Source: an uncultured Alphaproteobacteria bacterium (GTDB lineage Bacteria; Pseudomonadota; Alphaproteobacteria; Rs-D84). From it: a DNA stretch of 33,469 nucleotides. The notes under the pieces were generated by a model. It was given only the letters and a program-made list of their open reading frames with translations, made no database searches and was not told the DNA's origin. The first letter of the stretch is position 1; each line of letters begins with the position of its first letter. Shown here one piece after another: positions 1-33,469 of this stretch. A program made the position numbers and the translations under genes. The DNA is taken from assembly GCA_947053455.1 (NCBI GenBank), contig CAMRSV010000009.1:1-33469 (forward strand). The letters run 5' to 3'.

Positions 1-10
1 AATATTCCTG

Positions 11-31
11 ACTAGAAACAAATCTAGTTTT
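11..31 (+). terminator. Terminator-like hairpin ahead of the first gene
   Basis: A perfect 6-bp stem, ACTAGA with TCTAGT, has a 6-nt loop and is followed by four T. It may end an upstream gene outside the window or lie in the leader of the next gene. The short stem makes it a weak call. Confidence 0.4.
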
Positions 32-55
32 GTTAACCTAACAAAAGGATACAAT

Positions 56-841
56 ATGAAAAAAATAGCGTTAACTTCTTTGGTTGCCGTTTTTGCGGCA
101 TCAACTGCAAATGCGGCGAATATTATCAATAATAATCCGTTATACCGCCCAATAAAAAATCAATTCTATAGCGTAACCGCAATAGATTCCCATTCCGAGG
201 ACACTAATAAATGGGGTTTAAGTGAAGAATTCGGCTATGGTTTCACAAACAAAATGTCAGCCATAGTCTCCACACGTGCAACACAAAGTGATACGTTTGA
301 TCATACATCCTGGCAGAATATCGGACTGGAACTAAACTATCGCGCATTGGATATGGACAATTGGAAAGCTGATGTTTATGGCGGATACGGCCTGACACCG
401 GTTTGGGGAGATCATCGCCCGTTCCTGGACGAAGATGACACAATGTATCGATGGGTTGCGGGTGTCCGCGGCGGATACACAACCGCAGGTTGGACATTGG
501 CTGCGCACGCAGAATATGCATATGTGAACACAGAATCATTCAACTGGGGTGATGATGGCGTTCGTGCCATGTCGTTGGGTATTGATGGGCAATTGGTTCT
601 GAACCAAAATTGGAACCTGAATGCGGGTGTTGAATACACGGGCATACTGTCCGACAAATACTTTGGTATTACAAAGGTCAAGAATGCCGGTTCCTGGACG
701 GGTGAATTTGGCGTCAATTACAACATAAATAACGACATGTATGTCGGTGCATATGTTAATGGCGAAATTGCCCACGCAACAGGCGACTGGGAATTTAAAG
801 ACGGCTTTGGCTTCGGCATCAAATTTGGCGCCCAGTTCTAA
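56..841 (+). CDS. Outer-membrane beta-barrel protein
   Basis: This 261-residue protein begins with a clear signal peptide (MKKIALTSLVAVFAASTANA, cleaved before ANI). The mature part alternates short polar and aromatic strands with tight turns rich in Gly, Asn and Asp. It ends in GFGIKFGAQF, with a terminal Phe as expected for a substrate of the BAM assembly machine. It contains no cysteine. The length fits a small porin or OmpW/opacity-type barrel of about eight to ten strands. AAAAGGAT lies a few bases before the ATG and supports this start. A strong terminator follows, so it is probably a single-gene unit. Family membership is inferred from composition and ends only; the ligand or adhesive role is unknown. 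Confidence 0.75.
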   Translation: MKKIALTSLVAVFAASTANAANIINNNPLYRPIKNQFYSVTAIDSHSEDTNKWGLSEEFGYGFTNKMSAIVSTRATQSDTFDHTSWQNIGLELNYRALDMDNWKADVYGGYGLTPVWGDHRPFLDEDDTMYRWVAGVRGGYTTAGWTLAAHAEYAYVNTESFNWGDDGVRAMSLGIDGQLVLNQNWNLNAGVEYTGILSDKYFGITKVKNAGSWTGEFGVNYNINNDMYVGAYVNGEIAHATGDWEFKDGFGFGIKFGAQF

Positions 842-858
842 ATCCGAAATCAAATTAG

Positions 859-885
859 CCCCCGCAAATGCGGGGGAATTTTTTT
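859..885 (+). terminator. Intrinsic terminator of the barrel gene
   Basis: CCCCCGC and GCGGGGG form a 7-bp stem with an AAAT loop, followed by AA and seven T. An almost identical hairpin follows the aldolase gene. Confidence 0.9.
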
Positions 886-908
886 AGCCCCACCCTCAAA
901 AAACTTAA

Positions 909-1256
909 CATAATATTTTTCTGTATTATATTTGTGTACAAACCCCAAAAAATTGGGGATGCCAATGGCCGCCCAATAGCAACGTTCATTGTGATGGACA
1001 ACTTTGTGGCGTTGCAAATATTGTAGTAAGAGAAAAAGCAACCGGTAAATCGGAATTATTATGTCCGCATTCTTGGCTGTTTATAAACGATATTAGATAC
1101 ATGAAACATGACGTGGATATGTGTTACGCTGTAAGTAACCAGAGAGCCATAACAAATTCACTTCTATATCACATGGCTTCAAAAGAAAAATTCTTTTGGG
1201 ACACTATTAAAGCGGGACGAACAAAAATAAATACACATCGAAAGGATGTTTATTAA
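909..1256 (+). pseudogene. 5'-truncated relic of a lineage-specific protein family
   Basis: This frame stays open to a TAA stop but has no start codon until an internal Met about 60 codons from the stop, so the 5' part of the gene seems lost. The encoded end matches the C-terminal half of the product of 7519-8145. Both have a W-x-GC-x-W-like motif, then GVANIVVREKATGKSEL here against GNLVIRNKKTGALEL there, a single Trp about eight residues later, and HMASKEKFFWD here against HYMAFKLSRNAFWD there. The product of 21355-21906 shares the middle block more weakly. I read this as a decayed copy. A non-AUG start cannot be excluded. The function of the family is unknown. Confidence 0.6.
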
Positions 1257-1288
1257 CAATAATCTGTGTATTCTGCTTACAAAGTCCC

Positions 1289-1319
1289 AAAAAAGGGGGA
1301 GCGTCGCTCCCCCTTTTTT
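1289..1319. terminator. Bidirectional terminator between the relic and fabF
   Basis: A-run, GGGGGAGC, GTC loop, GCTCCCCC, T-run. The symmetry lets it stop transcription from both sides; on the minus strand it follows fabF directly. Confidence 0.9.
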
Positions 1320-1321
1320 AA

Positions 1322-2572
1322 CTACGCAACCTTTTTAAGAATCAAACTGGCATTCGTGCCACCGAATCCAAATGAATTGCTGATTGCGACATCAACCTTG
1401 CGCTTTTTAGCCTTGTTCGGCACTAGGTCAAAATCACCCACTTCATCCACAGGATTGTCCAAGTTTATTGTCGGCGGAACAACGCCATCACGAATCGCAA
1501 GTGTGCAGAATATAGCCTCAACCGCGCCGGCTGCACCCAACAGGTGACCTGTCATGGATTTTGTAGACGACATGGAAACCGGATTGTTTCCAAACAATTC
1601 CTTAACCGCGGCAAGTTCGCCCAAATCGCCCAGACCAGTTGATGTACCGTGTGCATTGATATAATCAACATCGTCGGGTTTCATCCCCGCATCTTTCAAG
1701 GCCGCCTTCATCGCGCGCAGACCACCTTCGCCGCCTTCGGCCGGGGCAGTTATATGATACGCATCACCAGACATGCCGTATCCTGCAACTTCGGCATAAA
1801 TTTTTGCACCGCGTGCAACCGCATGTTCGTATTCTTCCAGAACCAAAATGCCGGCTCCTTCGGCCATTACAAAGCCATCACGATCCTTGTCCCACGGACG
1901 TGACGCCGCCGCAGGGTCATCATTACGCGTAGACAGCGCTTTCATCGCGGCAAAACCTGCAACGCCGATTTTACCAACCGCACCTTCGGCGCCACCAGCA
2001 ATCATTATATCTGCATCGCCATGTGCGATTATACGCGCGGCTTCACCGATGGAATGGGCGGCGGATGCGCATGCCGTCACAACGGACAAGTTCGGTCCCT
2101 TTAATCCGTATTTAATTGAAACGTGTCCTGCCGTCATATTAATAATTGATTTAGGGATAAAGAACGGACTAATACGACGCACGCCACCGGTGTAAAGTTC
2201 AACACAGTTTTCATAAATTGTGTTTAATCCACCAATTCCCATTCCAATGGAAACACCCATACGTTCCTTGTCCCCGTCAAACGTATCAAGTCCAGCATCC
2301 TTAATCGCCTCATCAGCGGCAACAACACCATAAACAAAGGACTTATCCATTTTACGCTGTTCGCGGGCATCAACAACCGCATCCGGGTTATATTGTCCGG
2401 GTTCTGTTCCGACAACCGGCAGACCTGCAATCTGTGATGCACAATCGGACGCATCGAACGTATCAATTTTACGAACGCCGGATACGCCCGCCAAAATGTT
2501 TTTCCATGCATACTCTATACCTGTTCCAACCGGTGAAACAATTCCCATACCGGTAATGACAACTCTTTTCAT
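1322..2572 (-). CDS. fabF: 3-oxoacyl-[acyl-carrier-protein] synthase II (FabF)
   Basis: FabF condenses malonyl-ACP with a growing acyl-ACP in type II fatty acid elongation in the cytoplasm. The 416-residue protein is full length for the family. The thiolase-fold catalytic triad is visible: Cys168 in VVTACASAAHS, His308 in NAHGTSTGLGD, and His343 in MTGHLLGAAGA. The C terminus carries the usual FGFGGTNASLIL block. The gene lies downstream of acpP on the same strand, its carrier-protein partner, as in most proteobacteria. A terminator separates the two, so fabF probably has its own promoter; TATAGT occurs about 45 bases upstream on the minus strand. Confidence 0.97.
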   Translation of the reverse strand: MKRVVITGMGIVSPVGTGIEYAWKNILAGVSGVRKIDTFDASDCASQIAGLPVVGTEPGQYNPDAVVDAREQRKMDKSFVYGVVAADEAIKDAGLDTFDGDKERMGVSIGMGIGGLNTIYENCVELYTGGVRRISPFFIPKSIINMTAGHVSIKYGLKGPNLSVVTACASAAHSIGEAARIIAHGDADIMIAGGAEGAVGKIGVAGFAAMKALSTRNDDPAAASRPWDKDRDGFVMAEGAGILVLEEYEHAVARGAKIYAEVAGYGMSGDAYHITAPAEGGEGGLRAMKAALKDAGMKPDDVDYINAHGTSTGLGDLGELAAVKELFGNNPVSMSSTKSMTGHLLGAAGAVEAIFCTLAIRDGVVPPTINLDNPVDEVGDFDLVPNKAKKRKVDVAISNSFGFGGTNASLILKKVA

Positions 2573-2643
2573 AGGTTTTATTCCTTTATAAAAGTTTAAC
2601 GCTTATACCATACTATAATAAACCCTTTGCGGGGCCACGTACA

Positions 2644-2681
2644 GAAAAAAATCCGTCGACAATAAAATTATTGCGACGGAT
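2644..2681 (-). terminator. Terminator downstream of acpP
   Basis: On the minus strand ATCCGTCG and CGACGGAT form an 8-bp stem around an AT-rich loop, followed by seven T. It would end the acpP transcript before fabF. Confidence 0.85.
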
Positions 2682-2712
2682 ATTTTACGTCATTTTAACG
2701 AAAATCCAAAGA

Positions 2713-2958
2713 TTATTTCGCAGCCTTTTTAGCATGGGCATCAATGTACTTGACTGCATCGCCAACTTTTTCCAGTTTGGCCGCTTCTTCGTCCGGAATA
2801 GTGATGTTGAATTCTTTTTCAACTTCCATTACGAATTCAACAACGTCCAAAGAATCCGCACCCAAATCGTTAACAAATTTTGCATCTTCTGTCACTTTCG
2901 CTTCTGGAACGCTCAATTTATCAACGATGATTTCTCTTACTTTTTCAAAAGTTGCCAT
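2713..2958 (-). CDS. acpP: Acyl carrier protein
   Basis: This 81-residue acidic protein carries growing acyl chains on a phosphopantetheine arm for fatty acid synthesis. The attachment serine is in [10 protein letters not shown], and helix II and III sequence ([20 protein letters not shown]) is typical. I chose the ATG that gives MATFEKV, because AAAGGAT lies eight bases before it. A longer frame adding twelve residues has no ribosome binding site and is not family-like. The gene precedes fabF. A promoter with a perfect -35 lies upstream. Confidence 0.97.
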
Positions 2959-3016
2959 TATTTTATCCTTTGTTTCGGTTAACTTTTTTTCCATTTTATG
3001 GAATATTCATTATCTA

Positions 3017-3045
3017 ACGCTATCATTTTATGTAATTGGTGTCAA
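3017..3045 (-). promoter_or_regulatory. Candidate acpP promoter
   Basis: On the minus strand TTGACA is followed by 17 bases and TAGCGT, some 60 bases upstream of the acpP start. The -35 is perfect and the -10 is weak. Confidence 0.45.
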
Positions 3046-3093
3046 GAAATTATAACAAACAATAACAAAACTTGACAAACACAATAATATACT

Positions 3094-4092
3094 CTATGCC
3101 AAACTTTCGGTTAATAATTGATTCATGTTTTCGCGAAAATCTTCTTTGTTTGACGCCCAAACCAATTGACGCATAAAAAATTTATTCACGTCATCCATGG
3201 TCAGATTTGGTATACCTGCGCCACGCGCAACACGACGCCATGCACAACGCGGATCAATTAGATGATTTCCCCCACGGCCCGGAAAAACCCAGCGCCCGTT
3301 TTGTGGCAAATCCTGCAGCAAGACGACCGCCATATCCGACAACGGACGTTCATCCCACGTGTAATGATTAAAATCCAAATCACGCCACTGCATTGAAAAT
3401 ATTTTAGACCGCGGCGCAAATCCGTATATCAACATCAAAAATGCCCCGCGTATCGTTGGTGATGATTCATGCTCAATTGCGCGCACTAGGCGCTGCAACC
3501 CGGCGCGCGTCAATGGACGCACACGATGCTTTGGCGTTATGTGCCGCACGCCATCAAGCGGGCTATTGGTGATATATCCCTGTTCCGCGGCATAATTAAA
3601 AATACTGCGTAACAGTTCCTGCATTCGGGCGGCGATTGTCTTGCCGGAAATATTTTCAATAATGTTTTTTACGTCATCAGTTGATATCTCTGTAATATTC
3701 TTATCAAACAATGGCGCCAGATGACGATCAATCGCACGTGCCAATTTCTTACGGGACATCTCACCCCGACGAACACGGTGGGTCATATATGCGTTTACTA
3801 TTTTTTTAAACGCGGTTTTATTGCGACGCGTTTTCGGTGCCTTCATAACATTTGCTAGAACCGTTGGCACGGCGGTGCGCGCCGTCTCTATTTCCATGTC
3901 TGGATAATTTCCGATAATAATGCGACGGTCACGACCACGCACACGCTTGCGTACAAAGAATGTTTTAATTCCGCGACTGGTTACATACATGCGCAGTCTG
4001 GGTTCCGCTATATCCTGGACAACATCAAATCCGGAACTTGGGGCCGGCAAGTTGTCCAAAATATACGGATTAAAATAAAACTGATGCGCCAA
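3094..4092 (-). CDS. Tyrosine recombinase-like protein without catalytic residues
   Basis: The first 75 residues resemble the arm-binding domain of P4-type integrases (SRGIKTFFVRKRVRGRDRR, then IIIGNYPDMEIETAR). A SAM-like core-binding domain follows (about 95-190), then a recognisable part of the catalytic domain (LIYGFAPRSKIFSMQW; NGRWVFPGRGG; AWRRVARGAGIPNLT). The catalytic set is broken. By my alignment the first Arg (TGxR) falls on Pro, the HxxR box reads DDVN, and the protein stops before the LGH box and nucleophilic Tyr. It has 332 residues against roughly 400 in active relatives. It lies last in an apparent rbfA-lepA operon and is otherwise intact. It may be a domesticated DNA-binding protein or a decaying integrase; I cannot decide which. 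Confidence 0.75.
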   Translation of the reverse strand: MAHQFYFNPYILDNLPAPSSGFDVVQDIAEPRLRMYVTSRGIKTFFVRKRVRGRDRRIIIGNYPDMEIETARTAVPTVLANVMKAPKTRRNKTAFKKIVNAYMTHRVRRGEMSRKKLARAIDRHLAPLFDKNITEISTDDVKNIIENISGKTIAARMQELLRSIFNYAAEQGYITNSPLDGVRHITPKHRVRPLTRAGLQRLVRAIEHESSPTIRGAFLMLIYGFAPRSKIFSMQWRDLDFNHYTWDERPLSDMAVVLLQDLPQNGRWVFPGRGGNHLIDPRCAWRRVARGAGIPNLTMDDVNKFFMRQLVWASNKEDFRENMNQLLTESLA

Positions 4093-4111
4093 AGCCCCCT
4101 CCTCCGTATTA

Positions 4112-4528
4112 TTATTTCACATTTGCAATTTTTTTCGACCAGAAACCTTTCCGATAAGAAAGCACTCTATTATACTGCGAAACCGCATTGATATAATTTC
4201 TGTTTGCGGAATTATATTTGCAATTCACACATTGGCACGGACGCAAATCGGAAAAAGATTTGCACTGATAGTCCATCGGAAAAAAACTATAGCCACCATT
4301 TGATTCTTGGGACCAATTCATCCACAACTTTCGTTTTACGCATCCCTGTACGGCATAAGAATCTTTTAAAAAGGCATATACCGGCACGATTATATTGTTA
4401 TATGCCACATTGCATTTTAGCTCAAATTTCCGGCACATTTTTTGCAAATGCTTATAATCTCTCACATCTGAAATTATCGTTTTCCAATCCGTTTTCCATA
4501 AATATTTTACTGCTTTCACAACATTCAT
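4112..4528 (-). CDS. Unknown small Cys- and aromatic-rich protein
   Basis: I do not recognise this 138-residue basic protein. It has eight Cys, including CQCVNC in the second half, and many Tyr and Trp. No signal peptide or membrane segment is visible. The end (YRKGFWSKKI) recalls the Phe-Trp end of the family seen at 909-1256 and 7519-8145, but the match is too short to claim homology. It begins 18 bases after the lepA stop, with CGGA about nine bases before its ATG, and is followed after 19 bases by the recombinase-like gene. All three probably share a transcript. Confidence 0.6.
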   Translation of the reverse strand: MNVVKAVKYLWKTDWKTIISDVRDYKHLQKMCRKFELKCNVAYNNIIVPVYAFLKDSYAVQGCVKRKLWMNWSQESNGGYSFFPMDYQCKSFSDLRPCQCVNCKYNSANRNYINAVSQYNRVLSYRKGFWSKKIANVK

Positions 4529-4546
4529 TTTTTATCCGTTTTTTCT

Positions 4547-6337
4547 TTATGATACCTTCAATGCGTTTATAAATGCGCTCTGCGGGATTTCGACATTGCC
4601 GAATGTACGCATACGCTTTTTTCCCTCTTTCTGCTTCTCCAATAACTTTCTTTTTCGCGTGATGTCCCCGCCATAACATTTTGCAGTTACGTCTTTGCGA
4701 AACGCGGCAATTGTTTCACGCGCGATAATCTTGCCGCCAATTGCCGCCTGCAACGGGATTTTGAATTGGTGGCGTGGGATTAAGTCCTTTAACTTCTCTA
4801 CAATCTGGCGGCCACGTTTTTCCGCAAAAGAACGATGACATATAAATGACAACGGTTCCACATTTTCTTCGTTCACCAGAATAGATACCTTTACCAAGTC
4901 TGAAGGTTCATACCCCTGAAGAACATAATCAAACGACGCATAACCCGATGAAATTGATTTTACACGGTCATAAAAATCAAACACGATTTCCGCCAGCGGC
5001 AATTTATACACCAAAACCGCACGGTTGCCGACATATGAAATATTTTCTTGAATACCACGCCGTTCAGAGCACAACGCCATTATGCCCCCCATATATTTAT
5101 CCGGCATCATTATTGTAGCGCGCACCCACGGTTCATCAATCGCCGCAATTTTTGTAGGATCGGGCATGTCTGCCGGATTTTCCAAATCAATTGTTTCACC
5201 ATCACGCAGATGAATCTTGTACAACACGCTGGGCACGGTGTTAATCAGATTAAGGTTAAATTCACGATTTAACCGTTCACTGATTATTTCCATATGCAAT
5301 AGCCCCAGAAAACCGCAACGCAATCCAAACCCCAGCGCCGACGACTTTTCCGTTGTGAACATGAACGACGCATCATTAAGAGCCAGCTTTTCCGCCCCTT
5401 CGCGCAGGTTTGGGTAATCATCAGCCTCAATCGGAAAGAATGATGAAAACACAACCGGCACCGATGGCTTAAACCCGGGCAACGGTTCCGCCACCGCGCG
5501 CGAATCAGTTATAGTATCGCCAACCTTGCAGTCATGAATTGTCTTCATCCCGGTGATAATAAAACCAATTTCGCCCGCATGCAGGCAGTCGACATCAACC
5601 ATTTTCGGCGTAAAATATCCGATTTTGTCAACCACATATTCTGCACCGGTTGCAATAAATTTTATCTTTTGTCCGCGCGACAATGCGCCGTCAACAACGC
5701 GAACCAATATCACAACCCCCAGATACGAATCGTACCATGAATCCACCAGCAACGCGCGCGTCGGTGAATTTTCATCCCCGCGCGGCGCAGGAAGTTTGTG
5801 AACAATCTCTTCTAACAATTCTGGAACACCTGCACCCGTTTTCCCAGAAACGGCCAACGCATCACCTGCATCCAGCCCAATTACATCAGCAATTTGTTCA
5901 CGCGTGGCTGCCACATCACTGGACGGCAAATCAATTTTGTTAAGCACCGGCAGCATTTCCAAATCATTATCCAGCGCAAGATACGCATTGGCCAGCGTTT
6001 GTGCCTGAACCCCCTGGGTCGCATCAACCAGAACCAACGCCCCTTCACATGCCGCCAGCGAACGCGAAACCTCATATGAAAAATCAACATGCCCCGGCGT
6101 ATCCATCAAATTCAATTGATACATTTCACCATTTTTAGCACGATAATTAAGGCGTACCGTTTGAGCCTTGATAGTTATTCCGCGTTCACGTTCTATGTCC
6201 ATGGAATCTAAAACCTGCGCCTTCATTTCACGCGACTGCAGGGCACCAGTATATTCAATTAACCGGTCTGACAATGTAGATTTACCGTGGTCAATATGTG
6301 CAACAATGGAAAAATTTCTGATATGATCTTGTTTCAT
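4547..6337 (-). CDS. lepA: Elongation factor 4 (LepA), ribosome-associated GTPase
   Basis: LepA is a translational GTPase that binds the ribosome and assists initiation or recovery of stalled ribosomes. At 596 residues it is full length. The GTP-binding motifs are intact: AHIDHGKST (P-loop), DTPGHVDF (G3), NKIDLP (G4). The C-terminal LepA-specific domain ends with [14 protein letters not shown], a family hallmark. It lies 75 bases downstream of rbfA, so the two probably form a ribosome-function operon that continues into two unrelated small genes. Confidence 0.98.
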
Positions 6338-6412
6338 AATTCATCCCGGGCTGTGCGGCAATGATAAACCAGCATATTATTATATGCAACCGGTTTTTAT
6401 ATATCATAAAAA

Positions 6413-6772
6413 TTATTTTGTTTCTAAATTATCCAGCAGGCGGTCGATTCGTGCGGCGCGTTCCAGTGTGTCATCATATTCAAATCGAATTTCTGGGACA
6501 TATTTTTGATTCATCCGTGCCGCCAATTCATAGCGAACAGTTCGTGTAATTTCATCCAGCCGTTTTTGCACGGGCGCAATATCATCCATTCGCGAGTAAT
6601 AGAATAATTTTACAAATTGTGCGCCGCCGTGTGCGCCGGCCCCAACCAGCGATACCCCGGAAACAATTGCATCGTCAGAATAATCGTCACGCAGTATTTC
6701 GGCAACGATGCGTTGAACCTTGGACGCGATTCGATCCGGTCGATTTGAATTTGTAAATTGTCTTTTCGGCAT
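6413..6772 (-). CDS. rbfA: 30S ribosome-binding factor A
   Basis: RbfA is a KH-type cold-shock protein that matures the 5' end of 16S rRNA in the small subunit. The protein has 119 residues. The opening pattern (RPDRIASKVQRIVAEIL), the central VSGVSLVGAGAH block and the end (YVPEIRFEYDDTLERAARID) match the family, including the usual P-x-I/L-x-F-x-x-D-D/E tail. It is the first gene of the lepA run and is divergent from the VTT protein gene across an intergenic stretch with a long dyad. Confidence 0.95.
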   Translation of the reverse strand: MPKRQFTNSNRPDRIASKVQRIVAEILRDDYSDDAIVSGVSLVGAGAHGGAQFVKLFYYSRMDDIAPVQKRLDEITRTVRYELAARMNQKYVPEIRFEYDDTLERAARIDRLLDNLETK

Positions 6773-6795
6773 TTTTCAACCTATGTTTAATATAG

Positions 6796-6829
6796 TGATT
6801 GTAAAATATTAAATATTAAATTACAATCA
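6796..6829. promoter_or_regulatory. Perfect 9-bp inverted repeat between divergent genes
   Basis: TGATTGTAA and TTACAATCA flank a 16-base AT-only spacer. The site lies in the short space between the rbfA and VTT gene starts. Position and symmetry suggest an operator for a dimeric regulator or a hairpin in one leader; there is no T-run making it a clear terminator. Confidence 0.4.
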
Positions 6830-6856
6830 AGTAAAATTTTAATTTTGGGAAAAAAT

Positions 6857-7429
6857 ATGAAAATTGCTGAATTTATACTAAAAAAATCCGAATCCCCGGC
6901 ATATTCGTGGATAGTATTCATATTAACGGTATGCGAATCAATCTTCTTGTTCATACCACCAGAAGTATTTATTACCCCGCCAATTATCGCAAATAAAAAG
7001 CGCGCATTACCAATAACAATTGCGGCGGCACTGGGGTCAATTGTGGGCGGCGCAATTGCATACATGATTGGGCTGTGGCTGTTCGATTCGGTTGGAATAT
7101 GGTTGATTACAAATTTTGCCAGCATGGAAAAATTCCAACTGGCACAGGAAATGTTCATTCGTCATGGAATATTTATAATAATACTAACGGCGGTAACCCC
7201 AATACCATACAAACTGATGGCAATGTGTGCAGGATTTATGGGATTTCCGGCATTGCTGTTCATTGGGGTTTCGGCGATATTTAGAACGGCACGCTTTGCA
7301 ACGGCGGCGGCACTGCTCTATTTTTTCCAGGAACGCGCAAACGCAATTGTAAAAAAATATTTCTGGCCATTGACCTTGGGCGCAATTATATTTGCAGGCC
7401 TGGGGATTGGAATGATGATGTGGTTGTAA
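6857..7429 (+). CDS. VTT/DedA-type membrane protein, YqaA-like
   Basis: This 190-residue protein is an integral inner-membrane protein of the SNARE-associated/VTT superfamily, whose members handle phospholipid or undecaprenyl phosphate flipping. Visible features are the ESIFLFIPPEVFITP segment, a glycine-rich re-entrant part (AAALGSIVGGAIAYMIG), and AVTPIPYKLMAMCAGFMG, the conserved T-P-x-P-x-K/R motif of the family. About four to five membrane segments can be drawn. I chose the ATG giving MKIAEF; GGGA precedes it by a few bases. Substrate is unknown. A longer frame from a TTG adds only four residues. Confidence 0.8.
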   Translation: MKIAEFILKKSESPAYSWIVFILTVCESIFLFIPPEVFITPPIIANKKRALPITIAAALGSIVGGAIAYMIGLWLFDSVGIWLITNFASMEKFQLAQEMFIRHGIFIIILTAVTPIPYKLMAMCAGFMGFPALLFIGVSAIFRTARFATAAALLYFFQERANAIVKKYFWPLTLGAIIFAGLGIGMMMWL

Positions 7430-7474
7430 TATTTCATGATTAGGCGCCGGGTAATGGAAAAAATACAAAACAGA

Positions 7475-7500
7475 TAAAAACGCCGCCCATGGGCGGCGTT
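7475..7500 (-). terminator. Terminator downstream of the 208-residue unknown
   Basis: AACGCCGCCC and its complement form a near-perfect 11-bp palindrome; on the minus strand it runs into five T. Confidence 0.85.
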
Positions 7501-7518
7501 AAATATTAATAAACATTA

Positions 7519-8145
7519 TTAACGAGTTTGGCAATGTCTCTCAAGCAGTGCCGCCCGGAAGCCCGAATCCCAGAACGCATTTCTAGACAACTTGAATGCC
7601 ATGTAATGAGCCACATTGTTCGAAATCGCTGGTTTATCGACACCAAACCAGGCCCTGCTATTGTACAATTCCAATGCACCGGTCTTTTTATTTCTTATTA
7701 CCAGATTACCAACTATGCAGCCCCCTCTCTTATTAAACTTTACCGTCTTTTTTGTATCTTTCCATTCACCACAGCCTGGCCAATCCAAATCTGACACCTG
7801 CATTGTTACCTGGGCAACTAACTCAAATTCCGGGAATTTGTTATCAATCAATTCCTTTAGTCTTTCAGAATTCTTTATGTCGTTTTTATCCCAATATACT
7901 TCAACACCATTGTATTTCTTGGATAGTAATTTTCTGGCATCGTGGTTATATACACATATGTTCATATAATTTACACCAAATAAACGCTTTAGCGACACGG
8001 CCGTTAGTATTTCTTTTTCTATTGCGACCGGCGCAGATGCAACCTCAACCCTTTGTGCACTGGATATTTGTGACGGTATCGTCTTATATTGATTTTCCGA
8101 TACATTGTATGTAACACCATTTATAGTTATTTGTTTCATATTCAT
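7519..8145 (-). CDS. Lineage-specific unknown, possibly phase variable
   Basis: I do not recognise this 208-residue protein. The N-terminal third holds a segment resembling short DNA-binding or MerR-like modules (TAVSLKRLFGVNYMNICVYN), but that is weak. The C-terminal half is shared with the relic at 909-1256 and, more weakly, with the product of 21355-21906: GCGEW, then GNLVIRNKKTGALEL, a Trp, and AHYMAFKLSRNAFWD. No signal peptide is seen. I chose the ATG giving MNMKQIT because AAAGGGG lies six bases before it. A longer frame would place its start inside the -10 region. The promoter spacer contains nine consecutive G, which is suited to slippage. Confidence 0.75.
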   Translation of the reverse strand: MNMKQITINGVTYNVSENQYKTIPSQISSAQRVEVASAPVAIEKEILTAVSLKRLFGVNYMNICVYNHDARKLLSKKYNGVEVYWDKNDIKNSERLKELIDNKFPEFELVAQVTMQVSDLDWPGCGEWKDTKKTVKFNKRGGCIVGNLVIRNKKTGALELYNSRAWFGVDKPAISNNVAHYMAFKLSRNAFWDSGFRAALLERHCQTR

Positions 8146-8170
8146 AGCTACCCCTTTATTATTTGTTTTC

Positions 8171-8197
8171 ATCTTACCCCCCCCCGCGATTTGTCAA
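8171..8197 (-). promoter_or_regulatory. Promoter with a G9 spacer, candidate phase-variable switch
   Basis: On the minus strand TTGACA is followed by AATCGC, nine G, then TAAGAT, giving a 15-base spacer. A gain of two G would give the optimal 17. A second TTGAC-type hexamer lies 12 bases further upstream. The G-run is the longest G or C homopolymer I saw in the window. Confidence 0.55.
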
Positions 8198-8226
8198 GCA
8201 ATTCGTCAACAATCACAAAATAAAAA

Positions 8227-8244
8227 TCCCCGGTATGCCGGGGA
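8227..8244 (-). terminator. Terminator of the barrel/IASK operon
   Basis: CCCCGG, TATG loop, CCGGGG; on the minus strand the hairpin is followed by ATTTTTATTTT. It closes the run of five genes that starts at 12409. Confidence 0.85.
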
Positions 8245-8265
8245 CAATCAATATACTCGAAAAAT

Positions 8266-8733
8266 TTATTCAACCCATATTGTCGCAACGCCCGTCGGAC
8301 TAGTTGGTGAGCCGACTGGAATTTTTACATAATCCATTGTTGCGGTTATTGTGCCATTATTATTGGTCAAAGATGTCATCACCTTGCCCGCAGTGGCGCT
8401 GGCACCAGATACACTAATATTATTAACAGCAGTGGTTGCAGCGGAATTTGCAATCGCAGACGATGTTTTCATGGACGGATATTTGTCTTCCGATTGCAAA
8501 TTAGCAGCCATATCGGCACTTTTCACCTTGTTTGAAATCAGTTCACGGGTATTCAATTGCGTCGTGGTAACAAAATTACTGTCATTTTGTAAATCACTGG
8601 TTTTTGTGGGTATGACCAATCTGCTGACAATCTTGTCCACATAATCAGCGGATGCAATTTCTGCATGTGCCCCCGCCACGGTGCCCATAACCGCAATTAT
8701 TGAAATTGAAAAAATCTTTGCTATCTTTTTCAT
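8266..8733 (-). CDS. Secreted IASK-x-YVD family protein, short member
   Basis: This 155-residue protein starts with a signal peptide ending in GTVAGAHA, followed by EIASADYVDKIV, the module shared with the next two genes upstream. The body is Ser/Thr/Asn/Ala-rich and predicted to be fibrous (VTTTQLNTRELISNK, then KTSSAIANSAATTAVNN). It ends in GVATIWVE, the Trp-containing tail pattern of its paralogues. Y-V-D modules of this kind also occur in phage tail fibres. The ATG giving MKKIAKI was chosen to fit the signal peptide; a TTG four codons earlier is possible. It is the last gene of the operon. Role is unknown; an exported or surface fibre is inferred. Confidence 0.7.
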   Translation of the reverse strand: MKKIAKIFSISIIAVMGTVAGAHAEIASADYVDKIVSRLVIPTKTSDLQNDSNFVTTTQLNTRELISNKVKSADMAANLQSEDKYPSMKTSSAIANSAATTAVNNISVSGASATAGKVMTSLTNNNGTITATMDYVKIPVGSPTSPTGVATIWVE

Positions 8734-8795
8734 AACCAACACCAACTTTTTATTCTATTTTTTCATTCCGTCTGCATTTTATCTCGCATGTATGA

Positions 8796-8821
8796 GGCAT
8801 ATTAATCAATTCCAATATGCC
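8796..8821. repeat. 8-bp inverted repeat between two operon genes
   Basis: GGCATATT and AATATGCC with a 10-base spacer lie in the 105-base gap between the last two IASK genes. It could be an mRNA-stabilising or processing hairpin. There is no T-run. Confidence 0.35.
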
Positions 8822-8838
8822 CCCGCAATCAAACATAA

Positions 8839-9687
8839 TTATTCCGCATCACCACGCGCGATAACTTCCCATGCATAGGTAGTGCCACCAGCAAATGTCA
8901 AAACACATTTGTTTGCCGGATTTGTGCATTCACCTGCAGGCTTTGGAATCGCCGCATTGGCGGTTGTTTGTGCGTTGATAGCCGCCGCCTGTGCGGCGTT
9001 TGCCGTTGTCTGGGCGGTTTGTGCTGCATTTTGTGCCGCAGCGGCATCTGTCACCCCTTGGTTTGCGATTTCCAATGTGGCCGCCAAACCAGTTGCTTCA
9101 TCTGTAACAGTTGTGTTTAACGCATTAAACTGGGCGGTCGTCGCATATTTTCCGTTTGCCACGGTTTCAGTCAACATGCCATTGGTTGCGGTCGCAATTT
9201 GATTCGCAACACTGCCAACAACCTGGGCACCACCATTCAATGTGCCAAGCGCGGCTTTATTTGATGCCACATCCGTCTTCAAGGTGCCAACATCACCAGC
9301 AATTGTTTCAACTTGACCGATTGCGGCAGTCTGCGCATCCGTCAATTTGTCCTGTTTTCCATCCACTCTGGTTGATAAATCAGTCACTGATTGCACTGTA
9401 GCTTTTGTTCCCAATTGCTGGTCAACATATGTCTTGTCCGCTTTGGAATTTATCGCCTGAACCAGCGCATTGTCTTCTTCTTTAAGAACTTCTGTGATTT
9501 GGTTATTAATTGTATTGCCAATATTGGTCTTGAACTCATTAACAGAACTTTGAACTTCTTGAACCTGGTTTGAAACACCGTCTACTCTACCGTCAACATA
9601 GCCCTTGGATGCGATTTCCGCATTGGCCGATGTCGCCGCAACAAACATCATGATTGCTGCAAAAATTCCAGCGGTTAAATTTTTCAT
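8839..9687 (-). CDS. Secreted IASK-x-YVD family protein with Ala-rich coiled coil
   Basis: The 282-residue protein has a signal peptide (AAIMMFVAATSANA) then EIASKGYVDGRVDGV. A second module, SKADKTYVDQQL, and DLSTRVDGKQDKL follow, the heptad pattern of trimeric tail fibres. Residues about 200-245 are an Ala/Gln/Thr repeat (AAQNAAQTAQTTANAAQ, AAAINAQTTANAA) suited to a coiled coil. The end is a small compact domain with two Cys (GECTNPANKCVLTF, then TTYAWEVI) like that of the next paralogue. The layout suggests a stalk with a C-terminal head, exported across the inner membrane. No anchor motif is obvious. Confidence 0.75.
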   Translation of the reverse strand: MKNLTAGIFAAIMMFVAATSANAEIASKGYVDGRVDGVSNQVQEVQSSVNEFKTNIGNTINNQITEVLKEEDNALVQAINSKADKTYVDQQLGTKATVQSVTDLSTRVDGKQDKLTDAQTAAIGQVETIAGDVGTLKTDVASNKAALGTLNGGAQVVGSVANQIATATNGMLTETVANGKYATTAQFNALNTTVTDEATGLAATLEIANQGVTDAAAAQNAAQTAQTTANAAQAAAINAQTTANAAIPKPAGECTNPANKCVLTFAGGTTYAWEVIARGDAE

Positions 9688-9724
9688 CGTTCAGTCCTTA
9701 TGTTTTAATATTTAATTTTAATTA

Positions 9725-10402
9725 TTATTCGGCTGTGTCTTTGGTTATCGGCATCCACATTAACCCCGTACCCGCAGTGTTTACTGTTAAAACACAACGA
9801 CCCGATTCCGCAACACAGTCATCATCCGGTTTGGGAATGGTATTATCAAATTTCGCAGTATTAGATGAAATTTGTGCCACCAATGCAGATGTAATACCGG
9901 AATCAACCGCCGCCTGCTGATTTTCATCCAGTTTGGTCTGGGTTCCCTGCAAGGCTGTTTCCACCGCAGAAAGTTTTGTGTTTATTTCCACGAAATCGGT
10001 ATCTGCGGGAATTGTGTCCTTTAATTCATTAATCGCACCGACAATCGTTTGTGCGACCGTCCCCAGGTTTCCTTCACCAATTTTGTTGTTTATCGTGTCA
10101 ATACTTTGTTCATTGCCATCAACCCGTAATTCCAACGCATCAAGATCATCAGAATCCGCCTTGCCTGCCATGGCTGCATTAATCGCACCACCAGTGGTAT
10201 TTAACGACGTTTGTATATTCTGATTAACAACCGTACCCAAATCATTTGTCATGGTATAATCAGACAATCTTGTATCAACTACACCCTCAACATGTTTGTC
10301 GACATAATCCTTGCTGGCGATTTGAATTGCCGCATCAGCAGCCCCACCACCAACAGACAACAAAATTGCCGCCATTAAACCGGAAAACGCAATATTTTTC
10401 AT
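9725..10402 (-). CDS. Secreted IASK-x-YVD family protein
   Basis: This 225-residue paralogue has a signal peptide (MKNIAFSGLMAAILLSVGGG onward, cleaved near ADAA), then IQIASKDYVDKHVEGV. The middle is a predicted coiled coil (DALELRVDGNEQSIDTINNK). The last 40 residues match the preceding gene's head: IPKPDDDCVAESGRCVLTV, then a Trp and TKDTAE. The two Cys are conserved and could form a disulphide outside the cytoplasm. AAGGAAATAT precedes the start. It lies 37 bases upstream of the next family gene, so co-transcription is very likely. Confidence 0.75.
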   Translation of the reverse strand: MKNIAFSGLMAAILLSVGGGAADAAIQIASKDYVDKHVEGVVDTRLSDYTMTNDLGTVVNQNIQTSLNTTGGAINAAMAGKADSDDLDALELRVDGNEQSIDTINNKIGEGNLGTVAQTIVGAINELKDTIPADTDFVEINTKLSAVETALQGTQTKLDENQQAAVDSGITSALVAQISSNTAKFDNTIPKPDDDCVAESGRCVLTVNTAGTGLMWMPITKDTAE

Positions 10403-10483
10403 ATATTTCCTTTTTTACTTTTATGTTGCGACAAACCCTCTTTCTAACAAGGTATCTGAAGAAACCCACCTTTTATCACCCAA

Positions 10484-11602
10484 CTATTGGGTGACCACCT
10501 CCAAGTACAATGTTTCGCCGTTAACAACGGATAAAACATATTCCTTGCCGTCTTTGGGGGCATCGGCAACGGAAACCCGTGTTGCCAAATCCGCATTAAC
10601 GGCATTTATTTCATCATCGACGTATTGCGTTGTCGCATACCCTTCTAATGACACGCCACCATCCAGAACCGCCGCCGCAATCGCATCCGCAATCGCCCCA
10701 GACGTTACCATATTTTCTGACCCAGAAGTTGGCGCGGCGTCAAACGTCAATGTATCCTGTTTTCCCTGCAGCCCCGCCGCAACCGCGGTATCTACATATG
10801 TCTTGTCCGCTTTTAAATCAATCTTTGCATCCAATTCACCAAAATCTGCATCAATATCAGAAACCGCCGCGGCAATTGCATCATTCATTTGTTGGGTCGT
10901 GGAATAGTTGGACAAATCCACCGACGCACCGCCACCGATTTCAGACACCAAAATCAAGTCAACCCATTGACCATCACCCTGCTTCCATTGCAGCATACCG
11001 TCAGAATTGACACGAAAGTCCAAATCACCCCCGACGCCCATTGCAATCAACGCATCCGCCAATGAATCCGTATCAATGTAAATATCTTCTTTATCAACTA
11101 TGATAAATCCATCCTGGCGTGGATTTAACATATTCTGTTTTCCGTCCAATGCCTGGCTTACATTTTCTATGTCTTTATGCAAATCCTGAATCTTGGCATC
11201 CAATTCTTTTGCGGTGCTGTCATCAATGCCGCCGGACGAACCACCACCCGGATTAGGATTTGGTCTGATTGAACTGCCACCGCCGCTGATTGAGGTTGCG
11301 GTATCCAAATATTTGCCAATCGACAAGCGCGACGTCGGCCCAAGTGCGCGCACAGACCCCGCCCCAGATGCCGAAGTAACAGGTTTTGCCGTACCTGACG
11401 TTGGTGTCACGCGCACCGACCCCCCACGCATTGACGTCTTTGTTGTACCAGTCGCGGACGCGGCGCTTGCCGCACTGGTATACGTACCACTGCCGCCAAG
11501 TGACCGCACAGACGACGCACCATACGCATTGGTTGATGCCGCCGCACAAAACGCACAAACCATGGAAATTGACAACGCCGATATATTCAACTTGTGTTTC
11601 AT
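10484..11602 (-). CDS. Large secreted IASK/YVD-related fibre-like protein
   Basis: The 372-residue protein carries a signal peptide (ALSISMVCAFCAAASTNAYG), then a Ser/Gly/Thr-rich low-complexity region (about 30-120) with the recurring motif SVRxLG. A coiled coil follows (ELDAKIQDLHKDIENVSQAL). Then come the tail-fibre-like pieces DLKADKTYVDTAV-type and GLQGKQDTLTF, with ENMVTSGAIADAIAAAV. It ends in YVLSVVNGETLYLEVVTQ. The start giving MKHKLNIS was chosen for the signal peptide; AGGG lies about ten bases before it. It follows the barrel gene by 48 bases. An exported fibre or adhesin is inferred. Confidence 0.7.
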   Translation of the reverse strand: MKHKLNISALSISMVCAFCAAASTNAYGASSVRSLGGSGTYTSAASAASATGTTKTSMRGGSVRVTPTSGTAKPVTSASGAGSVRALGPTSRLSIGKYLDTATSISGGGSSIRPNPNPGGGSSGGIDDSTAKELDAKIQDLHKDIENVSQALDGKQNMLNPRQDGFIIVDKEDIYIDTDSLADALIAMGVGGDLDFRVNSDGMLQWKQGDGQWVDLILVSEIGGGASVDLSNYSTTQQMNDAIAAAVSDIDADFGELDAKIDLKADKTYVDTAVAAGLQGKQDTLTFDAAPTSGSENMVTSGAIADAIAAAVLDGGVSLEGYATTQYVDDEINAVNADLATRVSVADAPKDGKEYVLSVVNGETLYLEVVTQ

Positions 11603-11650
11603 AATAATTATACCCTGTCGATTAACCTTTTGTATCATGTGTGCCTGATT

Positions 11651-12409
11651 TTAGAATTCATAACGCAATCCGACTGACAGCGAATTATCCAATATGAAAT
11701 CTATTTTATTTTCCAAAGTGTATGCAGAGTCCTTTAAATCGGCATTCTGTTTTGTTCCCATTATACCGGCCAAACGATAACGCAAATCCAGTACCATTTT
11801 TTCATCCATCCGGTGCGTCCAACCCAGCATCAAACCACCCATCGGCACAACCGTATTTTTTGAATAAGTCTCTGCAAAATCTGTGCCACTTATCTTTGTT
11901 GTTATAATACCAGCACCGGCGCCAACACCCAAATATACGCCACTTGCAAAATCATAATAGGCATTAGCCATCACATCAAATATTGACAGGCTAAATTCGC
12001 TTTTATAATCATTATCCTTAAAGAAACCGACATATCCGGCCTCAATCTCGCCGCGCCATGCGCTGGCGCCGAAATGCACTCCCAATGCGACATCGCCGCC
12101 AAATACAGGCTTGAACGAATATTTATCAGATACTAACTGTGGGACATCGGGTCCCAAATCATATTTATTTTCCCAATTTAGAAAACTTAATTCCGCGCGG
12201 GCAACAAGGTACATGCCGTCATGCGTATGCGGGCGCACCGAATTGTTCGATCCCACCGTCGCAGCAGCAGGCATCCCGTACACAACCGGTGACGGCGTTG
12301 GATAACCACCATACACATAATTATCCGGATAAACATAGCTTGGCACAGCGGCAACAGCGTTACCGACAAACAACCCCATCAACAAACACGACGAAAATAA
12401 ACTTTTCAT
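11651..12409 (-). CDS. Outer-membrane beta-barrel, OmpA-like/opacity type
   Basis: This 252-residue protein has a signal peptide (MKSLFSSCLLMGLFVGNAVA) and a barrel of alternating strands: GDVALGVHFG, WRGEIEAGYVGF, GVYLGVGAGAGI, PMGGLMLGWTHRM, KMVLDLRYRLAG. It ends in SLSVGLRYEF, with the terminal Phe of BAM substrates. There is no peptidoglycan-binding domain. AGAGG lies before the chosen ATG. It is the first gene of a run with the four fibre-like proteins, so it may anchor or export them, or may simply be co-regulated; that link is inference. Confidence 0.8.
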   Translation of the reverse strand: MKSLFSSCLLMGLFVGNAVAAVPSYVYPDNYVYGGYPTPSPVVYGMPAAATVGSNNSVRPHTHDGMYLVARAELSFLNWENKYDLGPDVPQLVSDKYSFKPVFGGDVALGVHFGASAWRGEIEAGYVGFFKDNDYKSEFSLSIFDVMANAYYDFASGVYLGVGAGAGIITTKISGTDFAETYSKNTVVPMGGLMLGWTHRMDEKMVLDLRYRLAGIMGTKQNADLKDSAYTLENKIDFILDNSLSVGLRYEF

Positions 12410-12525
12410 AAGAAAATCCTCTCCCATACTCTAGTTAAAACAGTATACCACATTTTAGGCATTCATCCAAACCATAAAATGAAAATATTGATAAAATTTT
12501 ATACAATTCCGCATTTCTTGTCCCC

Positions 12526-12554
12526 TTGACCGCAAAAAAAAATTTTACTACTAT
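12526..12554 (+). promoter_or_regulatory. Promoter of the ftsE operon, probable leaderless transcript
   Basis: TTGACC, a 17-base spacer containing A9, then TACTAT. Transcription would begin about seven bases downstream, at or next to the ATG at 12562. No Shine-Dalgarno sequence precedes either candidate ATG, which fits a leaderless mRNA. Confidence 0.55.
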
Positions 12555-12561
12555 GAAAATC

Positions 12562-13338
12562 ATGGAAGACAATACCGTTATTTCTTTTGCAAATGTCGCG
12601 GCCGCATATGACGAAGGACGCGAAATTTTGTCGGATGTATCATTTAATATAAGCGCTGGGGCGTTTTATTTCCTGTCGGGTGCATCGGGGGCCGGAAAAA
12701 CAACATTATTAAGATTGATATATCAATTGCATAAACCATCCCGCGGTCAGGTAAAATTGTTTGGGCGTCCAACCCTTGACATGACACGCGACGATATCAC
12801 GGCACTGCGTCAAAAAATGGCAATTGTATTTCAGGAATATTCCTTGCTGTCCCATCTGACGGTGTTTGACAATGTGGCGCTGCCACTGCGCGTGCGCGGC
12901 GTGCCCGAGGCAAAAATAAAAAAACTGGTGGCCAAGGTATTAGATTGGGTTGGACTGGGCAAATACGCGGACGCAAACCCAAAATCACTGTCCGGCGGTC
13001 AACAGCAGCGCGTTTCTGTCGCGCGGGCAATTATTGTACAACCGGCAATCCTGCTGGCGGACGAACCGACGGGAAATCTGGACGATGAAAACGCGTCGCG
13101 CCTGATGGAGCTATTCATACAGATGAACAAAATGTTCGGAACGACAATTATTCTGGCCACGCACAGCCAAAAATTGATGGAAACGTATAAATTTCCAATT
13201 ATACATGTTGAAAATCACCGTGTTGGGTTCGCATCAAAACATGCGGATACCGTCGCAAAAAAAGTATGGAAAGGACCACGCCCGCAAAATTATTTCGCGG
13301 AACTGTCCAAACAATTTGATGATATTGGAAACGCATAA
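12562..13338 (+). CDS. ftsE: Cell division ATP-binding protein FtsE
   Basis: FtsE is the cytoplasmic ATPase of the FtsEX complex, which controls septal peptidoglycan hydrolases. ABC motifs are intact: Walker A GASGAGKTT, Q-loop VFQEYSLL, signature LSGGQQQR, Walker B ILLADEPTGNLD, and switch His in ATHS. The protein has 258 residues and a C-terminal extension of about 35 residues beyond the usual end, with several basic residues. ATG 12562 (MEDNT) was preferred over ATG 12553, because the latter lies within the predicted -10. The gene starts a five-gene run and precedes ftsX by two bases. Confidence 0.95.
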   Translation: MEDNTVISFANVAAAYDEGREILSDVSFNISAGAFYFLSGASGAGKTTLLRLIYQLHKPSRGQVKLFGRPTLDMTRDDITALRQKMAIVFQEYSLLSHLTVFDNVALPLRVRGVPEAKIKKLVAKVLDWVGLGKYADANPKSLSGGQQQRVSVARAIIVQPAILLADEPTGNLDDENASRLMELFIQMNKMFGTTIILATHSQKLMETYKFPIIHVENHRVGFASKHADTVAKKVWKGPRPQNYFAELSKQFDDIGNA

Positions 13339-13340
13339 AA

Positions 13341-14177
13341 ATGAAACGGCCGATTGTATTTTCACTAATTCGCGAACAATCCATATTTATGACGGCAATT
13401 ATGTCATTGCTGACGTTTTTGTCGGTGCTGGCACTGGGGGTTGCACTGTCAATAGGAACCGGCGTAATCCGTTGGAATACGCAATGGGAATTGTTTGCCA
13501 CCGCCCAGGTGACATCCAAAAACAACGCGCCGCGTATTGAACAAATATTAAAAGACAATGCAGACAAAATAAAATCTGCAACCGAAATAACAAAATCAGA
13601 AATGGAAGACTTGATGCGTCCATGGATATCTGGGGGTGGTGCGCTTGAAAACTATTTGCCGAGAATGTGGGAAATTGAATTCAAATCAAAAAAAGACTTG
13701 GAATCGGTTGGCGCACAAATATCGCCGCATGCGCGTTTTTTAACACACGCGGGGGCGCTAAAGACATCAATGTCGGCCGGGTGGAAAATGATTTTCATCG
13801 CAGGCCTGGTACTGGTTCTAACATTGGGGGCAATTGGTGTGTGCATTGCGCATATTGCACGTAATACGGCCATGCTGCACAGACGCGAACTTGAAATACT
13901 AAACCAAATCGGTGCACGCGATTCGTTTGTCGCGCGGCAAATGCAGATTATTGTCGCAAAAATATGCATGCCGGCGGCATTATTCGGATTTCTGGCGGCA
14001 TTGCCGGTCATATGGCTGATACTGTCTGCCGCACACAGTGCGCGCGTGGGATTAATGGCAATGCTGGGGATATCGGGTGCCGGTTGGATTATATTGGTTA
14101 TGATGCCGGTATTCGTAGTTGTATTCGCAATATGGACAACACGCCGAACAACATTGAATATTCTTAAAAGCAACTGA
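13341..14177 (+). CDS. ftsX: Cell division protein FtsX
   Basis: FtsX is the membrane partner of FtsE; its periplasmic loop activates hydrolase regulators at the septum. The 278-residue protein shows the family layout: one N-terminal membrane helix (about 17-40), a periplasmic domain (about 45-155), then three C-terminal helices with the conserved cytoplasmic RRELEILNQIGARDSFVARQ segment between the second and third. It is somewhat short for the family. Its stop codon overlaps the next start as TGATG, so translation is coupled to the DUF218 gene. Confidence 0.92.
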   Translation: MKRPIVFSLIREQSIFMTAIMSLLTFLSVLALGVALSIGTGVIRWNTQWELFATAQVTSKNNAPRIEQILKDNADKIKSATEITKSEMEDLMRPWISGGGALENYLPRMWEIEFKSKKDLESVGAQISPHARFLTHAGALKTSMSAGWKMIFIAGLVLVLTLGAIGVCIAHIARNTAMLHRRELEILNQIGARDSFVARQMQIIVAKICMPAALFGFLAALPVIWLILSAAHSARVGLMAMLGISGAGWIILVMMPVFVVVFAIWTTRRTTLNILKSN

Positions 14178-14686
14178 TGAAAATCATTAGACCTTCTTTT
14201 TTAATGCTGGCATGCTTTCTTTTGGGGGGATTGGTATTTAAATCAACCACGCCGCGCGAATGCGCGACAATTTTACCAAACGACAGCATATTTGTTCTGA
14301 CGGGGGATGCGCGACGTATTCCGTTTGCGATGCGCATACTGCGCGAACATCCGCAAACAAATCTGTACATAATAGGTGCCGGTGCGCCGGGCGCAATTAA
14401 GACTGCGCATCATGTAACAATCGAATCCGATTCGAAATCAACATATCAAAATGCACTGGCGATTAGAAATATTGCCTTACAATCGGGCCTGGATCGCGTT
14501 GTAATTGTAACAACCGAAGATCATATGAACCGCGCGCGATACCTGATAACACGCGAACTGCCGCATACAGACATTGCCATGTGCCCAGTGCGACTAATTG
14601 GAATGCCGCCTGCAAAAAGACTTGAACGATGGGCCACAGAATATATAAAATACATCGTCACTTTATTTGGAATAAACGAAAGTTAA
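14177..14686 (+). CDS. DUF218/YdcF-SanA family envelope protein
   Basis: This 169-residue protein has an N-terminal membrane anchor (FLMLACFLLGGLVF) and a DUF218 domain. Family marks are IFVLTGDARRIPFAM, LYIIGAGAPG, ESDSKSTYQNA and VVIVTTEDHMNRARYL. Relatives YdcF and SanA act in the cell envelope and affect peptidoglycan or outer-membrane barrier function; the exact reaction is not established. The gene sits between ftsX and plsC, an order I know from other Alphaproteobacteria, and overlaps ftsX by one base. Confidence 0.85.
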   Translation: MKIIRPSFLMLACFLLGGLVFKSTTPRECATILPNDSIFVLTGDARRIPFAMRILREHPQTNLYIIGAGAPGAIKTAHHVTIESDSKSTYQNALAIRNIALQSGLDRVVIVTTEDHMNRARYLITRELPHTDIAMCPVRLIGMPPAKRLERWATEYIKYIVTLFGINES

Positions 14687-14698
14687 AAGGAAAGGTAA

Positions 14699-15406
14699 AT
14701 GATAAAAACACTATTGTTCAAACTTATACTTGCAATATACTTTTTGGCATGGATGCCGATTTTGCTGGTGGGGCTGGTATTCAAACCATTAAATGATTTC
14801 CTGGTTCTTAAATGCGCGGCAGGTGTTCTGACACTGGCGCGGATAATTGCCGGCATAGATTATCAAGTTCACTATCCACAAACCGAAGAAAACGGTGTTC
14901 CGGTTATGCCAAATGGTAACAACCGCCTCGATGGCAAGGCAATAATCGCCGCCAAGCACATGTCAATACTTGAAATTGCGATACTGGCCAATGTTGTACC
15001 GAATTCTTTCTTTATAATAAAGCGGGAACTGATGTGGATTCCGATTTACGGGTGGGCGTTTTGGCGTATGGGACTGATTCCCGTTAATCGTTCGCGTGGT
15101 AAAACAAATATGAAAAAATTGGCCGGGCGTGCAGCTAAAAAAATCATGGACGGCGAAATCTTGATTATATTCCCCGAAGGTACACGCGTAAAACCGGGAC
15201 AAACCATTCAATTGCGGCGCGGGTTGCTATATATAGCGCACGAATTAAAACTGCCCATAATGCCGGTTGGAACAGATGCAGGTAAATTTTGGCCAAAACA
15301 TGGCCGCATGCATAGTGGTACAGCAAACGTGTGGTTTGAACCGCTATTGCCGTGCAATGCATCACTGGATGAAATAAGCGAGGCGATAAACCGTCACAGC
15401 GCATAA
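14699..15406 (+). CDS. plsC: 1-acyl-sn-glycerol-3-phosphate acyltransferase
   Basis: PlsC transfers an acyl chain to lysophosphatidic acid to make phosphatidic acid at the inner membrane. The 235-residue protein starts with membrane helices. Block I reads KHMSILE, an H-x4-E form of the usual H-x4-D, and the third block FPEGTR is perfect. Other blocks (WIPIYGWAFWRMGLIPVNR; LPIMPVGTDAG) fit. AAAGGAAAGG provides a strong ribosome binding site. It is the fourth gene of the ftsE run, so membrane growth and division functions are co-transcribed. Confidence 0.93.
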   Translation: MIKTLLFKLILAIYFLAWMPILLVGLVFKPLNDFLVLKCAAGVLTLARIIAGIDYQVHYPQTEENGVPVMPNGNNRLDGKAIIAAKHMSILEIAILANVVPNSFFIIKRELMWIPIYGWAFWRMGLIPVNRSRGKTNMKKLAGRAAKKIMDGEILIIFPEGTRVKPGQTIQLRRGLLYIAHELKLPIMPVGTDAGKFWPKHGRMHSGTANVWFEPLLPCNASLDEISEAINRHSA

Positions 15407-15416
15407 ATTGTATGAT

Positions 15417-15827
15417 ATGAAAAAAATTATCACGGCAATATTTGTAATGTTTTCTACATTGTCCGCGAACGCCACGCCGGCGGTCGTGGACTATATATTT
15501 GATGGTGACACATTTGCCGCATTTGTAAAGCTAGAAGATGATATTCAAATATCTGTTCGCGTTCGCATGATAAATATAGATACCGCTGAAATTCATGGCC
15601 GATGTGAATATGAAACTGAACTGGCACAACGCGCCAAGGAACGCCTAACCGAATTGATACCGATTGGTTCAATGGTTGAACTTGAAAACATAAAAGATGA
15701 CAAATACCTGGGACGAATTGATGCAAATGTCATAATGCCCGATGGTCGTGACGCAGGTGAAGTTCTGGTATCAGAAAAATTGGCACGAAAATACAATGGC
15801 GGCCACCGTGACCCATGGTGTGAATAA
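15417..15827 (+). CDS. Secreted thermonuclease-like (SNase) protein
   Basis: The 136-residue protein is a staphylococcal nuclease-fold enzyme, expected to cut nucleic acids with Ca2+. The signal peptide ends at SANA. The metal and catalytic residues are all present: IFDGDT near 27-32, Arg50 with DTAE at 55-58 (catalytic Glu58), and Arg100 in DKYLGRIDA. A C-terminal KYNGGHRDPWCE matches secreted bacterial relatives. Two Cys (63 and 135) could form a disulphide in the periplasm. I chose MKKIITA because it begins the signal peptide. It follows plsC by ten bases. Confidence 0.88.
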   Translation: MKKIITAIFVMFSTLSANATPAVVDYIFDGDTFAAFVKLEDDIQISVRVRMINIDTAEIHGRCEYETELAQRAKERLTELIPIGSMVELENIKDDKYLGRIDANVIMPDGRDAGEVLVSEKLARKYNGGHRDPWCE

Positions 15828-15876
15828 ACCATTTAATATAACCAATCATCATAACTTAAACAAAAATCCAAAAAAC

Positions 15877-15906
15877 TTGACTTTAATGTTTTTCGTGTTA
15901 CATATT
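15877..15906 (+). promoter_or_regulatory. Candidate promoter for the secreted unknown
   Basis: TTGACT, 18 bases, CATATT, about 30 bases upstream of the start codon. Confidence 0.45.
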
Positions 15907-15936
15907 ATTGCAATATTGTAACCAAGGAACAAAAGC

Positions 15937-16470
15937 ATGACAATAAATATGAATAAGGTAAAAAAGGCCGCACTGATTGCAGGAATTGCCGCGGCGTCTA
16001 TTGTACCACAAAAAATATCGGCAAAAAAACCGACAACAATCAAAAATAAAAAAAGCAATAATATTGAAATCGCAATCAATCCCGACGAATTACGGCAAAA
16101 TATACGCACGCTAGAGATTGATTCAATGAACTATGAAAACGTTAAATGTTTTGCCAATAATTATATTATAGAACATGCTGCAACATGGTGTGTTTTTGAT
16201 GAAATTACGAATATCACTCAAGAAGCATTGAAGGAAACCAAGGATTCTATTGCCATAAAGCATTTGAACAGAATTAAAGATGCAATAACACAAAATGAAG
16301 AAACGTTTCACTATGATTTTGAAGTCATGCTGGACTGTATTCTTGATAAAGAACTGGACTGGGAATGCAAATATATTCCCGCCACGAAAAACACATCAAA
16401 GAAAGAAATTTCTGATAAATTGGCAGAATATAGAAAATTGTTAAAAATATCGGAACAAAATCAAAGATAA
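15937..16470 (+). CDS. Unknown secreted protein
   Basis: I do not recognise this 177-residue protein. It opens with a basic start and hydrophobic stretch (KKAALIAGIAAASIVPQ), cleaved near SAKK, so export is likely. A Lys/Asn-rich linker follows. The body is predicted to be mostly helical and has four Cys: two near the middle (VKCFANN, TWCVFD) and two further on (MLDCILD, WECKY), which could pair in the periplasm. It has a good AAGGA ribosome binding site, its own promoter and a terminator, so it is a single-gene unit convergent with tolB. Confidence 0.65.
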   Translation: MTINMNKVKKAALIAGIAAASIVPQKISAKKPTTIKNKKSNNIEIAINPDELRQNIRTLEIDSMNYENVKCFANNYIIEHAATWCVFDEITNITQEALKETKDSIAIKHLNRIKDAITQNEETFHYDFEVMLDCILDKELDWECKYIPATKNTSKKEISDKLAEYRKLLKISEQNQR

Positions 16471-16487
16471 AATACATACATAACAAA

Positions 16488-16515
16488 TCGGGCGCGAAAG
16501 CGCCCGATTTTTTTT
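16488..16515 (+). terminator. Terminator of the secreted unknown
   Basis: TCGGGCGC, GAAA tetraloop, GCGCCCGA, then eight T. Confidence 0.92.
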
Positions 16516-16530
16516 CCCATTACGCAATTA

Positions 16531-17850
16531 TTACGGCAATCTGGGCGACCAAGTAGGTTCAACACCACTAACATCATCAGGTAACGGTATGTCATAAACA
16601 TTTTGCCCCATAATGTCAACGGTACGTATATGACTTGTTCTATCCATGCCGTCCAGTGATTTTTCGGTCTCGTAATACACTACCCGGCGTGATCCCGGTG
16701 CCCAGGAAGGTGCCTCCATATACCAACCACCGGCTAATATTTTTTCATTACGCCCATCCGTATCCATAATGCCGATATAAAACGTATCGTCCGCAATTTT
16801 TGTAAATGCTATAAACTGTCCATCAGGCGACCAGGCTGGCGTAGCATACCGCCCCGCCCCGTATGTAATACGTTTCGCCTCTCCGGTGGCCAAATCCATT
16901 ACATAAATCTGTTGACGACCCGAACGATCGGAATTAAACGCAAGTTTTGTTCCATCAGGTGAATAACTGGGACTGGTGTTCAACGAATTTCCAAACGTCA
17001 GTTGGCGCAGTTTTTTAGATTCCATGTCATATTCATATATATGTGTAATTCCATTCTTGACCAATGACAATGCAACTTTGGTACCGTCGGGCGAAAAACG
17101 CGGCGCAAAATTCATTCCGCCAAAGCGCCCCAACCTGCGCTGTGCCCCGGTGTTTAAATCCAGTGTCCAAACCATTGGGTCGTCATCACGATATGACAGA
17201 AAAACTACCGACTGCATATTGGGCGAAAAATGCGGCGACATGACAAACGTGTTTTTATCCGACAGGTAACGCATGCCAAATCCGTCCTGATCCATTATGG
17301 CCATGCGTTTAACACGCGCATCCACCGGCCCCGATTCCGCGATAAATACAATCTGCGTATCGAAATATCCGATTTCACCCGTTAAACGTTCGTAAATCGC
17401 ATCAGCCATTATATGCGCTAGACGCCGTACTGATTTTTTTGACGCAATAAGCGACTGCGCCTCTATCTGCTCGGTACCATTTACATCCCAAACATAAAAT
17501 TCCAATTTATATTTGTCGCCAGGCTCTGACGAAAGGGTCGCCTGAACTAAAACATTTGCCTTTATCGCCGACCATAACTTAAAGTTCGGCATCTCATTCA
17601 TTTTTACATATTCAGGCAATGCGTCATGCGACACAATACGAAACAGTCCCGTTGATTTCAAATCATTTTCAACGACACTGCGTATTTTGGCGGCATCCTT
17701 GGCCGATGCAGTACCAGAAATTTCAAATTTTTGAACCGCAACCGAAATCGGTTCTGTGGCACCGGCAATAATATCAACCTTTAACTCGGCATGCGCCGGA
17801 AAAACAAAGAGCATCGCCCCCACAACAAAATATAAGAATTTTTTCAGCAT
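16531..17850 (-). CDS. tolB: Tol-Pal system protein TolB
   Basis: TolB is the periplasmic beta-propeller of the Tol-Pal system, which links the inner and outer membranes and drives constriction at division. The 439-residue protein has a signal peptide (FVFPAHA cleavage site), an N-terminal alpha/beta domain to about residue 150 (AKIRSVVENDLKSTGLFRIV), and propeller repeats with the family motif SPDGTKxA (FSPDGTKVALS, YSPDGTKLAFNSDRSG, WSPDGQFIAFT). The other tol genes and pal are not in the window. Confidence 0.97.
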   Translation of the reverse strand: MLKKFLYFVVGAMLFVFPAHAELKVDIIAGATEPISVAVQKFEISGTASAKDAAKIRSVVENDLKSTGLFRIVSHDALPEYVKMNEMPNFKLWSAIKANVLVQATLSSEPGDKYKLEFYVWDVNGTEQIEAQSLIASKKSVRRLAHIMADAIYERLTGEIGYFDTQIVFIAESGPVDARVKRMAIMDQDGFGMRYLSDKNTFVMSPHFSPNMQSVVFLSYRDDDPMVWTLDLNTGAQRRLGRFGGMNFAPRFSPDGTKVALSLVKNGITHIYEYDMESKKLRQLTFGNSLNTSPSYSPDGTKLAFNSDRSGRQQIYVMDLATGEAKRITYGAGRYATPAWSPDGQFIAFTKIADDTFYIGIMDTDGRNEKILAGGWYMEAPSWAPGSRRVVYYETEKSLDGMDRTSHIRTVDIMGQNVYDIPLPDDVSGVEPTWSPRLP

Positions 17851-17964
17851 ATTGTTCCCTTAAAACACATATAAATATCGCAATCTATTTTATACAGATA
17901 TTATAAAAAAGCAAGCCCACCCAACCAATACAACCGACCACACAAATCACAATACAAGAGTAAT

Positions 17965-18014
17965 TACAAATGCATTTACATTTGTATTGACATTTGTAAA
18001 TACAATGATATAGT
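17965..18014 (+). promoter_or_regulatory. Promoter with repeated CATTTGTA operator sites
   Basis: TTGACA, 16 bases, TATAGT. The box CATTTGTA occurs at 17979 and 17991 as direct repeats 12 bases apart, and once inverted (TACAAATG) at 17965. The boxes flank and overlap the -35. This is the pattern expected for autoregulation by the ribbon-helix-helix protein encoded next. Confidence 0.65.
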
Positions 18015-18059
18015 CAATTGTAAAGACGTAAGTATTGCAACCTGTATAGGAGTTTGTAC

Positions 18060-18284
18060 ATGCCAAATGTTATGCAGCAATTATTCGTAATGAACATTGA
18101 ATCTTTGCTAAAAGAGTATATGGCCTATCGCGCCTTTAATAAATCCGACTGTGTAATCAATATGCGAATACCGCGCCCTATTTTGGATAAAATAAAACAA
18201 TTGGCCGATCAGCAGCACGTCCCATACCAATCATTGATATCATCGGTGCTGTTTTCACTGGCCAATATAGAGGAACCAAAGTAA
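18060..18284 (+). CDS. Ribbon-helix-helix DNA-binding protein, CopG/BrnA-like
   Basis: This 74-residue protein contains a typical RHH pattern: a beta strand with basic residues (CVINMRIPRPIL), helix A (DKIKQLADQQHV) and helix B (YQSLISSVLFSLAN). Such proteins bind DNA as dimers and often serve as antitoxins or plasmid-type repressors. An N-terminal extension of about 30 residues precedes the domain. AGGAG lies seven bases before the chosen ATG; a TTG two codons earlier is less likely. Three matching boxes in its promoter suggest self-repression. The next gene starts 45 bases downstream and may be its functional partner. Confidence 0.75.
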   Translation: MPNVMQQLFVMNIESLLKEYMAYRAFNKSDCVINMRIPRPILDKIKQLADQQHVPYQSLISSVLFSLANIEEPK

Positions 18285-18329
18285 CTACGCATATGCGAAC
18301 ATAACCCGCGAACAAAACAAGGAAAAAAT

Positions 18330-19238
18330 ATGCAGAATAAACAACTGGAAATTTTTAACTTTTTACACAATCATTCGCATCGCGTAAACGAATTTGCCGT
18401 CAGCACCCTGTTTCCGCAAATGTATAACAACCACAGCAACAATACGCAATATTGGTTGTATTCCGATTTGGCACAGTATTTTACAGAAATACACGCATAT
18501 AAGAATAAGAAAAATATCTCCGAAAATCTGAATCTTGACATGGCACGCATGTATGTACCCAAAGGATTTAAAAAACCAGATGACAATGTAAAATTTTCTG
18601 ACATGTTGTACAGACACATAGAAATATTTGAAACCAATTCGTCAGGCCATCAAAATGATGCAAAAATAACACGGCTTGCATGCGCTGCAATAACATATAT
18701 GCCGGAAACAATTCTTGCCCATTTGTATTTCATGATGCCAAATTCAGATTTCAATGAAATAAAAAACTTCAGTCATGATGTATCTAGAATATTTCGACGC
18801 CAGGAGTTGGCCGGTGTTGAAAAACATATCAATGGTATATTATATTCACTAAAGATTAAATTTGAATTATTTAGCATGATTACAAACCAGGCACTGTTTA
18901 ATGAACGCAGCGCAAACCAATTAAAATTATCTCATAACATAAGAATAAATCCTAGCGACCCTTTATCAAACTATATGCAGATTACGTCACTGAAAGCGCG
19001 AATATATAGTCTTGAACAGACGATAAAACAATACACCGCATATAGCTTTATGACGGCAGATAAATTCATAGACTTGGCGCGAAAGAATTTTGAAAATGCA
19101 CGGATGTTGATGATAAAAAATTACGGTCATACCCCAGAACAGGATTTAACACCAACCCACATATCTAGAATTCAATCGCGATATAATCAATTACAGCGCG
19201 AATTTATTAAAACATACAAAAACGAAAGCCTGCGGTAA
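18330..19238 (+). CDS. Unknown 302-residue protein downstream of the RHH regulator
   Basis: I do not recognise this protein. It has no signal peptide or membrane helix and is predicted to be mostly alpha-helical, rich in Asn, Tyr, Met and Lys. The N-terminal part (SNNTQYWLYSDLAQYFTEIH) could hold a winged-helix-like segment. The C-terminal part (SLKARIYSLEQTIKQYTAY, then FIDLARKNFENARMLMIKN) is likely a coiled coil. AAGGAAAAA precedes the start. Co-transcription with the RHH gene makes toxin-antitoxin or regulator-effector roles possible, but the size is large for a toxin and no nuclease motif is visible. Confidence 0.6.
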   Translation: MQNKQLEIFNFLHNHSHRVNEFAVSTLFPQMYNNHSNNTQYWLYSDLAQYFTEIHAYKNKKNISENLNLDMARMYVPKGFKKPDDNVKFSDMLYRHIEIFETNSSGHQNDAKITRLACAAITYMPETILAHLYFMMPNSDFNEIKNFSHDVSRIFRRQELAGVEKHINGILYSLKIKFELFSMITNQALFNERSANQLKLSHNIRINPSDPLSNYMQITSLKARIYSLEQTIKQYTAYSFMTADKFIDLARKNFENARMLMIKNYGHTPEQDLTPTHISRIQSRYNQLQREFIKTYKNESLR

Positions 19239-19245
19239 CGACACA

Positions 19246-19272
19246 AAAAAACGCGGCACACGCCGCGTTTTT
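19246..19272. terminator. Bidirectional terminator between convergent genes
   Basis: A-run, ACGCGGC, ACAC loop, GCCGCGT, T-run. It serves the 302-residue unknown on plus and the VirB2-like gene on minus. Confidence 0.92.
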
Positions 19273-19285
19273 ATTATTTTTAACC

Positions 19286-19633
19286 TTACCAGTTTAACAG
19301 TTCCGGGCATCCAATTGTTTTTGCACCAGATGTTGTCATCAAGAACGACAAAATTGTACCAATCATAAACAGCAAGATAAAGCCGACCAGCATCGCGGTA
19401 CCCTTGTTCTTGACATCATCCATTTTAACTTCACCCTTGGAAATAAATCCCCATGCCCAGTTTGCGATAATAAACGCCGCACCGATAAATGCCAATGTAC
19501 GCACCATATTGAATACGCCGCGAAAATCCTTCATCAAAACGCACAGACCGTTTTCATTAACGGCCGCCATTGCCGGCGCAGACACCATAATGCCAATTAT
19601 CGCCATATTAATTTTATAGATAAGTTTTTTCAT
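19286..19633 (-). CDS. VirB2/TrbC-like pilin subunit
   Basis: The 115-residue protein has the VirB2 layout: a signal peptide (IIGIMVSAPAMA), a short loop, then two long membrane helices (VRTLAFIGAAFIIANWAWGF and GTAMLVGFILLFMIGTILSF) joined by a short Lys/Asp-rich cytoplasmic loop. VirB2 proteins polymerise into the pilus of type IV secretion systems. Two Cys, one before the first helix and one after the second (GLCVLM, IGCPELL), would both be periplasmic. No other virB gene is nearby, so this is an orphan subunit here; the rest of the system may be elsewhere. Confidence 0.7.
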   Translation of the reverse strand: MKKLIYKINMAIIGIMVSAPAMAAVNENGLCVLMKDFRGVFNMVRTLAFIGAAFIIANWAWGFISKGEVKMDDVKNKGTAMLVGFILLFMIGTILSFLMTTSGAKTIGCPELLNW

Positions 19634-19696
19634 ATTGGAACCCCTTTTGTCCTAATTATTTCCATATAATTTTATCATAATTTTACAATCGTTTCA

Positions 19697-19725
19697 AACA
19701 AAAAGCGCCGCGAATCACGCGGCGT
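19697..19725 (-). terminator. Terminator of the lipoprotein gene
   Basis: On the minus strand ACGCCGCG, a 5-base loop and CGCGGCGC form an 8-bp stem followed by a T-run. Confidence 0.88.
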
Positions 19726-19746
19726 CGTATTTTCATGAAAATTTAA

Positions 19747-20145
19747 TTACATTGCAGACATCAGGTAATATTTATACCCCGCCCCGCGGTTCGGGATAGA
19801 CCCCAACTGTGGCATTGCAATAAGACGCGGCGCCCCGGCCAGTGCCGATGTTTCCATACCGGCAACGGTCGCCGTGCCGGCATTCTTTAATACGCGACGT
19901 GTTGCCCCCGGAATTTGACCGCCATTGTCACGGATAAACAAATCTTCGCATTTTGTGTTGCGGTAAACCACTTTCTTGGACGCGTTCAAATCACGAACAT
20001 CTGACGACAGGCGTCCACCCTCTTCTTCAAATGAATATTCACAATGCTTGCCGTTTTGAACATACTTGACATTACCCGTGTAGTAATCATGGGCACAACC
20101 GGCCAACAAAATCGCCACAATCACCGAAACCAAAACTTTTTTCAT
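19747..20145 (-). CDS. Small lipoprotein
   Basis: The 132-residue protein begins with a lipoprotein signal peptide whose lipobox is LLAGC, so the mature protein starts at an acylated Cys followed by AHDYY. Two further Cys (KHCEYSF and TKCEDLF) could form a disulphide. The centre is charged and the end is Gly/Ala/Pro-rich (GIPNRGAGYK-like). I do not recognise a family. It is adjacent to the VirB2-like gene but has its own terminator. A VirB7-type role is possible by context only. Start chosen at MKKVLV; AAGGGA lies a suitable distance upstream. Confidence 0.7.
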   Translation of the reverse strand: MKKVLVSVIVAILLAGCAHDYYTGNVKYVQNGKHCEYSFEEEGGRLSSDVRDLNASKKVVYRNTKCEDLFIRDNGGQIPGATRRVLKNAGTATVAGMETSALAGAPRLIAMPQLGSIPNRGAGYKYYLMSAM

Positions 20146-20171
20146 ATTATGCATCCCTTGTATACAAAAAC

Positions 20172-20238
20172 TCGGTATCGGTACTACATACCCGTTTCCG
20201 ATTCGAAACCATTATTGCACAAAATACGCAATTGTCAA
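20172..20238 (-). promoter_or_regulatory. Lipoprotein promoter and leader hairpin
   Basis: On the minus strand TTGACA, 16 bases, AATAAT predicts a start near 20204. The transcript would begin almost at once with an imperfect hairpin (TCGG and CGGGTA pairing with TACCG and CCGA), then GTTTTTG, then the ribosome binding site. The hairpin could act as an attenuator or as a stabiliser of the 5' end. Confidence 0.4.
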
Positions 20239-20276
20239 TATATTATAAAAAATGTATATTTTTCTAAATATGCGTG

Positions 20277-20285
20277 TGCTATAAT
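20277..20285 (+). promoter_or_regulatory. Candidate extended -10 promoter of fba
   Basis: TGCTATAAT is a perfect extended -10 element, giving a leader of about 15 bases with AAAGGGG as ribosome binding site. A second option, TTGTCA-17-TATATT, lies 25 bases upstream. Confidence 0.5.
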
Positions 20286-20305
20286 TTCGCGCAAAGGGGA
20301 AAGTA

Positions 20306-21250
20306 ATGAAATATACAGATTTTGGTTTGGTTAATACAAAAAACATGTTTTCAGACGCAATTTCACGCGGATATGCCGTCGGTGCGTTTAATTTCTATAA
20401 TATGGAAACGCTAACAGCAATTATGCGTGCGGCTCGCGATACACACAGTCCGATAATACTTGCAGTATCGGAATCAGCCATGAAATACATGGGCGACGAC
20501 ATGCTTATGGGAATGATAGGAGGTCTGAAACTAAACACAGTTGACGGTGTGGCGTTACATCTAGATCATGGTAGCTCTTTTGAGGCATGCGCACATGCAA
20601 TTGAACTTGGGTTTTCATCCGTCATGATAGACGGCAGCAAACTGCCATTTGACGAAAACGTAAAAATATCGCGCCGTGTTGCGGAATTGGCACACGCAAA
20701 CGACGTTACGGTAGAGGCGGAACTTGGCACACTTGCCGGGATAGAAGATGAAAACACATTCGGGACAGAATCTAGCTACACCAACCCGCACGATGTGATT
20801 GAATTCGTAAAACAGACCGGAATTGATTCACTGGCGATTGCAATCGGAACCAGTCATGGTGCCTACAAACGTAAATCAGACACCGAAGAACTGCGTTTTG
20901 ATATACTGGCCGATATTGCGGCCGAATTACCGGGATATCCACTGGTGCTGCACGGGGCATCGAATATTCCGCAAAATTATGTCAATGAAATCAACGAATT
21001 TGGCGGCGAAATTTCTGGCGCACGCGGAATACCTGCCCCACAACTGCGCCGCGCGGTTGAAATGAACATATGCAAAATAAACGTGGACAGTGACTCACGA
21101 TTGGCATTTACTGCGGGCGTGCGCGGCAATCTCGCGGCAAAACCCAATGGATTTAATCCGCGCGACTATCTGGGCGCAGGCCGGCAAAATGTTTATGAGA
21201 ACTGTATGAACGAAATCCGCAGTATTATGAATTCAGAAAACAAACTGTAA
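20306..21250 (+). CDS. fba: Class II fructose-bisphosphate aldolase
   Basis: This enzyme interconverts fructose 1,6-bisphosphate with dihydroxyacetone phosphate and glyceraldehyde 3-phosphate, in glycolysis and gluconeogenesis. Class II marks are visible in the 314-residue protein: GAFNFYNMETL, LHLDHGSS with Asp87 and zinc ligand His88, EAELG with Glu139, GTSHGAYK with His184, and VLHGASN with His216. It is slightly short but complete. AAAGGGGAAAG precedes the start. A terminator follows directly, so the unit is monocistronic. Confidence 0.95.
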   Translation: MKYTDFGLVNTKNMFSDAISRGYAVGAFNFYNMETLTAIMRAARDTHSPIILAVSESAMKYMGDDMLMGMIGGLKLNTVDGVALHLDHGSSFEACAHAIELGFSSVMIDGSKLPFDENVKISRRVAELAHANDVTVEAELGTLAGIEDENTFGTESSYTNPHDVIEFVKQTGIDSLAIAIGTSHGAYKRKSDTEELRFDILADIAAELPGYPLVLHGASNIPQNYVNEINEFGGEISGARGIPAPQLRRAVEMNICKINVDSDSRLAFTAGVRGNLAAKPNGFNPRDYLGAGRQNVYENCMNEIRSIMNSENKL

Positions 21251-21269
21251 TCAAAAAAATAAAATATTT

Positions 21270-21297
21270 CCCCGCAAATGCGGGGTATTATTTTTTT
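21270..21297 (+). terminator. Terminator of fba
   Basis: CCCCGC, AAAT loop, GCGGGG, then TATTA and seven T. Confidence 0.88.
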
Positions 21298-21298
21298 A

Positions 21299-21326
21299 TT
21301 GACAAATTAATAAAGCAGTCTATACT
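21299..21326 (+). promoter_or_regulatory. Promoter of the 183-residue unknown
   Basis: TTGACA, 16 bases, TATACT. It begins immediately after the fba terminator, about 30 bases before the start codon. Confidence 0.65.
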
Positions 21327-21354
21327 ATATATCGTAATAAAAAAGGAATTATTT

Positions 21355-21906
21355 ATGACAGAAAAAAACCAGCCATTTAAAATCCCGGCATCTGTACCAG
21401 CAACCGTAAAAGAATGGTTTTCGGAAGAAAAGTATATTGAACTGCAAGCGTTTAAATTTACCAATGCTCTATGGTGCAATAATGATATGAATGTAATATG
21501 GCCAAGGGTTTTTAATCGTATGGATTTTGCCTCGGATGAAATAGAAATCAAACTTCTTTCCCGTCTCGCAAAAAAAGCGATGGATAAGAAATTTAAAGAA
21601 ATTTTTCAACCTTACGAAGTTATCGGCACCGTGGGGACAATAGTAAATAATTATTTTTCGAATGATTCAAAGATAATAAAAATACCGCAATATGCTGAAA
21701 ATGGGACAACATTTGCAGGAACAATTGTTTTACGCAACTTGGAAACCAGACTTATTCAGCCACTTTCAGATACATGGCTGCAAGGTCGCTCCTACGACAC
21801 CCCCAGAAAGGCTTTGATTTTTGGTATAAAGGATTTCGCAGACCAAGTGGCGGTAAATAAAAATTATCAAAACTTGCTTATTAAAAGCCTGAATCTGACT
21901 AAATAA
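21355..21906 (+). CDS. Lineage-specific unknown, distant member of the relic family
   Basis: This 183-residue protein has no signal peptide and no motif I can name. Its C-terminal half shares a pattern with the product of 7519-8145: a hydrophobic strand starting at a Phe (FQPYEVIGTV here, FPEFELVAQV there), an insert with Gly, then AGTIVLRNLETRLI here against GNLVIRNKKTGALEL there, and a Trp about eight residues later. The first half is unrelated in appearance. It has its own promoter, AAAAAGGA ribosome binding site and terminator. Homology is suggested but weak; function is unknown. Confidence 0.65.
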   Translation: MTEKNQPFKIPASVPATVKEWFSEEKYIELQAFKFTNALWCNNDMNVIWPRVFNRMDFASDEIEIKLLSRLAKKAMDKKFKEIFQPYEVIGTVGTIVNNYFSNDSKIIKIPQYAENGTTFAGTIVLRNLETRLIQPLSDTWLQGRSYDTPRKALIFGIKDFADQVAVNKNYQNLLIKSLNLTK

Positions 21907-21915
21907 TATAGCTAT

Positions 21916-21950
21916 AAAAACACCGCCCGGTTGAGCGGTGTTTTTATTTT
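21916..21950. terminator. Bidirectional terminator
   Basis: AAAAACACCGC pairs with GCGGTGTTTTT across an 8-base loop. It overlaps the last codons of the XRE regulator gene and serves both converging genes. Confidence 0.9.
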
Positions 21951-22294
21951 GTGATTAGCCGGTGCGATATTCTTAACAGAATATTTTTATCATCATCGGT
22001 CATGCAACACAACAGACCAATCATTTCACGTGTTTTTTTATCGTATATTTCCGATGTTTTTTCAACCTCTCCTAACAATGCGACAATGGAAATTCCCATC
22101 GCCTTTGCAATATAATACAGCCGCGATGCGGATATGCGATTAGATGCCGCTTCATACTTTTGCACCTGTTGAAATGTGACACCCAGATTTTGTGCCAACT
22201 CCTTTTGCGACATACCCAATTTTCGCCGCCAATTAACAATCATTTGCCCGATTAAAATATCAACCGAATCCGGTTTGAATGGTCGCCCCGACAT
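21944..22294 (-). CDS. XRE-family transcriptional regulator
   Basis: This 116-residue protein has an N-terminal Cro/CI-type helix-turn-helix: IGQMIVNWRRKLGMSQKEL, AQNLGVTFQQVQKYEAASNR, then ISASRLYYIAKAMGIS. The QKYE-x-x-x-NR-I-S form is common in short Alphaproteobacterial XRE regulators of 110-140 residues. The C-terminal part (about 75-116) is helical and unassigned. I chose the ATG giving MSGRPFKPDS; a frame extended by 24 residues has an implausible start. It is the first protein gene downstream of four tandem structured RNA genes on the same strand. Its targets are unknown. Confidence 0.85.
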   Translation of the reverse strand: MSGRPFKPDSVDILIGQMIVNWRRKLGMSQKELAQNLGVTFQQVQKYEAASNRISASRLYYIAKAMGISIVALLGEVEKTSEIYDKKTREMIGLLCCMTDDDKNILLRISHRLITK

Positions 22295-22427
22295 GTCCGC
22301 CCCCACAAATTGGTGATGGCATTGCACGCGCCCACAAAGGAGGGTTAAGAACGCAACCACCACCACACATTAAACGAAATTTGCAGGCGCCGCCCATATA
22401 TCATGAGCACCATATGGCCGACCCCGC

Positions 22428-22618
22428 AAAAAATGAACCACCGGAAATAAATCAAGTGGTTGGAGGTTCACAACAATACTCAAACTTATTGCCCGCTTAT
22501 TCATATATATCGCGGCCCCCAACCATTGTTTTAGTTGGAGCATTTAACGCCTGCACAGGGCGATTTGAGCTTGAGGTTGTGATGCCTCGTTATTTGCAAC
22601 GGATAAATATGCCGCTTT
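22428..22618 (-). ncRNA. Structured RNA copy A
   Basis: Promoter-like TATAAT lies at 22630-22625, with TGGAAA 17 bases upstream. In RNA order: a 5' hairpin (GCCG/ACGG arms); GTTGTGA-complement segment Y' (22582-22576); hairpin P4 (CGCC/GGCG); segment 1 CCAAC (22538-22534); segment 2 GGTTGG (22524-22519); a hairpin with CCGC/GCGG arms and loop containing GAATAA; segment Y (22474-22468), 7 bp perfect with Y'; segment 3 CCAACC (22463-22458); terminator AACCAC/GTGGTT followed by CATTTTTT. Segment 2 can pair with 1 or 3. Copy D has a nearly identical core. No protein frame is convincing here. Confidence 0.7.
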
Positions 22619-22675
22619 TTTTATATTATATAAAGAATTTATTACAATTTCCATGAAATTATATAATCCAATATA

Positions 22676-22853
22676 TAAAAACCGCCATATTGTAGGCGGG
22701 ATTGGAGCTAGTAAAAGCGTTACGGTAAGCTTGAGCCTTATTCGACATATTCGGCTCCATCCAATCCCTAATAGAGATTGGCACAGGTACGCCCTTGTGC
22801 AGGCGACCGTAACGAAAGAGTTTACTAGACTCCGCAACAGGTTTCCCGTTACA
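22676..22853 (-). ncRNA. Structured RNA copy B
   Basis: Promoter TTGCAA-17-TACACT (22888-22860). The RNA starts with hairpin AACGGG/CCTGTT. Y' (22833-22806) pairs with Y (22726-22704) over two helices of 9 and 8 bp plus GGAG/CTCC, the longest version in the family. P4 is GCACA/TGTGC (22800-22781). Segment 1 is CCAATC (22781-22776), segment 2 GGATTGGA (22767-22760), segment 3 TCCAATCC (22706-22699). The inner hairpin has GAGCC/GGCTC arms and a GAATAA-containing loop. The terminator is CCGCC/GGCGG with five T. Confidence 0.72.
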
Positions 22854-22898
22854 GTTATAAGTGTATTCTATTTCAGAATAATTTGCAAATTATTTCTT

Positions 22899-23083
22899 GC
22901 ATAAAGTCATAACAAAAATGGCTGGGAGTTCAAAACAATACAAAAGTAAATTGCCCGCTTATTCATATATATCGCGGCCCCCAGCCATAAAAGACTGGAT
23001 TTCACGCCCGAACGCGGGCAACTTTGGTTTTTATTGAGGTTATCAAGCCCCATTTTATTTGCGACGGATTTAACCGACCATGT
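22899..23083 (-). ncRNA. Structured RNA copy D
   Basis: Promoter-like TATAAT at 23095-23090, with TGGAAA 16 bases upstream as in copy A. Core positions 22951-22988 match copy A almost base for base. The main difference is a change in segment 2 (GGCTGG for GGTTGG) matched by changes in segment 3 (CCAGCC) and segment 1 (CCAGT). P4 is GCCCG/CGGGC. Y pairing is weaker here (CAATA with TATTG plus an A/T run). The terminator AGCCAT/ATGACT has a poor T-run, so termination may be inefficient. Confidence 0.65.
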
Positions 23084-23140
23084 GTCCCCATTATATCAGC
23101 GCGCCGCAAAATTTCCATAAAAATCCGCCGCGCCACCAAT

Positions 23141-23315
23141 ATAAAAAACCTATCATAAGAACAGATAGGTTGGAGGTGATATCTTGCAGGTTTATTTGCT
23201 CGGCGACCTATTCAATATATTCAGTCGCCCTCCAACCTCTCGGTTGGATTTTTACGTCTAAAACGACGATAAACCCGCGGAGACATCACTTCCGCACGAC
23301 GGAACACCCGTCACG
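23141..23315 (-). ncRNA. Structured RNA copy C
   Basis: A strong promoter, TTGCAA-17-TATAAT, lies at 23350-23322. The RNA begins with hairpin GACGG/CCGTC. Y' GGAAGTGAT pairs with Y ATCACCTCC over 9 bp with one wobble. P4 is CGTC/GACG. Segment 1 is CCAACC (23247-23242), separated by only four bases from segment 2 GGTTGGAGG (23237-23229), which is fully complementary over 9 bp to segment 3 CCTCCAACC (23176-23168). The inner hairpin has GGCGAC/GTCGCC arms. The terminator AACCTATC/GATAGGTT is an 8-bp stem with six T, and its 5' arm shares AACC with segment 3. Confidence 0.75.
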
Positions 23316-23321
23316 GTTGAA

Positions 23322-23350
23322 ATTATACCTAAAAAATATACCAATTGCAA
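23322..23350 (-). promoter_or_regulatory. Promoter of RNA copy C
   Basis: On the minus strand TTGCAA, 17 bases, TATAAT, predicting a start near 23315 exactly at the first hairpin of the RNA. This is the best promoter in the array. The same -35 with 17-base spacing recurs before copy B. Confidence 0.65.
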
Positions 23351-23368
23351 ATATTTTATTATGGAAAT

Positions 23369-23500
23369 TAAAACGGGTTGCAATGCACCCCGTAAAAATG
23401 AATTAGATGCAACTTGGCAAAAATTATTAGAATGATGTAGATGCGGGCGAAAAATTTGCGTAGTGTATTAGACATACATGAGCAAACTTTTCACCCGCAG
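23369..23500 (-). ncRNA. Candidate sRNA or structured 3' UTR of efp
   Basis: Just after the efp stop the minus strand can form a 17-bp hairpin (GCGGGTGAAAAGTTTGC with GCAAATTTTTCGCCCGC) that is fully paired using two G-U wobbles. The same arms on the plus strand have C-A mismatches, so the minus strand is the functional one. An AT-rich linker follows, then a second hairpin, ACGGG-x-TGCA with TGCA-x-CCCGT, ending in TTTAATTT. Hairpin, linker and terminator is the usual sRNA layout. TATAAT lies at the efp stop, so it could be made independently or cut from efp mRNA. Confidence 0.45.
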
Positions 23501-23524
23501 ATATATTATTATTATAATTTTTTA

Positions 23525-24094
23525 TTATTTCGCGCGTTCAACGTATTCCAGCGTTTCCGTATTCACGACGATTTTCTCGCCTGCCTCTACAAATAACGGA
23601 ACTTGAACGCGAATGCCGTTGTCAAGAATCGCCGGTTTGCCGCCGCTGGATGACGCGGTTTGCCCCTTTAGGGCGGGTTCGGTTTCTTCGACCGTTGCAA
23701 TTACCGTTTTCGGCAATGTGATAGATACCGGGTGCCCTTCGACAAAATTCGCCTTGACCCCCATTTCCGGCGCCAAGAATTTCATCATATCGCCCAGGGA
23801 ATCAACCGGCATTGTGAACTGTTCATAATCCGACAGGTTCATAAAGAACGCATCCGTTCCGTCGGAATACAAATACTGACACTCAAAATCTTCGACCATC
23901 AGTTTTTCAACCTTGTCCTCCGCGCGCCAACGGTCGCCACCCTTGTTACCGGTGTCAATATCACGCAAATCGGCCTGAACAAACGCACCGCCCTTGCCAG
24001 GTTTAACTTTGGTTATTGATGTGACGGAATACCGACGTCCGTTATGGGAAATAACCCAACCGACACGCATGTCATTTGCAATGTATGATGCCAT
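23525..24094 (-). CDS. efp: Elongation factor P
   Basis: EF-P binds the ribosomal E site and rescues translation at polyproline stretches. The 189-residue protein has the three expected beta-barrel domains. The tip loop reads KPGKGGAF with Lys34, the residue modified in EF-Ps that use lysylation-type enzymes; no modification enzyme is in the window. The C-terminal domain has the GxVxVPLFVxxGExIxVxTxxxxYxxR pattern (VPLFVEAGEKIVVNTETLEY). It lies upstream of the structured RNA array on the same strand and 60 bases downstream of ppa, so ppa and efp may be co-transcribed. Confidence 0.97.
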   Translation of the reverse strand: MASYIANDMRVGWVISHNGRRYSVTSITKVKPGKGGAFVQADLRDIDTGNKGGDRWRAEDKVEKLMVEDFECQYLYSDGTDAFFMNLSDYEQFTMPVDSLGDMMKFLAPEMGVKANFVEGHPVSITLPKTVIATVEETEPALKGQTASSSGGKPAILDNGIRVQVPLFVEAGEKIVVNTETLEYVERAK

Positions 24095-24154
24095 TGTAAT
24101 ACCTCTTTATTTTACCGTTTTATTATACGCAGCCCCGTCCCCCGCGCAAGTGAT

Positions 24155-24697
24155 TTATTTCGCCTCGCGCTTGTGATTCCAATAACGGTCAATGCTGTCC
24201 ATAATCAACTTATCCGCCGTTTCCCGGTCGGCCCAACCCAAAACTTTGGACCAAGCGTTCGGCTGCAAATCCTTATAGTGCTGAAAAAAGTATTCGATTT
24301 TCGAACGCAAAATTTGCGGCAATTGCTCCAACTGTTCGGTGGTGGTGTAATACGGATCGATTTTATCACGCGGCACGCAGATGATTTTTTCGTCACCGCC
24401 GGCTTGATCTTCCATTAAAAGCGCACCAATCGGGCGAACCTCAATCAAAACACCAGGACGCAGCGGCGCATTACAAACCACAACACAGTCCAGCGGATCG
24501 CCGTCATCGCCCAATGTCCCCGGGAAATAACCATAGTTCGCCGGATATGCCATCGGCGCGTGTAGAATCCGGTCAACCTTTAACATGCCGGTTTCTTTGT
24601 TAATTTCATATTTTACATAGCCGTTTTCCGGAACTTCAATAATAGCATTCATTTTTTTGGGCGGCATTTTGCCCGGTACAATTTCTTCGATTGTCAT
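24155..24697 (-). CDS. ppa: Inorganic pyrophosphatase
   Basis: Family I soluble pyrophosphatase hydrolyses pyrophosphate from biosynthesis to two phosphates in the cytoplasm. The 180-residue length is normal. Key blocks are VDRILHAPMAYPANYGYFPG, the metal-binding DGDPLD at 65-70, and IICVPRDKIDP. The C-terminal KDLQPNAWSKVLGW is typical of proteobacterial enzymes. AAAGGAT lies upstream. It precedes efp on the same strand. Confidence 0.97.
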   Translation of the reverse strand: MTIEEIVPGKMPPKKMNAIIEVPENGYVKYEINKETGMLKVDRILHAPMAYPANYGYFPGTLGDDGDPLDCVVVCNAPLRPGVLIEVRPIGALLMEDQAGGDEKIICVPRDKIDPYYTTTEQLEQLPQILRSKIEYFFQHYKDLQPNAWSKVLGWADRETADKLIMDSIDRYWNHKREAK

Positions 24698-24753
24698 AAA
24701 TATCTATCCTTTGTTTGTGGCGGATATATTATCATAAAAATCAGATATTGCAA

Positions 24754-25359
24754 TCAATTTGAACTGTAATGGCAATTTGAGGTAAATTCATACGTTCCCG
24801 ACTCATCCGACATTTCTGTCCCGGTCGGCAAATAACAATCAGATATCTTGGTGCCATACGCATCGGTTTTCCCACCATCCGGGCATGCCTTGCATGACGC
24901 GTCGCCGGTTGCGGTATCACATTCATCCGCATAGTAAAATGTCCCATACCTTCCGCAACCACATTCATAGGTGTAAACCGATGTACAACTGCCATCAATT
25001 TTCTTTTTTGTACAACTTGTTTTGCGCCGATAATTGATACTAAAAGATCCATAACCCATATTTTCCCATTCTTTATCCCCATCAGTTAAATCACATTTCA
25101 TGGAAGAACATAAGTCCACCTTATAACAAGACGAGCATTCTGTAATACATTTTGATTGCGATGATGCGCTGCAACTATCGCAACATACATAATTACTGAC
25201 ACTATAACAAGAAGCACATTCTGTCGCACATTTTGATTGCGACGGAGCCCAACAACTGTCACAGCACAAATATGTTGTTATTTCAGGTGTCGTCGAAATT
25301 GCCCCCGGCGCTGCCTGTGACAATATCGCCAAGGCAAAAAGTATCAAAATTAAACGCAT
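24754..25359 (-). CDS. Secreted Cys-rich protein with internal repeat
   Basis: The 201-residue protein has a signal peptide (LILFALAILSQAAPGA) and more than 20 Cys. Two repeats of about 25 residues stand near the start, each with CCDSC, six residues, SKC, x-TEC, x-SCY. The rest holds spaced Cys pairs and a C-terminal motif, CKACPDGGKTDAYGTKISDC, then LPTGT and TYEFTSNCHY. Such spacing implies many disulphides in the periplasm or outside the cell. I know no function. The start is preceded by AAGGGGG. Structured RNA copy E ends about 30 bases upstream on the same strand, so this gene may be governed by that RNA in cis. Confidence 0.75.
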   Translation of the reverse strand: MRLILILFALAILSQAAPGAISTTPEITTYLCCDSCWAPSQSKCATECASCYSVSNYVCCDSCSASSQSKCITECSSCYKVDLCSSMKCDLTDGDKEWENMGYGSFSINYRRKTSCTKKKIDGSCTSVYTYECGCGRYGTFYYADECDTATGDASCKACPDGGKTDAYGTKISDCYLPTGTEMSDESGTYEFTSNCHYSSN

Positions 25360-25387
25360 ACTAAAATCCCCCTTGTTTCATTCAAAA

Positions 25388-25591
25388 CAAAAACCACCGA
25401 ATACTTTCAGTGGCCAGGAGGTTGACAACTATCTTGCGAGTAGCACGGTTTATTTGTTATTAGACCGTCCTCCTGACCCTTTGATGAATCAGGAGAATAT
25501 TTATCGTCACAATAAAAACGGCGCAATGCGCCAAGTATATTCCGACGCACAAGAGAGGTTGTCATGCCCCATCACGGCAACCCGCCGTGAC
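25388..25591 (-). ncRNA. Structured RNA copy E, leader of the Cys-rich gene
   Basis: Promoter TTTACA-18-TATAAT (25627-25598) points to a start at the first hairpin (TCACGGC/GCCGTGA, 7 bp). Y' TGACAAC-GTTGTCA pairing is perfect (25564-25558 with 25429-25423), extended by CTTG/CAAG. Compared with copy A one base pair is swapped on both sides. P4 is GGCGC/GCGCC. Segment 1 CTCCTGA (25495-25489), segment 2 GGTCAGGAGG (25478-25469), segment 3 CCTCCTGGCC (25421-25412). The terminator is CCAC-x-GAA/TTC-x-GTGG with a U-G wobble and TTTTTGTTTT. The Cys-rich gene follows at once. Confidence 0.75.
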
Positions 25592-25597
25592 ATTTTT

Positions 25598-25627
25598 ATT
25601 ATAGGAAATTAACATTCACATTGTAAA
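25598..25627 (-). promoter_or_regulatory. Promoter of RNA copy E
   Basis: On the minus strand TTTACA, 18 bases, TATAAT. The predicted start falls on the first base of the 5' hairpin. Confidence 0.55.
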
Positions 25628-25635
25628 GGCAAAAA

Positions 25636-25664
25636 TAAAAAACCGCCACATGGGCGGTTTTTAT
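25636..25664. terminator. Terminator of dnaN
   Basis: A-run, AACCGCC, ACATG loop, GGCGGTT, T-run; symmetric, following dnaN on the minus strand and insulating it from the copy E promoter. Confidence 0.88.
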
Positions 25665-25676
25665 GCACAATACCAA

Positions 25677-26795
25677 TTACATACGCATCGGCATCAATAC
25701 GAACAATGCATCCGTCTTCTTGTCGGTTGATTTGATAATCGTGGGCGACAACGGATCTTGCATTTCCATTTGGAACTTGTCCCCTTCGACCTGGGACGCG
25801 ACATCCATCAGGAATTTTACATTGAAACCGACGGTAAACGAACTGTCACCGTTGTATTCAATGTCCAGTTCCTGGGTTGCAGTGCCAGCATCCGGACTGG
25901 ATGCATTAACAACCAACTTGTTCATGGAATATGTCAATTGAACAGATTTTGTTTTATCAACACTGGCCACAGACACCAAATCAACAGAATTCAGGAATTG
26001 TTTTCTATCTAAAATTGCGATTTTATCATTGCCCTTGGGAATAACCACGCGGTAATTCGGATATTGTGCATCAACTAATTTACTGGTCAATGTGGCAGCA
26101 CCAACTGTAAAACGGGCCTTGGTATCAGACAATTCAACCGTCACATCATCAACAGTTGCATCTTCCAACAACTTTGACAATTCACCAATCACACGGCGTG
26201 GCAAAATCACCGCAGGCATTTCCGCACTGCCTTCGGGCGCAGGCATTGCACACAACGCCATTCGTTGCGCATCGGTTGCAACCGCCGTCAGCATTTTTTC
26301 CTTGCCCTCGTCGGAAATGTGGAAATAAATCCCCCCCAGATGATAACGTACATCATCGGTCGGAATTGCAAATTTTGTCTGATTAATCAAATGCGCCAGG
26401 TCGCCTGTCGTCATTTGGAATTTTGTGGTCAGATTGCTGCCCGCCATGGCCGGGAAATTTTCCGCCGGCAAAGTCGGCAAACGGAACACTGCACGACCAC
26501 TTGATACAACCAACTGATCGCCATTTTGTTTAAATGAAATTTCCGCATCGTCCGGCAATTTGCGCACAATATCATACAGCATTTGAACCGGCACAGTCGT
26601 TTTCCCGCCCAGTGTTATATCTGCCGCGACATGTTCCACCAATTCCAAGTCAACATTTGTCGCAGACAGTATCAAATCGTCCGCAACCTCTATCTTAACG
26701 TTCATCAATATCGGCAATGTCGCGCGTTTTTCAACGATGGACTGCATATGCCCCAGCGCACGTATCAACACCTGACGAAATACTGAAAATTCCAT
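25677..26795 (-). CDS. dnaN: DNA polymerase III beta subunit (sliding clamp)
   Basis: The clamp is a ring dimer that tethers DNA polymerase to its template. The protein is full length at 372 residues and shows three similar domains. Characteristic blocks are LPILMNVKIEVADDLILSAT, FRLPTLPAENFPA, YHLGGIYFHI, ATDAQRMALC, and the C-terminal ALFVLMPMRM, which corresponds to the conserved Y/F-V-x-MP-M/V-R-L tail. It is not next to dnaA here and is followed by its own terminator, so it appears monocistronic. Confidence 0.98.
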   Translation of the reverse strand: MEFSVFRQVLIRALGHMQSIVEKRATLPILMNVKIEVADDLILSATNVDLELVEHVAADITLGGKTTVPVQMLYDIVRKLPDDAEISFKQNGDQLVVSSGRAVFRLPTLPAENFPAMAGSNLTTKFQMTTGDLAHLINQTKFAIPTDDVRYHLGGIYFHISDEGKEKMLTAVATDAQRMALCAMPAPEGSAEMPAVILPRRVIGELSKLLEDATVDDVTVELSDTKARFTVGAATLTSKLVDAQYPNYRVVIPKGNDKIAILDRKQFLNSVDLVSVASVDKTKSVQLTYSMNKLVVNASSPDAGTATQELDIEYNGDSSFTVGFNVKFLMDVASQVEGDKFQMEMQDPLSPTIIKSTDKKTDALFVLMPMRM

Positions 26796-26896
26796 TTGTG
26801 AACTCCTGTATGATTTATTTCAATATTCTTTTGAATGCAGTTTATCAAAAAATGCCGATTCGGCGCAAGCGTAAAAGAGTAACATAATCCCAAAAC

Positions 26897-26926
26897 AAAA
26901 AAGACCGCCAAATGGCGGCCTTTTTT
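26897..26926 (-). terminator. Terminator of the pilin-rluC-asmA-cdaA run
   Basis: GGCCGCC, ATTT loop, GGCGGTC, then six T on the minus strand, two bases after the cdaA stop. Confidence 0.9.
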
Positions 26927-26927
26927 C

Positions 26928-27683
26928 CTATTTGCTCATGACTTTTTCCAGCTTTGCGCGCAATTTTTGCGTATCGTCATACTTGGTTATTTTTCCTTTT
27001 TCTGCGATTGATATGTCACCACTTTCTTCCGACACAATCAAAACAACCGCCCTGGATACATCCGAAAGACCCAACGCCGCCCGATGACGCGTTCCATATT
27101 TCCAGTTTAAATTATTTTGTGATAACGGCAAAATGGCACCAGCATATGCAATGCGTTCCTTTTGAATAATAACCGCACCGTCATGCAGCGGCGTCTTATT
27201 AAAAAATATGGTCAACAACAACTCTGCTGTTATAACCGCATCAATGCGCACACCTTTCCTTTCAATTGCGCTTTCATCCAGTGTCGTTGGGAACACAATC
27301 AGTGCCCCAGTATGCTTTGACGACATATATTCCACCGCCGACACAATTGCGTCCAACGGGCGCGTATCACGCATACCACTACCGCGCCGAAAAACGCGAC
27401 GCCATTCTTCTATATTTCCCATAAGAGCCATAAATTTACGCAATTCCGGTTGAAAAACAACAATCAGCGACAATGATAAAAACAGCGCCGTCCAATGCAA
27501 AAACGCCCCTAGCAAATCCAAATGGAACCACAGCATTATAAAACTTATACCCCACAACGCCGCCAATCCCAATAGCCCACGCACCAATGTCTCTGACGAG
27601 GTGTTTTTTATAAAACTGCGGTAAAATATCCATAATATTACAATGATTATTACAACTTGTATCAATCCAACCCAATTAAACAT
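26928..27683 (-). CDS. cdaA: Diadenylate cyclase, CdaA type
   Basis: CdaA condenses two ATP into the second messenger c-di-AMP. The 251-residue protein has the CdaA plan: three N-terminal membrane helices (about 5-22, 32-50, 57-77), a short linker, and a DAC domain. The catalytic DGA (168-170, in TPLHDGAVII) and RHR (199-201, in YGTRHRAALGLS) motifs are intact, and the C-terminal VSEESGDISIAEKGK block matches the family. CdaA is common in Firmicutes and rare in Alphaproteobacteria. The usual partner genes cdaR and glmM are absent; here it follows asmA by 15 bases. Confidence 0.93.
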   Translation of the reverse strand: MFNWVGLIQVVIIIVILWIFYRSFIKNTSSETLVRGLLGLAALWGISFIMLWFHLDLLGAFLHWTALFLSLSLIVVFQPELRKFMALMGNIEEWRRVFRRGSGMRDTRPLDAIVSAVEYMSSKHTGALIVFPTTLDESAIERKGVRIDAVITAELLLTIFFNKTPLHDGAVIIQKERIAYAGAILPLSQNNLNWKYGTRHRAALGLSDVSRAVVLIVSEESGDISIAEKGKITKYDDTQKLRAKLEKVMSK

Positions 27684-27698
27684 TTTTTACCCCCATTT

Positions 27699-29804
27699 TT
27701 ATTTTTGCATAACAGATTCCAACAATTGTTCAATCGGCGCGTCCAGCCATGCCGGATCATCACGCAATGCGGGCGCCCCGCGACGCAATGCAGTTTCGCA
27801 TGGCGTATCATCCGCCAACCAGTTCTCCAACAAATCCCCAGCTAGCAAGCCGACCCCCGCCCCGGCGACCAGTCCAATTCCCCCCGTAAACGGCGCCAGC
27901 AGCAGTCCGATACCAGTTGCAGATGCAACTTTTCCTGCAACCGCGGCACCGTTTATATGAATATCAGGTTCCGCCAAATCCCCGGTTATTTCAATGGAAT
28001 TGACAACATTTCCTGTCAAAGACAATTTCAGTCCACGAACCGGCACCGTCGTCAAAGACAATTTCATGTTCTCGCCCCCTAGGTCTAAATCACCAGCCAA
28101 CCGAACATTTATAGAATTAGTCTGAACTGCCACACCGTTCTGCGTTTCTGCAACCCCGGAACGCAGTTTCGTATTTAATGCAACACATGAAATTTTTATT
28201 TGATCGTACTTTTTTTCTGTCCGAAACAAATCCTGAATCCCGTGGCGCAATGATGTCAGGAAATCCGTCCCATACATATATGCCACCAGTTTTGAATGCG
28301 CATACCCAGGCGCGGCGGAATATAAACGAACGGGGCCTGTAACGGTCTGCATCACTTCGGATAAATTTGAGCCATTGGCCATTAAAAACGTTTCAAAATC
28401 AACCGGCAAATCAGATATTATTCCGTCAACACGTATTTGATTCAATATTTCACCAATCGAAATATTACGGCCGACCGCGCCCACCGTGCCGCGCATCATA
28501 CCATCGGGGGCAATTAATATATCCGCCCCAATAATCACGTTACCACCACCAATTCCAACATCTGCGTCAACACGCGCATCCCCCGATACAGATTTTGCAC
28601 GCAGCTCGATTTCACGCAAATTTAAATCCCGATACACAATCAATTCATTAATTGATACGTCGGCATTAAAATCAAATGCGGCAAAATACTCGCCAAACAA
28701 AGGCGTGTCCTTAAATACGTTAATGGAACGCTTTGGGCGAATCCATTGCCGCCCGTAAAGATCCGGGAACAATTCCATCAAACTAATACGCTTTGATTCC
28801 AAATTCAGATTCAAAGTCGGAATTTTTTTTGACCAATCATAATCCCCGGACAAGGTTATTTTATTTCCACGTGTACTAATTGTCGATTTACGCAGTGTCA
28901 CGCGATGGTGGTCAAATCCGCCCGCAAGGTTAACTGATATTTTTGCGAGTGGTAACAACTCCAAACCGATGACATCCCCCATTTCAGTGATATTTGGTAT
29001 ATCACCTTTAACTATAAAGTCTATGGGCATCAGGCTGGTTCCTTCCAAGGCAACATTCGCAATCAGCGCGTCACCACCGGTAGATACGGCAATTTTAACG
29101 GGGTATATTTTTCGTTCTGGATTATATTGGGAATAAGAAACGATAAATGGGAACATCGCGGATTTTGACTTTATCCATCCAGCATATTCACGAACATCGT
29201 CCTTGGGCACATAGTGCACGCTAAAACCGGAAATTGAGTATGTACTGTCCAAAACATGTGCAACAAGATTTTTTATTTCAACACTACCAAGTCCCGGATC
29301 CTTGAATGGATATTTTTCTTGCACCACGGGGTGCGAATCTGATGTGGTCGCAATCAGCCCCTGATGTTTTTTATCCACCGCATCGTCTTTATCATCAAAT
29401 TCGGGCATTATGGAATATTGTCCATCGGCATTTTGCTCAACACATGCAGTCGCATCATAAATCTTTACATTTTGAATTGTCGGCCTGTCACGGAAAAGCG
29501 AGACCAGATTCATCGTCACATCAATTTTTTCCGCACTAAACGCATACTTGTGCCGTGCCCAATCAGCATTAGGAACACGAACCTGATGCAACTCTATCTT
29601 TGGCCGCAGTGACAATTTCCAAGACACGGCACCATCTATTTGTACAGGTAAACCAGTTGCATCCCTTAAAATCGCCAAGACATTTCCACGCAGTGTTTCC
29701 AAATTAACCTGGCTTAAGGCGATAACTGTCGCCACCGCCAATCCCATAAGGAACAGCCCAAGAACCCTAAACACCGCGAAAAATAATTTGGTTTTTGTCA
29801 GCAT
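27699..29804 (-). CDS. AsmA family envelope protein
   Basis: AsmA-like proteins are inner-membrane-anchored periplasmic bridges implicated in phospholipid transport and outer-membrane biogenesis. The 701-residue protein has one N-terminal membrane helix (VLGLFLMGLAVATVIAL), then the AsmA N-terminal domain (LPVQIDGAVSWKLSLRPKIE, DVTMNLVSLFRDRP), a long beta-rich body, and the family C-terminal part (GLKLSLTGNVVNSIEITGDL). A Gly-rich hydrophobic stretch follows at about 630-655. It begins seven bases after rluC and precedes cdaA. Length is typical of AsmA. Confidence 0.88.
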   Translation of the reverse strand: MLTKTKLFFAVFRVLGLFLMGLAVATVIALSQVNLETLRGNVLAILRDATGLPVQIDGAVSWKLSLRPKIELHQVRVPNADWARHKYAFSAEKIDVTMNLVSLFRDRPTIQNVKIYDATACVEQNADGQYSIMPEFDDKDDAVDKKHQGLIATTSDSHPVVQEKYPFKDPGLGSVEIKNLVAHVLDSTYSISGFSVHYVPKDDVREYAGWIKSKSAMFPFIVSYSQYNPERKIYPVKIAVSTGGDALIANVALEGTSLMPIDFIVKGDIPNITEMGDVIGLELLPLAKISVNLAGGFDHHRVTLRKSTISTRGNKITLSGDYDWSKKIPTLNLNLESKRISLMELFPDLYGRQWIRPKRSINVFKDTPLFGEYFAAFDFNADVSINELIVYRDLNLREIELRAKSVSGDARVDADVGIGGGNVIIGADILIAPDGMMRGTVGAVGRNISIGEILNQIRVDGIISDLPVDFETFLMANGSNLSEVMQTVTGPVRLYSAAPGYAHSKLVAYMYGTDFLTSLRHGIQDLFRTEKKYDQIKISCVALNTKLRSGVAETQNGVAVQTNSINVRLAGDLDLGGENMKLSLTTVPVRGLKLSLTGNVVNSIEITGDLAEPDIHINGAAVAGKVASATGIGLLLAPFTGGIGLVAGAGVGLLAGDLLENWLADDTPCETALRRGAPALRDDPAWLDAPIEQLLESVMQK

Positions 29805-29811
29805 TTTTCTT

Positions 29812-30780
29812 CTAGGGTAATTTTAACTCCAAAAATTTCATCACCGGCAGCATAAATTCCGGCACGGGCGCCGTTAGCGTCATTAGCCGTCCGTTTGACG
29901 GATGCTGAAATGTTATCTTGTGCGCAAACAGGAACAAGTTCCGCGTGCCCAAAACAGCACAAAGCGAACCATCCAATTTTTTATCACGTCCGTACAAATC
30001 ATCGCCAACAATTGGTGCGCCCAATGTTCGCGCGCTATGCACACGTAATTGATGTGTACGACCGGTTTTCGGCGAAAATAATACCCAGGACACGCACCCG
30101 ATGGCGGTGGCCAAGACTTCGTATTCAGTGACAGCACGCTGCGGACGCGGGCCTGTGCCGCCGTTTATTCTAGACGGCGCATCAAACACCTGCCCTTTTA
30201 ACATATAATTATCAATCACGCCACGCGGTGGCTTTACATCGCCATTAAGCAGTGCCAAATATTCTTTGTGTGCGGTTTTTGACTGAAACGCGGCGGCCAG
30301 TTTTTGTGCGGCATTCTGATTCTTTGCCACGACCAAAATTCCACTAGTGTCACGGTCAATACGATGAACCAACGAAATCTTGTCGTATGGGAACATTGCC
30401 GCCGCCATTTTATCAACCGATTTTCGAATACCGGTCCCCCCCTGAACCGCCAGTCCGGCCGGTTTATTAAACACAACAATGTCATCATCATTATGTATTA
30501 TACATGTGCGCAACATTTCCAAATCAGAAAGCGTGAAATTATCACCACCTTCGTTTTTAACCGGCGACTTGGCATATCCAGCCAGGGTTGGCGGCACGCG
30601 AACCGCATCCCCCGCACACAATATTTCATTTCCACGTACGCGCGAAGAATTAACACGTATTTGCCCGCCGCGGCAAAGTTTGTAAAACTCGCGCTGGGGC
30701 ATTGATGGAAATTTGCGCAAAAACCAGCGCATCAGACGCGTACCCTCTTCTACCTTGGAAACAGTTATTATTTCTGCCAT
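29812..30780 (-). CDS. rluC: 23S rRNA pseudouridine synthase, RluC-like
   Basis: RluC-type enzymes isomerise specific uridines of 23S rRNA. The 322-residue protein has an N-terminal S4 RNA-binding domain (about 10-65: MRWFLRKFPSMPQREFYKLC, GQIRVNSSRV) and an RluA-family catalytic domain. The active-site block reads SLVHRIDRDTSGILVVAKN with the nucleophilic Asp. The RTHQLRVH motif is also present. The S4 domain wording resembles Alphaproteobacterial RluC. It starts six bases after the pilin-like gene. Confidence 0.92.
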   Translation of the reverse strand: MAEIITVSKVEEGTRLMRWFLRKFPSMPQREFYKLCRGGQIRVNSSRVRGNEILCAGDAVRVPPTLAGYAKSPVKNEGGDNFTLSDLEMLRTCIIHNDDDIVVFNKPAGLAVQGGTGIRKSVDKMAAAMFPYDKISLVHRIDRDTSGILVVAKNQNAAQKLAAAFQSKTAHKEYLALLNGDVKPPRGVIDNYMLKGQVFDAPSRINGGTGPRPQRAVTEYEVLATAIGCVSWVLFSPKTGRTHQLRVHSARTLGAPIVGDDLYGRDKKLDGSLCAVLGTRNLFLFAHKITFQHPSNGRLMTLTAPVPEFMLPVMKFLELKLP

Positions 30781-30786
30781 GTGCGG

Positions 30787-31251
30787 TTAATCGCCATATG
30801 TTATGGAAATTGTGTTTTTCCCATTAGGCGCCTTGCAGTTACCAGTTGCGCCGCCATTTTTGCCGCCGGACATTTGATATCCGACCGAATCAGACCATGC
30901 CTTGGTCAGAAAATATTCACAATCAGACTGCGACAAACCGTTTATTGAAACGACAAATTGACGCGAATTGGACGAATCCACCGCCAACTCGTACGTACCA
31001 CCGTATGTATTTTTCGGCGACATGCCGATTGCCCTGAATATCGTTGAATTATTTATATGCGAATAGTTGTCGTATTCACCCAGCAGTGCTCGCACACCGG
31101 TGACAATCTGAATAACCTCGTCGTTTACGGCGTTGCGACGCTGCGTGCGCATTGCGGTTGAAATCATTCCGATTGCGCCGACCGTTATAACACCCATTAT
31201 GGCCAGCACCCCCAGCATTTCAATCATTGAACGACCGGATTCTTGATTCAT
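30787..31251 (-). CDS. Type IV pilin-like protein
   Basis: The 154-residue protein has a class III signal: NQESG followed by RSMIEMLGVLAIMGVITVG. Cleavage after Gly6 would leave Arg at position 1 and the conserved Glu at position 5. The hydrophobic helix runs to about residue 32. The C-terminal domain contains two Cys (SDCEYFL and GNCKAPNG) that probably make the D-region disulphide. Arg at position 1 is unusual, since Phe or Met is normal. No pilus assembly genes are nearby. It may be a major or minor pilin or a pseudopilin. It heads the rluC-asmA-cdaA run. Confidence 0.8.
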   Translation of the reverse strand: MNQESGRSMIEMLGVLAIMGVITVGAIGMISTAMRTQRRNAVNDEVIQIVTGVRALLGEYDNYSHINNSTIFRAIGMSPKNTYGGTYELAVDSSNSRQFVVSINGLSQSDCEYFLTKAWSDSVGYQMSGGKNGGATGNCKAPNGKNTISITYGD

Positions 31252-31300
31252 TTTATACCCCCATTTGCTATTTGTTTTTTATTATTCTATCATAAAAAGC

Positions 31301-32728
31301 ATGAATATTCAATTTTCTGATTTAATAGAAAACAGCCCCATGGCGCCCGGCGTATACAAAATGTACGATGCGGACGGCAACCTGCTTTATGTGGGCAAGG
31401 CGAAAAACCTGCGTAACCGGCTGCACCAATATTTGGATATATCAAAACTGGAACTGCATAAGCAGGTTATGCGTACACTGGTCGCGCGTGTTGAATGGGA
31501 AACCGTTGCAAACGAATCGGACGCATTGATTCGTGAACAGGAATTAATAAAGACATTAAAACCAAAATATAACATAATGCTGACGGACGGGAAAATGTAC
31601 CCAATGTTGGCGCTAACCGCGGGGGAATTTCCACGTATGTTGAAATTTCGTGGCAAAATATCCCAGCGGCGCGATGTATATGGCCCTTATCCGTCCGTGG
31701 GGGCGTTGAATGAAACAATAAAAATCATACAAAAGGTATGCCGCCTGCGCACATGCACAGACACATTTATGCGCAACCGGACGCGACCATGCCTGCTATA
31801 TCAAATTGGCCGATGCAGCGCACCATGTACGATACCACAAACGGATTACATGGAAAATGTCGCGCTTGCACGACGCATATTGACCGGGGACAGCGAACCG
31901 ATTATTTCGGATTTGACACAGCAGATGCAAAAATTTTCATCCGACATGAATTTTGAGGCTGCCGCCGTTGTCCGTGACAAAATCGCGGCTTTAACCCATA
32001 CGGCGAATCGTGGCGCCACGCGGCGACGCGGCAGTACGCGCGGTGAAAATATTGATTGGGATGCCACTGTTACCGATATGGAAAAATGGTCTGGCGTAAA
32101 AATAAAAACGGCCGGCGTGTTTGATAATTCACATCTGTTTGGAAAAAGTCCCGTGGGTGCCATGATAACATTTGGACATGATGGTTTTCAAAAAGATGGC
32201 TATCGTCATTTTAAACTGCAAAACGCGGCCGCGGCCGGCAATGACATCGCCATGATGGCTGAATTTGTGGCGCGCGCAACCCGCAGCGAAAAATTAGATA
32301 TGATTATTGTTGACGGCGGCATGGCCCAGTGGAATATCGCACACCAGACCGCACCCGACATTCCAATAATCGGCGTCACCAAGGGCGAAGTTAGAAATGG
32401 CGATGAACACTTTATCATGCCAGACGGTTCTATATGCAGCGATTTACCAAAAGATTCCAAACTGTTCCTTATGCTGCGCGCCGTCCGCGACGAGGCGCAT
32501 CGCTTTGTCATAACATACCACCGCGCCGTTCGTGCAAAACAGATGACTGCATCGGTTCTCGATGAAATAGACGGCATTGGACCTACACGCAAGAAGGCAC
32601 TGCTGCTGCACTTTGGTTCGGTGCGTGCGATTATAGATGCGGATTTGGCCGCGCTGGTTCGCGTCCCGGGACTGGGAAAAAATGCCGCCGAAAAAATATA
32701 TGCCTATTTTCACTCCGGTGTGATATAA
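31301..32728 (+). CDS. uvrC: Excinuclease ABC subunit C, short form
   Basis: UvrC makes both incisions in nucleotide excision repair. The 475-residue protein has the GIY-YIG nuclease (GVYKMYD, LLYVGKAKNLRNR, about 15-90), a cysteine-containing block (YQIGRCSAPC), the UvrB-binding helix pair (MNFEAAAVVRDKIAALTH), the RNase H-like second nuclease (GVFDNSH, DMIIVDGG, DEAHRFVITYHR) and a C-terminal helix-hairpin-helix pair (IDGIGPTRKKALL, VPGLGKNAAEKI). It is over 100 residues shorter than usual. The missing part is the segment between the UvrB-binding motif and the RNase H domain. I chose the ATG giving MNIQFSD. pgsA follows after 31 bases. Confidence 0.93.
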   Translation: MNIQFSDLIENSPMAPGVYKMYDADGNLLYVGKAKNLRNRLHQYLDISKLELHKQVMRTLVARVEWETVANESDALIREQELIKTLKPKYNIMLTDGKMYPMLALTAGEFPRMLKFRGKISQRRDVYGPYPSVGALNETIKIIQKVCRLRTCTDTFMRNRTRPCLLYQIGRCSAPCTIPQTDYMENVALARRILTGDSEPIISDLTQQMQKFSSDMNFEAAAVVRDKIAALTHTANRGATRRRGSTRGENIDWDATVTDMEKWSGVKIKTAGVFDNSHLFGKSPVGAMITFGHDGFQKDGYRHFKLQNAAAAGNDIAMMAEFVARATRSEKLDMIIVDGGMAQWNIAHQTAPDIPIIGVTKGEVRNGDEHFIMPDGSICSDLPKDSKLFLMLRAVRDEAHRFVITYHRAVRAKQMTASVLDEIDGIGPTRKKALLLHFGSVRAIIDADLAALVRVPGLGKNAAEKIYAYFHSGVI

Positions 32729-32759
32729 TGCAGGTATTAATATAATAAGGAGAAAAACA

Positions 32760-33359
32760 ATGAAATCTTTTGTTAACTTTTTATCAATCTTTCGCATAAT
32801 CGCATCATTTGCGATTATCCCTACACTAATGTACCAATGGTATGCTGTATCGTTTGTACTGTTCATTCTGGCCGCTGTATCAGATTTCTTTGACGGATGG
32901 TTGGCCAAAAAATATAATGCGACATCAAAAATCGGTGGCGTGCTGGATCACATCGGGGATAAATTTTTGGTTGTAAACACGATGATAATGCTTTCCATCA
33001 TGATGCCGGTATGGTTCATATTCATTCCAATTATAATAATGATTGCACGCGAATTGTACATCAGCGGCCTGCGCGAATTCCTGGGAACCCAGAAAATCGA
33101 AATGCCGGTACCCAAGGCACGTTTTTCAATGGGAAAAATCAAAACCACACTGCAGATGGTTGCATTATCGGCATTTCTGCTGCTGTTCGTATTGACTACG
33201 TTTATAACCCCAGAAACAATCACGCGCACATACTTGATGCTGCTAAACATCCTGTCACAAATTGGGATTGTTGTTCTGTGGGCGGCATTGATTGCATCGC
33301 TGTGGTCGGCAACGCAATACACACGCACATTTGCAGAAAAATTAAAGAAAATAAAATAA
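32760..33359 (+). CDS. pgsA: CDP-diacylglycerol-glycerol-3-phosphate phosphatidyltransferase
   Basis: PgsA makes phosphatidylglycerol phosphate from CDP-diacylglycerol and glycerol 3-phosphate in the inner membrane. The 199-residue protein has about five membrane helices. The CDP-alcohol phosphotransferase motif is FFDGWLAKKYNATSKIGG, then VLDHIGDK; the usual DGxxAR has Lys for Arg, and all four metal-binding Asp are present. AAGGAG lies before the ATG. uvrC-pgsA is a common proteobacterial pair. A terminator follows. Confidence 0.95.
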   Translation: MKSFVNFLSIFRIIASFAIIPTLMYQWYAVSFVLFILAAVSDFFDGWLAKKYNATSKIGGVLDHIGDKFLVVNTMIMLSIMMPVWFIFIPIIIMIARELYISGLREFLGTQKIEMPVPKARFSMGKIKTTLQMVALSAFLLLFVLTTFITPETITRTYLMLLNILSQIGIVVLWAALIASLWSATQYTRTFAEKLKKIK

Positions 33360-33363
33360 TAGC

Positions 33364-33393
33364 AAACGGCCGGCGAAAATGCCGGCCGTTTTT
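33364..33393 (+). terminator. Terminator of uvrC-pgsA
   Basis: AACGGCCGGC and GCCGGCCGTT form a 10-bp stem with a 6-base loop, followed by TTTATTATT. Confidence 0.9.
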
Positions 33394-33394
33394 A

Positions 33395-33469
33395 TTATTG
33401 AAAAACATCGTGGGAACCCATATAATTGTCGGCAGCGGGGCAATGAAAAAAATGCCCAAAATAAACGGT
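33395..33469 (-). CDS. Possible C-terminal end of a gene cut by the window edge
   Basis: On the minus strand a frame enters from the window edge and ends with GSHDVFQ and TAA just beyond the pgsA terminator. Convergent placement is reasonable. Only 24 codons are visible and other frames are also open, so the call is tentative. Confidence 0.25.
   Translation of the reverse strand, partial: TVYFGHFFHCPAADNYMGSHDVFQ

What the first reader, a model, noticed from the sequence alone, without database searches (positions are those of the whole stretch)
22428..25591. Five-copy family of structured minus-strand RNAs, apparently undescribed
Seen directly: five segments (22428-22618, 22676-22853, 22899-23083, 23141-23315, 25388-25591) share one architecture on the minus strand. 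The order is promoter-like sequence, 5' hairpin, segment Y', hairpin P4, segments 1 and 2, an inner hairpin whose AU-rich loop carries GAATAA or a close variant, segment Y, segment 3 and a terminator hairpin. Primary sequence differs greatly between most copies, yet helices are kept. Y/Y' is TCACAAC/GTTGTGA in A, TGACAAC/GTTGTCA in E (a swapped pair), CTAGTAAA/TTTACTAG in B. P4 is a different sequence in each copy but pairs every time. Orientation is supported by terminator T-runs (weak in D), U-G wobbles and TATAAT boxes on the minus strand. I recognise no known RNA class; novelty itself is inference.
Basis: partly seen in the sequence, partly recalled or inferred. Interest (0 to 1): 0.93.

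Follow-up and report, generated by a model that had tools for sequence, protein, structure and literature searches.

The report
C4-like attenuator leader RNA, fifty copies
A small-genome, likely gut-dwelling bacterium carries 52 copies of one intricately paired RNA-like element, most of the free-standing ones right in front of a gene; it is likely a remote relative of a phage antisense RNA and is predicted to stop or allow reading of that gene by swapping base-pairing partners.

Summary
The five segments are real and belong to one structured minus-strand element family. In 113 copies tested, the 8-nt loop of hairpin P2 pairs 6/6 with segment Y in 110 (4.0% between copies with different loops); a second kissing pair of 6 nt or more is present in 98 (2.4% cross). 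The own 915-kb genome holds 52 copies; 129 of 142 sampled genomes of the order have matches. Of 40 copies not followed by another copy, 32 lie within 45 nt of a start codon (random positions 5.6%).

It is not without relatives. Its layout is that of phage P1's c4 leader and of loci of Rfam sRNA-Xcc1, and the same genome has sRNA-Xcc1-type places with similar flanks. Yet window copies match no Rfam family, and C4 itself is not found. Most copies lack C4's downstream target; a terminator overlapping segment 3 stands there. Helices 1:2, 2:3 and 3:terminator exclude each other, so I infer transcription attenuation set by the kissing pairs. Verdict: a real, large, undescribed variant of a known kind. 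Transcription, switching and trigger are untested.

The parts
22428..22630 (-). Copy A with its -10 box: P1 22596-22615, P2 22573-22588 (a1 22576-22582), b1 22564-22572, P4 22548-22562, segment 1 22534-22540, segment 2 22516-22524, P6 22493-22515, P7 22474-22491, a' (Y) 22468-22474, segment 3 22458-22466, terminator 22428-22461
   Evidence: 109.5 bits; -10; coordinates
22677..22859 (-). Copy B: -10-like TATAAC 22854-22859, a1 22821-22828, b1 22806-22814, P4 22790-22805, segment 2 22755-22768, P6 22734-22756, b' 22718-22726, a' 22708-22715, segment 3 22698-22707, terminator 22677-22699
   Evidence: 31.1 bits; terminator
22900..23095 (-). Copy C, likely decayed: -10 23090-23095, P2 23036-23051, segment 2 22978-22986, P6 22955-22977, P7 22936-22953, segment 3 22920-22928; no usable terminator, a1:a' 4 of 6
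   Evidence: (57.0 bits)
23143..23327 (-). Copy D: -10 23322-23327, P1 23298-23312, a1 23282-23289, b1 23269-23276, P4 23255-23268, segment 1 23242-23247, segment 2 23229-23237, P6 23203-23228, b' 23189-23195, a' 23176-23183, segment 3 23168-23176, terminator 23143-23171
   Evidence: 40.5 bits; promoter
25388..25603 (-). Copy E: -10 25598-25603, P1 25571-25591, P2 25555-25570 (a1 25558-25564), b1 25546-25554, internal terminator-like P4 25511-25533, segment 1 25487-25495, segment 2 25469-25478, P6 25445-25468, P7 with b' 25429-25443, a' 25423-25429, segment 3 25412-25421, terminator 25388-25413
   Evidence: (107.1 bits)
25350..25372 (-). Ribosome-binding-site-like GGGGG (25368-25372) and start codon of the gene behind copy E
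24754..25359 (-). Gene behind copy E: 201-aa Cys-rich protein with a hydrophobic N-terminus (exported by prediction), no Pfam family
21944..22294 (-). Gene behind copies D-C-B-A: small HTH_3 protein (Xre type), start 136 nt after copy A

Best explanation
The five segments are copies of a structured element of about 160-220 nt that occurs 52 times in this genome, is likely descended from the C4/sRNA-Xcc1 type of antisense RNA, and is predicted to act as a transcription attenuator of the gene behind it. Predicted working: each nascent leader folds its own 'address', the P2 loop (a1) and strand b1, onto the matching a' and b' in its 3' half. That fold keeps segment 2 tied up with segment 1, leaves segment 3 free and lets the terminator form (OFF). 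When a1/b1 are taken away (by a competing RNA with the same address, by processing, or by something that binds P6), segment 2 takes segment 3. This is the C4-like fold; it removes the base of the terminator and would let the polymerase through (ON). Shown: the sequence anatomy, covariation, copy number, gene context and bistability in energy calculations. Inferred: transcription, the switch, its trigger, RNase P processing and common descent with C4.
For: Kissing pair a1:a' 6/6 in 110 of 113 against 4.0% cross; b1:b' run of 6 or more in 98 of 113 against 2.4%. 52 copies. 32 of 40 copies not followed by another copy within 45 nt of a start codon against 105 of 1,880 random positions. Terminator takes 2 or more bases of segment 3 in 107 of 113; mean energy -10.3, -3.5 kcal/mol with segment 3 blocked. 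Folds: 2:3 in 3 of 113 whole leaders, 108 of 113 3' parts, 47 when a1+b1 are blocked, 101 when segment 1 is blocked too. Relatedness: RF02221 over all 87 positions in L073; RF02221 place over cut-off in the own genome with like flanks; 21 of 21 examined sRNA-Xcc1 loci have an upstream complement of 7 nt or more, 16 a downstream one; P1 a1/b1/C4/a2/b2 annotation and the 4-bp stem with 8-nt loop in c4-a1b1. Precedent for a cis lock opened by the short leader RNA in trans: IsrK (PMC4825925, passages).
Against: No transcript or read-through was measured. R1 has no significant match at the sRNA-Xcc1 places examined or in P1; RF01695 finds nothing in the genome; window copies do not match RF02221 up to E 5; the RF02221 match on an own R1 copy is weak (30.9 bits, E 0.14). 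C4's defining downstream target is absent from most copies. When 2:3 forms in the 3' part, 86 of 113 folds still count 5 or more paired positions in the terminator region, so disruption is partial. Removing a1+b1 flips only 47 of 113 folds. 1:2 was measured over 8 model columns, so '2:3 longer' is partly a cap effect (59 copies at the cap). Kissing pairs were modelled as nested helices, not as pseudoknots. Copy C is decayed.
Confidence: 0.58

Rival explanations
1. A metabolite or ion riboswitch: a small molecule binds the conserved AU-rich P6 loop within the kissing-loop fold and sets terminator against antiterminator; the likeness to C4 is descent or convergence without antisense action.
For: Leader position, terminator and mutually exclusive helices; P6 loop motif shared among copies with otherwise different sequence.
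Against: Regulated proteins share no pathway; P6 differs in relatives of other families (by eye); the most selective feature is a copy-specific address, which a common ligand does not need. c-di-GMP is unlikely, as no GGDEF was found.
Confidence: 0.15
2. Free small RNAs acting in trans: each copy is a transcript with its own promoter and terminator that pairs with distant mRNAs through a' and b' (published view of sRNA-Xcc1), and the nearness to genes is secondary.
For: Promoter-like sites before A, C, D, E; 12 of 52 copies are followed by another copy, not a gene; sRNA-Xcc1 was cloned and RACE-mapped as an 88-nt RNA (PMC2996969, passages).
Against: 32 of 40 others sit within 45 nt of a start codon; no Hfq found in this 96%-complete genome; no a-b target pairs recognised in held stretches (weak because that scan also re-finds each RNA's own complement and covers part of the genome).
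Confidence: 0.15
3. Mobile palindromic repeats (MITE- or REP-like) that happen to carry promoter and terminator, with no regulatory role.
For: Copy number varies from 1 to 49 within the genus; tandem copies.
Against: Copies differ strongly yet keep copy-specific pairs; fixed side and distance to genes; present across the order and in 12 genomes of other families of the class.
Confidence: 0.05

Closest known systems
sRNA-Xcc1 (Rfam RF02221)
   Same: Outer helix = segment 2:3, then P6 with an AAUA internal loop, P7, Y; its loci carry upstream a1/b1 complements (21 of 21 examined); over-cut-off place in this genome; multi-copy in other bacteria (PMC12189769 and PMC8780938, passages)
   Different: Window copies do not match RF02221; 16 of 21 examined sRNA-Xcc1 loci have a downstream copy of the target, which most window-type copies lack; published as an 88-nt trans-acting sRNA
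C4 antisense RNA of phages P1/P7 (RF01695) with c4-a1b1 (RF03163)
   Same: Order promoter, hairpin, 4-bp stem with 8-nt loop (a1), b1, then an RNA whose long outer helix encloses two hairpins (the second with b') and a', then the gene
   Different: Not found by RF01695 in this genome; no a2/b2 in most copies; own terminator between RNA and gene; an extra 1:2 hairpin; host chromosome, 52 copies
isrK leader RNA (RF01394; Salmonella Gifsy-1 prophage)
   Same: P1 c4 leader matches it at 35.1 bits (below gathering 50); leader-internal terminator gives a short RNA that opens the long transcript in trans (PMC4825925, passages); copy E has an internal terminator-like hairpin
   Different: Translation control of orf45/anrP; only 5 of 51 own copies examined have the internal hairpin
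trp-type attenuators and terminator riboswitches
   Same: Mutually exclusive 1:2, 2:3 and 3:terminator helices
   Different: No leader peptide or known ligand recognised (by eye); address-specific kissing pairs

Membership tests
sRNA-Xcc1 (RF02221) | Match to the Rfam model at its gathering score (53 bits), window copies | tested here: not met
   No RF02221 match up to E 5 in window 22380-25640
sRNA-Xcc1 (RF02221) | Same, elsewhere in the genome | tested here: met
   C1:189038-189127 at 55.5 bits; three further places below cut-off, one on an R1 copy
sRNA-Xcc1 (RF02221) | Outer helix, P6 with AAUA loop, P7, Y in this order | tested here: met
   Full-length alignment of L073; same order in the window copies
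C4 antisense RNA (RF01695) | Match to the Rfam model | tested here: not met
   0 matches at E up to 1 in the own genome; P1 control 68.8 bits
C4 antisense RNA (RF01695) | a1/b1 upstream complementary to a'/b' in the RNA | tested here: met
   110 and 98 of 113; 90.4% against 13.8% with 7 nt or more in 125 copies
C4 antisense RNA (RF01695) | a2/b2 copy of the target at the ribosome-binding site of the next gene | tested here: not met
   21.6% against 10.9% cross in 125 copies; copy L135 looks like an exception (by eye)
C4 antisense RNA (RF01695) | RNase P processing of the precursor (recalled) | not testable with these tools
   Segment 2:3 helix followed by ACC or GCC in 35 of 113, ACT or GCT in 34; RNase P RNA present
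Transcription attenuator / riboswitch | Mutually exclusive terminator and antiterminator before a gene | tested here: met
   Sequence and energy level only; 86 of 113 folds keep part of the terminator when 2:3 forms
Transcription attenuator / riboswitch | Effector-dependent read-through | not testable with these tools
   Needs transcription assays

The most novel reading that the evidence does not exclude
A chromosome-wide, address-coded RNA switchboard: a phage-type antisense module was tamed and multiplied to some fifty leaders, each locked by its own kissing-loop address, so that an RNA with a matching address (a tandem sister, a short leader RNA, a released 3' fragment) opens just those exported-protein or regulator genes, in a bacterium with a strongly reduced genome.
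Probability: 0.25. Interest if true: 0.92.

Novelty: new variant of a known kind. Interest (0 to 1): 0.76.

Why it matters
If true, one RNA family controls a large share of exported-protein and regulator genes in a whole order of reduced-genome bacteria, at a density (52 in 0.9 Mb) that is high among the leader RNAs I know of (recall). It would also recast sRNA-Xcc1, published as a trans-acting sRNA under virulence control, as the 3' half of a C4-type leader, and make it testable how a translation-blocking phage RNA could become a transcription switch.

Tried and rejected
Rfam scans: no match for window copies; low-scoring matches outside the RNAs (amino-acid leaders, BSnc120) were set aside. 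Leader peptide: by eye no shared frame or start codon, so ribosome-mediated attenuation was dropped (not computed). Palindromic P6 loop as dimer site: dropped because several copies break the palindrome (by eye). c-di-GMP riboswitch: no GGDEF found. Viral origin: 0 viral contigs with the pattern, a pattern tuned to the genus, so weak evidence. Trans targets: scanned only in held stretches of the own genome; the scan re-finds each RNA's own complement and its mismatch control gave 30 hits in 60 combinations, so it is uninformative for weak targets.

Rows dropped: 16 of 129 distinct copies without a clean 8-nt P2 loop by model columns (B and D among them) are missing; 4 of 129; 9 of the 30 RF02221 loci returned were not examined; pattern loci L083 and L112 gave no model match (39 of 41 did). 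Of the 32 starts counted, two belong to reading frames cut by a contig end (14 and 28 aa) and three use GTG or TTG.
Full report
WHAT WAS CHECKED. The window is one contig of a 915-kb genome. The five segments were folded and compared with further copies of the same genome. A covariance model (R1) built from 15 copies finds 49 copies in the genome and, over a smaller search space, two more including B; one further copy (L009:255-436) was recognised by eye. That makes 52.

ANATOMY (transcript direction). A -10 box is followed by hairpin P1 and hairpin P2, a 4-bp stem with an 8-nt loop. Then come strand b1, an optional P4, hairpin P5 (segment 1 with segment 2) and hairpin P6 (often GATATATATRAATAA or GAATATATTGAATAA in the loop). 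The 3' part holds hairpin P7, segment Y, segment 3 and the terminator, usually followed by a ribosome-binding-site-like motif and a start codon. Two long-range kissing pairs join the halves: P2 loop with Y, and b1 with the P7 loop. Of 129 distinct copies (51 own, 78 from other genomes), 113 have a clean 8-nt loop by model columns. In these the first pair is 6/6 in 110, against 4.0% of 11,878 pairings between copies with different loops; the second has 6 or more consecutive Watson-Crick pairs in 98, against 2.4% of 3,356. There are 40 distinct loop cores. On the 15-sequence alignment the P2-loop:Y helix has 97.8% of cells paired, with changes on both sides in 4 of 6 pairs; the P2 stem has 100%, with such changes in all 4. 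The sequences are related, so shuffles alone are not a strict test; the cross-copy control is the stronger one.

DISTRIBUTION. All 24 genomes of the genus have matches (1 to 49 copies; 35 of 40 genomes overall at E 0.001). With stricter filters and E 1e-5, 129 of 142 in the order do, three genomes of the genus having none, and 15 of 289 in the class, 12 of them from other families (the 274 without a match serve as a specificity control). A pattern scan of named genomes gave 41 stretches, 39 with a model match, with titles such as Alphaproteobacteria or proteobacterium from sheep, goat, deer, horse and other samples. Size and hosts fit Candidatus Enterousia, order Rs-D84, described as reduced-genome bacteria that appear to be obligate symbionts or parasites (PMC12306168, passages); the name is an inference.

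CONTEXT. 12 of the 52 copies are followed by another copy. Of the other 40, 32 have a start codon with a ribosome-binding-site-like motif within 45 nt, against 105 of 1,880 random positions in the same loci. Of 34 downstream proteins, 16 have a hydrophobic N-terminal stretch by a crude score, one of them an HTH protein. Of 10 small or other proteins scanned, 6 match HTH families (3 over Pfam's cut-off), one is a glycosyltransferase 8 and 3 match nothing. Of 10 others, one is trypsin-like, one matches an ephrin-receptor-like module over cut-off, and the rest have weak matches or none. By eye, all seven class-level loci have a motif and start codon after the RNA and six of seven a terminator; L151 shows none.

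WHAT IT IS RELATED TO. The copy in order-level locus L073 aligns over all 87 positions of Rfam sRNA-Xcc1 at 39.1 bits (E 1.6e-5 over 401 bases, 0.0012 over 31 kb; gathering 53). The outer helix of sRNA-Xcc1 is segment 2:3; P6, P7 and Y follow. In the own genome RF02221 finds four places, one over the cut-off (55.5 bits) and one on an R1 copy (30.9 bits, E 0.14). By eye the three others also have a P2-like loop matching Y and b1 matching P7, and two of them a clear terminator and start codon, the third a weaker one. Of 30 RF02221 loci returned, I examined 21. All 21 have an upstream complement of 7 nt or more to the a'/b' region (cross means 5.8-6.5), 16 a downstream one (cross means 5.0-5.8). 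In L158, L162, L163 and L164 the downstream copy reads loop copy, GGAG, b1 copy, ATG. 13 of 20 have an internal terminator-like hairpin. This is the layout annotated for phage P1: a1, b1, C4 RNA, a2, b2, icd, where Rfam's c4-a1b1 shows the same 4-bp stem with an 8-nt loop. C4 is an antisense RNA needed for full repression of ant (PMC8198154, passages); RNase P processing of its precursor is recalled, not seen. sRNA-Xcc1 was mapped to 88 nt by RACE (PMC2996969, abstract and passages), lies upstream of symE in integron cassettes (PMC12444791, passages), and occurs in 7 copies in a Xylella genome (PMC12189769, passages) and 15 in an Aeromonas salmonicida genome (PMC8780938, passages). In the scan outputs RF02221 bears no clan while C4, c4-2 and c4-a1b1 share CL00128.

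AGAINST RELATEDNESS. R1 has no significant match at the sRNA-Xcc1 places or in P1 (best stray 16.6 bits, E 0.03, elsewhere in L155). RF01695 finds nothing in the genome. No window copy matches RF02221 up to E 5. I therefore do not file the window RNAs as members; I call them a variant that likely shares descent and works in a related way.

HOW IT LIKELY WORKS. Segments 1 and 3 both pair with 2. 2:3 has 8 or more pairs in 111 of 113 and is longer than 1:2 in 104, equal in 9; segment 1 was measured over 8 columns, so this is partly a cap. The terminator hairpin takes 2 or more bases of segment 3 in 107 of 113, and its mean energy goes from -10.3 to -3.5 kcal/mol when segment 3 is blocked. In minimum-energy folds of whole leaders 1:2 is present in 101, the terminator in 105 and 2:3 in 3 of 113. 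In the 3' part alone 2:3 forms in 108, though 86 still show 5 or more paired positions in the terminator region. Blocking a1 and b1 raises 2:3 to 47, blocking segment 1 alone to 40, both to 101. So the 5' part decides the state in these calculations, which treat the kissing pairs as plain helices. In the isrK-orf45-anrP transcript, mutations showed a cis lock between leader and downstream sequence and its opening by the short IsrK RNA in trans (PMC4825925, passages); the P1 c4 leader resembles isrK at 35.1 bits, below gathering. Copy E and four other own copies of 51 have an internal terminator-like hairpin that could make such a short RNA. C4's downstream target is mostly absent here (21.6% against 10.9% cross), so I infer that termination replaced the translation block. 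The trigger is unknown. No Hfq was found (genome 96% complete); RNase P RNA is present.

PRINT. Searches for Enterousia, sRNA-Xcc1, riboswitch candidates in Alphaproteobacteria, C4 antisense RNA with antirepressor and RNase P, c4-a1b1, P1 antirepressor RNA, sRNA-Xcc1 with C4, and IsrK listed no paper whose title or abstract start describes this family, or sRNA-Xcc1 as a C4-type leader. Listings were capped, most listed papers were not opened, the library lacks most subscription papers, and the 2011 sRNA-Xcc1 paper was not held.

Noticed in passing
L153-L182 (RF02221 loci): Examined sRNA-Xcc1 loci carry a C4-type leader upstream and often a target copy at the next gene's ribosome-binding site; several next genes look like phage antirepressors (KilA-N, P22 AR N; by eye). 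sRNA-Xcc1 may be misread as a stand-alone virulence sRNA.
   Followed up: partly
G000:C1:189038-189127, C5:41687-41779, C17:1339-1431 (L186, L184, L185): sRNA-Xcc1-type RNAs in the same genome, outside the window; two are followed by a clear terminator and a start codon.
   Followed up: partly
L019, L125, L132, L023: Some tandem neighbours share the same address (e.g. C8:13564 and 13775, C2:5139 and 5344, C2:58143 and 58343), others (window A-D) do not: recent duplication or deliberate cross-talk.
   Followed up: no
L147, L149, L150: In three class-level genomes the RNA lies within about 250 nt of a contig end, which may mean that it or its gene is repeated there.
   Followed up: no
window 23425-23517: Long inverted repeat just after the EF-P gene (minus strand), scored by chance as a plant microRNA shape; probably the EF-P terminator.
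   Followed up: no
window 8266-10402: Three consecutive minus-strand reading frames whose products start alike (signal-peptide-like stretch, then IAS-DYVD or IASKGYVD), a likely family of exported coiled-coil proteins (by eye).
   Followed up: no
window 3094-4092: Integrase-like protein with arm-DNA-binding and phage integrase middle domains, a trace of mobile DNA.
   Followed up: no
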